From Henningerozyma blattae CBS 6284 (taxonomy: Eukaryota; Ascomycota; Saccharomycetes; Saccharomycetales; Saccharomycetaceae), in assembly GCF_000315915.1 (NCBI RefSeq), contig NC_020185.1:248001-312000 (forward strand): a DNA stretch of 64,000 bases, in the 5' to 3' direction. Each line of letters starts with the position of its first letter. Position 1 is the first letter of the stretch. Positions 1 through 64,000 of the stretch are shown piece by piece. The translations under genes and the position numbers were made by a program. The notes beneath the pieces were generated by a model. It had not been told where the DNA came from, ran no database searches, and saw only the letters and a program-made list of their open reading frames with translations.

Positions 1-60
1 CCAGATGGTAACTCCTACTATGTCTTTAACGATATTTTCCGTTTGAACTACGCTGCTTAA
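1..60 (+). CDS. NTF2: Nuclear transport factor 2, C-terminal end only
   Basis: The window opens inside a coding region. Frame 1 reads PDGNSYYVFNDIFRLNYAA and then TAA. This is essentially the C-terminus of yeast Ntf2 (known ending ...FRLNYSA), the small dimeric factor that binds RanGDP and FxFG nucleoporins and returns Ran to the nucleus. Only 19 codons and the stop are visible. The identification also fits the neighbourhood: in S. cerevisiae NTF2 (YER009W) is followed by YER010C and TIR1, and both have homologues downstream here. The rest of the gene lies to the left of the window. Confidence 0.9.
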   Translation, partial: PDGNSYYVFNDIFRLNYAA

Positions 61-2769
61 TCTATATATCGTCTATATTTTCTTCATCAGATGGTATCTT
101 GATTTTTTACATTAGTTTAGTTTATATACGTATAACTATCTTAAATATCAAGTTTCAAATTTTAATCTCTATTGCATCAATCATTGTTTTGAATATTGAG
201 TTCAAGCACAGTACAATATGGTGATAATGATTCACTTAGGAAAGAATCGTATTACTCAAATATCAGTAGTGATCTTTATTACTTTTTTTGTACCTTTAAA
301 TATGGATAGCATATTTTATCATTAGCCCTTTTTTATACATTAAAAAAAGAGGTTGGGAAAATGCAGTGTGTAATGACTCAATAATTTGATGTAATTCTTA
401 CTCTAGGTTCAATATTGCACTAACCCTTTTATTCGAGAGTATTTAAATACATAAAATATGCTTTCTATTTTCATTATGCATGAATTATAAACCGTTTATA
501 TATAGAGAATAAGATGTTTATTTTCTGGTCCTAATGGATTACCTCTTTGGGTTAGTACAATTACACTCTATTCGAAGAGCAATATATTAAACTCCTCATG
601 AGATATAAATTTTTAACTATTAAGATTTATTATTTTGTGATATCCCTTCTAGATGCTTTGTATTTAATGGATCCAATTTCATATACTAACTTTTCTAATA
701 GTGCCCGTGATATTATTTTTATTAATAAAGCAGTAATTATTTGGCCTACAGTTATTTATATATAATAACTTTTCAGACTTTTTTAAGAGATTTATGCATT
801 TTTTCCCTTCATTAATATTCTTTCAGTTATGAGAGTTCGAGTTACACAGATACCCATTCAGCATACTCATTGATATGACAAACAACTCAAACACCAAGTA
901 TAGATACATATAGATAGATAGATATATGGCAACGTCAAGTATACATTTTTATTGTAGATATAGTCCTGTAGCCTTAACATAACTGTTTAAATTTATATAG
1001 ATTTCTAACAAATTATACCATTAGTTGTGAATGTAAAAATATTATTCCCTAGATAATTGAGAGTTCATAGCTGTAATATGAGAGATAAAAAATATGGATT
1101 TCAACGTTAGATTCACATCGTATTTAGGTTAGACATAATAGGAGAAGGAATATAGTGAAATAAATAATCAGGACTTTTAGAATGGAGTTGATTATCGCCA
1201 TTCCTAAAATCTTGAGAAAGATTAGAAAAAGAATTAATCAACTACATAAGACATTATCAATTTCTAGTACCATTAAAAAATCGTTTAACAAACTTAGATG
1301 ATAAATTTTACAGGTATTTTGCCAATATATATTGGAATTTCAGATATTGTGTACAGACTGTTATAAAATATTTGGATATTCAGATTAATAAATACTTAGA
1401 CCACAATATTTAGAAAGTTGAGCAGTACATTTGATTATGTAGTGATGTTTTACCTGATATAAAATGCGTTCAAAATAAATATGACGTAAATAGAAGAATC
1501 ACATCCTTATAGGAGCAAACATTCTGTGGCGACTGATTTTTTTTTCTTATGAAACCTTTCTGAAGTCAAACAAATAATATATATGTTTAATCAAAAAGCG
1601 GCCTAATAAGAAAGGCCTTTGAAAGTAGAATAAAAAGTTCATGGATAACCAAAGCAACTAATGTTTAAGATAGCAACAAAAAAATAATGTTTTGGTTGGG
1701 TACCTTACTCTGAAAATCTAAAAGTGGATTAATATCAGATCTAATATCAATAAGGAGAGGGATTGTTTCAAAGATGTACTCGGAAAGACAATCCCTAAAG
1801 AACTAGTAAATCTAATAAAATACGTTCCCCTATAGTAGTTTCGGTATAGCTAATAGTATTACCCAATGAGGTATTATTAGAAATATAATTGATAACTGCA
1901 GGATCTAGCTCAAAAATGGAGTACATTATAATGTGGCTAAAAATATCCTTTATGGTGGGTATCCATGCCTATGAGTGAGCCGTTACTATTTATAGTCATG
2001 GGTGGAATAGTGGTGTAAGGGAAAGATCCAACTTTTCAGTAGCTTCATAAGGCTATGTATTAGCAAAGATGGAGTCTTCTTTTTCAAAATCCGTTAGACT
2101 CTTTCAGCTGTATTATTTTGATAATTTGAATGTAGTATACTAAATTATTGATTAGTTACTAACCTATTTTTTCACTTTCAACAATCCTTGTTGATGTAGC
2201 TAAGTTTAGACCTCCCATTCAAATATTTCGATACACCGTTCCTTAAGATAAATCTGTTACTACAGCTGCATCGGTTTCATCAAAACAGATCAGCAAAGAT
2301 TTTACACTAGTAACTAAGTAGTAATTGGGGCCTAAAGCTAAGTCAAATCATACCATCTAAAGTAGTAGTTTTCTCACGATTGCCTGAATTGGAAGATCTC
2401 ATAATCAGGTTGAAGAAAATTTTCCAATTCGAAACTGGAAAACAATAGAGAAAAAATTCTAGTAATATTATACATATGAATATAGTATCCAAATTTAAAA
2501 TCGTTCAAGTATTTCTCTACATTTTTGCCCCAAAATTATTGGCATTTTATTCTCTAGCATATACTAAAACTATGTAATGATAATTTGTATATATAATTGT
2601 TTTAATGGGATATTACGGATTGTAAAATTTTATGTCTTTAAATATACTCCCGCCCGAAATTAATCCTAATAAAAAAATAAGGCTGGATGGATAATGAAAC
2701 AATGAATTATACAAAACTCTAAAATAATCAATTGACCTGAAAATTTATTGTTATTTATGAATAAAGAAT
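61..2769. other. Gene-free AT-rich stretch of 2.7 kb
   Basis: This stretch lies between NTF2 and DJP1. It has only short, stop-rich reading frames on both strands and no tRNA. A TACTAAC-like string near 2150 has no plausible 5' splice site or coding flank. It is unusually long for a yeast intergenic region and coincides with a break in gene order (DJP1 is not next to NTF2 in S. cerevisiae), so decayed genes are possible, but I recognise none. Confidence 0.6.
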
Positions 2770-4074
2770 ATGGTAGTTAATACTGAATACTATGATCTAT
2801 TGGGAGTTGAACCAAATTCAACGGATATTGAAATCAAGAAAGCTTATAGAAAGAAATCTATTAAACTGCATCCTGATAAAAATCCAAATAATCCTGATGC
2901 CACTAAGAAGTTTCAAGCTATTTCAGAAGCATACCAAGTTTTAAGTGACAAAAATTTAAGATCTAATTATGATAAATTCGGTAAGGATAAAGCAATTCCA
3001 AAGGGGGGATTTGAAGATGCTAATGAACAATTTACAGCTATGTTTGGTGGTGAAGCATTTAAAGATTATATTGGGGAACTTACATTATTAACTGATTTAC
3101 AAAAACAAGAAGAATTTGAATCAAGTGCCAATGATGAGAAGAATACAGATAATAAAGAAACAACCAAAGAGCAATCTGCTAAAGTTTCCGAAGAGCAAAC
3201 GGGTACTTCAGAGCCAAATAAGCAACATAATATGGAACCATCTAATGAAAAAAAATTTATTAATAATACTACTTCTGAAACATCTAACAATACTACGGAT
3301 CCACAAATAGATGTTCAAAAGGAGAAAAAAAAGACTAAAGTTGAAGAATTTGAAGATGAGCAAAAATTGAAAAAGAAAAAAATAATTGAAGAATTATCTA
3401 TAAAGCTGATTGAAAAGTTATCTATATTAACGGATCCATTAGAATCATCAGATACTAAGATTGATTTGAAATCACAATTCATTGAAAAATTTGGAAACGA
3501 AGCGAATTTATTGAAAATGGAGTCTTTTGGCCTAAAAATACTGCATACCGTTGGTTATATATATTGTCAACGTGCAAGGCTTTTCTTAGGCTCTCAAACC
3601 TATCATGGATATGGTGGTATTATGTACTCAATTAAATCCAAACTTGATGTTGTCATGGACACCCTATATACAGTGTCTGCAGCATTAGATGCTCAGAGTA
3701 CCATGAAAGAATTAGAAGCTTATAAGCAATCAAATGAAAGTAATGAACCTGCTTTTGATGAGCATGGGAACGCATTACCTAAACCCACCGTTGATGAAAT
3801 GGCAAAATTTGAACATACATTGATGGGTAAAGTAATAACAGCCGCCTGGTGTGGGTCTAAATTTGAAATTGTTTCAACATTAAAGAGTGTATGCGATAAA
3901 ATTCTTTACAACAAAGAGGTTCCACTTGAGAAAAGAATTGAAAGAGCTAAAGCCTTAGAATTATTGGGTGATATTTTTCAAAAAAGTTTTAGAACAAAGT
4001 CAGAGCAAGAGGAAGCTCAAATCTTTGAAGAGTTGGTGGCTGAAGTTTCAGCTAAGAAGCCAAAAACAGCATGA
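2770..4074 (+). CDS. DJP1: Djp1-type cytosolic J-domain protein (peroxisomal and mitochondrial protein import)
   Basis: The 434-residue product is close to the 432 of S. cerevisiae Djp1. An N-terminal J domain covers about residues 5-70, with the HPD tripeptide at 34-36 that activates Hsp70 ATPase. It is followed by [10 protein letters not shown] and a charged, variable linker (about 110-200) rich in Glu, Lys, Asn and Thr. The conserved C-terminal half includes [15 protein letters not shown] and ends near [19 protein letters not shown], matching Djp1 rather than its relative Caj1. Djp1 is a soluble co-chaperone that helps peroxisomal matrix protein import and delivery of mitochondrial precursors. 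The start is the first ATG of the frame and leads directly into the J domain. In S. cerevisiae DJP1 is on the right arm of chromosome IX, so its position between NTF2 and a TIR gene is a rearrangement. Confidence 0.95.
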
Positions 4075-4833
4075 TAATTTAAATTGGCATTATAGTTTGA
4101 TATATTTGTATCTTCCTCTTAATTGGAAGTGTACGCGTTAGTTCTATTTTTTTTAAGGATTTTATATTTTGTACATTATTTAATTGTTTTACTAATACAA
4201 AGCAATTTATGAAAATTTGACAAATATATTCTAAATTTGAATTAGAAAAATTAGTAAATAATAAACAAACAAAACATATATGTAGCATGTATTAAAATAG
4301 TTGCTAGATATTTATGGTCTTTATACATACAACAGTAGATATACTGTTTTAGGATGAAAGATAGTATAACGTGAATACACGTTGCTAATGAAAATCCCAA
4401 TTAGATAATTCGTTGTCACTAATTTAAGAACATCATGTAGATTATACATGAGGTACTAAGCATGAAAGGCAAGTAACCTTTGTGATGTTAATTAGGTGAA
4501 AAAATTTTCATTTAGAGACGACGATAAACTGACTTCTCTTGTCCAAAAAATAATGTATAAATTGCCAATATTTCAGTGGACATCTAATCTTATATATTTT
4601 ATATTTTTCATAATTTTAATTCCTACTCAGAAGGGTAGGAGGTTTCTATACTATAAAATACTTACTAAAAAAGAATTATTCTCTTAATTATGACTAACAG
4701 CAATACTAATATTAAGGATTCAAATGTCGTACAATAGTTAAGAAAAAAAGTAAACTGTATTATCAAACAAAACAATCAGTATATAATGACTTTTCTCTAA
4801 TTATGTTACTCTGCAAAAGGTTTAATAAAATGA

Positions 4834-5285
4834 TGACCAGCGGTCAAAATGTTCAAAATATTGTTGCTCATAGTTTAAATCTTAGTTAAGTAATCTGTTT
4901 GAATAATTATTATATTATTAGTATAAGAAAAAAATCTCCTAACTTCTTTCGAAAGGGAATATATAATATATACAGGATATACAATGAACAGTTACAAACT
5001 TTTGGGATATTTTTGTGGTAATTTATACTTCAAAAAAATGGACAGATTCACCATCAACGAATTGGTGGTCTCATATTAAGATGGAATCTATCACATCCTA
5101 ATGCCTCCGTAATATTACTACCTGGGTGTTTTTACTAATAAGGCCGCGTATGTTTAATGCATGTTGGATTATTTATTATATTAAGTTTTTATTGTTGTAT
5201 AAAGCCACAATTACGACTAAGTTCATGCTTTATTAGCTATTAACACAAAACTACAACTATGACACATAATGTCACCGCTCTGACA
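4834..5285. repeat. LTR-like dispersed repeat, 452 bp, copy A
   Basis: This segment is closely similar over its whole length to 37376-37827, and both are 452 bp. It begins TGACCAGCGGTC and ends TCTGACA, the TG...CA ends expected of a retrotransposon LTR. The flanks here (AATGA and CTCTT) do not match, so the target-site duplication is lost or the copy has been rearranged. No internal retrotransposon coding sequence adjoins it, so it would be a solo LTR. The family is inferred from structure only, and its orientation is not certain. Confidence 0.65.
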
Positions 5286-6823
5286 CTCTTAGTTCTACAA
5301 TAAAGTGCAGCTTCTTATATTTACACAAGATATCTTTTAAGTTATAATTTAATATGGATAACTGGCTAATGTTATATTTCAGGGAACTCTTCATTTCATA
5401 TATAAGTAGCCATCTGTGCTAGATCCCCTTGTAAAGTATATAGATATTTCTAAACACTAAAGCCAATTTATGATTCTGACCTTTGAAGTTCCAAAGTTAG
5501 CTAGAGTTATTGTATATAATAATTTCCTATCCTTATATTATCAAAATTCATCAAATTGGAAGTCTGATTTTACATATTGTTAAAATAAATTTTAACCCAA
5601 TATTACTTTATTTTGCCATAATTTTTTCTTTCAAATGCTATATTTTAAATCTCTATGATAACACCAAAGTATTGTAAAATGATTCATTTGCTTGTCATAA
5701 GTGTATGACTTTCCATAACCTCAGTTTCGATAACCTGGAACCATTGAATAAAGGAATACTAAACCACCTATAAGAGATTTCTGAAAGCACAAGAGTTTTC
5801 CTCATTTTTTGTACCATTTGTATCAAATGGTTTGCTTCAGGAACTACAAAACATTCTCATCTCAATATTTTTTCATACAAATTAATAGAGCTTGAAAAGA
5901 AACAATCGTTACATCACAGATACATAGGTTCTCTCTTTAGTTTCTTAATTGTATCAACATTATACTTCAGCCATTATTTATGAATAAGCGTATTTGTCTT
6001 ACAATCACTTTAGTGTTCTCAATTTTATCTATAAACATTACATTTATAGAAAGTTAAATATTTCCTTGAACATCTAACAAGTATATGTATACATAAAAAT
6101 ATATATGTATTTTTATCATTGATACTGTACATGTTGATCATACGATACAGTGCAAAATAACCCTAATAATTATCAGCAAATCATATTATATTATTTTCGT
6201 AGACACGAAAAGAATGATTTCTCAAAGATCAAGTAAAACTGTAGTGATTCCATGCAAACTAACCACATTTTTAGTATTGTTTATCACAAACGTAAGATTA
6301 TCTTGCAACTTCACAGAATAAGGGTAACACACAGTTCCTTTCTCTGCAGTAATCATCTCGTTCCAGCACGACTCAATAAGCAAATTGGCACTTTTGACAT
6401 TATTTACCAAGAGAATTTTACATTACAAAAGTTTTTGTCCTCTTGTAACACCGTATACACTAAGTTGCCACATATCTTATTAATTCTAGTTTCATTTAAT
6501 ATCATTGTTATAGCATATGCAATCGCCTTGAATTTCGTAAACCGTAACTTAACGAGTTGATACTTCAGTAAATAAACTATCTAAAGACGTGCCTTTAGCG
6601 ATCTCTAGGCATAAACTAAGTGTTATAGCGTAACCTATAATTTACAGTAGTATGATTCTATTATAGTAATGTGTCTTATAAAAATTCTCAATAAACGTCA
6701 CATTCTTGGCTAGAACCAATAGCCAGAACGCGTATTGATTTTCCTAATATATTTACTTCCATGGATATTCCGTTATTGGAGAATGTTACGTTTACCAGAG
6801 AAAAGCTGCAGAGTAAAATAAAC

Positions 6824-6986
6824 TATACGAGGAAGTTCGTGTCTTAAACGATGTATGACATTTCCTAAAAGAGCTTTGTACGAACCGAAAGTGTCTGTTT
6901 TGGTGATCCATTCTAGAGACATTCTTCCAGATCTAGATTTGATGTAGGCACGAAGTTCCAAATAAAGACTGCAGGACCCTCGTTTA
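6824..6986. promoter_or_regulatory. Cluster of three Upc2/Ecm22-type core sites
   Basis: TATACGA at 6824-6830 (TCGTATA on the minus strand), TAAACGA at 6845-6851 and TCGTTTA at 6980-6986 fall within 163 bp. TCGTATA and TCGTTTA-type cores are bound by the sterol-responsive activators Upc2 and Ecm22, which in S. cerevisiae induce TIR/DAN cell-wall genes under low oxygen or sterol depletion. The sites are 580-750 bp upstream of the first TIR gene, which is far for a yeast promoter. Control of that gene is an inference. Confidence 0.4.
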
Positions 6987-7569
6987 AGGATCGACGCGAA
7001 CCTTTTAAAAATTCTTCGTTCGAGGCGCGTCGAGCTCAATTTTCTATCCATAGTAATAAAACAATAACAATATCATTAACAATAATATTAAAATTATCAC
7101 TCGAGGACTACAATTTGTAGACAAAACCCGTAGATAACACTGACAAAGGAGCCAGCAATCGTGAGTGCTCCAATAATAAAGATTGCGAAAAAACATCCGA
7201 ATTTGGGTCGTAAAAGTAAGATGGAGTTGATTTACTGAGAAAGCTCAGGGAAGCTGAGGAACTCGAGTATGCAGATTAAAGGTAAAAAAGAAAAAATTAA
7301 CTTGATTAGAAATTAGGAAAACATCACAGTGAGATTGTTAGACCTATTGGTCATTTCTCTTGGGTGCATAGCATCAACTTACGAGACAGCAACACTTGAA
7401 TATTTCTTGGGTAAGTTATAGAAATTTTCATATATAATGAGACGATAGATGGCTTTATTTCACAAATTCATTCAACTCTTCCTTTTACATTATGGAATAA
7501 AAAAAGCATCAACAAACAACTCTTTAATTGTTCTTCATTCCTTTCTTCCATACCACTAATCAATCAATA

Positions 7570-8301
7570 ATGTCTTTCGCTAAATTCGTCGCTGCTTTAA
7601 CTGTTGCTGCCTCTGCTTACGCCTTGTCCGCTGAAGACCAAGTCAGTGAAATGCAAATCATCATGGCTGATGTTAACGCTAACTTGGCTGACTACGTTGG
7701 TTTAGTCGCCGACATGGATATCCCAGATGCTTTATTCAACTTATACACTGAAATGGCTACCGCTACTGATGACTCCTACACCAAGGACATGGCTGCTTTG
7801 GACATGAACCAAATCTCCGCTATGTTGACTGTTTTACCATGGTACTCTTCTAGATTGGAAGGTAAGGTTGCTCAATTCGGTGAAGCTGCTGCCACCACTA
7901 AGGCTGAAGAAACCACTACTTCCAAGGTTGAAACTACCTCTTCCAAGGCTCCAGAAACCACCACCAAGACTGAAGAATCTTCCAAGGCCCCAGAAACCAC
8001 CACCAAGACTGAAGAATCTTCCAAGGCCCCAGAAACCACCACCAAGACCGAAGAATCTTCCAAGGCTCCAGAAACCACCACCAAGACCGAAGAATCTTCC
8101 AAGGCTCCAGAAACCACCACCAAGGCTGAAACCACTGAAGCTCCAGCTACCAAGACTTCTCAATCTACTGTTGCTGCTATCTCTCAAATCACTGATGGTC
8201 AAATCCAAGCTACTGTTGAACAACAAACCGAAAACGGTGCCGCTAAGATGGTTGCTGGTTTAGGTGCTGGTGTTGCTGCTGCTGCTGCTTTATTATTATA
8301 A
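7570..8301 (+). CDS. TIR1-like cell-wall mannoprotein (SRP1/TIP1 domain, PIR repeat, GPI anchor)
   Basis: The product is about 243 residues from the ATG at 7570. An upstream in-frame ATG at 7528 would add 14 residues before the signal peptide; I prefer 7570 because it gives a clean secretion signal (MSFAKFVAALTVAASAYA). A SRP1/TIP1 domain follows, with EDQVSEMQIIMADVNANL, TATDDSY and the hallmark PWYSSRL near residue 95. Next comes a Ser/Thr-rich stalk of about five 13-residue units of the SSKAPETTTKTEE type. One PIR motif (ISQITDGQIQATV) follows, and the C-terminus is a GPI signal (ENGAAK, then a small-residue hydrophobic tail ending ALLL). Such proteins are glycosylated, linked to wall glucan through the GPI remnant and possibly also through the PIR Gln, and are induced by anaerobiosis or cold. 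Codon use is that of a highly expressed gene. A close tandem paralogue lies at 12819-13526. Confidence 0.9.
   Translation: MSFAKFVAALTVAASAYALSAEDQVSEMQIIMADVNANLADYVGLVADMDIPDALFNLYTEMATATDDSYTKDMAALDMNQISAMLTVLPWYSSRLEGKVAQFGEAAATTKAEETTTSKVETTSSKAPETTTKTEESSKAPETTTKTEESSKAPETTTKTEESSKAPETTTKTEESSKAPETTTKAETTEAPATKTSQSTVAAISQITDGQIQATVEQQTENGAAKMVAGLGAGVAAAAALLL
7939..8130 (+). repeat. 39-bp in-frame tandem repeat inside the TIR stalk
   Basis: The units start at 7939, 7978, 8017, 8056 and 8095 (the last is partial). Each encodes SSKAPETTTKTEE with only synonymous changes such as GCT/GCC and ACT/ACC. Minisatellites of this sort in yeast wall proteins expand and contract by slippage and recombination and change the stalk length. 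Confidence 0.85.
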
Positions 8302-9988
8302 GTTTGATATAAGATTTTCATTTTATATTTTTCTTTTAATTCTAAGTTTTTAAGCAGATTAATTTAAAATATATATTAAAATATATATTTTAAAATCTTC
8401 CTCTTCACAAATATCATATTTTAACATTCAATATCTTTATATACTTTATATTATCTTTATACCAAATTAACACGTTCTAGATATGCTTTTACAGTTTCAA
8501 ATGTTTAGGAAAATGAAATATTTTCAATTTGCAATCAAGTTCAAATTAAGTTCGTCTCAAACCTCTTCCAAACCATTTCCGAAAGAGATTTGTTAACTCT
8601 TAACATTATACTTTTTTACTAAAAAACATTTTCCTAAACTATAATTGAATACAATAGTAAAACATTAATATGGCAAAGTTATTAAATATTCAAGGTTATG
8701 AAACAATCCAAAAAATAAAAATCGCTAAATAGATTCACAAACTTCAAAGCTACTGATGTAGAACCTAAATTCTATCCAAGATACACCTACTAGGTACAGC
8801 GCTACATTAACGATAGAATATCATTTTAACCAATCCCTAATATGCTTGACATCCTTACAACTTGTTGCATCTATTAAGATATGCCATAGATCCTTGCACA
8901 ATTATCTATCAAGTGACTGACTTCATCCGTTGCGAAGGACTCAGTAATTATAATTTGTCATAACTTTTCCTACATTAGAAATTCACTTAACACCTATTAC
9001 TCCTAACATAAATTAACTTCTTAACATCCATAGCTATTATAGTATCTATTAATCAAAATTGCACCTTTTAAAATGCCAACAACGTACTAAAGACTAAAAT
9101 ATATGTTATACCTATTAAATAACAGTTCCTATTTTGGCAAGGCAAGATTTAAACATCAACTATTTTAGTTGCCTTCAAATTTTTGGGGCCTACGCCATAT
9201 TAGTTCCTGCAGCTCTTTCTTAGGCGACAGAGGGGACAAAAATAAAACTACAAAAGACCCCGCGTATTTTGTCTACCATAATTTTCACAATTCGAGTCTT
9301 AACTGAGACAACGCAAAGCCTACAAGACTCGGTTCTGGCCCCGATCTTTCGGTTCACAAGAATTCTCGTATAATGGTAAAAAAGATGCATCATATTTTTC
9401 ATCTCAATAGAATTGATATTTTTCGATTAAAATTTTCTTCAAAAATTATAAACATTTAAAGATCTTTTGAGTACGAAATTCGACCATCACTTAAAAGATT
9501 TCCGAAAGAGGAATTCCACTTGGCAACTATTGTGTGAACTTAGAACTTCAAGCATAACAAAATTAGTGTCTATTGTTATTATTTTTCTACTTTTTGTTAA
9601 CAGACTTATTTCTAAGCTTATCTAGCAGAAGGACAAATGGTTTTCACAGTAAGCTGTTGTCTATACACAAGTTACTCTGTGATGGTTTTCTGCCTGGAAG
9701 AATAAGCAGACTTGTTTATATGCCTCAATGTTTTTTATTATTATTTTTCTCATAACAATCGAGCAGATTCTTCCTATTTCATGAACAGGGAAACATTTGT
9801 TATTAACATTGGGGTTTGCAATTTTTTTATGGACGCATTCTCTTTGTCACACAGTTTATATATATATATATATATGTGTCTATATGGCATTATTATATTA
9901 ATTGTATATTACTTTCTTGTGTCTTATTATTCTCTGCTTCAAATGTTAATTTAATAAGCTTAAACGCAAAATCATCAACGCCTGAAAA
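8302..9988. other. Intergenic region between the two left TIR genes (1.7 kb)
   Basis: No gene is supported. An AT-rich 3' region follows the first TIR gene. From about 9180 to 9400 the base composition is more balanced and includes a TCGTATA core at 9366-9372, about 620 bp before the next ATG. Short dinucleotide TA repeats lie near 9858-9876. Reading frames here are short and look random. Confidence 0.5.
9366..9372 (+). promoter_or_regulatory. Upc2-type sterol response core (TCGTATA)
   Basis: This is an exact TCGTATA core, upstream of the second TIR-family gene. Function is inferred from the known Upc2/Ecm22 site and from the anaerobic type of the downstream gene. The match is only 7 bp and the distance is long, so this is tentative. 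Confidence 0.3.
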
Positions 9989-10630
9989 ATGTCTATCACT
10001 AAAGTTGTTTCTTTATTAGCTGCTATTACTGCCATCGCCAACGCTGATGGTGACAGAGAAGCCGCCATGATTTCCATGCAAGTTTACATGAACGATATTG
10101 GTTCTCACATGAAAGAATATTTGTCCATGGAAAAAGCTAATCCAGAACAATCTATTCCACCTGGTGTCTTATCTGCCTATGCTGCCAAGATGACTGCCAA
10201 GGGTGATTCTTATACTTCTTTCTTCTCTGACATTCCAGACTCTTACATTCACTACATGATTACTGGTGTCCCATGGTACTCTACTAGATTGGCTCCAGCT
10301 ATCAGTTCAGCTTTAGCTTCTGCCGGTATTAAAGCCTCCTCTTCTGATAGCTTCAACGCTACCAATGTTACCGTTTCTAGCAACGTTTCCAATTCCACTA
10401 ACAGTTCTTCAAAGAATGATACTTGGAGCAACTCTACCAGTGGTAACTTAAATAGCACCAACAGTTCTGATGCTTCCAACTCTACAACTTTAGCCAACGG
10501 TTCCAACTCTACCAATGGCTCTAACTCTTCCACTACTAACACCGATGGTAAGAAAAATACTAACGGTGCTAACAGAGCTATGGTCGGTGCTGGTGCCGCT
10601 GCTTTAGCTGCTGTTGCTTATATTTTATAG
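9989..10630 (+). CDS. TIP1/TIR-family GPI cell-wall mannoprotein, Asn/Ser-rich stalk
   Basis: The product is 213 residues. It has a signal peptide (MSITKVVSLLAAITAIANA), then a SRP1/TIP1 domain with AAMISMQVYMNDIGSHMKEYLS, KGDSYTSFF and VPWYSTRL. The stalk is very rich in NST and NSS triplets, giving many potential N-glycosylation sites. The C-terminal GPI signal is NGANRAMVGAGAAALAAVAYIL-like. Unlike its two neighbours it has no PIR repeat and no Lys/Glu-rich tandem units, so it is a diverged third member of the local cluster rather than a fresh duplicate. The expected role is as a covalently attached wall mannoprotein, probably hypoxia or stress regulated as in S. cerevisiae TIP1/TIR genes. 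Confidence 0.85.
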   Translation: MSITKVVSLLAAITAIANADGDREAAMISMQVYMNDIGSHMKEYLSMEKANPEQSIPPGVLSAYAAKMTAKGDSYTSFFSDIPDSYIHYMITGVPWYSTRLAPAISSALASAGIKASSSDSFNATNVTVSSNVSNSTNSSSKNDTWSNSTSGNLNSTNSSDASNSTTLANGSNSTNGSNSSTTNTDGKKNTNGANRAMVGAGAAALAAVAYIL

Positions 10631-10892
10631 ATGATTTAAAATGTTCTACTTCATCAATTTTTTACCGCTATAAAAGAGATCAGATTAATCTATACAATAC
10701 CACTTTCCATTATACAACTTCTTTATTTCTTTTAGATATCAAAAACTAATCCTTAATACACGTTAAAGGCTATTTTAATGTTATAATGACTTTTTTTAAT
10801 TGATTAATTTAATACCGTACTAATATATAGAAAAAAACTTTATTTATATGATTTTTTACTTTTTCCTTAAAGATGATATATTTATAGGATAT

Positions 10893-11627
10893 TTATATCA
10901 ATTCTTTTAAAATTTTCCGATTTCTTGCCATTGCTTCCTTTGCTGAACTACCTTTTAAGATTTCTTGTTTAATAATCTCATCAGCTTCAATTGATTTTTC
11001 TATATAATTAACTAAACTTTTTAAAGAGATTTCGTTCGAACTAATAGAATAAGGTATGTGAACAACCCCATTAACGTCTCCCATAATTATCTCTCCCGGA
11101 GATACGGTAATAGTAGTTGGACCGGGGTTCGTAATTAAAATCTCTAGTGGTACATTACAAGCGACAGGTTTGACAACTTTATTAGCCGCACAACTACCAG
11201 TACCGTAACTAAATATTGGAAAATTTAAATCACTATGTTCCTGGACATCACGAATGTTACCAAACACAACAGTACCATGAGCCCCCAAATATTTTGCTCT
11301 TGCTGACATCAAACCTCCATAGAGGGAATTCGTAACCTTTGAATAAGGAGCATTCCGTGATTGCAAAGACTTATCCAATGCAATCATGACAATAGATCCC
11401 TCAGGGATATGATCTATGTAATTAACTGTTTCCCTTGGATCATCGACAGGAGCAAATAATACTGTATATGCCTTTCCAATCATTATATTGGCTTTATCTT
11501 TTGAAATACTATCAGGAAATGAAGATTGGAATATTAAGTTGGGAATAAAACCTCCGTCATCCATCTTACATAAATTTAAGAGGCCATCTGAGATATCACA
11601 AGTAGTAAATTTCTTTAATTTATCCAT
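10893..11627 (-). CDS. YER010C-type RraA-like aldolase (HMG/oxaloacetate family)
   Basis: The product is 244 residues, close to the 234 of S. cerevisiae YER010C. The family fold is recognisable from TTCDISDGLLNL at the N-terminus, then MIGKAYTVLFAPVDD, the Gly-rich GGLMSARAKYLGAHGTVV and the R-D pair in FGNIRDVQEHSDLNFPIFSYGTGS. Late in the protein come VSPGEIIMGDVNGVVHIP. Members of this RraA-like family are class II, metal-dependent aldolases or decarboxylases acting on 4-hydroxy-4-methyl-2-oxoglutarate and oxaloacetate. The physiological role in yeast is not established. Orientation and position (minus strand, between NTF2 and a TIR gene on the plus strand) match S. cerevisiae chromosome V exactly, apart from the inserted DJP1 and two extra TIR genes. 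Confidence 0.9.
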   Translation of the reverse strand: MDKLKKFTTCDISDGLLNLCKMDDGGFIPNLIFQSSFPDSISKDKANIMIGKAYTVLFAPVDDPRETVNYIDHIPEGSIVMIALDKSLQSRNAPYSKVTNSLYGGLMSARAKYLGAHGTVVFGNIRDVQEHSDLNFPIFSYGTGSCAANKVVKPVACNVPLEILITNPGPTTITVSPGEIIMGDVNGVVHIPYSISSNEISLKSLVNYIEKSIEADEIIKQEILKGSSAKEAMARNRKILKELI

Positions 11628-12818
11628 AGCAAATTATATAGAGGAGAATTATGTCGTTACATGGTCCTTTTATTATGAACTTATCAGAGAACAATTCAAG
11701 TACTAAGGCTTAAATACTTCTTTTAAACAGTACCATTAATCCGAATACATCCCCTATTTTCAGGAAAAAAAGAAGACTTCGAGATAAATAAACTATATAG
11801 ATCATTGGTTGCTTTAAAATAGTTTACAATAAAAAAAAATAACATAAACTTTCTGAAGATGATACAACATTCCAGTATGATTAATAGCTTGCAAAACATT
11901 TATAATTTTAAAGACATTAGCGCTATAATTTCCTCAAACTAGTAAAACTGTTGATCAAATGATCATCACAATAGAAATGCTATTTCAAGATAAAAATTTA
12001 AGTTTAGAGTGATCTCCTAAGAAGAGGGTACATTTTCTAATTATATTCTGTTTTATTCAGTTGTTCATTCATAATTGATTTCTACCATATTTGTTTATTT
12101 ATTTGTTGTTTGTTTTGTGTTTTTTATTTAAGGCGCGTTTTTCCCCTCCATCACGACGCGAAATTCTCATCTTGGAACGCGAAAATTCTTTATTAGAAAA
12201 TTTCCAATTTAATTTATTGAATGGCTGGCAATGAAGGCACAATTCTTTTAATGTAACCACATTCCTACGCCATATTCTTTGACTATTTTATTAGAGAGCA
12301 ATGTAGTGTAGCAATTTTTTACAAAAAGAACAAATTAGTTTTGAGGAAAGTCAATCCATAGGAATAAGAGCAAGCATCTTTCCAGAATAAGAACGTGGCA
12401 ATGGAATAAACCAGATGGTAATTTATCTTAACAGATACTTAAAAAAATACTTAAAAAAGATTACCTGTGACGCGTTGATAAATATTAATAGAACAAGTTA
12501 GTGAGAGCGATGAAGGGAATAGAGTCCAGCAAATGATACTTACGCATTTGATAACCATGTAAATCAAAACAATGGATTGTTGAATAAGATAGGGATTAAT
12601 TGGATGAACTCAATTAACCCGGATGTACCACATTGCCACACCCGTTAAAAGAAACATTTCGTGTCACTAACCTTGGAAAAATTTATAACCTTTCATTTAA
12701 TATATAAGGAAGATGGTTATTAATTGAATACTAATTAATTTCTAGTACATCTATTTTTCACTACGATATACAACAAACTAGTCCATTAGTCCAATCTTTC
12801 TCAACCGCTATAATAAAC
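11628..12818. other. Divergent intergenic region YER010C / third TIR gene (1.2 kb)
   Basis: This is a shared upstream region for the minus-strand aldolase and the plus-strand TIR gene. A GC-richer block around 12130-12190 contains several CG-rich short words (GGCGCG, CACGACGCG, AACGCG). A TATA-like AATATATAAGG lies at about 12698-12708, roughly 110 bp before the TIR ATG, so it is a good TATA box. No gene is seen. Confidence 0.5.
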
Positions 12819-13526
12819 ATGTCTTTTGCTAAATTTGTTACCTTATTGATTGCTGCTGCCACTTCTGCTTATGCCATCTCACCAGAAGACCAAGTTTCTG
12901 AAATGCAAATAATCTTATCTGATGTCAACGACAACTTACAAGATTATGTTGGTTTAGTTGGTTCTATGGATATTCCACAAGCTTTATTTGATTTATATGC
13001 TATTAAAGCCACTGCTACTGATGACTCTTACACCAAGCTAATGGCTCAATTAGATATGAACCAAATCTCTGCTATGTTGACCGTTTTACCATGGTACTCC
13101 TCTAGATTAGAAGCCAAGGTTGCTCAATTTGGTGAAGCTGCTGCTACTACCACTTCTTCCAAGGTTGAAACTATCTCTTCCAAGGTTGGAACTATCTCTT
13201 CCAAGGTTGAAACTGCCTCTTCAAAGGTTGAAACTGCCTCTTCCAAGGTTGAAACTACTATTACTTCATCTATCATAGCTTCATCCAGCAAAACTGAATC
13301 TTCTACTGAAGTTGCCAAGACTTCTACTACCACCATCGCCTCTGAAACCAGCGCTACTCCATCCGGTGTTGCAACTTCTACTTTAAAAGAACAAGTTGCT
13401 GTTGTTTCTCAAATCGGTGACGGTCAAATTCAAGCTACCGTTATCCAACAAACTGAAAACGGTGCCATCAAAAACGCTGTTGGCTTAGGTGCTGGTTTAG
13501 CTGCCGCTGCTGCTCTATTGTTATAA
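12819..13526 (+). CDS. TIR1: TIR1-like cell-wall mannoprotein, paralogue of the gene at 7570
   Basis: The product is 235 residues. The signal peptide MSFAKFVTLLIAAATSAYA and the SRP1/TIP1 domain (EDQVSEMQIILSDVNDNL, MLTVLPWYSSRL) are nearly those of the gene at 7570. A Ser/Thr stalk follows with about five short SSKVET-type units, then a PIR motif [13 protein letters not shown] and a GPI signal (ENGAIKNAVGLGAG and a hydrophobic tail). Both Cwp2 and Tir1 of S. cerevisiae carry the same PIR-plus-GPI ending. The symbol is given by position: in S. cerevisiae TIR1 follows YER010C in this orientation. In S. cerevisiae another family member, TIR3, sits near PDR11, so either name could be argued. It probably responds to low oxygen and cold together with PDR11. 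Confidence 0.85.
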   Translation: MSFAKFVTLLIAAATSAYAISPEDQVSEMQIILSDVNDNLQDYVGLVGSMDIPQALFDLYAIKATATDDSYTKLMAQLDMNQISAMLTVLPWYSSRLEAKVAQFGEAAATTTSSKVETISSKVGTISSKVETASSKVETASSKVETTITSSIIASSSKTESSTEVAKTSTTTIASETSATPSGVATSTLKEQVAVVSQIGDGQIQATVIQQTENGAIKNAVGLGAGLAAAAALLL

Positions 13527-14828
13527 GAAATTAAAAAAAGAAAATAAACGTTTTTTTTTGACTATCTTATATTACAATTGTACATTACAGTGTTAAAACT
13601 CCACTTAACATAATCACAATTTCTAACTTCAATTAATCATTCTCGCTTACATCTGATAAACTTCCTTTTCACTAATAAATCATATATTCAAGATACAATA
13701 TACAATAGTTATGTATACATATATAATATGATACGATATAATGATTTATACGTGTCTAAATATTTTTCGTTATAACCAACTGTATTTTTATTAAACTTTA
13801 ACAAAAGTGTATATACCTTTTTTATTTCCATTATTCTTAAGTTCTAAGCCTTCTACCTAATTATCTATATTATATTGTGTTTGGCAAACCGTGTTATCAT
13901 GATTATTCACCACACAAATACCCCACGAAGAGTCATCCGCACCAATATCCTCCTTCCTAAAACAGAAGTAACTATCAGATCTCTAGCGATCTGGTTACCC
14001 GCTTTTCAATGCTTCCTCTTTGGGAACCCATCGTAATGTCTCTTTGGCCTAAATGTCAGAATTTCTTTTTCCTCGTTTACCAAGAACAGCAAGCAGCGAT
14101 CTCTAAACATTGCAGTATGCTTCATTTCGTATAGGGTACGTGTCTTCGTGCCATTACGAATGGGAAAATACTCTCAATAAGGTAATCATTGTATACCCAT
14201 AAACGAGCTGTATTTTAAACGATGAACACTCGTATAACTTCCCCCAAACGGCGAAAATTTCCACTCCGTCACACCCCAAAATCACCGAGTCCCTGAGAGT
14301 AAACGGCCTATTTACCAAATAAATAAATAAACAATATTTTGACCATTACATTCCCAAATGCTTAATTGCCTATTTAGTCGATACCCTACTCCAGGTCTCT
14401 CTAGCATTCTTGAATTTTTCTTTTTTTTCACAACACGCTAGAATAAGCATTGTTTATTTTCTTAGCCTTATGAGATCATCGATTACAAACAGTAGGTTGC
14501 TAATTTTTCTTTTTTTGCTGTAGAAACCATCAGCTCTGAGGTAAAGATTGTTTATTATCTTTTAAATACGTAGTTGTTATATAGGTTTGATTATGAAATG
14601 CTTATTTATCCAGTTGTATATAAGTGTAGTTTATTATATTTCGCATGTCTTTACATTCTGGTTTCCATTCCTTAAACATCTTTTCAAATATAGTTTAAAT
14701 AATTACAGGCTATTTTAACGATTTATTAACGAACACAAATCTTTCTGGTTTAAAAATTTGTATAAATTTTAAAAGTATTGTATATTTTATTGTTTTTTGT
14801 CATTACAATTAAACAAAAAAAGTAAAAT
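13527..14828. other. Upstream region of PDR11 (1.3 kb)
   Basis: No gene is seen. The region carries three Upc2-type cores within 37 bp (14200-14236, listed separately), and a stretch around 13850-14300 that is GC-richer than its surroundings. The last 400 bp before the ATG are T- and A-rich, ending AAACAAAAAAAGTAAAATATG, a typical yeast leader. Confidence 0.5.
14200..14236. promoter_or_regulatory. Triple Upc2/Ecm22-type core upstream of PDR11
   Basis: TAAACGA at 14200-14206, TAAACGA at 14216-14222 and TCGTATA at 14230-14236 lie in 37 bp, about 600 bp upstream of PDR11. In S. cerevisiae AUS1 and PDR11 are induced by Upc2 under hypoxia through TCGTATA/TCGTTTA-type sites. Three cores this close are unlikely by chance in one intergenic region, so this is the best-supported regulatory cluster on the left side of the window. 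Confidence 0.55.
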
Positions 14829-17800
14829 ATGTCTTACGCCCAATATTTTACACCTGTTCCTGACGCTTCTGTCACATTCAACGGGGCAAATGTTCAAATC
14901 AATCCATTTGATCCCAAGAATGCTACTTCAAAAGATAATTTCAATAACTTAGAATCCAATGATGATTTATTACAAAATTTAACTTTCCAAGCCAATAAAG
15001 GGGAAGTTGTTTTAGTATTAGGTGAGCCTTCTTCAGGGTTATTCAAGGCTATGTTTCATGCTAATCAAAACATGTTTTATAATCCAGCAAATTCTGTAAG
15101 ATTTAAAAATAATGAATTTAAATCCTATTCTAAAAAATGTCCACATCAAATTATTTATAACAATGAACAAGATACCCATTTCCCATTCTTAACAGTTAGA
15201 CAAACTATTGATTTTGCGTTAAGTTGTAAATTTAGAATCCCTAGGGAGGAGCGTGATCAAATGAGAGATGATATATTAGAAGAATTTGGGTTATCACACG
15301 TACTAGATACTATTGTGGGTAATGATTATGTTAGAGGTGTTTCAGGTGGTGAAAGAAAACGTATTTCTATTATCGAGACTTTCTTATCAAATGGGTCCGT
15401 TTATCTATGGGACAATTCCACAAAGGGTCTTGATTCTTCCACGGCTTTGGATTTCATGAATATTTTACAAACTCTGGGTAGAGCCACGCAAGCTATTAGT
15501 TTAGTTAAAATCTCTCAAGCTTCAGATCAAATTATTGATAAATTCGACAAAATTTTAATGTTATCCAAAAATAGACAAATCTTTTTCGGTACTTTAGACG
15601 AATGTTTAGATTATTTCATTAATGATTTAGGTATTGAAAAAAATCCAAATGATTGTATTATGGAATATTTATCATCCATTTTAAATTTACAATTCAATAC
15701 TGCTGTGTCAAAGACAGAAATTAACAATTCAAGAAAGGTCTCTAAAACTGTCACTTCTATTATTTCCAATGAAGAAGATTTATATCAAAAATGGATCAAT
15801 ACTGAATATTATAAAAAATGGGCTCAAATTACTGAAAGCACACCAGATTCTCAAATCCAAGTCGATTCATTTAATCCAGAAGATATTTCTCCAATATTTG
15901 CTGTCCCAATGCATTTACAATTATGGTATTGTATTAAAAGAGCTTTTGAAAGAATTTTTGGTGATAGAGCCTATTTGATTGCTCAATGGATTGCTGTAAC
16001 TGTCCAAGCTTTAGTTATCGGGTCTTTGTTTTATGATATTCCAATGAACACTGTGGGTTCTTATTCAAGAGGTTCCTTAACTTTCTTCTCTTTATTGTTA
16101 TTTACTTTCTTAGCTTTAGCCGATATGCCTGCTTCTTTCCAAAGACAACCAATTGTTACAAAACATGTTCAATTATATTTCTATCGTAATTGGGTCGAAA
16201 CATTCTCTTCTACTTTATACGATTACTTGTTTAAGAGTTGTTTGGTTATTGTCTTCACTATCATATTATATTTCTTAGCCCATTTCCAATACACAGCCGG
16301 TAGATTCTTTGTGTTTTTATTATTTGTTGGTATTTATAACTTCTGTATGGTTACTTTGTTCTCTTTAACTGCTCTTATGACTCCAACTTTGGGTATTGCT
16401 AACTTGGTTGCTGGTATTCTTCTATTAGCCATTGCAATGTACGCATCTTATGTTATTTATTTGAAAGATATGCATCCATGGTTTGTTTGGATTGCCTACA
16501 TGAATCCAGCTATGTTTGCAATGGAAGCTATTTTAAGTAATGAGTTACATGGCTTGAAGTTAGACTGTACCGATTCGGTTATTCCAAGAGGTGCTACTTA
16601 TTCGAATTTATCATTTAAACATAAAGCTTGTGCTTGGCAAGGTGCTACTTTGGGTAACAATTATGTTAGAGGACAAGATTATTTAAAGAGTGCTTTATCA
16701 TACACTTATCATCACACTTGGAGAAATTTTGGTATTTTGATTGGTTACTTATGCTTCTATATTGCTTTTGCATTATTCGCATCTGAATATGTTAATCCAC
16801 AATATACCAAGGAAAATATGGATCGTTGGAGATTTTATTTTTCAAGATTCTTACCTTTCTTAAGGAATGAGCAAAGAAAACATGTCGAAGAAGTTAAATC
16901 TTTAGAAAGTCCAAATGTGTTAAATACCACTGTATCTACTACTTCTTCTCTCACTTCTTCTGAATCCGATAATATTGCAGTGGGTAAAGGAAAAGAAGGG
17001 TTGAAATTATCCGAAGATACCATTGAAGATGTTTCTGATGCTGATCAAAGAGTGGAAGCTCAATCTCATTTGATTTCTTGGAAAAATATGAATTATGTTG
17101 TTGGAGGTAATAAACAGTTAATCAATGATGTTTCAGGTTTTATTGGTTCTGGGTTAACTGCATTGATGGGTGAATCTGGTGCTGGTAAGACTACTTTGTT
17201 GAATATTTTATCTCAAAGAACCGATACTGGTGTTGTAACTGGTGAAATTTTAATCGATGGTAAGCCTTTAACTGATATCGAATCTTTTAACAGAAGTATT
17301 GGGTTCGTTCAACAACAAGATGTTCATTTAGAATTGTTAACCGTTAGAGAATCCTTAGAAATTTCTGCTACTTTAAGGGGTGATGGTGATATGAATTATG
17401 TTGATACTATTTCTCATATGTTAAGATTACCAGGTGATATTTTAGTTTCTGAACTTTCTCCAACTGAAAGAAAATTGTTATCTATTGGTGTTGAATTGGT
17501 TACTAAACCTTCTTTATTATTATTTTTAGATGAACCAACTTCAGGTTTAGACTCTGATGCCGCTTTAACTATTGTTCAATTTTTAAAGAAATTATCTCAA
17601 CAAGGTCAAGCTATTTTATGTACTATCCATCAACCTTCTAAGAGTGTTATCAGCTATTTCGATAATATCTTCTTATTAAAGAGAGGAGGTGAATGTGTCT
17701 ATTTCGGTCCAATTACTGAAGCTTGTGAATACTTTGTTAATCATGATAATTCTTTGACTTATGATACTGAATTAGGTAACCCTGCTGATTTTGTTATTGA

Positions 17801-18992
17801 TGTGGTTGGTAGCAAATCTCAAGGTGGTGAAGATGAATTTGGTGAAAAGAGACAAACAAATGATTGGGCTGCTCTATGGAAAAACTCTCCAGAAAATAGG
17901 GCAGTTCATGCTGAATTAGAAACTTTAGAAAGTGAAGCTAGAAACTCTGGTGTTGATTTTACTACTTCTTCTTGGGCCCAACCTTCATATTTGAAACAAT
18001 TGGCTGTTATTACAAAGAGACAATATTTATGTACTAAGAGAGATTTGATGTATGTTTTGGCCAAATTTGCTTTGAATGCAGGTGGTGGTCTTTTCATTGG
18101 GTTTTCTTTCTGGAAAATTGGATATGGTGTTTTAGATCTTCAATATGTTATCTTTTTCTGTTTCATGTCTATGTGTTTATCTTCTCCATTAATTAACCAA
18201 GTTCAAGATAAAGCACTTATATCCAAGGAAGTTTATGTGGCAAGAGAAGCTAGATCTAATACCTACCATTGGACTGTTCTATTGTTGGCTCAAACTATCA
18301 TCGAAGCTCCTTTAGCCATTTCAAGTTCTACACTTTTCTTCTTATGCTCATATTTCTGTTGTAATTTTGATAATTCTCCTCATATTGCTGGTGTTTTCTA
18401 TTTCAACTATATTATTTTCTCGTTGTATTATTTGACTTTCGGTTTATGGTTAATTTTCTCAGCTCCAGATTTACAAACTGCTGCTGTCTTTGTTGCATTC
18501 TTCTATAGTTTCACTGCTTCATTCTGTGGTGTTATGCAACCAAAGGGTTTAATGCCTGGCTTCTGGGTTTTCATGTACAGATGTTCTCCATACACTTACT
18601 TCATTGATACTTTCACTTCTGTTTTATTGCATGACAGAAAGGTTGAATGTTCTCAAGGTGAATTAGTTCCAACATCTCCAGATAAGGGTAATTGTGGTGA
18701 TTTTATGAAAGCTTATGTTGATGAATTTGGTGGTTACGTTAAGGTACCAAAGGCTATCGGTGTTTGTGCTTATTGTACTTATACCATTGGTGATGATTTC
18801 TTGGAAGTTGAAAACATGAGCTACAGTCACAGATGGAGAAACTTTGGTATTGAATGCGCATTTGTTGCTTTTAATTTCTTTGGTATGTTTGCTGGTTTCT
18901 ACCTAACATACATCAAAAAGGTTTGGGGTGATGTTTTCAAACCTGTCAAGTACATTCTAAGAAATCCTCTTAAAAAGAAAGTTAAGAATTAA
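14829..18992 (+). CDS. PDR11: PDR-type ABC transporter for sterol uptake (Aus1/Pdr11 group)
   Basis: The product is 1387 residues, the short PDR form typical of Aus1/Pdr11 (about 1400) rather than the 1500-residue drug pumps. The layout is NBD1-TMD1-NBD2-TMD2. NBD1 has a degenerate Walker A (GEPSSGLFK, residues 65-73) but an intact VSGGERKR signature and an altered Walker B region (YLWDNSTKGLDS). NBD2 has a canonical Walker A (GESGAGKTT, about 781-789), a diverged signature (ELSPTERKLLSIG) and Walker B LLLFLDEPTSGLDS. Membrane blocks hold PDR features such as DMPASFQRQP. These degenerate motifs are those of Pdr11. Aus1 and Pdr11 sit in the plasma membrane and import exogenous sterol when oxygen-dependent synthesis stops. 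It is convergent with MNT3, as PDR11 is in S. cerevisiae, which favours PDR11 over AUS1. Confidence 0.92.
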   Translation: MSYAQYFTPVPDASVTFNGANVQINPFDPKNATSKDNFNNLESNDDLLQNLTFQANKGEVVLVLGEPSSGLFKAMFHANQNMFYNPANSVRFKNNEFKSYSKKCPHQIIYNNEQDTHFPFLTVRQTIDFALSCKFRIPREERDQMRDDILEEFGLSHVLDTIVGNDYVRGVSGGERKRISIIETFLSNGSVYLWDNSTKGLDSSTALDFMNILQTLGRATQAISLVKISQASDQIIDKFDKILMLSKNRQIFFGTLDECLDYFINDLGIEKNPNDCIMEYLSSILNLQFNTAVSKTEINNSRKVSKTVTSIISNEEDLYQKWINTEYYKKWAQITESTPDSQIQVDSFNPEDISPIFAVPMHLQLWYCIKRAFERIFGDRAYLIAQWIAVTVQALVIGSLFYDIPMNTVGSYSRGSLTFFSLLLFTFLALADMPASFQRQPIVTKHVQLYFYRNWVETFSSTLYDYLFKSCLVIVFTIILYFLAHFQYTAGRFFVFLLFVGIYNFCMVTLFSLTALMTPTLGIANLVAGILLLAIAMYASYVIYLKDMHPWFVWIAYMNPAMFAMEAILSNELHGLKLDCTDSVIPRGATYSNLSFKHKACAWQGATLGNNYVRGQDYLKSALSYTYHHTWRNFGILIGYLCFYIAFALFASEYVNPQYTKENMDRWRFYFSRFLPFLRNEQRKHVEEVKSLESPNVLNTTVSTTSSLTSSESDNIAVGKGKEGLKLSEDTIEDVSDADQRVEAQSHLISWKNMNYVVGGNKQLINDVSGFIGSGLTALMGESGAGKTTLLNILSQRTDTGVVTGEILIDGKPLTDIESFNRSIGFVQQQDVHLELLTVRESLEISATLRGDGDMNYVDTISHMLRLPGDILVSELSPTERKLLSIGVELVTKPSLLLFLDEPTSGLDSDAALTIVQFLKKLSQQGQAILCTIHQPSKSVISYFDNIFLLKRGGECVYFGPITEACEYFVNHDNSLTYDTELGNPADFVIDVVGSKSQGGEDEFGEKRQTNDWAALWKNSPENRAVHAELETLESEARNSGVDFTTSSWAQPSYLKQLAVITKRQYLCTKRDLMYVLAKFALNAGGGLFIGFSFWKIGYGVLDLQYVIFFCFMSMCLSSPLINQVQDKALISKEVYVAREARSNTYHWTVLLLAQTIIEAPLAISSSTLFFLCSYFCCNFDNSPHIAGVFYFNYIIFSLYYLTFGLWLIFSAPDLQTAAVFVAFFYSFTASFCGVMQPKGLMPGFWVFMYRCSPYTYFIDTFTSVLLHDRKVECSQGELVPTSPDKGNCGDFMKAYVDEFGGYVKVPKAIGVCAYCTYTIGDDFLEVENMSYSHRWRNFGIECAFVAFNFFGMFAGFYLTYIKKVWGDVFKPVKYILRNPLKKKVKN

Positions 18993-19340
18993 GTACGAAC
19001 TTTCCATGAACACTAAACTTTAAACATTTTTCAATATTTCTCATTCTGTAAACTAATATCCATATTTCATCATTAATTAATTTTATAATTCTTTCATATA
19101 TAGATTTAATTTTCCTGCGTTTAATTTTTTTCCTTTGAAATAGTATTGCTTTAACTTTTTAAAACTTAACTCTTTACAGGACAATATCATTCTTAATAAA
19201 ATAAATATTATGAGAATAATAAAATTTAAAATATGCCATAATAAAATTATATAAATGTATTAGAATAACATATAAACAGTATAGTTACATAAAAACTGAT
19301 ATTAAAAAAATAGTCTTTCTTATTAAGATATGAGACATGC
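18993..19340. other. Convergent terminator region PDR11 / MNT3
   Basis: This is 348 bp of AT-rich DNA between two converging genes. It has several TATATA and AATAAA-like stretches (for example near 19195-19230) suited to 3'-end formation on both strands. No gene is seen. Confidence 0.5.
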
Positions 19341-21332
19341 TTATGACTGGTTCCATAACTCTGAAATCTTATTAAATTGTAAAACTTCTTCATCATTAAA
19401 ATTAATTGTGTGACCTAAGGTATTTTCAGGATCGTTTAAATCGTTACCAGCAAAAGCACAATATACATATTCTGAACATTCTCTAATATGTAACCAAGGA
19501 TTTCTGTCTGAATCTGGTACAATGAGTCCTTCAATTCGCAAAGGAGCTGAATAAATCTTCTTTAAACTGACCTCATCACCGTATCTATCTTTGAAATAGT
19601 CTGGATATTTCTTAAAATCATTTTCGGCACTATTTGGGAATTTACACGTCTTTAAACCACCATTAGTCCACAATAAAGTATCGAGTGCATCGCTATGAGC
19701 GATCTGGGTAGCACATATATGTGATTCTACCTTTTCTGTATCTGGATTAACGTTTTCCATCATTGGACCAATTATAGAGCCATCTACGGGATCAATATAA
19801 AAATCCTCACCAGCAAACAATTGGCCAATCCAGAAAATTTCTTTATCACCATAAACACAACGTTTGACTTTAGCATCAATATGAAATAAGAAAGATAATA
19901 AAAGACCACTTAATTTTTCTACTTTATCAATTGCAACTATCCCACTATCAACATGATGCAATTGCAAGTTTCTGAAAAATGTCTTGTAAGCCATATCAGC
20001 AGCAGATGAAGAATCAAATTTATTTGTTGTAGAATCGAATTTCAATCCAGTATGAATTAAATTTGTTTCCTGATTGGAAGGCTCAGCTTCATGGAACATA
20101 TCAATACAGTATTGGAAAGTGTGCTCAGTACGCATAACACGATCCTTATACATTAAAATACCTGTTTCTTCAAATCCTTCATTTTCGAAAAAATAATCCA
20201 TACCAATGAAAGGAATAGCATCCACATCTAAGAAAATAGCCTCTTTAAAAGTATTGAATAGCATTGCAACCCACTTATTGAGGAAATTAACAATATAATT
20301 CTTTGAAAATTCTTCATCTAACATTGTTGAGCAATCTAATAAATAAACCTTTTGAGTAGTCTTTTGCACTGTTAAAATCAAAGAATCCAAAAATTCTTGA
20401 GTAGGAGCTTTTGCGGAGATAATTTGAATTGGGTGCTTATTATTTAGATGCTCTAATACTGCCAACTGTTTTCTAAATAAAGGTAAATCACTTTCTTTAA
20501 AAGTAGTGACAATCCCCTTACCAGAAGCCATTGATGCCCAATTGTTCCAGAAATTTTTATTGTAATTTGCATCAATTTTATCAATTGGAAGTGGTTGTAC
20601 TATACCAGTAGTTAGATCGAAAATACGGGGGTACAGAGGAAGCTGTTCCGAATCTCCACGCTCAACATAAGTTCTTCTTAAAAATGGATACATTCTATCT
20701 TGGAAATCTGAAGGATCAACATTCATTACAGGAAAGGAGATGGCCTTACCATTCGAGTTAGCTGGCTTTGGAATATTTGAATAATCAAAAACATCTGTTG
20801 GTTTTAAGCCCCCCTTTAAGAAACAATAATCATAAATTCTTTGACGCTCTGCTAATAAAGATAAATACAAATTGTCAGTTTCTTCAATATTATAAAATTC
20901 CATAATTTTATTATTGGCCCAATTTGGATCCACTCTATAATAAGTGTCTATCAAATATCTACATTTATCAATTCTTTCCACTTGTGTAGAATTATCCCAA
21001 TTAATTAAGATATTTTGTTCATATGTAGAGATATATTTTTCGTCTAAATTAAAGAAATTCCAGAGTTTTTGAAGATGACCAACATTATTGGATAATTCAG
21101 CCCTTTGACGATGTGATTCAATAACGTTAAATATTGAACCTGCTAAAGCTGGCCTCTGTGATGACCCTTTAGTTGGTTTATCATTAATAGATAGGTTTTT
21201 GGCAAAATCAACCCTCTTATGATTCTGTCTAATCAGATAATCTGAGTAGGAGACAATCCCAATCCCGATAATGATTAGTAAGAACAGTAGCTTTTTAGAA
21301 AGCAACCTTCTTAAACGAAAGTAACGGTTCAT
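19341..21332 (-). CDS. MNT3: Golgi alpha-1,3-mannosyltransferase of the Mnn1 family
   Basis: The 663-residue type II membrane protein has a short basic cytosolic N-terminus, a single anchor (about residues 14-30, KLLFLLIIIGIGIVSYS) and a lumenal catalytic domain. The Mnn1-family core is visible: GKGIVTTF, then LLDCSTMLDEEF, and the DXD metal-site motif in EAIFLDVDAIPF at about residue 369. EIFWIGQLFAGEDFYIDP and CATQIAHSDALDTLLWTNGGLKTCKFP follow. Mnn1, Mnt2 and Mnt3 add terminal alpha-1,3-mannose to O-linked (and Mnn1 also N-linked) chains in the Golgi. The length is nearer Mnt3 (630) than Mnn1 (762), and the convergent position beside PDR11 is that of MNT3 (YIL014W). The neighbouring TIR mannoproteins are the kind of substrate it would decorate. 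Confidence 0.9.
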   Translation of the reverse strand: MNRYFRLRRLLSKKLLFLLIIIGIGIVSYSDYLIRQNHKRVDFAKNLSINDKPTKGSSQRPALAGSIFNVIESHRQRAELSNNVGHLQKLWNFFNLDEKYISTYEQNILINWDNSTQVERIDKCRYLIDTYYRVDPNWANNKIMEFYNIEETDNLYLSLLAERQRIYDYCFLKGGLKPTDVFDYSNIPKPANSNGKAISFPVMNVDPSDFQDRMYPFLRRTYVERGDSEQLPLYPRIFDLTTGIVQPLPIDKIDANYNKNFWNNWASMASGKGIVTTFKESDLPLFRKQLAVLEHLNNKHPIQIISAKAPTQEFLDSLILTVQKTTQKVYLLDCSTMLDEEFSKNYIVNFLNKWVAMLFNTFKEAIFLDVDAIPFIGMDYFFENEGFEETGILMYKDRVMRTEHTFQYCIDMFHEAEPSNQETNLIHTGLKFDSTTNKFDSSSAADMAYKTFFRNLQLHHVDSGIVAIDKVEKLSGLLLSFLFHIDAKVKRCVYGDKEIFWIGQLFAGEDFYIDPVDGSIIGPMMENVNPDTEKVESHICATQIAHSDALDTLLWTNGGLKTCKFPNSAENDFKKYPDYFKDRYGDEVSLKKIYSAPLRIEGLIVPDSDRNPWLHIRECSEYVYCAFAGNDLNDPENTLGHTINFNDEEVLQFNKISELWNQS

Positions 21333-22305
21333 GATCTATGAGGGATGAAGTCGCTTTAACTAACGAAGAATATAAAATAATGTACTTTCTATGAAGTGTT
21401 ATGTGTAAGAGTTACGAGATAATACAATAAAGAAGTGCTTTTGTAATAATAGGATATTTATTTTTTATTTTTTATTTTTTTTTCACAGGAAACTTCTTTG
21501 TCAATAGGTTGTTTATACTTTACTACATCTTTTCGCGATGCTGTTAAAGATTTGGGTGAATTACCCAATAGGATTAAATTTTTCAAACGGATTTTTCCAT
21601 TCCAGAACTCCGTGAATTTTGGAAAAAAAGACAATAAATAACGAGTTACTTAGAATTCGAACACAAGATTATTTTAAAATCATGGCGTAAAACAAAGGAT
21701 AGAAGATATCTAGTTTATTAGCACTAAACTGTAAGTCTGTGTATTTTGTTTTATTGAGTCCTTTGAAAAGTAGTTAAATATTATTCCCTATTATCAGCAT
21801 ATATCAGCAGGTATTTATTCTTTTTTTATATACAAGAAATTCATTGTGTGGTACTAATAATTTTTATCCAACCAAATATTTTTACTTTAGGTAATGATTG
21901 CTTTGCAATACTAAAATATACAATTTCACATAGTATTTATTTATATTTTAATAATGTAAAATAATCATTATTATTGCTTCCTGGAAATTATCTCAAACTT
22001 TTCATTTCCCTTTTTTTGTCACACTGTACGGCGTTTTTTCCAGACTCGCAACAAATTCTCGATTTCAATTCTCTTCAACCTCAACGACGGAAAACTTGTC
22101 AATAACTAACAAAATAATAAAGTTTCATTGGAGTATTAACTGGAAAAAAATAACCATAAACAGAGATCAAAGTGGGTTAAAAGTAGTTAACAGCTTGTTA
22201 AATTTATTCTTGGAGTAACATTTATTTTTCTTCTAGTCACAGATAAGTATTATACTGAAAATTAAAGAAGTAATTAGTAGAAACCGTCTCTCTCCACGTG
22301 ACACG
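21333..22305. other. Divergent promoter region MNT3 / HMO1 (1.0 kb)
   Basis: No gene is seen. A CACGTG palindrome lies in TCTCCACGTGACACG, immediately before the HMO1 ATG. T-rich tracts occur near 21460-21485. A GC-rich patch around 22024-22100 (CACTGTACGGCGTTTTTTCCAG and following) could hold general regulatory factor sites. Confidence 0.45.
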
Positions 22306-23152
22306 ATGACCACTGATCCTTCTGCTAAATTAAAAGCTGCTAAGAATTCCTTAGTGGCTTCATTATTTGAATTATCTAAATCAGCTAATCAAACTGCCTC
22401 CTCTATTGTCGATTTTTACAATAGTGTTGGTGATGATGAAGAAGAAAAACTAGAAGCCTTCACCACTTTAACCGAATCATTACAAACTTTGACATCTGCC
22501 ACTTCAAACATTAATGAAATTGGTATGGATTTGATCCATGGTACTTCCAATGATGCACTAAAGGATGAAACTAATGATGCATCAAGTCCATCATCATCAA
22601 ACGCTCACTCCAAAAAAAAGAGAGCTGAAAAGGATCCAAATGCACCAAAAAAGCCATTAACTGTCTTTTTCGCCTATTCAGCTTTTGCTCGTCAACAGTT
22701 ACGTGCTGATAGAGAAAATGAAGGTTTGCCACCTTTATCATCTACTGAAATCACCCAAGAAATTTCTAAAAAATGGAAAGTTTTAGATGAAGAAGAAAAA
22801 GATAAATGGAGAGCAGCTTATAATGTAGAATTAGAACATTATCAAATGGAAAAGCAAAAATATTTGGAATCTAAAAAAAATAGGTGATTCGACGTTATCA
22901 CAATCAGAACCTCCTTTAATTTCTTCCCCAGAATTACAGTTACCAACTTTTGAAGATGATGAATTAGCTACAAACCCAATTGAAGAAGAAAAAATAAAGA
23001 AAGATGAAACTCAAGAAAGCGATCACGGTGAAAAGAGACCTCTGGAAGAGGATAATTTGACTATCGTAGATTCAGGTGAAAAGAAGAAGAAGAAGAAGAA
23101 GAAAAAGAAGGATAAGAAAAAGAAGGATAAGAAGGATAAAGCCTCTGCTTAA
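22306..23152 (+). CDS. HMO1: Hmo1 high-mobility-group protein, reading frame broken in a run of eight A
   Basis: The first open frame (22306-22887, 193 codons) starts MTTDPSAKLKAAKNSLV and carries the N-terminal box A-like region. The HMG box runs from DPNAPKKPLTVFFAYSAF through LSSTEITQEISKKWK to NVELEHYQMEKQKYLESKK, all near-identical to S. cerevisiae Hmo1 (246 residues). It then stops at TGA after SKKNR. If one A of the A8 run at about 22873-22880 is skipped, the frame continues for about 90 codons without a stop to 23152. That continuation encodes an acidic linker (EEEKIKKDE, EKRPLEEDN) and a long Lys tail with KKDKKKKDKKDKASA, just the C-terminus expected for Hmo1. Hmo1 binds rDNA and ribosomal-protein promoters, and its basic tail bends DNA. 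The break is most simply a homopolymer sequencing error; a real truncation or +1 slippage is possible. Confidence 0.93.
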
Positions 23153-23775
23153 AGATAAAACTAATTCAAAATTAGACCTGTTTTTTTTTAAGACTCTTAA
23201 AATACTTTCATGATTTATTCATGGCAAAGAAACAAACATTGACTTTCTAGTTTTTTATCTTCTTTATATTTTTTTAGCCCATTATTATTTACATAACCAT
23301 ACTAATATTATTTAGTTCACTTTCAGTTATCTGATTCACAGATCATGGAGATTTACTATGTATTCTTTATTTAATTTAACAGTACTATATTATATTATGA
23401 CTTACTGTTTCGCTAACATTACAATGATGTGTTTTTTTCAATAAATTTGGCTTTCCTTAATTTTTTATTATCTTTGGACAGAAAATCTGAAAAAAGTAGT
23501 GTTAAAGAAAAAATAAAATAAAATAAAATATAAGCACTTTGTTCAATGGAAAATAACAACGGCCTTACTATTATTTTTTAAATTACAAGTGACAAAGGTT
23601 CAAAGTTATATTGCATTTTCTATTCATAATTTCAATTTAAAAAAATTCAAAACTGAAACAGATATAAAAGAAAACTGTCATAAAAGAATAATTAAATATA
23701 CTATTATCTTGCCAAGTATTCTACTCAATTTTGCTTAACTTTTTTTTTTTTACCAAAAATATTTATATTTTAATA
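23153..23775. other. Intergenic region after HMO1 (0.6 kb)
   Basis: AT-rich DNA with T-rich tracts and a short AAAAT/AAAATA repeat near 23508-23530. A T-run at 23739-23751 lies just before the next gene. No gene is seen. Confidence 0.5.
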
Positions 23776-25071
23776 ATGAGTTTATCTAAATCTTCATATA
23801 TGATGTACTTTCAAGAAAATTATAATAATATGAACAAAACGAATAGTTTTCATAATTTTAAAAAATTGGATCACGATACTGAAAGATTTTTTACTAAGAA
23901 CAACCACACTAATAATAAGCTAATTCCTAAAGTAAATGTTTCTAAAGATCCAAATACTTTATCTAACGTAAATACGTACCCAAAAAGATTTAGTTGTGGA
24001 AAATTAACTGGAGAAACATGTGTGAATTTATATAATGAAATTACACCAGAACTTCCTTTAAACTTTAAGAAAAAAAATAAAAATACAACATTGAAAAATA
24101 TTAGAAAAGAATATTCTCAGAATACTTTGAAAGAAAAAATAGCAACTAAATTAGCTAGCTTCAAAGATCTTACTAAGGATTCTTTTTCTACAGGAACTAT
24201 AATGAATGATGTGTTAGAATATCTAAACCAATTAGAAATTGAATTAGAAAAAAGCTGTAGAAGAAACGCTTACCACAAAGAAAATATTGGACTTATTGAC
24301 CAAGTTGAAATTACAAATAAAAATTACCATTTTAAAGATATGAGCACCTCTATTAATTATCCACATTATGAATCTTTAATTCCTGAAAACGAATATGATA
24401 CAGTAATTTTTACACCAATGGAAGAATCTGAAAATGGTGAAACAAAACAATTTTGCCAGCAAATACAGAAAGATAATTATTTGGAAGAATTGTTCCAATC
24501 AAATGACAATATAACTAATACAATATCTGTTGTGGATTCTAGTATTTTGAATGATATAGAAGCAAATGAAATATTACATGAGCCATTAGTAATACGACAA
24601 CCAATAGATTTAAATAATACCAAAAAAAAAATTGAGAAATTAATCGATGAAATAGAAATATTCCAAAAACGTAACATTATTTTACCATATGGCAGGTATA
24701 AAGAAGTAGATTCTTCAAGTAATTATGGGTTTTTAAGAAAAAAGTTATTTTTCCATTCGACATCTTATTTAAGAAGAAAATCAATAATTAGCGATGATCC
24801 CTTTTACAAGAATGAATATAAAAACAAAATCTTTAAAAAATATATATTATCAGATAAATATTTAAAGGAATCACAGGAGTTTCCAAATTCATTTTTTTCT
24901 CTATATCAAATTTTAAAAGAATTATTCAAAGTTGCTCATGAAGAAACTTTTAGAGAAAATACTGATGCTCCTAATCATTATAGAAAGAGTAATATCGAAA
25001 AAATTGACATTCAAGACAGAAAAACAATAAAGGAGATAATAAATACTTTATGGAGTGATTATTTTGAATAA
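23776..25071 (+). CDS. Uncharacterised basic, Asn/Lys-rich protein
   Basis: The 431-codon frame starts at the ATG at 23776 (an upstream in-frame extension has no ATG). I do not recognise the family. The protein is hydrophilic, rich in Asn, Lys, Glu, Ile and Tyr, with no signal peptide and no membrane segment. Short stretches look helical or coiled-coil prone: TIMNDVLEYLNQLEIELEKS (about residues 140-160) and KKKIEKLIDEIEIFQKRN (about 283-300). A C-terminal region, FFSLYQILKELFKVAHEETF and IDIQDRKTIKEIINTLWSDYF, looks folded rather than random. The length of the open frame in such AT-rich DNA argues strongly for a real gene. A fast-evolving cell-cycle, meiotic or kinetochore-type protein would have this appearance, but that is only a guess. 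Confidence 0.75.
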   Translation: MSLSKSSYMMYFQENYNNMNKTNSFHNFKKLDHDTERFFTKNNHTNNKLIPKVNVSKDPNTLSNVNTYPKRFSCGKLTGETCVNLYNEITPELPLNFKKKNKNTTLKNIRKEYSQNTLKEKIATKLASFKDLTKDSFSTGTIMNDVLEYLNQLEIELEKSCRRNAYHKENIGLIDQVEITNKNYHFKDMSTSINYPHYESLIPENEYDTVIFTPMEESENGETKQFCQQIQKDNYLEELFQSNDNITNTISVVDSSILNDIEANEILHEPLVIRQPIDLNNTKKKIEKLIDEIEIFQKRNIILPYGRYKEVDSSSNYGFLRKKLFFHSTSYLRRKSIISDDPFYKNEYKNKIFKKYILSDKYLKESQEFPNSFFSLYQILKELFKVAHEETFRENTDAPNHYRKSNIEKIDIQDRKTIKEIINTLWSDYFE

Positions 25072-25733
25072 AATTCTTTTTTTGTTTACAAAAGTTTTTT
25101 TTAAAACTGATAGTTATTATGATTATAGAGTAGTTTGCATTAATGAAAGTTGAAAACCATGACTTATTACAAATTAATCTTAAAACTAGGTTAAAGTTTT
25201 GCATTTATTTCTCCTTTTTTTTATTTTTTTTTTTTTTTTGGTTATAAATCACTGAGATTCCTATACAACGTGCTCAATATTTTCTTAAATAATGATGAAT
25301 ACTTTTCGTGAATTATCACAATTTAGTGTCTACGATTTAGTTTAAAACATACTTATTTGTCCCCGTTTAGGAAATATTATAACCATATACTCAAGATATA
25401 ATAGGGATTGTAGTTTTTCTGTCTACTCTTCTTAGTAAAGGAGCAAATCCCAATGCAATAGGTAAAATTCTTCTCTTGAACAAGTAGTGCTAATACCTAG
25501 ACGATAATAATATATACAGCTTCTAACAAGCAACTTGTCATTACAAATGTTTGTTATTGAAAAAGATGAAATATTTATGATAGATTTATTTTTTTAAAAT
25601 TATATATAATACAGAGAATATAAAGAATGAGAAATAGAGTGAGTTGAGTAACAGCGGTCTAACAATGAATTTTATGTACTGGCGATTGTCATGTCAGAAA
25701 TGGAGTACCTAATGCAAAGTTTTATTGTATTGA
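25072..25733. other. Convergent intergenic region before CIS3 (0.66 kb)
   Basis: This is AT-rich 3' flank shared by the uncharacterised gene and CIS3. A long T-run (25217-25239) is interrupted by a few A. No gene is seen. Confidence 0.5.
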
Positions 25734-26459
25734 TTAACAAGAAACTAATTCAACAGCTTGTAGGTAGACCTTGGTACATTGTTCCCCTTGGTTTTCATCA
25801 TATAAATTATAGAAGTTACCAGACAAACATTGGTAGAAGACATCGTTGGAACCAATGGCCAAGTTACCCTTTGGAGTGATGGACCAACCAGCAGCGTAGA
25901 TGGCACCGGCTTGTGGTGGTGGACCATCGAATTGGAATTGTCTGTTAGAGACGATAGAACCGACTCTACCCTTAGCATCGGTTAAGATACCGTTCTTTAA
26001 AGTCATAGTTAAAGTGCCATTGTTCTTGCAGGCTTGAGATTCGAAGAAAGCATCTTCTGATGATTGGGCGGAAGAAGTAGAAGCGGTAGATGTTGTAGAT
26101 TCAGCTTTAGTAGCAGTGGCAGAGAATGATTTACCGTCTAAAGTGGTAGTCTTTCTTGTAGTAGCTTGGATTTGGCCATCACCGATTTGAGAGACAGCGG
26201 CAGCAGTGGATTTTGGAGCTTCAGTCTTGGTAGTGGCTTGTATTTGGCCATCACCGATTTGAGAGACAGCATCTCTTTTAGCTTTAGCAGTAGAGGCAGT
26301 CATCGGAATAACAGCAATACCGAAAGAGCCAGTGTAGTCTGACATGGCATTGGCGTATTTAGAGTCTGGAGTCAGAGTGGACCATGGTTCAGATGGCTTG
26401 TAGGCAGCCATAGCAGAAGAGGCTAAGGCAGCGATAGCTAAAGTGTTTTTGTATTGCAT
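25734..26459 (-). CDS. CIS3: PIR-family cell-wall protein, Cis3/Pir4-like
   Basis: The product is 241 residues with the full PIR layout. A signal peptide (to about AMA, residue 18) is followed by a pro-region ending in a Kex2 site KR at 61-62. Two PIR repeats ([14 protein letters not shown]) come next, the first at about 64-77. A Ser/Thr linker follows, and then the conserved C-terminal domain [43 protein letters not shown]. Its cysteines show the family spacing: 16 residues between QC and EQC and 12 more to the terminal C. PIR proteins are joined to beta-1,3-glucan through the Gln of the repeat, by an alkali-labile bond. With two repeats and this length it is nearest Cis3 rather than Hsp150/Pir1, which have many repeats. 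Codon use suggests high expression. Confidence 0.9.
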
Positions 26460-27325
26460 TGTATTATGTGGGAGTGGGGGTGGGAGTGGGAGTGGTTGAT
26501 TGTTGATGGATTCTTTAGTGTTGATGGGAAACTCTTTTTGTCTGAAACAACGTGTAGTATTTATACTAAAGAATTCTGCATTTTACTGTAAAACAATACC
26601 ATACTATTAGCCGCTATTAACCATCCATCGCATTTTTTTTCAGGCTAGTTTTAAGGGTTCAGCATTAGCCAGCACGAGAAAGTTTCCGGATCGAGAAATT
26701 CCGGCTGGCGAATGTTCTTCAGAAATTCCCGTATGTCTGATTTCCAGTAAACGGAATTTGCCATATAAAAAAGAACTGGCTGGTAACGGCACAAATATCA
26801 GATCACCAGCCATCGGATATCAGGCATAAAGATTTATTTATTTCAGGGTTACAATTATTTTACTTTGTTATTAATTAATCAGTAAGTTGTGAGTTATGTT
26901 TGTAATTTTAATATGCCATCGTCACAAACACTTCAAGTACAAAGGCTTTAAGATATAATAATCAGTTATATAATAACTATGTAAAATTGTTTACATTTTA
27001 ACATTTTTCAATAAAAGGGTGTACTGAAATTAAATGCATTAAATAGTACTCAGAACTTGTAGTCAGAACTTGTAGTAAAAAATTGTAATCAAAAATTGTA
27101 TTACAAAGTAGTAAGTAGTATCATATTATAATATTTTTACGGCGTAAAAGTCCGGGTTACGATGGTAATTATAGTAACCACGAGTTTCACCCTTTAGCAA
27201 TAATAAATTTCAATTGAAAATTTCCTTTATAGCTTGAAACCCGACCGAGATGAGTCATGAGCGGGTAACTTCACGGTATATATATAAGCGACGAAACCTT
27301 GAGTGCGTCAGCAAAATCGGCAACA
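26460..27325. other. Divergent region CIS3 / SYM1 (0.87 kb)
   Basis: A G-rich purine track of GGGAGTGG-type repeats lies at 26469-26495, inside the 5' leader of CIS3. Around 26690-26800 there are inverted CCAGC and GCTGG words. A TATA-like ATATATATAAGCG at 27278-27290 lies 36-48 bp before the SYM1 ATG. No gene is seen. Confidence 0.45.
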
Positions 27326-27931
27326 ATGGCGTCTCGATTCACTAGCCGTGTGTGGACGGCATACCAGCAAAGTTTGGCTACCAAACCGTTTATCACCAAC
27401 GCATGGACCACTTCTGGCCTGTTTGCCGCTGGAGACTGTCTTGCACAAGCCCTAGGGCAAGCTCAGGAGAAACCCCTGGATAAAAAACCACCGGTACAAT
27501 CTCCAATATCTACAGATTCGAAACTCATACCTCTGCGATGGGATTGGCAACGGACATGTCGTGCAGGCCTCTATGGAACTCTCTTTTCACCCCTGGGCAC
27601 GTGGTGGTACGGCGTGCTAGCACGTATCACGTGGTCCAGCGGATGGCGTACTCTGACAGTACGTGTTGCTGTAGACCAGTTAATGTTTGCTCCCTTTGGG
27701 GTATGTTTGTATTACTCGGTAATGGCCTTGTTGGAAGGTCATGGGATCCACGGAGCCATGGGGCGCGTTCATGTTCGTGCTTGGAACACTCTAAAGGCTA
27801 ACTGGAGCATATGGCCATTATTCCAAGCCGTGAATTTAAGTATGGTCCCACTACAGAATAGACTATTGACAGCAAACCTTGTTGCCTTGTGTTGGAATGC
27901 ATACTTGTCAGGACACAATGCGATGCGTTGA
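27326..27931 (+). CDS. SYM1: Sym1-like inner mitochondrial membrane protein (Mpv17/PMP22 family)
   Basis: The product is 201 residues from the ATG at 27326 (the frame is open further up but has no ATG). The Mpv17/PMP22 signature is clear: PFITNAWTTSGLFAAGDCLAQ at the start, RAGLYGTLFSPLGTWWYGVL, VAVDQLMFAPFGVCLYY, and the C-terminal WSIWPLFQAVNLSMVPLQNRLL and WNAYLS. S. cerevisiae Sym1 (197 residues) is a multi-pass inner-membrane channel-like protein needed for growth on ethanol at high temperature. In S. cerevisiae it lies a few genes from HAP1, which is the next gene here. The gene and its 3' flank are strikingly GC-rich compared with all neighbours (by eye about half G+C), and codon use differs, with many C- and G-ending codons. 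Ancestry by introgression or transfer is therefore worth testing. Confidence 0.9.
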   Translation: MASRFTSRVWTAYQQSLATKPFITNAWTTSGLFAAGDCLAQALGQAQEKPLDKKPPVQSPISTDSKLIPLRWDWQRTCRAGLYGTLFSPLGTWWYGVLARITWSSGWRTLTVRVAVDQLMFAPFGVCLYYSVMALLEGHGIHGAMGRVHVRAWNTLKANWSIWPLFQAVNLSMVPLQNRLLTANLVALCWNAYLSGHNAMR

Positions 27932-27951
27932 AGATGCACGAAACCTGATAC

Positions 27952-27988
27952 CACGTGCACAGCGCCAGCGTGGCCTTGTGATCACGTG
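27952..27988. promoter_or_regulatory. Paired CACGTG elements upstream of HAP1
   Basis: CACGTG occurs at 27952-27957 and 27983-27988, each within an exact 11-bp direct repeat CACGTGCACAG, 31 bp apart. CACGTG is the E-box bound by Cbf1 and Pho4 in yeast. They sit about 165-200 bp upstream of the HAP1 ATG. The E-box function is known; its use here is inferred. Confidence 0.4.
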
Positions 27989-28150
27989 CACAGAGAGTGC
28001 TGGCCTACTTTGCGGGCGGGCTTACGCCGCCGCGTTCGGTGATCAGGAGCAGAATTTCTTACTTTCACGCCAATAGTATCTTATTAAGTATACAAAGCTG
28101 TTTATTATTTCACATACTCCAATATATTTTAATCCAACTACTCCAACACA

Positions 28151-28291
28151 ATGTTCCCCAATAGTAGTGCTCCTACTTTTAGTACGAGACAGTTTCCTAA
28201 CTCAACTATAAATAATGCAAGTAATACCGCAAGTAATACTGCAAATCATTCTGCAAACAACAATGCAAATAGTAAAGCAAATATAAATATA

Positions 28292-28350
<59 letters not shown>

Positions 28351-31300
28351 TAATACTCATAGTAATATTAATGCAAATACTAACACAAGTACCAATACAA
28401 ACACAAGCAACTCAAGCACAAGTACTACGACCAGTACTCCAAACCATTCCACTTCGAACTCGTCCAAGCCAAAACGAAAACGTAATAGAATCCCCCTGAG
28501 TTGTACGATTTGTAGGAAAAGAAAAGTAAAATGTGACAAGAAAAGGCCTCATTGTAATCAGTGTACAAAGACTGGTGTATCTCACTTGTGTCATTACATG
28601 GAACAAACATGGGCAGAAGAAGCTGAGCGTGATCTCTTGAAAGAACTAGAGTTAAAGAAATTGAAAGATCATGTCAAATCCCTAGAAGACCAACTGGCAA
28701 AATTGCACTCTACCATCACGACAACAAAGACGGTATCACCGAAACTAACTCCTGCTCCTTCGGCTCATTCAAACGACGAGTTAGATTTGACTAGAAACTT
28801 CGATATGCTTCACTTGAAAAGCAACGGGACAATCCATCTGGGTCCCACCCACTGGTTGGCTATTATGAAAGGTGATCCATATTTGAAATTGATTTGGAAA
28901 CAAATCTTTGTAATAAGAGAACGCTATACTAAATACCTTCATTCATCTCACCCTGCAGTGCCTCCTTTGCCTGCACCTGCATCTGTACCTACTCCTACTT
29001 CTGTACCTACACCGGCGCCTGCTCCTACTTCTGCTTCTTCTATTTTACCATACAACGCTCTTCCTTTACCGGAAAGAAATTCAACAACGCAATTAAATTT
29101 ACCTAGACCAACAGCAACACCTTCGGCTACCACGACTACCGCTACTACTACTACTAATAATAATAATAATAACACAACCACAACCACAACTACAACTACA
29201 ACTGCCAATGGTACTACCGCCAATACCACCACCACAAACACTGCCCCACCACAGCCCCCTATATTGCGTTGCCCTGTCACTGGTTTGACTTCTGCAAATA
29301 ACCCTCATTTAGCAATGCCTCCATTACCACCGACAAAGAAATTAACTACTCAAAACAAAAAAGTTTTCCAAGGTATGCCACAACTAACAAACGACCAAAT
29401 CATTAAAAAGATTTGTGCTCTCTTACCGCCAAAACACATCATTATTCAATTGGTAGACCTATTCTTCGATCACTTGTACCCGGTTATACCAATCATCGAT
29501 GAACTTTCTTTCAAATCTAACATCTCATCGATTTGTAATTTTAAACATTGGAATACCCCTCAGGCTGGCCCTCCTCCTGCTACATCTGCACACCCTTCTT
29601 CTCCTTCTCCAAATTCTCCTTCGCCTGCTGCCATTTCTATGGAAAAATTGAAGAAATTATCTTTTAATAAAATTAAAGATTATTCAATTTTTGGCATTCT
29701 CGTCATTATTCTTCGTTTAACCTGGCTATCCTTACCTTGTAATAGATTCAAAAATTTAAATTTCCATAATCTGAAATTACCTTCTATTCAGTTACATTCT
29801 GTGTCACCATCTATGCAGAGCTCTTCTTCTACTTCTTCCTTCTCTTCTATTTCATCTTCAACTCCTTCTTCTTCAAATTCTTCTACTCCATTAAATGATG
29901 ATTCAGATTTGTTAAGATATGAAATCCCATTAGAAGTATTAGACTTGGTACGGAAAAATTTGATCAAATTCGATGAATTGTCAACTACTTCAAATTCAAA
30001 CGTAAATTTGACGACAATCCAATTTGCAATCTTCTACAAGATTTATCTCACATGCTGTCCAGCTACTCCATCTCCAAACCCAGCAAATACTCAAGATAAC
30101 GAATCTCATCAATTACTCTTAGCAAGTATCACTCAAATGGCTTTTTCATGTGGGTTACATAGAGATCCAGATAATTTCCCTCAATTGAATACTTTATCTC
30201 AAAATAATTCCTCTGCTTCTTCTCATCAACACAATTCTTCACCTTCCACTGAGAGGTTTAAACATACTTGGAGAAAAACTTGGTATTTCATTGTCTCATT
30301 AGATATCAATCAATCCCTCTTGTTGGGTACTCCTCGTCTATTAAGAAACTTATCAGATATCAGTGATACAAAATTGCCTTCCCATTCAAAGATTGATTAT
30401 ATTCATGATATTAAAGAACTTATTATTGTAAAGAATTTCACTTTGTTTTTCCAAATTGATTTGATTATCATTGCTGTATTAAATCATATCCTGAACGTTT
30501 CTGTTTCTAAAAATGTTCGGAAGTTCGAATTAGATCATTTGATACTTTCATTGAATAATTTAACAAATAATAACATTAATATTAATGATATCATTAACGA
30601 TTTGATTCATTCAGGTTTATTATTCACCACAGAGGGGAAAGTAGATACCACAAATTTCGATGATTCATATAATTTACCACCAATGGAAGAATTATTACAT
30701 CTATATACTAAATCACATTCTGATCCAAATGATAAAAAATTTGAAATGCCTTTTGAATCCACCATTAAAGCATTATTTTTTGATAAGCATTTAACAATTA
30801 GAATGTTATTATATCTTTTGAATTATATCTTATTCACATTTTATGAGCCGAAGGGTAATGAAGACCCAAATACAATCGTATTAGCAAAAGAATATGCTCA
30901 ACAAACTTTGAATTTTGCCATGGAAGGCTATAAGAATTGTTTGTCATTTTTATTGAATTTAAACAAAATCAATTCAACTCATAATTTTATTTTCAATTAT
31001 ATGGAATTGATATTAATGCCAAATTGTTTAAATATAGGGAATAGATCGTTACAATTCATTGTTTGTCTTTTATTAAGAATAAAATGTGGTCCAATTAATG
31101 GTACTTATGATTACAACGTTTTCTCTTCCACTTCAGGTAGTTCAAATAATAATACAAGTGATGATGATGAATCTCATTCACATCAATCAAACTCTTTGGT
31201 TAATGAAAATGATGATACAATATTCATCAATAAGATAGATCTAATAGAGGAAGACTCACTTGTTCTTTCGAAAAAATTAACGAATAGAATGAATTTGTTT

Positions 31301-32419
31301 TTCGATTTAACAAAACAAATCTCAAAAAAATACTTGTATGCTACTAAACTAATGAAATCAACAAGATTCTTCATCACTCTTTTAAAACCTAATGACCCAA
31401 CTACAAATTTAAATCCAAAGAGATTTCCTCATAATAAGTTACAGAATACTTCATACCATAAGAATGTAAATTTACCAAATTTCTTTAAAAAGATTCCTTT
31501 CTTTATGATGAATGCAAATTCAGAAAGTATTAAAAAATGTCCAGTATATCAAGATGCTTTGGGGATGTTTAATCCAATAGACTCAGCTACTCCATCATCA
31601 AATAACTCTTCCATTTCTACTTCGAATTCATCAAATTATACTACTGCGCCTTCAAAATTAAATAATTCCCTCAATTATACCAAACTTCCGCCTATTAGAT
31701 CATATAAACCAATCACGATTTTTAATTCAAAATCACCTACTCCTTCTCAAGACGCACAAAATTCTACAAAGAGACGTCGTTTAAATGAAGATGAGACTTC
31801 AAACGATCCAATCGTGAAAAAGGAACAAAATTTAGAATTATCTTCACAAAATTTGGAAACTAATACAACCACATTACCATCTTTGCAAGAACAGATGACT
31901 CCAGATATTACAAACTTACCACCGGCAGCAACCACTACCAATAAGAATTCATTACTTACGTTTGATGATTTTAATAGGCTAAACGGTTCTTTAACACCTA
32001 TCCCACTTCCAAATTCAACAAACCCTCCACCTCAGCAGTTACCAAACCAAAACCAATTCTTCATTAATAATAATGCCTCAAATGCAAACACAACTGCATC
32101 TAATAGTACTAATTGGACTCCAAATCCAAATAATTTTGACTCCAATTTTACAAATACTCCAACCTCAAACATGAACAATACAAATAATATGAATAATAAC
32201 TTCATCCCTGATTTTGAAGATTTCCTGCTACAAAATTCTAATTTGAACGGGTTAGTCATTAACCCATCAAGTATTGCAGAAGCTGTGGGATTTGGTAATA
32301 TAGATTCAGATAATTCTTCGAATAGAAATGACGCTACAGATTTCTTACCAATAGATAATACAAATAATATTGGCGGACTACAAGATTTCTCAAATAATGA
32401 TTTTTTTGTCTGGGAATAA
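28151..32419 (+). CDS. HAP1: Hap1 heme-responsive zinc-cluster transcription activator
   Basis: The product is 1422 residues (S. cerevisiae 1502 in the intact allele). A low-complexity Asn-rich N-terminus includes a (AAT)n run of more than 20 Asn at about 28290-28346. The Zn2Cys6 cluster lies at residues 118-147, CTICRKRKVKCDKKRPHCNQ and following, with a coiled-coil dimer segment after it. DELDLTRNFDMLHLKSNGTI and THWLAIMKGDPYLKLIW match Hap1 strongly. A fungal-specific TF domain covers about 560-920. The C-terminal acidic activation region ends FVWE. Heme regulatory motifs are sparse: one RCPVTG at 373-378, where S. cerevisiae has a cluster of six KCPVDH-type motifs, and the conserved KCPVYQDALG (Cys1130) that corresponds to HRM7. 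Hap1 activates respiration and sterol genes when heme is present and links oxygen sensing to genes such as those at the left of the window. Confidence 0.97.
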
Positions 32420-32520
32420 ATAATGTATAAATATGCCTTTTAATTCCCATAATTGTTTATCAAATATATAAATAAATATTTAAGATATATACATGTAAAT
32501 ATCGTTCTACATCGCCACAA

Positions 32521-34377
32521 TTAAAATTCAAATGATTCAATAGAATAGTTAACATTTTTTCTATTGGCTAATAATTTAATATCTTTAATTAATCCATTAG
32601 GACCACATCCTAATATCCATGTATTATCCCTAATTTGTTCCACATCATCGAATTCATCGAATTCATCCAAATATTTGAAGTCAGAATTCCAATTAGGTCT
32701 TCTATTATAATTGACACTTGCAAATGTATCATTAGAAATATCAAATAATCCGTCATTCTCAACACTAACTTGATCTTCTAAAACCTCGTTCTTACAATCT
32801 TCTAATACTTCATTCTTACAATCTTCTAATACTTCATGCTTACAATCTTCTAATACTTCATGCTTACAATCATCAACACTTGAATCAGATTTGCCAGTCA
32901 CATGTATCTCTTCCAATTCGATAACTTCAGCGGAATCTCTATACTCAATTACCTGTTTAGGGCTTTCTCTAGTAATATAAATATGGAAATCTCTCTTAAT
33001 CTCAGCTTCATAGTCCTTCAATGATTCTACATATTTTAATACTTTTAAATCATTGTGATTACTAATAACCCAATACAATCTAATATTTTTAATTTTCCTA
33101 TTACCATCTCCGTTTTCCATTTTCATATTTTGATCTTGGAAATATCTATAAATAGGTAGCCCATATCCAATACCACTACCCCCAACAATAATAAGCAAAT
33201 TTTCACAATTATTTAAACAGCTAACTGGTACAGCAGATTCAAAATGCTTTGTAATTGTAAATCTCTTATTTTCTTTTAATTTTAATGATTTCATCATGGG
33301 TATTTTCCCGTTAGAATTTTCTTTAACTATTAAATCTATTGTATCATCACCGGGGAGTGAAGCTATAGAAAAGGGATGAGTAGGTAGCATCCAAAATAAT
33401 GGATTTAATATATGATAAGGAGAAATACGTAGGTGTGAGGCTGGTGCAAAATTAGTGTTATTGAGACCAAAAATAGTGAACTTGGGTAATTTTATTAATT
33501 TCAAATTTGAACCTGGAATGTCAACTTTTTTAATAATAGTTTTAACTCTAGAATAAAAAAGTTTTTGGATTACTATTATTGCTAAAATTGCAATATCAAA
33601 ATAAAAATATGGTACTAATACAGATGGTCTTGCATGATAGGGTGTTAGAAAGATAAATGCAATTAATGTCAAATGATGCATCATATAAAATAATTTATAA
33701 TACTTTCTTCTTAAAAACCTAATCGATAAAGGAAATAATACACAGAAGATGACAAATATAATAAACCCAACTAGGTTATATTTATTTTTAAACATTTTTT
33801 TCACAACAATGTCATCAATATGCCATACGACCATATACACAAGACTGTGAACGAACATGGTAATAAATATAAATCTTGATAGCCATTTATGCAAAGGTAT
33901 CATATCAGTATAATTAAACTTACTAACCTTTAATAAAATATTAGATCTTAATGTAATTAAAAGATTTAGACTGGCTAAAACATAGCTTAATCTTCCCAGT
34001 CTTTTGTAATAAATTTTCCCTGGGATTTTTCTAAGTGGGACGTTAACTGGATATACGACAAAGGATATAACAAGGGGGATTAAAAGATAAATGGAAAGAT
34101 GCAATACCTTTAATTCATAAAAGAATTTGAAAAAAAAATTTCTAGTATTATATCTTTTCACGAGACTAAACCTCCTTCTTGCGTATCTAATTGTTAAAAG
34201 CCTTCTAGATACAACTAGCAAAGCAAAAAAAATTAATGATGTAACAAATGGATAGTAGCCATACCTAATATTAACTCGACTGGTGAATTTTTTCATATCG
34301 AAACCACCTGCATGAGCTTCTGTACCATTTTTAGCGGCACCTGTACCATTTTTAATCGCTGAACTAGTAGAATTCAT
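32521..34377 (-). CDS. AIM14: Aim14/Yno1 ferric-reductase-like NADPH oxidase
   Basis: The product is 618 residues from the ATG at 34377 (in-frame codons upstream have no ATG). The N-terminus is Ser/Gly/Asn-rich. Next come about seven membrane segments: YGYYPFVTSLIFFALLV, KRLGRLSYVLASLNLLITLR, DMIPLHKWLSRFIFITMFVH and others. The heme-ligand His pairs of the ferric reductase domain lie in HKW...FVHS and YMMHHLTL...YHARP. The FAD motif HPFSIAS, the NADPH motifs GGSGIGYGLP and the terminal CGPNG follow. S. cerevisiae Aim14 (570 residues) is an ER NADPH oxidase making superoxide. An insertion in the NAD domain holds four tandem copies of DCKHEVLE/DCKNEVLE at 32775-32875 that are not known from S. 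cerevisiae. Confidence 0.93.
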   Translation of the reverse strand: MNSTSSAIKNGTGAAKNGTEAHAGGFDMKKFTSRVNIRYGYYPFVTSLIFFALLVVSRRLLTIRYARRRFSLVKRYNTRNFFFKFFYELKVLHLSIYLLIPLVISFVVYPVNVPLRKIPGKIYYKRLGRLSYVLASLNLLITLRSNILLKVSKFNYTDMIPLHKWLSRFIFITMFVHSLVYMVVWHIDDIVVKKMFKNKYNLVGFIIFVIFCVLFPLSIRFLRRKYYKLFYMMHHLTLIAFIFLTPYHARPSVLVPYFYFDIAILAIIVIQKLFYSRVKTIIKKVDIPGSNLKLIKLPKFTIFGLNNTNFAPASHLRISPYHILNPLFWMLPTHPFSIASLPGDDTIDLIVKENSNGKIPMMKSLKLKENKRFTITKHFESAVPVSCLNNCENLLIIVGGSGIGYGLPIYRYFQDQNMKMENGDGNRKIKNIRLYWVISNHNDLKVLKYVESLKDYEAEIKRDFHIYITRESPKQVIEYRDSAEVIELEEIHVTGKSDSSVDDCKHEVLEDCKHEVLEDCKNEVLEDCKNEVLEDQVSVENDGLFDISNDTFASVNYNRRPNWNSDFKYLDEFDEFDDVEQIRDNTWILGCGPNGLIKDIKLLANRKNVNYSIESFEF

Positions 34378-37300
34378 TATTCGCCCTTTAATAATTTTCA
34401 AGTGTTTAAATTATTCTAGATATTAAAGCTTAAGGGAAGACCACGACTTCTTTTTTAAAATAATGGTTTAAGTATCCTCGAATATATCAAACTCAATCTT
34501 ATACAGATTAAAAAATAAAGTTCCAGGACAAATCGGTAAATATTCAGGATATATATAACAGCGACCTTTTTGATCTTAGATTTTTTCACAATACTTTAAA
34601 TTGGAGGATAAATGTAACACAAGAAAATCCACTCAAGAAACAGCACCTTTTATATCTTAATCGACAAGTCTGTTAGTTGAATATCATGTTTGATGTACTG
34701 TTTTTTTTGATATTTGAATTTTTTTTTAAAGGTTAAAAGGTGTATTTTCCAAAAATATGGCCTTAATTTCTTAGTTTCTAGTAGTAACACTAAGACCGCT
34801 GTTGATAGCTTATTCCGTGTGTATACAGCGAGTTTTTTCGGAAGTTGGACACCCAGAATTTAAACAAACCACTTCCTCGAAAACAAAAAGGACAACAGGA
34901 AAATGTCACAAATTCTAACTTAAACTAATTAGCTGATAGGTGAGCCGTAAGCGTTTTTGATTAGTTTTCTTATTAACTCCAAAATGCCGGAAAATATATA
35001 AATATTTTCTACATATATGAAATACTTGCCATCTCCAGATTTACCCCAAGGAGTAACCTATTTAGGAACCATAACCTATAAAATCAAAACATATAAATGT
35101 TAAACCTCAGTTAAGAAAATGTGGGAATTGTATTCCAATAAATCAATTCTTTATCTGTAATGTGCTCATGATTGCATTTGTTATCCTATTGTAAAATAAT
35201 CGCCAACTGTATAATATTAATTCCTTCTTTATTGATTGGGTTATGATGAAGGATTTGACAAGTATTATATTTCATTAATTTTATTGGCAAGATATATTTC
35301 TTCCTTTAATTGGTTAATCTTAGGTTCATAATAGAAGTTATACTATTCATACTGCAAGGCAACGTAATTTATTAATTTTTCTATGAATGAGACTACACAT
35401 GCTTAACGGTGGGAAAAGTATACTTGTTAGCATATAGCATTTTATTTATGCTTTTTTGAGTTTAATATGACCCCAATTTCCTCATATATACAGCATTTAA
35501 CAAGTTTTGTTGTATACAGGCTTTTTTTTCTTTTTTTCATATTTTTTTTAATGGCATACGACTGGATCAACTAGTGTCTTGTCATGGCTCATTTGGAGCC
35601 AAGACAAACATTAAGATCCAAAATTCCTATAATTCCAGCGTATCTTATTTTCTAGGCACAGTTTTGATATTTTTTATTCATTCAAAACAAAAACTAGTTT
35701 TTTGTTGTTTATAATGTATTTTCATTAAATTACTTACACCGCAATACCCTCTGGAATGGAGCTAGTTATAACTGTTTTTGTTAACAGATAAACTATTATA
35801 ACTCATACTTGTAAACTTAACAGGCTTAAAAGATAATTGTATAATTCAATGATCCTATAGTTTTCATAGTCTTTAGTAAAAGCCCTTCATAAGTCAAGAC
35901 ATAAATCTGAATTATGTATTCCAAACCTCTTATCTAATTCTTAGGAGGAATTTTTTTGTTCATTCGACCTTGAATAAAAGTATAACCTGTATTACCTGAA
36001 TAGAGTCTAGCTATCAGTATCAATATTATTAAACAGGTACTTCAGCAAACAATTGGGTCACAGTATCAATTTAAAGAATTTTATGATAGCATAGTAATTA
36101 AAATTCGATGGTGAAATAAATTTAGGAAAAAAAAGTTCTTTTGAAAACACTAGGCCATGTGTTATTTACCTGACTACATTTTTTTATTGAATGCTAGCAA
36201 GATTTTATGTTAATATTTTGTTACCAACTTTTTGAGCACGGTCTATTAATATCTATCTGCTCTTTGAAAGGTTCTTAGGCCATATATAAATGCCAAAATG
36301 TCATGGTAAGTACAGTATATAGGCCAAGTAAAAGATAGTTGAATCTATAACCTATCTTAAACAGTTTTTTTTACCTGTATTTTCCACTCAAACCTATTAG
36401 GTAGTTGTAAAGCAAAGTAACTCTAATGTTTTATAGTTTGAAGAAATTATATTATAAAAGAACTAATGTTCTTAACAAGTAATATATTTTGGAAGCTGTG
36501 GGTTAGTAGTAGATTCTTTCATGAGATGGCGAATGATTGTCTATGATAGTAATTTACTATTTAAAAATCTTCCTAATTTTCTAAGTACGATTAAAATATA
36601 TAAATAAATATGCAACATTAAATTGGACAGAAAGTTTATTATCTCTTCATGTATAAAAGACGCATGTGGTTTGGATTTTTAGTTATTTCAATTAAATTAA
36701 TTTCTAGAAATATAACAATTATAAGTGTATTTTTATTTTTAAAATAACTACTAAGCTGTTAATCTTTAAGTATACAAAACTACGAAAATACAAACTAAAG
36801 AAAAAAATACTAAACAAATTATTTTGTTAACTATTGTATTTTCGTATTATTGACTATCTATAACAAGTTGAAGATAAACAAAAATTTAAGCAAATAAACA
36901 TAAATACAATACAAGCAAGTATATTAAGTTGAACCAAATTTAATACAGTTCCAGAAAATTTTCAAGATTGCAAGATTATTAGAGTTGATCAGAACGTAGT
37001 AATAGTTTGCAGTGTGTAGTGACTCTTAATATGCTGTTTTAATTTTGCAGTATGATCTCAAATTTAACTATAACAATATTAGTAAGTATAGGATCATATA
37101 ACTGCGATTCATGAGACGTTCTAAGGATACTGCATATAAAACATGGTAGATATCAAAATAATAAATATGAATGCTCATATTAATAGTAAAAGTTCCTAGT
37201 AGGTTCAGATTCTGTAAACTTGGCTGTCCTCATAGTGCTTAATATAATTAAGGAAAGTACTTGAATAGGTTAGTGACAAAACATACGGGCAAAACAAATA

Positions 37301-40300
37301 TCTATAAGTTGGGTAAATAGAGAAATAATTCATTTTTACGATAACTGTATACCCACAGTTTTGTAAAGATGTTAATGACCAGCGGTCGAACTGTTCAAAA
37401 TATTGTTGCTCATAGTTTAATTCTTAGTTAAGTAATCTGTTTGAATAATTATTATATTATTATTATAAAAAATCTCCTTGCTTCTTTCGAAAGGGAATAT
37501 ATAATATATACAGGATATACAATGAACAGTTATAAACTTTTGGGATATTTTCGTGGTAATTTATACTCCAAAAAATGGACAGATCCACCATCAACGAATT
37601 GATGATCTGATATTAAAATAGAACCTATCGCATCCTAATACCTTCTTAATATCACCACTTGGGTATTTTTAGTAGTGAGGCCACTTATGCTTAATGCATG
37701 TTGGATTATTAATTATATTAAGTTGTTATTAGTTGTTGTATAAAGCCACAATTACGACTAAATCCATGCTTTATTAGCTATTAACACAAACCCACGACTT
37801 ATGACACATAATGCCACAGATCTGACAGTTAAATATGTTTTTGTTGAAGCTATATAATCGGGATTTCTTCCTAGATATTTAATATAAGCTTCGTGGATAC
37901 TTATTGCAGTTCCTTCGTTAGAGTAATAACCACCTTGTTCAGAAAATTCTGAGGCTATTTTACTGCAAAAAAGTCAATTTCAGAAGGTAGGAAGCAAGGG
38001 TACTTTCAAACTTAGCAATTTTCATTTTGTTTTTACAGCATTTATAGATAAGGGTATTCTAACATAAGTTTTAGTTTCAGAGTGTCAGTTATTAGCTTTA
38101 TTGTGTTGGCCACTTTCAAAATTTTAACCAAACTATGCTACTAGTTGAATAGTTTGTCTTTGCATTTGGTCAAAGTGAGATTCTGTTTTAGGCTGTCAAA
38201 TTTCTGCTTCATGTTTGCTATTTTTTATATGTTGAACTCTGAATAGTTCTTGAATTTGCATAAAATTCCTTGGTAAGGATAGTAAAATGAAGTAAACTTA
38301 AAAGTCCTCAAACTGTTGTAACAAGCATATTCCTACCAAAATACGACAAAGATGAATTACTAGTAGATCTTTTTTATGAGATACTATCATATATATTTTT
38401 TTTAATTTACCAAAATTATACTGGGTCAAAAAATCGACTAGCCGCCAAAGCCTGACTTCATTACCTTGAACTCTCTTTTCAGTTTGATACATCCGTGCAC
38501 CGATGCTTTGGCCCTTCTCCATGATTTTTATTTTTATTTTTTTTCAAATGTTTGGTATTGACCCAGTTACTATTGCCTTACGTCCCCTAATGAGGGAAAA
38601 GCTGACTGCTGTTAGCAACTTTATGGGTGCTTAGTACATAAAACAAGTAACCATACGATGTGGTGATAGGAGTCATTGCTAACTCTTTAATTATACGGAT
38701 ATCAAGCTTCGGACTGGGGTTATGGGTGGCAATATGACCAGATGGTAGCAATATGTTGGCATATAATACTACTTAGCTTGTTTTCGCACGAGGTCTTAAT
38801 TTAACAGACAGTATATAATTCGCATATCTAATCAAAATAACACATGTTGAAACTTTAAACTGTAAATTTTTAGGTAAGTAGATACAAGCAATGCCTGACA
38901 ATCGTTTAAAAGATGCAGGCCAACTCTATTTGCAATAGTAGCATATGGGAAATCTGTATTAGCTATATGGAAGGGTTAGACACCATTTGACATATAGATA
39001 CACCCAACTCTTGGTAAACTTTGTGTTGTGGTATATACGGAAACAAAATAAATTAGTCTCGAATTAGAATTTTAGAGTTTGTCCTTCAGATTCAAATGCA
39101 GCTAGCTTAAAGGAACCTTTCTTGTTCATTAACGTAAATACTCAGTGAAACCGAGTGGTTATTTATCTCCTTAAAGACTTTGACAACAACGGTCCGTACA
39201 AATCTGATGAGACCTTGTGATTAGAAGAGGCTGGCTGGCTTAATTATCAATATTACAATGAAAGGCTATTTAAGTGCCAGGTAAAAGCTTACAAGGGCGT
39301 AGCTTTTTCAGCTAAGTCAGAATTAAAAAATAGTCTCGCTGATAGGTAGGCCTGGTCCTTTGGCTTTCCCATTTACTGAAGAAAATAGCTTTTTGCATTA
39401 TAAAAGTAATATATACAATACAGTTCAGTTTTTAGTAATATTTTGTTAATTTAGTACTAATCCCAGTCTTTAAATTGACATGATGATTCTATATTTATAC
39501 AAAAGTTAAGATCGTATTTATAAAAGCAATTAACAGCTGGAAATTTACAATGACAAATGCCACTATCATTGGATATAGGGCGTATTATAACACGAATTGT
39601 ATCTGCTGTCCACGTAGACATCTTATTTTGTAACCAATGAGCCTCAATTTTACGATAATATTTGTCAGCTTTAAACCTCAAATCCTAAGCACTGAAGATG
39701 TTATAGATGCCAAAAGCAACTCTCACCCAACCAAATACTTCCTTTTTAGAAATAGAGATCATCATGCTATTAAATAATGTGACACCTTATGGAAGGGCTC
39801 CAAAGTTAGAATGGTTCACAAAATACGTAATATTCGTGACGTTAAAATCATAGATTGTATTCATTCAAATTTTGATAATGAAAGAACAATCAATTATTGT
39901 AGATTATGTGGGAGCACTACAGCTATAATATACGATTTTTTCTGACTTATAGCATTTGTCATGACCAGGGTGTAGTTCCCGCGCCCTATAACTGACTAAA
40001 TTCGAGCAAATTATTTACCATTTCTTCGATTGACACATGAACTCTTTGCATTATACTCCATAGCTTTGATAATTAATGTGAATGGTGGGATCTATTTTCG
40101 AGATCTATCGTATTATACCTTTTGGTACACCTACCTATGGTAACCAATATTTGAAATGACACCTGTATGACAACATAACTTTGTGGAAAATATTCTACTT
40201 GATAGAAAATCTTTTATATAAGCGTAAAATATTATGTGTTAAAGTGCTGCTTTTATAAAATCAATATTGCTTGACGTTCAAATTGTAATCTTTTAACAAA

Positions 40301-41082
40301 GCCGTACAGTTTTTTATTTACTATTTAGACATATAAGCACAGATATGAAAGTATATTATGCCTTAAAATTTCTACGGTAATTGTTATACACGTAGAACGT
40401 ACAATATAACTCTGTGGTACTCGACTTATATAAAAGATTAACATAGCACCTATTAGCATTCAGTTTAGCAGTAAGTTAGGGTGTTTTTTTCTTATCAAAT
40501 ATTAATAACCTAGTTATATCCTTCTAAATACATTCAAATCTCGATAGCTTTCAAATATCTAAACAATTCCATGAAATTACTTCCAATTTATTTACAAACT
40601 AGGGTAAATTGTATAAAAAACATCATTCGACGAGTGATGACAACTAATACTTAACACTTATCCTGAAGTTGCTGATATTAACTTAACTTCTCAAAGTTAA
40701 AAGCCTACAGGCTTTTCTGAATGGTAAACGAAAAGGAAGGAGTATTAACAGTAAAAAAATATTTGTATTAGATTTTATAAATTCTACAAAATAATATAAA
40801 TTGTGTTAAATATAGGGAAATCCAAACAAAATATTGGTACATTGGAAAACACACCAGCAAATTGTTGCGGAGGGAATTAAAAGATCATTAAGTTGGGGCA
40901 TTAGACATAAAAGATTAGGGTAGCCACTCGTGTGACGTAAAAACGTAAAAATTGAGAGAGATTGAATAAATTAAGAATTAGTAATTAAAAGCATGTTGGG
41001 AGACATAGTAGCAAATTAGGAATACGAATAGTAGTAAGTCAAAAAAAAAAATTAAACAAAATTGAAGTTTGTCTTGTTAGGC
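34378..41082. other. Large gene-free region, 6.7 kb
   Basis: This is the longest empty interval in the window, between AIM14 and the first HXT gene. Only short frames occur. The two longest, about 74 codons on the minus strand at 38298-38522 and 39457-39681, show no family resemblance that I can name. The region contains the LTR-like element 37376-37827 and many interrupted T and A runs. The right end (from 40714) belongs to the HXT inverted repeat, as its 3' flank. Decayed genes or old mobile-element debris are the likely content. Confidence 0.55.
37376..37827. repeat. LTR-like dispersed repeat, 452 bp, copy B, with target-site duplication
   Basis: It is collinear with copy A (4834-5285) and of the same length. 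The ends are TGACCAGCGGTC... and ...ATCTGACA. It is flanked on both sides by the 5-bp direct repeat GTTAA (37371-37375 and 37828-37832), the signature of retroviral-type integration. That fixes the ends of the element and shows that it is a solo LTR, since no gag or pol adjoins it. A related shorter piece lies at 49098-49242. Confidence 0.8.
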
Positions 41083-43036
41083 TTATTTACCAAACATCTT
41101 CTTCCATGCAGGAGTGTCATCATTGGCCATAGCAGCAACATCGTAGTCAGCGCTTCTTTCAGATGGTGGGACCCAGGCAGCAGACTTCCATGGCAAGACA
41201 CCTTCTTCCCACATAACGTTGACATCTTCTAAAACTAAACCTTTAGTTTCTGGAACAAAGAAAAAGACGTAGAACCAGGCAAAGACTAAACAGCCCAAGA
41301 AGACATAACCGTAGTAAAAGTTAATAGCACCAGTAATAAATGGAGTGAAGAAACCAATACAGAAGTTCCACATTTGGTTGGAGACAGTAGCTAAAGCCAT
41401 ACCCTTGGCCTTAACCTTCAATGGGAAAGATTCAGAAATAATAACAAATGGAACTGGGGCCCAAGAGACAGCAAAACAGAAAATGAAGAAACAGGAGAAA
41501 CAAATCATACAGTTACCGGCACCTTGAGAAGTGACACCACCGTTCTTACCCTTTGGCCATAATCTGGCGACACCAACAGAGGCGAAGACAACCATACAAC
41601 AGGTCATACCAGCGGCACCCCATAATAAACATGTTCTTCTACCAAATCTATCAACTAAGTACAAGGCAACAAAAGTAGAGAAGAAATTAACAACACCGAA
41701 AACAATAGCGGTTTCATAACCATCTTCCAAACCAACAGCCTTGAAAATCAAAGTACCATAGTAGAAGAAATAGTTAGCACCAGTCAATTGTTGCAAAGCT
41801 AATAGCATAATACCGTTGATAACTCTTGGTAGAATCTTGTGTTGAGTATCCAATAAATCACCCCAGGTAGCTTCACCCTCGGCTCTTTCTTTGTCAATAG
41901 CGGCTTGGATTTCATCGGCTTCCATAATAACAGCTGGATCATCTGGAGAAACTTTGTTGGACTTGGCAATGGAGCGCTTGGCATCTTCATATCTACCTTT
42001 TTCGATCAAGAATCTTGGAGATTCTGGGACAAACAACATGGCACCGACTAAAAACAAACACCAGGCAAATTGCAAACCTAGTGGAACTCTCCATTGGGTA
42101 GAGTCATCATATCTCTTAGTACCATAATTAGCACAGTAACCTAAGAAAATACCCATAGTAATCATAAGTTGGTAACAGGAGACCATAGCACCTCTTAAGT
42201 GCTTTGGAGAAACTTCGGAAATCAACATTGGGGATGAGATGGCAATGATACCACAACCTAAACCAGCAACAATTCTACCAATCATGTATTGGTACCAGGC
42301 TTTTACAGAGGCGATTTGAATAACAGTACCGACAATGAAAATGATGGAAGCAACGATAATAGCAATACGACGACCGTACATATCACCTAAACGACCTAAG
42401 AAGAAACAACCGATGGCTTGACCGATGTTGAACATGGAAGTCAACAAACCAGTTCTAACCTTGGACAAATAACGCTTACCAGAGCCACTGGTAGAACCAA
42501 ATCTAGCTAAGAAATCAGTGTGAGATTCGAAACCACCAATGGTACCAGAATCCCAACCGGAAATATAACCACCGAAGGCGACCATGACACACATGATACA
42601 GACGGAAAGGTATGCAGATGCGGGTTTCTTAGGAATATCAATAGCTGGTTCTGGGACTTCACTGTCTTCTTCGCTGTAGTCTTGCTTTAGCTCTTCTGCA
42701 TCTTTGCCAGAGCTAATGGAGTGGACGTCAGTGATGTCGGCAGGAGTATAGGAGCCCTCAATTTCTGTGTGTTGGGAGGCCACGTCAGTCATGTTGAAGT
42801 TATATAATTAGTTGTGTTGCAATAGCAGGCTAGGTAGCTGTGTAGACTAATGAAGTATTCAAAGAGTAGAATCCAAATGTTTCAGCGAGTTGAAAATGTG
42901 CTCAAAAGAGTGCAGTGTTATTGCTGATGATTTATTGGAGTGAATGTGAGACAAGAAACAAGAGAGGTTCAACACAAGTTGGTGGATTACATCGTCCTTA
43001 TATATCTATTTTTTTTCTTAACCTTTTCTTTATCAA
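40714..43036. repeat. Left arm of a large inverted repeat carrying the HXT gene
   Basis: This arm is the reverse complement of 46622-48802 and covers the HXT coding region, about 240 bp of its upstream DNA and about 370 bp of its 3' flank. Identity is very high in coding and flanks alike. It ends abruptly on both sides (within CAGAAA outside and TATCAA inside). The two arms are separated by a 3585-bp non-repeated spacer. Confidence 0.9.
41083..42792 (-). CDS. HXT-family hexose transporter, complete copy
   Basis: This is a 569-residue major facilitator sugar porter. After an acidic cytosolic N-terminus come twelve membrane helices. Family motifs are in order: [15 protein letters not shown] in helix 1, [10 protein letters not shown] between helices 2 and 3, [36 protein letters not shown] ending the first half, [13 protein letters not shown] in helix 7, [16 protein letters not shown], and [18 protein letters not shown] at the end. 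These are the Hxt1-7 type facilitators of glucose uptake in the plasma membrane. Codon use is that of a very highly expressed gene. It is transcribed divergently from its near-identical second copy. I cannot assign a one-to-one HXT number. Confidence 0.95.
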
Positions 43037-46000
43037 GTGACTCGACTGAGAATTAAAAAGTTGTTTTCAAATATTTGTTTCTCCTTCATTAATTACCACC
43101 ATGCAATTCGTGTTTAGTTGTATTTGACATGTACCCAAATGCAGTGCTCTTATTGTTCTTAGTACATCTACACTTGCCACTGTAAGACAACTGCCAGACA
43201 ACAATATGTAAATAAACGGGGTAATCTACGTGGGATATTGTCCTTGAGTGCAGTGTATCTATCTTAAAATCTGGAGTAAGCTAGGTTCCTAAGAGGGGAG
43301 TTTATGGATAGTTGCCCACTCATCTACGCCAAGATAGTGTCAAGATTTCACTCATAAATGTCTAGTTAATGCCTCGTAGAAAAATTGTATGCAAAACATA
43401 TCATACGAAACATGATACAGAACAAGAAGGCTACCGGACCTCTTATCTCCAGCTTTTTCCTACGCATTCTTCTGTGTCGCAAATATCCAAAGTCCATGTA
43501 TATTTGGGGCAAATGAAATATTTAGAACTATGGGTAGTGATGGTAATAGATCAGGTTACACTGCTGCTGCTTCTTCCTATGGAGAAGAGCTCTAGTTACA
43601 AAACACAGTAGCAAAAGCACTACCAAATATAGGGAGAACTGGTATAGTCGCCACGTTCGATACGCATACCGGTAACTAACTCCGTGCCCCTGCACAAGTA
43701 TAGTCATCCATGTAGCCGTAATTCAATCCTTTCTTTTTTCCCTCCTTCTTTCTTATTATACAGTTGACAAGCAAAACAGGTCTTCAATAGGCAATACCTG
43801 GAGAAAAGTAGGCTATTTTAATCTGGTATGTTAAAAAGTGTATTACACTGGAGAGGACATAGAACAGCCACATTCACCTTTGCACGTCATTTCTTCGCTA
43901 TACATTTCTCCATAATGTACAATAACAAAGAAGCAACGACAGTAGTGTAGACAACTGGCCCCAGAATTGAGTGCAGACCTTAGTTTCCATAGTTTACTTT
44001 TTGTAGTTTCTTTTTATTTGTGAACGACTATATGCAACCTCAATAACTTAACACAGAGATATTTGTACTAGAAAAGTTGTACATTAAACCTCCGTAAAGT
44101 TTTAATATTCTCTTTACACAGAGTTCTCACAGTACTGCATTAATATTCTGTCTCTGGTATTTTTAGAAAGTAGAAAAGAAGAAAGCTAGGAAATTGCCTG
44201 TTTCGGAGAATCCCGGAATGAAGGCTTCTGGAATTTCCTCTTGGAGAATGTTCTCACCTACCTAAAATGGCTCACCAAACCACCGTAGCAAAACAAATAG
44301 CGGGGAGTATTTCTGAAATTACAAAATAAGTTTTTCCGATGTCCATTGTCGGTTTTTTTGCATGCCAGAAAATCAGAGTCCTTCGGCTTAATTTTCCCCA
44401 GGTTTTTCCATATTTTTCTGTTGTTCAGACGAATCTTACCATAGAGTGACCAGCCATAGTAAAGGTTGATGCGGGGTGCCTAATACTATTCGTAAGCTAC
44501 TAACCTGGAGTAATTAGAAAACAGTTTCGGATAATTACTGTATACTGAAAGTATAGTTTCTATTCAACGATTGTACCAAGACAATTTACAGAGACATCAC
44601 TGTACCATTCAAAAATTTCCGAACATCTAATATTGGAACAAATAGACAAAAATAGAGAGATAAATACGGATTAACTTGTATAGGGAAACTATCTTTAGTA
44701 TCTGGAGAAATTATTGTTATTCTGACTTCTTAGTTCAATATTCCCACCCTTTCTACAAAAAGTACCACATAAAGTAGTCCCACACAGTTTAGTGTTTCTA
44801 TGGAAATATTGTAGCAATTAATAAACCTAATATTAGTATTGGCAAAAAATATTAGCAAGAATTCCAAGCAGAGCTCCTTCAATTATAGCCAAGTTGTATT
44901 ATATCTTGGCAATTGGACTCCTAGATTTTCCAATTTGTATCCTAAAATATCGACAGAAGTCTATAGATCGATAAATTGAGAAACAAATGAAGCCTTATTC
45001 GTAATTTTACTTGAAGAAAGGAAAGACCAAACATAAGTAGCAAGCTTTCCATAAAATATTTCTTGTTGTACCTTTTAGTATTATGGCAAGAAAAAGAAAA
45101 AATTTTAAGCCACCTGAAATATTGCAGTATTAAGAAAAGGTAATAGTTGAAACTAGACAAAGACAAGATGTAGCACTTCAATATTGTCAAACACAATCAC
45201 GTATTTGTTTTTATGGTGATAATAATTGTTGGTACCATTTTTTCTTTCTTATAGTTGATCATCTTATCATTATGCCTTTTACTGACGCGTCTGATTTAAT
45301 ATGAACAATCAAAAAAATTATATCTAAGAGTTAAAATTCTTTGAAAAGTACTACTTTATAGAAAAAATGTTCAAAAAAACAAAGAAAATACAATTATCTG
45401 ATGGAAAAATTGGAATTCAAATTATTTATTTTCAGACATCATCCTTGCAGACATCACTTTTGCAGACTCTAAGTTTTCTTCTGAATCTCTCAATCTAAAT
45501 CTTTTCACAGCTTTCATATTTTTCCATTTGGACATTCTTCATAATAGGAAAACTATCCCTTAAAATGAAGATTTAAATATGTGTAAAATATTCCGAGGTA
45601 GTTATTACTCCAACAGGAAATATCCATAGTGGAGCTATTTCCTAAAAGGATAATAATTTCGGAGAAGCATGCCCCGAAACAATCCTAATATAGCAACCAT
45701 ATATCTTGGCTTATAAATGTTCGTAATAATAGTAATATGTACTCTACTGTATTAAATTGTTCTATCCATTGGGATAATAAGATATTCAGCTTAGCATTAT
45801 TACTAAAAAAGGGCGATAGACGAAACATTGTTGATAGCCAAGAGTAAGTAAGCTTTAATAAAATCCACTGAATAAAACATGTTAACAAACAACTATGAAT
45901 ACTTATTCGAGACACTCCTGTGACATATTTCCAAAGTCAGATATTAAACATTACACGTTTGTATCCTACGCAACTTCTTCCTTTGTCAAATTTCCTTAGT

Positions 46001-46621
46001 ATTGGTGGCTGCTACCTCCTTGGAACTTCACTACTCCATCGATAGAAAAATTTTGTATGAAGGAATTCTACTTTGCCGTCTGTAGAATCTAGCTTATTGG
46101 TAGCGGGGAGTTTTGTTTAGTATCCTCAGGTTTCTGATAGTTACAGAGAATAATCACCTACTATCACTACCACATTTTTACTATTTTGATATTTAGAGCA
46201 TCTACTATAAGGAACTTAAACAAATTAGTGTAGAGTATAATGAGAAGAATATTTCGTGGATTTGATACTAAAATAGCTTGAGTTATTTTTTTGTGTGGAG
46301 GTAGTATGACGGCATTTAACAATATTTGCTTAGAAAGCTTTGTATTTACATTAAAAAATGTCAAAAATAATATAGAACTTTAATATCCCCGTATTCACAA
46401 ACAGTACAACTGCAAAAGAATCCTAATAGTTTTATTATTGAACTCTTAAAACCCACATTGTAAAATGTGGAGGCAAATCAGCCGCTCTACTAATAAGAAT
46501 TAACTAAGTAATAATTCAAGTTCCTTGTTTCCAAAAATATTATGGCTTGATTAGGCATCCTGTAACAAATTATTCTTCGAGTTAGATTACAAGGGAATAA
46601 AGTAGGCCGAATAAAAAATAT
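43037..46621. other. Spacer between the two HXT inverted-repeat arms (3.6 kb)
   Basis: No gene is supported; the open frames are short. Several CGGANNA words (Rgt1 type) occur, for example near 44205, 44527 and 45658, but not clearly more often than chance. The region lies between the two HXT promoters and would carry any distant glucose-control elements. Confidence 0.5.
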
Positions 46622-46865
46622 TTGATAAAGTAAAGGTTAAGAAAAAAATAGATATATAAGGACGATGTAATCCACCAACTTGTGTTGAACCTCTCTTGTT
46701 TCTTGTCTCACATTCACTCCAATAAATCATCAGCAATAACACTGCACTCTTTTGAGCACTATTTTCAACTCGCTGAAACATTTGGATTCTACTCTTTGAA
46801 TACTTCATTAGTCTACACAGCTACCTAGCCTGCTATTGCAACACAACTAATTATATAACTTCAAC

Positions 46866-48434
46866 ATGNNNNNNNNNNNNNNNNNNNNAGAAACCGCATC
46901 TGCATACCTTTCCGTCTGTATCATGTGTGTCATGGTACGCTTCGGTGGTTATATTTCCGTTGGGAGTTCTGGTACCATTGGTGGTTTCGAATCTCACACT
47001 GATTTCTTAGCTAGATTTGGTTCTACCAGTGGCTCTGGTAAGCGTTATTTGTCCAAGGTTAGAACTGGTTTGTTGACTTCCATGTTCAACATCGGTCAAG
47101 CCATCGGTTGTTTCTTCTTAGGTCGTTTAGGTGATATGTACGGTCGTCGTATTGCTATTATCGTTGCTTCCATCATTTTCGTTGTCGGTACTGTTATTCA
47201 AATCGCCTCTGTAAAAGCCTGGTACCAATACATGATTGGTAGAATTGTTGCTGGTTTAGGTTGTGGTATCATTGCCATCTCATCCCCAATGTTGATTTCC
47301 GAAGTTTCTCCAAAGCACTTAAGAGGTGCTATGGTCTCCTGTTACCAACTTATGATTACTATGGGTATTTTCTTAGGTTACTGTGCTAATTATGGTACTA
47401 AGAGATATGATGACTCTACCCAATGGAGAGTTCCATTAGGTTTGCAATTTGCCTGGTGTTTGTTTTTAGTCGGTGCCATGTTGTTTGTCCCAGAATCTCC
47501 AAGATTCTTGATCGAAAAAGGTAGATATGAAGATGCCAAGCGCTCCATTGCCGAGTCCAACAAAGTTTCTCCAGATGATCCAGCTGTTATTATGGAAGCC
47601 GATGAAATCCAAGCCGCTATTGACAAAGAAAGAGCCGAGGGTGAAGCTACCTGGGGTGATTTATTGGATACTCAACACAAGATTCTACCAAGAGTTATCA
47701 ACGGTATTATGTTATTAGCTTTGCAACAATTGACTGGTGCTAACTATTTCTTCTACTATGGTACTTTGATTTTCAAGGCTGTTGGTTTGGAAGATGGTTA
47801 TGAAACCGCTATTGTTTTCGGTGTTGTTAATTTCTTCTCTACTTTTGTTGCCTTGTACTTAGTTGATAGATTCGGTAGAAGAACATGTTTATTATGGGGT
47901 GCCGCTGGTATGACCTGTTGTATGGTTGTCTTCGCCTCTGTTGGTGTCACCAGATTATGGCCAAAGGGTAAGAACGGTGGTGTCACTTCTCAAGGTGCCG
48001 GTAACTGTATGATTTGTTTCTCCTGTTTCTTCATTTTCTGTTTTGCTGTCTCTTGGGCCCCAGTTCCATTTGTTATTATTTCTGAATCTTTCCCATTGAA
48101 GGTTAAGGCCAAGGGTATGGCTTTAGCTACTGTCTCCAACCAAATGTGGAACTTCTGTATTGGTTTCTTCACTCCATTTATTACTGGTGCTATTAACTTT
48201 TACTACGGTTATGTCTTCTTGGGCTGTTTAGTCTTTGCCTGGTTCTACGTCTTTTTCTTTGTTCCAGAAACTAAAGGTTTAGTTTTAGAAGATGTCAACG
48301 TTATGTGGGAAGAAGGTGTCTTGCCATGGAAGTCTGCTGCCTGGGTCCCACCATCTGAAAGAAGCGCTGACTACGATGTTGCTGCTATGGCCAATGATGA
48401 CACTCCTGCATGGAAGAAGATGTTTGGTAAATAA
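46866..48434 (+). CDS. HXT-family hexose transporter, second copy, N-terminus lost in an assembly gap
   Basis: After the ATG at 46866 come 20 N (46869-46888), and then a coding region nearly identical to the gene at 41083-42792. Away from the gap I see only three replacements: I to V in SIIFVVGT, K to E in IAESNK and A to T in GVTRLW. The acidic N-terminal tail of about 55 residues is missing because of the gap. Next to the gap the sequence shows compensating small indels (ETASAY for KPASAY, VRFGG for VAFGG, VGSSGT for GWDSGT), which look like poor sequence quality rather than biology. Helix 1 in other HXT proteins carries the G-W-D-S-G motif, so the displayed VGSSG is suspect. Function is as for the first copy. 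Confidence 0.9.
46869..46888. other. Assembly gap (20 N)
   Basis: Twenty N directly follow the second HXT start codon. Comparison with the first copy suggests about 160 missing bases. The gap falls in a near-perfect inverted repeat, where assembly from short reads is expected to fail. Confidence 0.98.
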
Positions 48435-48908
48435 GCCTAACAAGACAAACTTCAATTTTTGTTTAATTTTTTTTTGACTTACTACTATTCGTATTCCTAA
48501 TTTGCTACTATGTCTCCCAACATGCTTTTAATTACTAATTCTTAATTTATTCAATCTCTCTCAATTTTTACGTTTTTACGTCACACGAGTGGCTACCCTA
48601 ATCTTTTATGTCTAATGCCCCAACTTAATGATCTTTTAATTCCCTCCGCAACAATTTGCTGGTGTGTTTTCCAATGTACCAATATTTTGTTTGGATTTCC
48701 CTATATTTAACACAATTTATATTATTTTGTAGAATTTATAAAATCTAATACAAATATTTTTTTACTGTTAATACTCCTTCCTTTTCGTTTACCATTCAGA
48801 AAGGCTAGAAAAAAATTTGACAAGTCCAATTAAGGCATTAAAGAATGCATAGTGCAAAAATTTCTCATGAACATTTATTGGTTTCTCTTTAATATTTATC
48901 TTAAGTAT

Positions 48909-49034
48909 AAAAATAAAAATAAAAATAAAAATAAAAATAAAAATAAAAATAAAAATAAAAATAAAAATAAAAATAAAAATAAAAATAAAAATAAAAATAA
49001 AAATAAAAATAAAAATAAAAATAAAAATAAAAAT
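48909..49034 (+). repeat. Hexanucleotide microsatellite, (AAAAAT)21
   Basis: There are 21 perfect tandem copies of AAAAAT (126 bp), just after the end of the right HXT arm. Open frames running through it (repeating KNKNKN or FIFIFI) are artefacts of the repeat. Confidence 0.97.
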
Positions 49035-49097
49035 AGCATAACTTAACACGCAGTCCACAAGATAATAATAAATTGAAAAAAGTTAGAAGTAAAAATA

Positions 49098-49242
49098 GAG
49101 TATATCGCATCTTAATACATTCTTAATACTACTTACTACCGGGGTATTTTTAATAGTGTGGCCATGTATGCCTAATACGTGTTGGGTTATCACTCATATT
49201 AAGTTTTTATTAGTTGTTGCATAAAACCACAGGTTTGACGAA
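49098..49242. repeat. Fragment of the 452-bp LTR-like family (copy C)
   Basis: This fragment aligns with the right-hand part of copies A and B: TATCGCATC, TTCTTAATA, GGGTATTTTTA-TAGTG-GGCCA, CATATTAAG and TTATTAGTTGTTG-ATAAA-CCACA are shared in order. It is truncated on the left and more diverged. It lies 146 bp from the 3' end of tRNA-Gln. Confidence 0.6.
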
Positions 49243-49387
49243 AAGTTACTCAAGATTAAAGTGGTTGTTGGTATGTAATAACATCAATAATTTCAATGAC
49301 ATTAATACTATTAATGATGATACCTGAAGAGGTTAGTGCCACAAAAAAAAGTATATTGACACGTGATGTTGACCAAAAATTAAAAAT

Positions 49388-49459
49388 AGGTCTTACCCGG
49401 ATTCGAACCGGGGTTGTCCGGATCAAAACCGAAAGTGATAACCACTACACTATAAAACC
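49388..49459 (-). tRNA. tRNA-Gln (UUG)
   Basis: The 72-nt gene on the minus strand begins GGTTTTATAGTGTAGTGG, with anticodon TTG in the loop CGGTTTTGATC. The T arm is CCGGGG-TTCGAAT-like (GGTTCGAATCC), and the last bases are AAGACCT. The acceptor stem pairs GGTTTTA with TAAGACC. It is essentially identical to the S. cerevisiae gene. A and B boxes are intact, there is no intron, and a T-run terminator (TATTTTTAATTTTT on the minus strand) follows. Two solo LTRs lie directly upstream. Confidence 0.98.
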
Positions 49460-49471
49460 CGTATTGCAACA

Positions 49472-49886
49472 TGTCGTAGACGATATTGACTTTATACTCA
49501 TCTACAAGTTGCTAACTAGAAATTATACATAACACTGAGCAACTGCTAGTTGCATACCTGTGAATATCGGTTCGATGCATAATCTCTACTAGTTAGCCAG
49601 CATTACTCAAACTGTGCACTCCTACCCTTGTAAGTAAGTTTACAAACAGTCCAATTAAAGTAAAATGGGAAAGCTGGCGTTGACCTTTGAAAAGTATTTA
49701 AAGGCCAGCTTTTCCAGACTTAAGACATAAATTTATAGTTCTTTCACATAGTTATTTAGTTTAAAAAGAACAACAATTATATTCGTAAGTTCGAAGTATT
49801 AACTGGTGTTAAGTTAATAAGATTGTTAAGTTAAGTTTTGGTAGTTACTATATAAGTGTATCGTACTCCTAAGTTGGTTTACAACA
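49472..49886 (+). repeat. Solo LTR E (415 bp), inserted 12 bp upstream of tRNA-Gln
   Basis: It begins TGTCGTAG and ends TTACAACA, imperfect inverted termini of the Ty3-type TGTTGTAN...TACAACA form. The 5-bp direct repeat CAACA flanks it on both sides (49467-49471 and 49887-49891). Inside is a strong inverted repeat, GGAAAGCTGGC at 49668-49678 with GCCAGCTTTTCC at 49704-49715, around a TATTTAAA box. Ty3 integrates at the RNA polymerase III start site, 16-19 bp from tRNA genes, so the 12-bp distance is close to that signature. Confidence 0.75.
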
Positions 49887-49895
49887 CAACATTTT

Positions 49896-50320
49896 TGTTG
49901 TAAAACCATCTAAGTGCCGTCGCATGTTACGTAATACTTACAAGAAATCAGTACAAGAGAAGCCTCAAGAGAGGGCAGATCAGCTGACCACAGCTGAGAA
50001 ACAACTATTCAGCAGCTGTGGAACATCAACCGTAACCACTGAATCTGTACCCACTTCTGGTTCATCTTGGACACCTATTAGTAAGAATGGCACCCAGGTT
50101 TCAATGAGTGTACCGCATCTTGTAACTATGACCCCAGAACTGTCCAGCTCCAAAGAAGTATATAAGGAGCCTGTATAGATCAATATACTATTATATACTA
50201 TATAGAGAAGAACCAAGCGAAGATATAATAATCTTGTATAATACAACCTGTAACTACTGATCTCAGTGCCATCCGAACTCTGAAGCATTATCCTCATCCT
50301 GGTAGTCTCGTATTACAACA
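49896..50320 (+). repeat. Solo LTR D (425 bp), stacked on LTR E
   Basis: The ends TGTTGTAA and TTACAACA form a perfect 8-bp inverted repeat. The 5-bp target duplication ATTTT is exact (49891-49895 and 50321-50325). A TATA-rich stretch (TATACTATTATATACTATATAG) lies at about 50184-50205. Removing both LTRs places this insertion 16 bp upstream of the tRNA-Gln 5' end, the exact Ty3-type position. No gag-pol remains, so each element has been reduced to a single LTR. An 84-codon frame inside (49924-50178) precedes the TATA stretch and is probably not a gene. Confidence 0.85.
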
Positions 50321-50325
50321 ATTTT

Positions 50326-51418
50326 TTAAGGTTCAAGAATAAAGGACTTTGCTCCAACCATATCATTAGGACTTCAGAATACTAAAATATTCATTCACTA
50401 AATAATCATACAAAAAAATATTATATCATAACAATCTCACATAATTACAGAGCAAAACTTCATAATAAGGAATGGCATAGAACAATAGTAAGCCTCTTGA
50501 TATCACAACACACTACAAAACTTATACATTCTAGTAGCTTTGCATATATCTTAGACCTCCATTATCAAGTGTAAAGAGAACTTAGATATTTCTTAATGAA
50601 CTATCAACACTCTGTTGAAATTCCCTTACCCTCTTACCATATATATATAATTATAACAATGAATAATTAAGCAAGGTATGGAGCACTACTCTTTAACTCT
50701 TATTATAGAACTATGTTTATCATCAACCCTTATTTTCAAACTACTATTTTATTTCTATCATTAACTAGCTTTCATATTACCTACCCTAATGGATACTATT
50801 CTATGTTTATATTTATTATTACTTTCTTTGCTAGCTCACTTAAGTCAACAATAATATCTACAAGAATTGTTGTTGGCCTAGGCGAGCCAGCAAAGAAGAG
50901 GCAATAAAAGACAGTTAAATATTAGAGTATAGAGTTATTAATTCTCAGGGTGCTATATTCTAGGTTTCGGAAAGAAAAGAAAAACAAATGGATAATTTCT
51001 AAGCTTTGTAAATTGATATTCAAGGCCAATCATGTTATTCTTGTGAATGTTATATTATTTATGATAGCATACTGTTACTTAAATTTTATATTTTTCCATT
51101 ATGCCGAAAGAATATAGCGAGTTGGTCCTCCGAATAAAAATACAATATTTTAATATCAATATTATTATTCATATAATGAATAACAGCATTAGTGAAATTA
51201 AAATATACCTTCTCTAGTTGATATTATATGGGATAGTAAGATAGTGCATATGTTTTAGATACTTAATTACTTAATTATACTATTATTAGAATATTAAATA
51301 CTTTACTTTGCCAAATTTTTTAACACAAATATTCTAATCAAAATAAACAAATAGAGTTTAAATCCCAAAATTAAAAGACAAGGGGCCAACCTAAATAAAA
51401 GCACATAGATTATACAAA
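50326..51418. other. Intergenic region between LTR D and APS1 (1.1 kb)
   Basis: AT-rich DNA with short frames only. GTCAACA near 50837 resembles an LTR end, but I could not pair it with a start or a target duplication. No gene is seen. Confidence 0.45.
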
Positions 51419-51889
51419 ATGACACAAATTAAATATATGATTTTAGCGTCAAGACAAGGTAAAATTAGATTAATGAAATGGTACATTCCCTTAACTCAAA
51501 AGGAGAAAGCCAAAATTTTAAGGAATTTAACCACAACAATTTTATCAAGAAAGCCAAAAATGTGTAATATTGTTGAATATAGTGATCATAAAGTTGTTTA
51601 TAGAAGGTATGCTAGTTTATACTTTATTTGTGGTATCACAGCAGAAGTTGACAATGAGTTACTAATATTGGAAGTAATCCATAGGTATGTAGAGGCTATG
51701 GATAGTTATTTTGGTAATGTTTGTGAGTTGGATATTATATTTAACTTCAGCAAAGCTTATGATATATTGGATGAAATGATTATGTGTGATGGGTCTATTG
51801 CAGAATCGAGTAAGAAGGAAATATTATTTACGATGTCAAATATGGATGTTATGGAAAATAGCGATAATTTAGATAGAGTACTAAGTTAA
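51419..51889 (+). CDS. APS1: AP-1 clathrin adaptor small (sigma1) subunit
   Basis: The 156-residue product is exactly the length of S. cerevisiae Aps1 and collinear throughout. Near-invariant blocks are ASRQGKIRLMKWY, SRKPKMCNIVEYSDHKVVYRRYA, SLYFICGI, DNELLILEVIHRYVEAMD, SYFGNVCELDIIFNFSKAYDI and EMIMCDGSIAESSKKEI. The protein is a longin-like sigma subunit of the heterotetrameric AP-1 complex, which sorts cargo in clathrin vesicles between the trans-Golgi and endosomes. It uses the first ATG and has no intron. The next gene, MCH5, is on the opposite strand and converges with it. Confidence 0.97.
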   Translation: MTQIKYMILASRQGKIRLMKWYIPLTQKEKAKILRNLTTTILSRKPKMCNIVEYSDHKVVYRRYASLYFICGITAEVDNELLILEVIHRYVEAMDSYFGNVCELDIIFNFSKAYDILDEMIMCDGSIAESSKKEILFTMSNMDVMENSDNLDRVLS

Positions 51890-52795
51890 TTAACTTGCAA
51901 CTAGTGAATATGATCGTTGCTATCAATTTGTAAGAGAGTTTCTATATTAGTTAAAGATTAATGACTAACCAGGTTTAAAGTATGAATTACTCATTTTGAT
52001 TACTCTTGTGATGAAACACATATGATAAGTATTTCATGCATGAATATTTTCTCTTTACATATATATTTATGTATGTATATACCAATTTCAACTTAATAAT
52101 AGATAGTCATATATATACTATAGGTTCATAATTGAATTCAATTATAATCCGATCTCCTCTTAACTTTAAGCATCAAATTCTCAAAATAAAAATATTGTTA
52201 TTCTTATAAACTAAAAAAAATAGAAATAAAAATAAAGATAATACTCTTTTTTGTTTGTAATAGGTCTTTAAACGACGTAAGATACAAGTTCGATTTATTG
52301 TTCATTCTATTTAATCTTTAAAATTGTAATTATTGTCAATATTTAATTTACACTGGGAATGAAAATTTTAAAGAAAGAGATGTTTGTATAGATTAGTACT
52401 ACAATTTGACTTTCAATTACTGGTACATATATTAAGTTAAAATCCTAAATGTAATTCAGCAGCATACTTGATTGAGGGTTAAATGGGTTTTACAGTATAA
52501 ACAAAGGTAAATAATCAAGCTTATTAAAGGGTGAACAACTATTAAGATTGTAAATACTAATCTGCTTCCTAAATATTTTAAATAAATGGGCTGGAAATAT
52601 ATTTTTCTTATAGAGTATTATGTGATATATTAATAGATGTATGATTTATAATTGTATTATTTTGTATTATGTATTAGTTATGTATTAGTTATGTATTAGT
52701 TATGTATTAGCTATGTATTAAACTTGGAATATTAGTAAAAATGTATTTATATATTGTAGAACAAAAAGTTGCAGTGAAATATTTGAGATCGGAAA
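51890..52795. other. Convergent intergenic region APS1 / MCH5 (0.9 kb)
   Basis: AT-rich DNA with TATATA stretches. It includes an 11-bp tandem repeat at 52669-52720, close to the 3' end of MCH5. No gene is seen. Confidence 0.5.
52669..52720 (+). repeat. 11-bp tandem repeat (ATGTATTAGTT), about 4.7 copies
   Basis: Units start at 52669, 52680, 52691, 52702 (ATGTATTAGCT) and 52713 (partial). It is a simple minisatellite in the 3' flank of MCH5. Confidence 0.9.
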
Positions 52796-54364
52796 TTAAA
52801 ACTTTTTAAATTTCATACCAATACAATAGTATCTTGAAATAACAAAACTTGTAGCAGAAGCAAAAGCCATCGAGCCACAAAATATGACAAAATTTCTATA
52901 AGTTGTATTTGAACCGTTACCAATGATGGCCCCTGTGATTGGTACTGCAATTAAATTTGCAAAAGCCACAACAAAGTACATGCTTGAGTAACGTTTACCA
53001 AATTCTTCAATCTTCGAGATTTGACCACAGCAGACAGGTAATAATGAATAAACGGAACCTGAACAAAACCCAAAAAATGCACTAATTACATATAAATTGG
53101 TTAAATTAGTACCGAATGGAACCCAACCGACAAACATTAGGATAGTTAAGCATGACATAGTAAGAATGGCCATATTGAATCTACCATACAAATCACTTAT
53201 ATAACCTGGCAGCCATCTTCCTGGAATACTTAAGATATTCAAGACCATAATTAGCATTAATGCATCTGAATTAGAAATATTTCTATTTGTAGCATATGCG
53301 CCATAGTAGGTAACCGCAGTATTTAAAGCCACTTCACCAAAAGTAGTTCCTAATACACAAAACAAGTATCTCATATCTTTAAATGCTTTAATATCAAAAC
53401 TTTCTAAGAAATAAATTCTAATAGTTCTTTTAAATTTTGTATCATTATCATCCAAAGGTGCAATGGGAGCAGTGAATCTTTCTTTTGCTAAGAAAAGTGC
53501 CACTATTAATAAACCTAAATCCATAAATGCCCAAACTCTTATTCCCCAGATAAATCCATAATGCTTTGAGGAAGAATTTTTCAATCGGAAAAAATGTTTC
53601 AACATGATTGGTAAGATAACCCCACCAATGGATCCACCTAATGTAGCTAATGCAGTAGCCAGCCCACGTCTTTTATTAAAATAATGGCTTGGTGCACTAA
53701 TTAAAGGAGACATGATAAACCCATTACCCAAACCAACTGCAATTGAAAGGCTTAAAATGAATTGCCAGAGTTTTGTAGAATTAGCCATGGCAACTAATCC
53801 ACAAACGTGTAATATAGTACCTACAATGACTGGGATTTTAAACCCATTTCTATCGAAATATGTCCCACTAAAGATACATGAACTGAAGTTGACAAATAAT
53901 AGAAGTGAGAAAATCCAACCGATAGAAGAGGATGATTCATTTGATAATTGATTTTCTTGAATATATGTCTCCACTATACCTATGGCATTCAATAGACCTA
54001 GACATGTGAAAAGACCACAGAAACAACCCAAAACTACTAGCCAAGAACGTAGTCCACCTTCTGGATATTCTATATTTGTAAAATCAATAGTATCTTGTTT
54101 TTCTATATTAGATATTGTTGCAGATGCCAATGATGATGATGTTAAGGTGGAACTGTCTGTTACAGATTCCAGTTCTGTTTCAAATCCACTTTTTAACGAA
54201 GAAGTGGTTTCTATAATTATATTATCTTTATCTTTGATTGATAGACAGGGTTGTGGAACTTCTGCCATGACTATATTACCGTTCTCTTTGTTAACGACTA
54301 TATTTTTCTTTTGCCTTTGAAACAATTCAAAGAATGAATTAGTTTGTTTTCTGGTTGATGGCAT
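52796..54364 (-). CDS. MCH5: Riboflavin transporter of the monocarboxylate-porter-like family
   Basis: This 522-residue MFS protein has a Ser/Thr-rich cytosolic N-terminus of about 100 residues and then twelve membrane helices. Matches to Mch5 include the entry block YPEGGLRSWLVVLGCFCGL, SSIGWIFSLLLFV, SGTYFDRNGFKIPVIVGTI, ISAPSHYFNKRRGLATALAT, IPGRWLPGYISDLYGRFN, and FVGWVPFGTNLTNLYVISA with FCSGSVYSLLPVCCGQISK and EEFGKRYSSMYFVV. S. cerevisiae Mch5 (521 residues) takes up riboflavin by facilitated diffusion at the plasma membrane and is controlled by Put3. The paralogue Mch4 is the main alternative. Confidence 0.85.
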   Translation of the reverse strand: MPSTRKQTNSFFELFQRQKKNIVVNKENGNIVMAEVPQPCLSIKDKDNIIIETTSSLKSGFETELESVTDSSTLTSSSLASATISNIEKQDTIDFTNIEYPEGGLRSWLVVLGCFCGLFTCLGLLNAIGIVETYIQENQLSNESSSSIGWIFSLLLFVNFSSCIFSGTYFDRNGFKIPVIVGTILHVCGLVAMANSTKLWQFILSLSIAVGLGNGFIMSPLISAPSHYFNKRRGLATALATLGGSIGGVILPIMLKHFFRLKNSSSKHYGFIWGIRVWAFMDLGLLIVALFLAKERFTAPIAPLDDNDTKFKRTIRIYFLESFDIKAFKDMRYLFCVLGTTFGEVALNTAVTYYGAYATNRNISNSDALMLIMVLNILSIPGRWLPGYISDLYGRFNMAILTMSCLTILMFVGWVPFGTNLTNLYVISAFFGFCSGSVYSLLPVCCGQISKIEEFGKRYSSMYFVVAFANLIAVPITGAIIGNGSNTTYRNFVIFCGSMAFASATSFVISRYYCIGMKFKKF

Positions 54365-56899
54365 CTATATAAAATTGTTTTGGTTTTATTCTGCATGATA
54401 TGAGCAAGATATCTTCGAGTGTTTGTGCTTTATATAGTTGTTATTTTCTTTCTCCAGTATTCCTACATTGTTTTTTTTTGTTGTTGTTTTTGAAACAAAA
54501 AACATATTCTTAGTGTGTATGTGTGTATGTGGCCTTTTAATTTGACTCATCTCATCGCATTAATTTATTTAACTGAGTTGTTTCGTGCAAGGTTCCTGTT
54601 AGCAATCAAACCAGATCCCAAAGACAGACTCCCTATAGTTTTCTTACTAATGTATACCAAGAAAAGAAGTATCTAAATGACCCATTTACCTTCCATTATT
54701 ATTATCCATAAACAAGAAGCGGAAAGTGAACACCGATGCCTGGTCATGAAGCTTTTTTATTAGCGTTGATCATGCACCCTGAATAGTGCCAAATAGCCTC
54801 TTCCTCTGTGGTTAAAATAGTCGCCGCTTTGAGTATAAAATAGTCCCCTCTTCTGGGCATATTTCTTTTTTTCTTTTCTTCGAGAGATTCTTTGTTACAG
54901 CAGAATCATGGAGATACAGCCGTAGCAACAGGCACGATAGTGAAAGGCCGTAGAGACGGAGATCGTGTTCCGCCGGAAGTCGAGCTCCGAGATGTACGGC
55001 ATTCACACGGCATTCTTAGATCGCTGTGGTGTGTATCCCAATAGAGTGAGAAAATAATCTACGCGGGAAAACAACTCCGTCTAGGCGGCTAGATCTGGAA
55101 TGTAGAATGTCTAATGTGGCGCGTTGTGTATTCTGTATCACGTGATTTGTGTTGTAATACAAATTATCAAGATATATTATTGTGGCATTCTAGTGTGTAA
55201 ATTGAGTGAAGATATAATAAGTGTAGCCAGTAAGTTTGTAGTGTCTAGTATCTATAATATTTTTATGCCAAAAGAATAATATTATTCGAGAAGAGATTAT
55301 TATTTTTTGAAAATATTCTTGGCATTTTCAATTCCTAAAATTATTCTATATGATTTTGCTATTTATTAAAATAAGAAAGAAAAAAAAGAGTTGGCTCGTC
55401 ACTTGAGTTATTATTGAGTAAGCTAGTTTATTTAGCCTAATACCGCGACTTGGGATAGGGTTAGGGTTTATTTTAAAAGTATTGTACGTAATAAGTTTAA
55501 AAAAATATTCTTTTTGAACTACTCTACTTTGTGTTGATGTTAGTATAGGACTTAAGAATAGACTTCCTTTTCAGCATCCTAAAATTTACATTATAAAAAT
55601 TTGAGAGCCTATTGTATGGCTTTAAGCAAAGAAAGTACGTAAAACAATTAAAAGAATATACTTGTATTATACCTTATTCTAAACATAGAAAATAATTAAA
55701 AGTACCATAGTCTTCACACATAAATAGTAATTTTTTTTTCTCTACAATATTAATACGGGTAAGCAACAATTGTGTTTTGAGATTTGCAACTATTGTGGCA
55801 CCTCGGTTTTGTGCCCCCTCTTTAAATCCATACTCAGTATCTGTTTGTCTTCATTATAGTAAATATACAAGAGGTAAATAGAGTTCTTCATTAATAGAAT
55901 AACATAACTATGTATTGTTATTTTTTAAAAAATATTTATAGACATATGTACTTTTTATGATGATGGTAATGTGAAGTCTAGTTTATAATAGACCAGTCTT
56001 CGAATATATATATTTGATATAAAATAACAATAGAACTGAAAAGGATATGATTCCAACCTTATACTTTTTGGTGAATATTCGCACAACCTTTTTCTTTTAG
56101 AAACAAGATTTTAATTTAAATATCTATTTTTTTATTTCAATTCTATTCACCCAGAGTTATAGAAAAGGGAAATCCATGTTATTCATTGTAATAGAAACCA
56201 TTAGAAATAATATCAAAACTATTGGTAATTTAATAAATATAATAGGAAATTAATCACATTTGGAAAGTAGATTAGTATTGATTCTTAACTATTATTCTCA
56301 ATTTATGGGTAACAGTATTCAGCTTTTTGGTTAAACTTGTTTGGAGTTAGACCTCAATAAATATTTTATATTCCATCGCAAGTATAAAGAAGAATTTAGA
56401 AACGCAGAAATTAATGAAATTTATAGGTTGATATTTTTTGAAACGATCTAAAATTTTATCAGGAAAATAATATCAGAGATTATCTTGTATGCATCAAAAG
56501 GTGTTAGTTTAAATAGCTATTACATTTCTCCTTTGGAATAAAATTTTTGTGCCTTTTTCTTTTCCTATATTTCTTTTTGCTTTATTGGGTATTTGATATT
56601 TTTGAGGTTTTGAGAATTCCGTGTATTTACCTAATTCGGTAAATTACATGGATTACAAAAATTAAACTCTGTGTATAGAAGATGAAACATGAATAACAGT
56701 CTCATACTGTAATAACATATGTTTCATACTAAATTAAACAAAAATATCTCTGTAATTAAATTTAAATAGTTTTTAAAAATATTAAAGTATAAAAGGTAAA
56801 CGGTTTATAGAATAAAACGATGTAACTTATTAACAATTTTTAAAGGATAAAATCAACAAAACAAAAACTATTCAATCATTTAAAACCATATACTTCAAA
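54365..56899. other. Upstream region of MCH5 and of the pheromone gene (2.5 kb)
   Basis: A GC-richer patch at about 54770-55150 contains a CACGTG within TATCACGTGAT near 55138-55146. No long frame runs through it. From 55200 on the DNA is very AT-rich. The right end holds the alpha2-Mcm1 operator (56620-56651) and a TATA-like AGTATAAAAGG at about 56787-56797, for the a-factor gene. A CENP-type CDEIII (TTTCCGAA context) does not follow the CACGTG, so I do not call a centromere. Confidence 0.5.
56620..56651. promoter_or_regulatory. alpha2-Mcm1-alpha2 operator of an a-specific gene
   Basis: The site has the full bipartite layout: alpha2 half-site CGTGTATTTA (56620-56629), a central Mcm1 site CCTAATTCGG (56630-56639), then TAAATTACATGG (56640-56651) with the inverted alpha2 half-site. 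Spacing is identical to the S. cerevisiae STE2 operator. It lies about 250 bp upstream of the a-factor start codon. Known function: Mcm1 activates in a cells, and alpha2 with Tup1/Ssn6 represses in alpha and diploid cells. Confidence 0.93.
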
Positions 56900-57004
56900 A
56901 TGCAATCAACTACCCAAGCAACTCAAAAAGATAACTCTTCTGAAAACAAAGATAATTATATTGTTCCAGGTTTATTTTGGGATCCTGCTTGTATTATCGC
57001 TTAA
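56900..57004 (+). CDS. MFA2: a-factor mating pheromone precursor
   Basis: The 34-codon gene is too short for usual ORF cut-offs. The precursor starts MQSTTQATQKDNSSENKDN and ends with the mature peptide YIVPGLFWDPAC followed by IIA. The C-terminal CIIA is a CaaX box, so the Cys is farnesylated, the last three residues are removed and the Cys is carboxyl-methylated. Amino-terminal cleavage should occur after the Asn, as in S. cerevisiae (...KKDN/YIIKGVFWDPAC), and export is by the ABC transporter Ste6. The pro-region is most like S. cerevisiae MFA2 (TQATQKDKSSEKKDN). Compared with S. cerevisiae a-factor it has V for I at position 3, P for K at 4 and L for V at 6 (Mfa2 also has L). The upstream alpha2-Mcm1 operator confirms a-specific control. 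Confidence 0.96.
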   Translation: MQSTTQATQKDNSSENKDNYIVPGLFWDPACIIA

Positions 57005-58003
57005 ATATAATAGCAAACTTTTATTTTATCTGATATTTCAATTTTATTTCCAATAACCAATGGACGTTTTTATTCTTTAAATATAATTTACTTTACTAGT
57101 AAATATGTATATACCTTTTATACCTTTATATCTTTATATCTTTATACCAAAATATATTTTATTTCATACAACATCGGCTCTTTTTTTCGACTCTGCGTAA
57201 TTTAATGATAAAACTAAGTTTTTATAACTTCAAGAATAATAAATATATTAGTTAGCATTTTTTTTGGATAACTCAAGTATTAATAATAGAATAATTATTC
57301 TATTAACTTACAGGCTATATAATTTTAATATTTCATGTATCCCTACATCAAGTTTAAATATTACTTACAATAAATTTTGTTCCCCGTAGTCCATATAACG
57401 TTACTGTTTTGAAGAGTTTTCGTATTTAAAGATATAATTAAAAAGAGCGTGATTTAAATAATAAAATTTGTATCTTTTTTAACTTTTCATTATTTAAAAA
57501 GAATCTCCCAATTACTAAATAACAATTTTTGTAATTTCCTAAAAAGTACAAACTTACGAAGTACTATATTTAGCACAGATAAACCAAATAGGAAAACGAA
57601 ATTAAATACTTAAAATGAAATAATATATTAAAAAGTATACATAGGTGAATCTATGCCTATATAGGTGTAAATTATATAGCACCTTAAGATATATTCTGGG
57701 TTTAAAGTATATTATTCAAATAAATAGATGGGAATGTGAAATTTTCTATGACAAAGGTGTAAAATCAAGTAAAAAGACAATATTGATAAAGCAAAAACAA
57801 TGTACATATATATCACTTTATATGCAAAAATGGAAATATGTTAAAATTTTTTTTCATTACAAACAAAATGGAAAAGACGAAGCTAGTGTATAGCAGGTAT
57901 GAATATAGTTTTAAAGATGAAATTAAAATTGAAAATGAATATATTTGCCGAGATCAATTGGATGAAATATAAACATATATAAGATTACAATCTCCTCCTT
58001 GAA
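57005..58003. other. Convergent intergenic region MFA2 / UBC8 (1.0 kb)
   Basis: Strongly AT-rich, with a short TTTATACCTTTATATCTTTATA repeat near 57117-57147. An 82-codon frame at 57645-57893 shows no protein-like features. No gene is seen. Confidence 0.5.
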
Positions 58004-58121
58004 TTAATCATCGTCATCATCACTAACGTCAATATCACTCAACTCTTCGCTTATCCCACCTTCCTCCAATTCTGAATCGCTCAAGTCTCCCCTTATCTTA
58101 TCCTTATTTTTCCTGCCTTCC

Positions 58122-58162
<41 letters not shown>

Positions 58163-58784
58163 TTCCTCTTCATCTTCCTCCTCTTCTTTACGTCCAAACA
58201 GTTTCTCATATTTCTCTGGAGTAGCATATTTATCGATATATTCTTTAATTTTTTCTTCATATAATTTCTTATCACGTAATTGTAGTCCTGCAGCTTCATT
58301 ATTTAAAGGATCCGTCCCATTTGGCTCCTTTAAAAGACCCGGTATCATCCATTCTACAATATTGATCAAATCATATAAAGGTGACCAAGTAGAATTGATA
58401 ACATCTAAACAGATTGATCCTGATGCAATATCGATATTTGGATGGAATATTTTATTGACAAACCCAATACTTGGTGATTTATATGGATAATTGTCCGGTA
58501 ATTCCACATGCAATCTCCAGACCCCCTTTTCATAAGGAGTTTCATCCGGACCAAAAAATTTTATAAAAAATTCTTGCATGTTATCATTAACTAGCTCTAC
58601 ATCATGGTTACTCATCAGTAACTTCATAACGTCTGTTTCAATTCTTCTCTTGGAGTTACTAATCGGAAAAAAAAATAAAATTCTCAATAGAACATCCTGA
58701 ATGTCTTCTTGATTGTCGATCATTGTTAGTAAAGTTGCTTAAATCAATTGTAATAAATATTGTGGTAATAAATGCATACCTCAT
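58004..58784 (-). CDS. UBC8: Ubiquitin-conjugating enzyme E2, Ubc8; two exons
   Basis: The coding exons are 58004-58658 and 58780-58784 on the minus strand, with an intron at 58659-58779 (121 nt). Exon 1 is just ATGAG. The intron begins GTATGC, has a perfect branch site TACTAAC, and ends GATTAG. Splicing gives [12 protein letters not shown], matching S. cerevisiae [12 protein letters not shown]. Without splicing the frame would start with an unrelated intron-encoded [11 protein letters not shown]. The 219-residue product (S. cerevisiae 218) has the E2 core, with [19 protein letters not shown] holding catalytic Cys85, then [16 protein letters not shown] very acidic tail follows, including a run of 13-15 Asp encoded by an ATC/GAT repeat, and ends in [12 protein letters not shown]. 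Ubc8 works with the GID ligase in glucose-induced degradation of fructose-1,6-bisphosphatase. Confidence 0.96.
58659..58779 (-). other. UBC8 spliceosomal intron
   Basis: On the minus strand: donor GTATGC directly after ATGAG, branch site TACTAAC at 58724-58730, then a T-run and acceptor TAG. At 121 nt it is almost the size of the S. cerevisiae UBC8 intron and in the same place. Confidence 0.93.
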
Positions 58785-59491
58785 GCTTCTTTTTTAAGAA
58801 TATAAATAATCTATGAAAACAGTTCAAAATTATAACTTGATATACTTTTTTTTAGCCCTAAAGGTGTATTTGAGTGACTAGTGGTTGTTGTGTTTATAGT
58901 TGATGATCTTTTTTTATTTCTTTTTTTTTTATTTTAAAATAATTACAAATATAACTACTATATATATATATATATACGTAATTTGTCGACCAAACTAGCA
59001 ATAAGTGTGATTGGTATTAATAGCCATATTGAGTGCATCGCACTCCAATAAATATCCCTGATACCGAATTTCAACACCGGGATTTCTTAATTTCGCTTAT
59101 TTCCCTTTTCACGGGGATTAACATACATACAAAGAAATCACACAACTAAGAACATCTAAGATCAACAAAGACGATCATTAAGACTAAATTAGCAATCTAG
59201 GGTCGAAGGTGAACAATATAGGTTTATTTGTGCCTGACATCCTTATCTTAAACTGTAGTTGGATCCCAGCATCAACAGAAGACGAGAGATTAGAAAGCAT
59301 CTTACCGCGTTATGAATAATTCCGGTAACTATGATAAAAGGGTTCTAGTCATTGTTAGGGTACTATAGAAGCATGGTTACTGTTTGCTTGGTCAAGTACA
59401 TGCTTGATCTAATGAAAAATGAACCTCAAGTCTTATATATTTTCTATTCAAGCCCATATAAGTAATGAGAAATAAAAAATAGTACACATAA
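58785..59491. other. Intergenic region between UBC8 and HTL1 (0.7 kb)
   Basis: This is the UBC8 promoter side on the left and the HTL1 3' side on the right. T-rich tracts lie at 58910-58935 and a TA dinucleotide run at about 58962-58976. No gene is seen. Confidence 0.5.
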
Positions 59492-59713
59492 CTAAGCATT
59501 ATTTTTTTCACATTTTAATTTTTCGAGCTGATCTTTCAATTGTGCTAGAGTACGTTTTTGATTCTCTTCAGATGCTACCAGGTTGTGTCTCTCAGAGTTA
59601 TCAGCCAATTGGAATAACTCACACATCTGTTCTCTACGCTCCATTAGCTGATATGCGGTCAACGTTTTTAATGTGACATTGTTGTATTGATAATATGCTG
59701 AGGGTTGTTTCAT
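59492..59713 (-). CDS. HTL1: Htl1, small subunit of the RSC chromatin remodeller
   Basis: The product is 73 residues (S. cerevisiae 78). It aligns well in YNNVTLKTLTAYQLMERREQ, CELFQLADNSERHN and the C-terminal LAQLKDQLEKLK helix, which correspond to YNNVTLKNLTAFQLLSQREN, CELLNLVESTERHN and LEEMKKMLDALK. Htl1 is a small structural component of the essential RSC complex, needed for high-temperature growth and ploidy maintenance. It is divergent from MAK31, as in S. cerevisiae (PET18 - MAK31 - HTL1 trio, conserved in order and orientation). The C-terminal half is predicted coiled-coil by its heptads. Confidence 0.93.
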   Translation of the reverse strand: MKQPSAYYQYNNVTLKTLTAYQLMERREQMCELFQLADNSERHNLVASEENQKRTLAQLKDQLEKLKCEKNNA

Positions 59714-60025
59714 TTTTGCAGCGTTGGTATTTTATAAAGATGATTGATTGTATTGATAAACAGCTGATTAATTTGCTTTAATATTTTTTTATTAAAATTA
59801 ATTTTCTCGCGTTTATGCTTCAAATTTCTCTATTCTATAATTGAGAAATTTCCGTATCTTGAAAATTTCGGAACTTTATATTTAATTCTGAAATTTCTAT
59901 GATATTCAAGATTATATTACGATATCAGGATTATTTTAATATATCAATAATGCTATATACAGATTCTTTCATCTTGCTTCCTGTTCAGATAATTATATAC
60001 ATATATAATCCGATATAATCCCATT
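59714..60025. promoter_or_regulatory. Bidirectional promoter HTL1 / MAK31
   Basis: These 312 bp separate two divergent start codons. Inverted words AATTTCC/GGAAATT-like occur around 59823-59872. TATATAATC boxes lie near 60002-60009, just before MAK31. Confidence 0.45.
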
Positions 60026-60337
60026 ATGCAAAATTTACAGTTGAACGATTTCATCAACTCAAGACTTCATGTAACGATTGACAAAGATCGTCATATTGTA
60101 GGAACATTAGTTGCTCTGGACTCCCAGGTTAACTTACTTTTGAATGACGTAGTGGAATTTTCAGTCATTAGACCATCTACAGAATCTGATTCCGATAAGC
60201 ACGAGGCCCAACAATATACTAGGAAATTGGGGCTAGTCAGTATACCAAGATCCTCAATTAATGTATTAAGGATAGTAGATGAAGATTTAGAAGCTTTGAT
60301 AAAGAGAAGAACATATTTAATGCAATCTGCTGTTTGA
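60026..60337 (+). CDS. MAK31: Mak31, Sm-like subunit of the NatC N-terminal acetyltransferase
   Basis: The product is 103 residues (S. cerevisiae 88). The Sm fold is visible: LNDFINSRLHVTIDKDRHIVGTLVALDSQVNLLLNDV (Sm1) and LGLVSIPRSSINVLRI (Sm2), with the family pattern D-x-x-x-N-L-L-L and LVSIPR as in Mak31. An insertion between Sm1 and Sm2 (FSVIRPSTESDSDKHEAQQY) accounts for the extra length. Mak31 (Naa38) joins Mak3 and Mak10 in the cytosolic NatC complex that acetylates Met-Leu/Ile/Phe N-termini. It is divergent from HTL1 and in tandem with PET18, the conserved chromosome III trio. Confidence 0.95.
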   Translation: MQNLQLNDFINSRLHVTIDKDRHIVGTLVALDSQVNLLLNDVVEFSVIRPSTESDSDKHEAQQYTRKLGLVSIPRSSINVLRIVDEDLEALIKRRTYLMQSAV

Positions 60338-60832
60338 TTGACTAAATGAAACCCTGAATTCCCTTAAGAATTCGTTACATTTCTTTGCATAATTTTTACT
60401 CTCCCCGATGTGCATGCGCGTATAAGGAAAAAATTGCATTTCCATTTTTAATTGATCCCTACTGTATCTAGTAGGAGACTATTACTACTAAGATCCTTTC
60501 ATTGGTAAATGGGTTCCTAAGTAACATCATCGAATAATATTCCTCTCTAGATATTCAATATTGGATATCTTAACATCATCACTAACTTTAACAACCCTTG
60601 GCTCTATCTCACTTAGCAAAATGATTGTGGCGAAGATCCATTGATGGTACACGAATACCTTTGAGGTAAATTACAAGCACATTCGATTTACTTATATAAG
60701 AAACCTAATATTAATTTTCTTTTTAATTTATACACATATATATTGCATTTATAAATATATATATATGTATATATATAACATTGGTCACATATCTGAAATT
60801 CAAAAGCACTAATTTCAAATCCTTAATTCAAA
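60338..60832. other. Intergenic region MAK31 / PET18 (0.5 kb)
   Basis: It contains a TATATA-rich tract (60738-60778), about 55-95 bp before the PET18 ATG, usable as the TATA region. Around 60470-60520 there are mixed-composition words. No gene is seen. Confidence 0.5.
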
Positions 60833-61489
60833 ATGGCTGCTCAATCTACCACTGCTCAATTATTAGCAAAACACTCTAATATCTTCAAAAAAGCCACTGA
60901 ACATGAATTGACTAAACAGTTATGTAAAGGTACTTTAGCAGACAGAGCCTTATACATTTACTTGGCTCAAGATCTACAATTTTTTGAAACTGGACTAAGA
61001 ACCATTTGTAAAACCACTGCAAAGGCCCCTGAAGTTGACAGTTTATTAACTTTAGCTAAGAAAATTGGATTTTTTGCTAACGATGAAAACACTTACTTCC
61101 GTGATTGTTTGGAATTACTAGCACCTGCCATGACTAAGGAAGAAATTGAATTCTATAACAATAATGAAGTTGCCTCAGTTAAACAATATATTGCTTATTT
61201 AAATAAATTGACTAATGACAACTCTATAGAATATCCACAATTGATCACTTACTTATGGGTGGCTGAACAAATCTATTTAGAATGGGCTCATAATTTACCA
61301 AAGGCTGAAAACCTGCATTGGAAGTATCAAACTTGGATTGATTTGCATGATGGTAAACATTTCATAGATTGGTGTGACTTCTTAAAAGCCGAAGTCGATA
61401 AATACCCAATTGAAAAAGTTGAAGAAACTTTTGTAGAAGTTACTAGTTTGGAATTCGAATTTTTCGAATCTTGTTTTAACGCTAAATAA
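60833..61489 (+). CDS. PET18: Pet18, TENA/THI-4 family protein
   Basis: The product is 218 residues (S. cerevisiae 215). It is an all-helical TENA/THI-4 fold: [26 protein letters not shown] at the start, then [34 protein letters not shown]-type helix [20 protein letters not shown], a long variable helix, and the C-terminal half [30 protein letters not shown]. The family includes thiaminase II and domains in Thi20/21, but yeast Pet18 has no proven activity. I do not see the catalytic Cys of bacterial TenA (C135 context), so enzyme function is uncertain. Its position beside MAK31 and HTL1 confirms orthology. Confidence 0.95.
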
Positions 61490-62158
61490 TTAATGTTTCT
61501 TTTTAAAAAAAAATTATATAATCATTATAATGACTTGAATAGCACTTTATTTTACTTTCTTTATTTTTTTAGGATATAATGGAGTTATTTTAAAAATAAC
61601 TAAGATAGTATTCCAACATTTAAATTAAAACTTAAGAACCCTTTATTTCGAAGTGCAGAAGAGCTTAAGAATTATTACAAAGGGATACTTGATGCTTTTA
61701 ATAGTTGTGATGGGGATGCTCAGGTAAGAGAATTTTAAGCTTTCAACTTTGCTGATATCAATTGAAGATCTTACAATAGCTTGTATAAAAAAATAAATAC
61801 GTTTATCTTTTGTGAAGCTATCCTACAACGCAAACAATTAATAAATATGTATAACTCTTTCAAACTTTTTGGGATCGTTCTTTTTGTTACATCTAAATAA
61901 TCAATTGACCTTCCAATTGGTTTGATATTTTGTATTTGAAATTCAAATTTTTAAACTGTCGGAAATAACAGTTCTTCTCCTTATCTAGTTACCTAAAATA
62001 TTGGAGTTTGAATTCCAGAATTGTTAATAGCAGGAGATATAGTAAGACAAAAATTAAATATATTTCTTTATGTATCATTAAAACACAACTTCATATCATT
62101 GGAGGCGATATATTGAATAAAAATCACGTGATAAGACAAAGATTTAGTAAAAAAATAA
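61490..62158. other. 3' flank of PET18 with a possible coding remnant
   Basis: AT-rich DNA. A stop-to-stop frame at 61604-61738 without ATG reads LKNPLFRSAEELKNYYKGIL and on to VREF before its stop. It looks protein-like, so it could be a gene remnant or an exon end, but I cannot name it. Nothing else is supported. Confidence 0.35.
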
Positions 62159-62230
62159 TAGCGCCGCCTAGTTTCGATCTAGGGACATCAGGGTTATGAG
62201 CCCTGCGCGCTTCCACTGCGCCACGGCGCT
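62159..62230 (-). tRNA. Initiator tRNA-Met (CAU)
   Basis: The 72-nt minus-strand gene begins AGCGCCGTGGCGCAGTGG and ends GGCGGCGCTA. The anticodon stem-loop is CAGGGCTCATAACCCTG, with three G-C pairs typical of initiators. The T loop reads GATCGAAAC instead of the usual TTCGAAC (initiator-specific A54), and the first base pair is A-T. It differs from the S. cerevisiae initiator only in the T stem (CCTAG/CTAGG). A T7 terminator lies downstream at 62150-62156. This tRNA is also the usual primer of Ty-type reverse transcription. Confidence 0.97.
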
Positions 62231-64000
62231 TCCAAATCTCGAAAGTTGAGGAGATATTAGTGAAAGGGATGACAAAGGAGATATCTACTGTTCGTATGGA
62301 ATCAAAAATAAGCTACTTGGAACAAACTACGCTATCTGATATACAAACTGCTAAAACAAGCACATATGAAGAGACCTACTTTATCCAAAAATAGCACAAT
62401 TCAGCTCAACTAAGCTCCCTGAAGTACACTTGCTACCTCTAACACACTCACTGCATCCAAGTATATAAAGGGAATTAATATATTCTAATACTTTCCCTAA
62501 AGCTTCCTCTTATAGTTCCTTTCAATAAAAAAGAAACCACCTAAAAAGACTCGAATTACCTTTCAATAATCTTTATAACTAGTTAGTACTAGCTATCTCT
62601 ATCTAAACTGAACCATTACTTTCTATTATTATATCGTTTGAATCAACCTCACCTTCTAAAGTATTATATCTCTCTACAATTAATCATTCATAGTGTTGTT
62701 GACTTACTGTTGTCAACAAAGAAAGATATTAGGTAAAAGGGAAAATATTGAGCAATAGTAACAGCAATAAGAGAGTATGCCAGAATTGTCAATATTAAAC
62801 ATAAAATGAAGTTAAAGTGACGCAAACAAAATAGAGATGAGGATGTTAAAGGTATAAACAGAATAGATAGTATATATTGTAGAGAGAAGATCCTTGCTTC
62901 TTTGCTTGGTGGTTTCTTTTTCTTTCTATATAAAGAAATCTAAGAGAAGTTCACGATGAAATAAAGAAATCTTACCCCTTTATATATGTTTTATTTTTGT
63001 ATGTAGGCACGCTAATAGTTGTAATTGACTATTAGCAATTGGTCAATTACTTATTAGTTTTTGTATTAATTAGGGGTGTAATATTCTTAGATTGGCATTA
63101 ATGACTCATCAATTTACCCCATACGTGGCACTAATTACATGTGTTGATATATTTGGTATTGTTTATGGTTTATAGTAGCGATATCGGAGATCGATAAGGT
63201 TCAATCAGTGGACATAGGCGCTTGTGTTTTGTAATTGGGTTAGTGACGTTGGATCCAAGAAGTTAATTCTTGGTTCTATGTCAACAGTGTCTCATCTTAC
63301 TCTAGATACCATTGCTTCCTTATCTCCTTTTAATTTTACAGCCTTTTACTTTGTTGAACCTAATTTTCCAACAATATGCGATAAATTGAATTACTTTTTT
63401 AAGTACTATATAAACAGCATATGTTGTAAATAATAGATATTCTGTATACTTTACAGAAAGATATCGTTAAAACAATAAATAACTGAAGCATACAAACACC
63501 TAAGAATGTGATAAAGGTAAATTTTAGAATATAATTGGATATCTAGTAATATTACTCGATATCCAATTGTATATATCAGGCCAGCTTCAACGTCATTTAG
63601 AAAGTTCTATAATACTTTTTAGAGTAACTTGGGAATAAACCACTTTTGAGAATATAACTTAAATAATTTTTTTAATTATGTTTTAACGCAACTTTAAATA
63701 AAATGGTTTTCTCGTTTTCTTTAGTTCTACCTTTTTATGGGAAAACTATACATGAATGAGAAAGTTAAGTAAACTATTAGTTCTATTCTTTTATTTACAG
63801 AAATAAAACTGCTCAACAAGCTACTAACTAGGATTAAGCTAATAATGTACGAACAAGTAGTAATAACCAGTAAGAGCCCTACTTGCTTGTATGAATAATG
63901 CATTAATAATTTATTAAGAGATACATCACTATATGGTACTATGCTTTATTTATTAAAACACAGTTTACCATATAATAATGCGTTAAGATGCATTTGAGAA
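62231..64000. other. Right-end intergenic region (1.8 kb)
   Basis: No gene is supported. Promoter-like TATA strings occur at about 62462-62469 and 62928-62935. A candidate LTR with ends TGTTGAC and GTCAACA lies at 62697-63286 (listed separately). The final 700 bp are AT-rich with short frames. Confidence 0.45.
62697..63286. repeat. Candidate solo LTR (590 bp)
   Basis: The ends form a 7-bp inverted repeat, TGTTGAC and GTCAACA. GTGT precedes and follows the interval (62693-62696 and 63287-63290), so a 4-bp target duplication is possible. TATATAAAG lies inside. It is on the upstream side of the initiator tRNA, but 467 bp away. I have no second copy to compare, so this is tentative. Confidence 0.3.

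Follow-up and report, generated by a model that had tools for sequence, protein, structure and literature searches.

A very probably functional a-factor gene of the yeast Henningerozyma blattae, with four sister copies elsewhere in the genome

The locus and its predicted product

The window analysed here is a stretch of 64,000 nucleotides from Henningerozyma blattae CBS 6284. It contains a short gene of the MFA type, encoding a precursor of the mating pheromone a-factor, with a putative control region upstream and several other protein-coding genes downstream. The features needed below are as follows, in window coordinates:

56622..56648, + strand: alpha2-Mcm1-alpha2-like operator TGTATTTACCTAATTCGGTAAATTACA, with its Mcm1 box at 56630-56639, from a pattern scan
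56788..56795, + strand: TATA-box-like element TATAAAAG, a consensus match only, starting 112 bp before the ATG
56900..57004, + strand: MFA (a-factor precursor) gene, 34 codons and a stop, matching PF17317 over its full length at 85.1 bits
56957..56992, + strand: coding stretch for the dodecapeptide YIVPGLFWDPAC, the predicted mature pheromone, with boundaries set by analogy with S. cerevisiae a-factor and by conservation
56990..57001, + strand: CaaX box CIIA, from translation and conservation; removal of aaX would follow farnesylation
58004..58723, - strand: ubiquitin-conjugating enzyme with an acidic tail (PF00179)
60833..61489, + strand: TENA/THI-4 family protein (Pfam), with a homologue beside the MFA gene on contig C10

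The sequence-only reading had described a 34-codon precursor, and translation gives exactly that: MQSTTQATQKDNSSENKDNYIVPGLFWDPACIIA, then a stop, with the CaaX box immediately 5' of it. In a Pfam search, residues 1-34 align with positions 1-34 of the PF17317 (MFA1_2) profile at 85.1 bits and an E of 2.6e-24, the curated cut-off being 25 bits. The S. cerevisiae MFA1 and MFA2 products score 66.4 and 76.8 bits, respectively. The likeness to these two precursors extends to their length, the MQ start, the SSE-K-DN block before the mature peptide, the pattern YI-x-x-G-[VL]-FWDPAC and the CaaX end. The S. cerevisiae pheromone is cleaved at an Asn-Tyr bond and ends in a farnesylated cysteine. If the window product were processed in the same way, the farnesylated methyl ester would have a computed [M+H]+ of 1598.869 for the YIVPG form encoded here, and of 1612.885 for the YIIPG form encoded by some of the sister genes. 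A comparison of the precursor with solved structures gave no match at E up to 10.

A dispersed family of five genes

The search for a second MFA copy turned up four further intact ones. The genome searched comprises 14.04 Mb in 10 contigs, and protein and Pfam searches, whose counts are lower bounds, yield the same set of five genes, only five candidates having arisen in each:

L001, C1:304900 (the window gene): Val3 peptide YIVPGLFWDPAC, CIIA
L002, C2:1161017: Ile3 peptide YIIPGLFWDPAC, CIIA
L003, C10:109606: Val3 peptide YIVPGLFWDPAC, CIIV
L004, C1:425269: Ile3 peptide YIIPGLFWDPAC, CIIV
L005, C1:573085: Ile3 peptide YIIPGLFWDPAC, CIIV

All five exceed the PF17317 cut-off over the full length of the profile. 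Two genes encode the Val3 peptide and three the Ile3 peptide, and the CaaX box is CIIA in two and CIIV in three. A TATA-like match lies within 300 bp upstream of every copy except L002 in a consensus scan. One of the sisters on the window's contig is identical, letter for letter, to TBLA_0A02390, which is annotated as a hypothetical protein. Thus the earlier statement that genes this short are missed by common open-reading-frame thresholds is partly wrong, as this copy had been annotated, if under an uninformative name. A protein-collection search with a 56-residue frame matched only the window's own product and TBLA_0A02390, and no a-factor of another yeast.

Across the 12 codon columns of the mature peptide, eight vary only synonymously among the five copies, three are invariant and one alternates between Ile and Val. 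Pairwise dN is 0.04-0.15 and dS 0.48-3.6, values that are noisy over 34 codons. Because the columns vary mostly synonymously and dN lies below dS, the coding sequences indicate that the mature peptide is held by purifying selection while silent sites drift. Flanking DNA is similar only between L004 and L005, over 120 bp upstream at 80% identity (blastn, E 0.01).

By Pfam, the window gene is followed downstream by the ubiquitin-conjugating enzyme, an LSM protein and the TENA/THI-4 protein, which we take to be UBC8-like, MAK31 and PET18-like, respectively. Downstream of the C10 gene lies a relative of the window's TENA/THI-4 protein, with 72% identity to it, which on its own scores 20.6 bits, just below the Pfam cut-off of 22. 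The relative orientation is the same at both loci, and the two surroundings fit a duplicated segment such as whole-genome duplication would leave. The three remaining loci have unrelated neighbours: Sec23 and a family-2 glycosyltransferase at one; an OPT transporter together with a HAT protein of the PRP39 type at another; a cyclin, Rot1 and Vps27 at the last. Naumovozyma castellii likewise has five MFA genes, and PMC3161974 describes them as a genome-duplication pair plus three at sites unique among the species studied, MFA genes apparently having a high rate of duplication or transposition.

Other repeated material was noted by eye. The window carries a near-identical, inverted pair of sugar-transporter-type genes at 41083-42792 (-) and 46866-48434 (+), the latter opening with unread bases, so that its start is uncertain. 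A frame of 103-105 residues recurs, nearly unchanged, at three places (window 49980-50297 on the - strand, L049:2767-3078 and L047:5469-5780); the window copy lies about 0.5 kb from a tRNA-Gln gene, and the frame could belong to a mobile element, for instance an LTR. Three related small Ser/Thr-rich proteins with signal-like starts, resembling TIR/PAU mannoproteins, are encoded at 7570-8301, 9989-10630 and 12819-13526.

Operator-like upstream sites and predicted cell-type control

The putative operator TGTATTTACCTAATTCGGTAAATTACA lies 251 bp upstream of the window gene and was called against the alpha2-Mcm1-alpha2 consensus. Written as the pattern TGTNNNTNCCNNATNNGGNNANNNACA, with the L001 sequence already in view, it has two exact matches in the 14.04-Mb genome, one before the window MFA gene and the other upstream of STE2, against none for the reversed control. 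Allowing one mismatch returns nine rows at eight distinct places (reversed control, one): these are MFA, STE2, AGA2 (identified by Pfam) and five with neighbouring frames in which no link to mating was seen. An ungapped score over 14 positions gives 14 for L001, 12 for L002 and L003, and 10 for L004 and L005.

A second score allowed 3-5 bases between the half-sites and the Mcm1 box, with a maximum of 13. It reaches 12 or 13 within 500 bp of all five MFA genes, where the window copy, L003 and L005 tie and the sites at L002 and L004 each depart once from the Mcm1 box; it reaches 13 upstream of both STE2 and AGA2. The site before STE6 is weaker (11.0), with an imperfect half-site. Dinucleotide shuffles attained the observed score at most once in 1000 per locus for the MFA genes, STE2 and AGA2, counts that are optimistic since the score was designed with knowledge of the L001 site and of the results of the ungapped scan. 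One strand of a further 133 kb of this genome gave a score of 12 three times and never 13, a rate slightly too high as the sample includes two loci (L013 and L015) fetched as pattern matches. In S. cerevisiae, according to PMC6405483, alpha2 with Mcm1 is the repressor of a-specific genes. Our literature search on a-specific operators found nothing.

A further alpha2-Mcm1-like site, TGTAATTTTCCATATTAGGAAAGTAACA as it reads along the strand of the gene, was seen on C3 at L045:4821-4848, with a score of 12. It lies some 230-250 bp before the ATG (4593, - strand) of an M16 protease of the size expected of Axl1; in the other sequence scanned, sites of this score are spaced about 45 kb apart on average. 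AXL1 is haploid-specific in S. cerevisiae. If the L045 site is real, AXL1 would be an a-specific gene in H. blattae, unlike its S. cerevisiae counterpart.

The existence of several copies raises the question of which is used. Since four other copies exist, another MFA gene as the source of the only detected pheromone is a live possibility, and the window copy could be a relic or minor copy, with the pheromone in use drawn mainly from the others in the Ile3 form that three of the five encode. Against this, the window copy alone among the five has the exact operator pattern upstream, although L003 and L005 equal it on the spacing-tolerant score; it also has a TATA-like box, its reading frame is intact and it matches the Pfam profile from end to end. 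We regard such a demotion of the window gene as improbable.

Proline 4, the pathway and the proposed explanation

The S. cerevisiae a-factor, YIIKGVFWDPAC, has Lys at position 4. In contrast, all five H. blattae copies have Pro there, together with Val or Ile at position 3 and CIIA or CIIV in place of CVIA, and there are five genes rather than two. The a-factor of Kluyveromyces lactis has Pro4 too, while differing in much of the remaining mature peptide; text searches of the literature with peptide strings gave no confirmation of this Pro4. The string YIIKGVFWDPAC itself occurs in PMC7035247. The main text of a yeast prenylation paper contains neither CIIA nor CIIV (PMC9231725), and a literature search found no paper joining 'Tetrapisispora blattae' and 'a-factor'.

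In the PF17317 column for mature position 4, Pro falls between Lys and Ala, 1.4 bits below the former and 1.3 bits above the latter; replacing the first Ile of CIIA with Val adds 1.5 bits. As these differences are small, both Pro4 and CIIA are, measured against the profile, mild features. The pheromone had been called unusual, a description that holds against S. cerevisiae but not within this genome, where Pro4 is universal, nor against a tolerant profile.

The same reading had gone further, suggesting that Pro4 and CIIA, as private changes, could modify recognition by Ste3 or Ste6 and contribute to mating isolation. The Lys of the S. cerevisiae peptide speaks for such an effect, as does the report in PMC7243462 that the ability of Ste6 orthologues to restore mating in S. 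cerevisiae roughly follows their phylogenetic distance. However, Pro4 is the sole state found here, common to all five copies, and the Pfam profile tolerates it. It is also shared with K. lactis, and CIIA instead of CVIA should not affect Ste3: export follows the removal of the aaX tail, and the change from Val to Ile there should leave the exported peptide as it was. The proposal gained no support from these results and appears very unlikely. A chance open frame resembling a-factor was rejected as virtually impossible in view of the profile match (E 2.6e-24), the four sisters with a constrained peptide and the cell-type operator upstream.

The survey of pathway genes covered STE3, the ABCB exporters and, for processing, part of the enzyme set: ICMT, the Ste24-type protease and the M16 proteases. 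The genome has one frame for the Ste3 receptor, which gave no match to solved structures at E up to 0.001. A full-length ABCB exporter of 1296 residues has the multidrug resistance protein pgp-1 (4f4c) as its first-listed solved relative and the a-factor exporter Ste6 (7qkr) as its second. There is one ICMT and one Ste24-type protease domain. Three M16 proteases are present, one of them, at 1202 residues, of a size that fits Axl1. An ABC transporter at G000:C1:1666435-1669147 has an apparently split frame, the first of its matched pieces being interrupted by a TAA.

That the window holds a CaaX-processed a-factor gene, as originally proposed, is strongly supported at the level of sequence by the five PF17317 matches and the upstream operators. 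We are nearly certain that it belongs to a dispersed set of five H. blattae MFA genes, very probably functional, that would work as follows. In alpha cells, alpha2 and Mcm1 would repress the gene, and in a cells Mcm1 would drive it. Cys31 of the 34-residue precursor would be farnesylated, the aaX tail then removed by Ste24 or Rce1, and the C terminus methylated by Ste14. Ste24 would make the first cut in the N-terminal extension and Axl1 the second, between Asn19 and Tyr20, both sites being placed by analogy. Ste6 would export the mature a-factor, and alpha cells would sense it through Ste3. Pro4 would be the normal residue of the species, and the extra copies would serve mainly as dosage.

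Weak cross-species signalling by the H. blattae a-factor is compatible with everything found here. More speculatively, a cells may use their five promoters to secrete both the Val3 and Ile3 isoforms, which differ by 14 Da, and Pro4 together with a Ste3 of its own preference may make for poor signalling to S. cerevisiae and other species with Lys4; we consider this unlikely.

The window gene is in all likelihood an ordinary, very probably working a-specific a-factor gene, belonging to a set that is new and a kind that is known. H. blattae gains a five-gene a-factor set, at least one member of which had been annotated only as a hypothetical protein. The set opens no new question of pheromone chemistry. 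It does supply, with STE2, AGA2 and, more weakly, STE6, a candidate set of a-specific operators that would be of use in comparisons of cell-type circuits following the yeast genome duplication.
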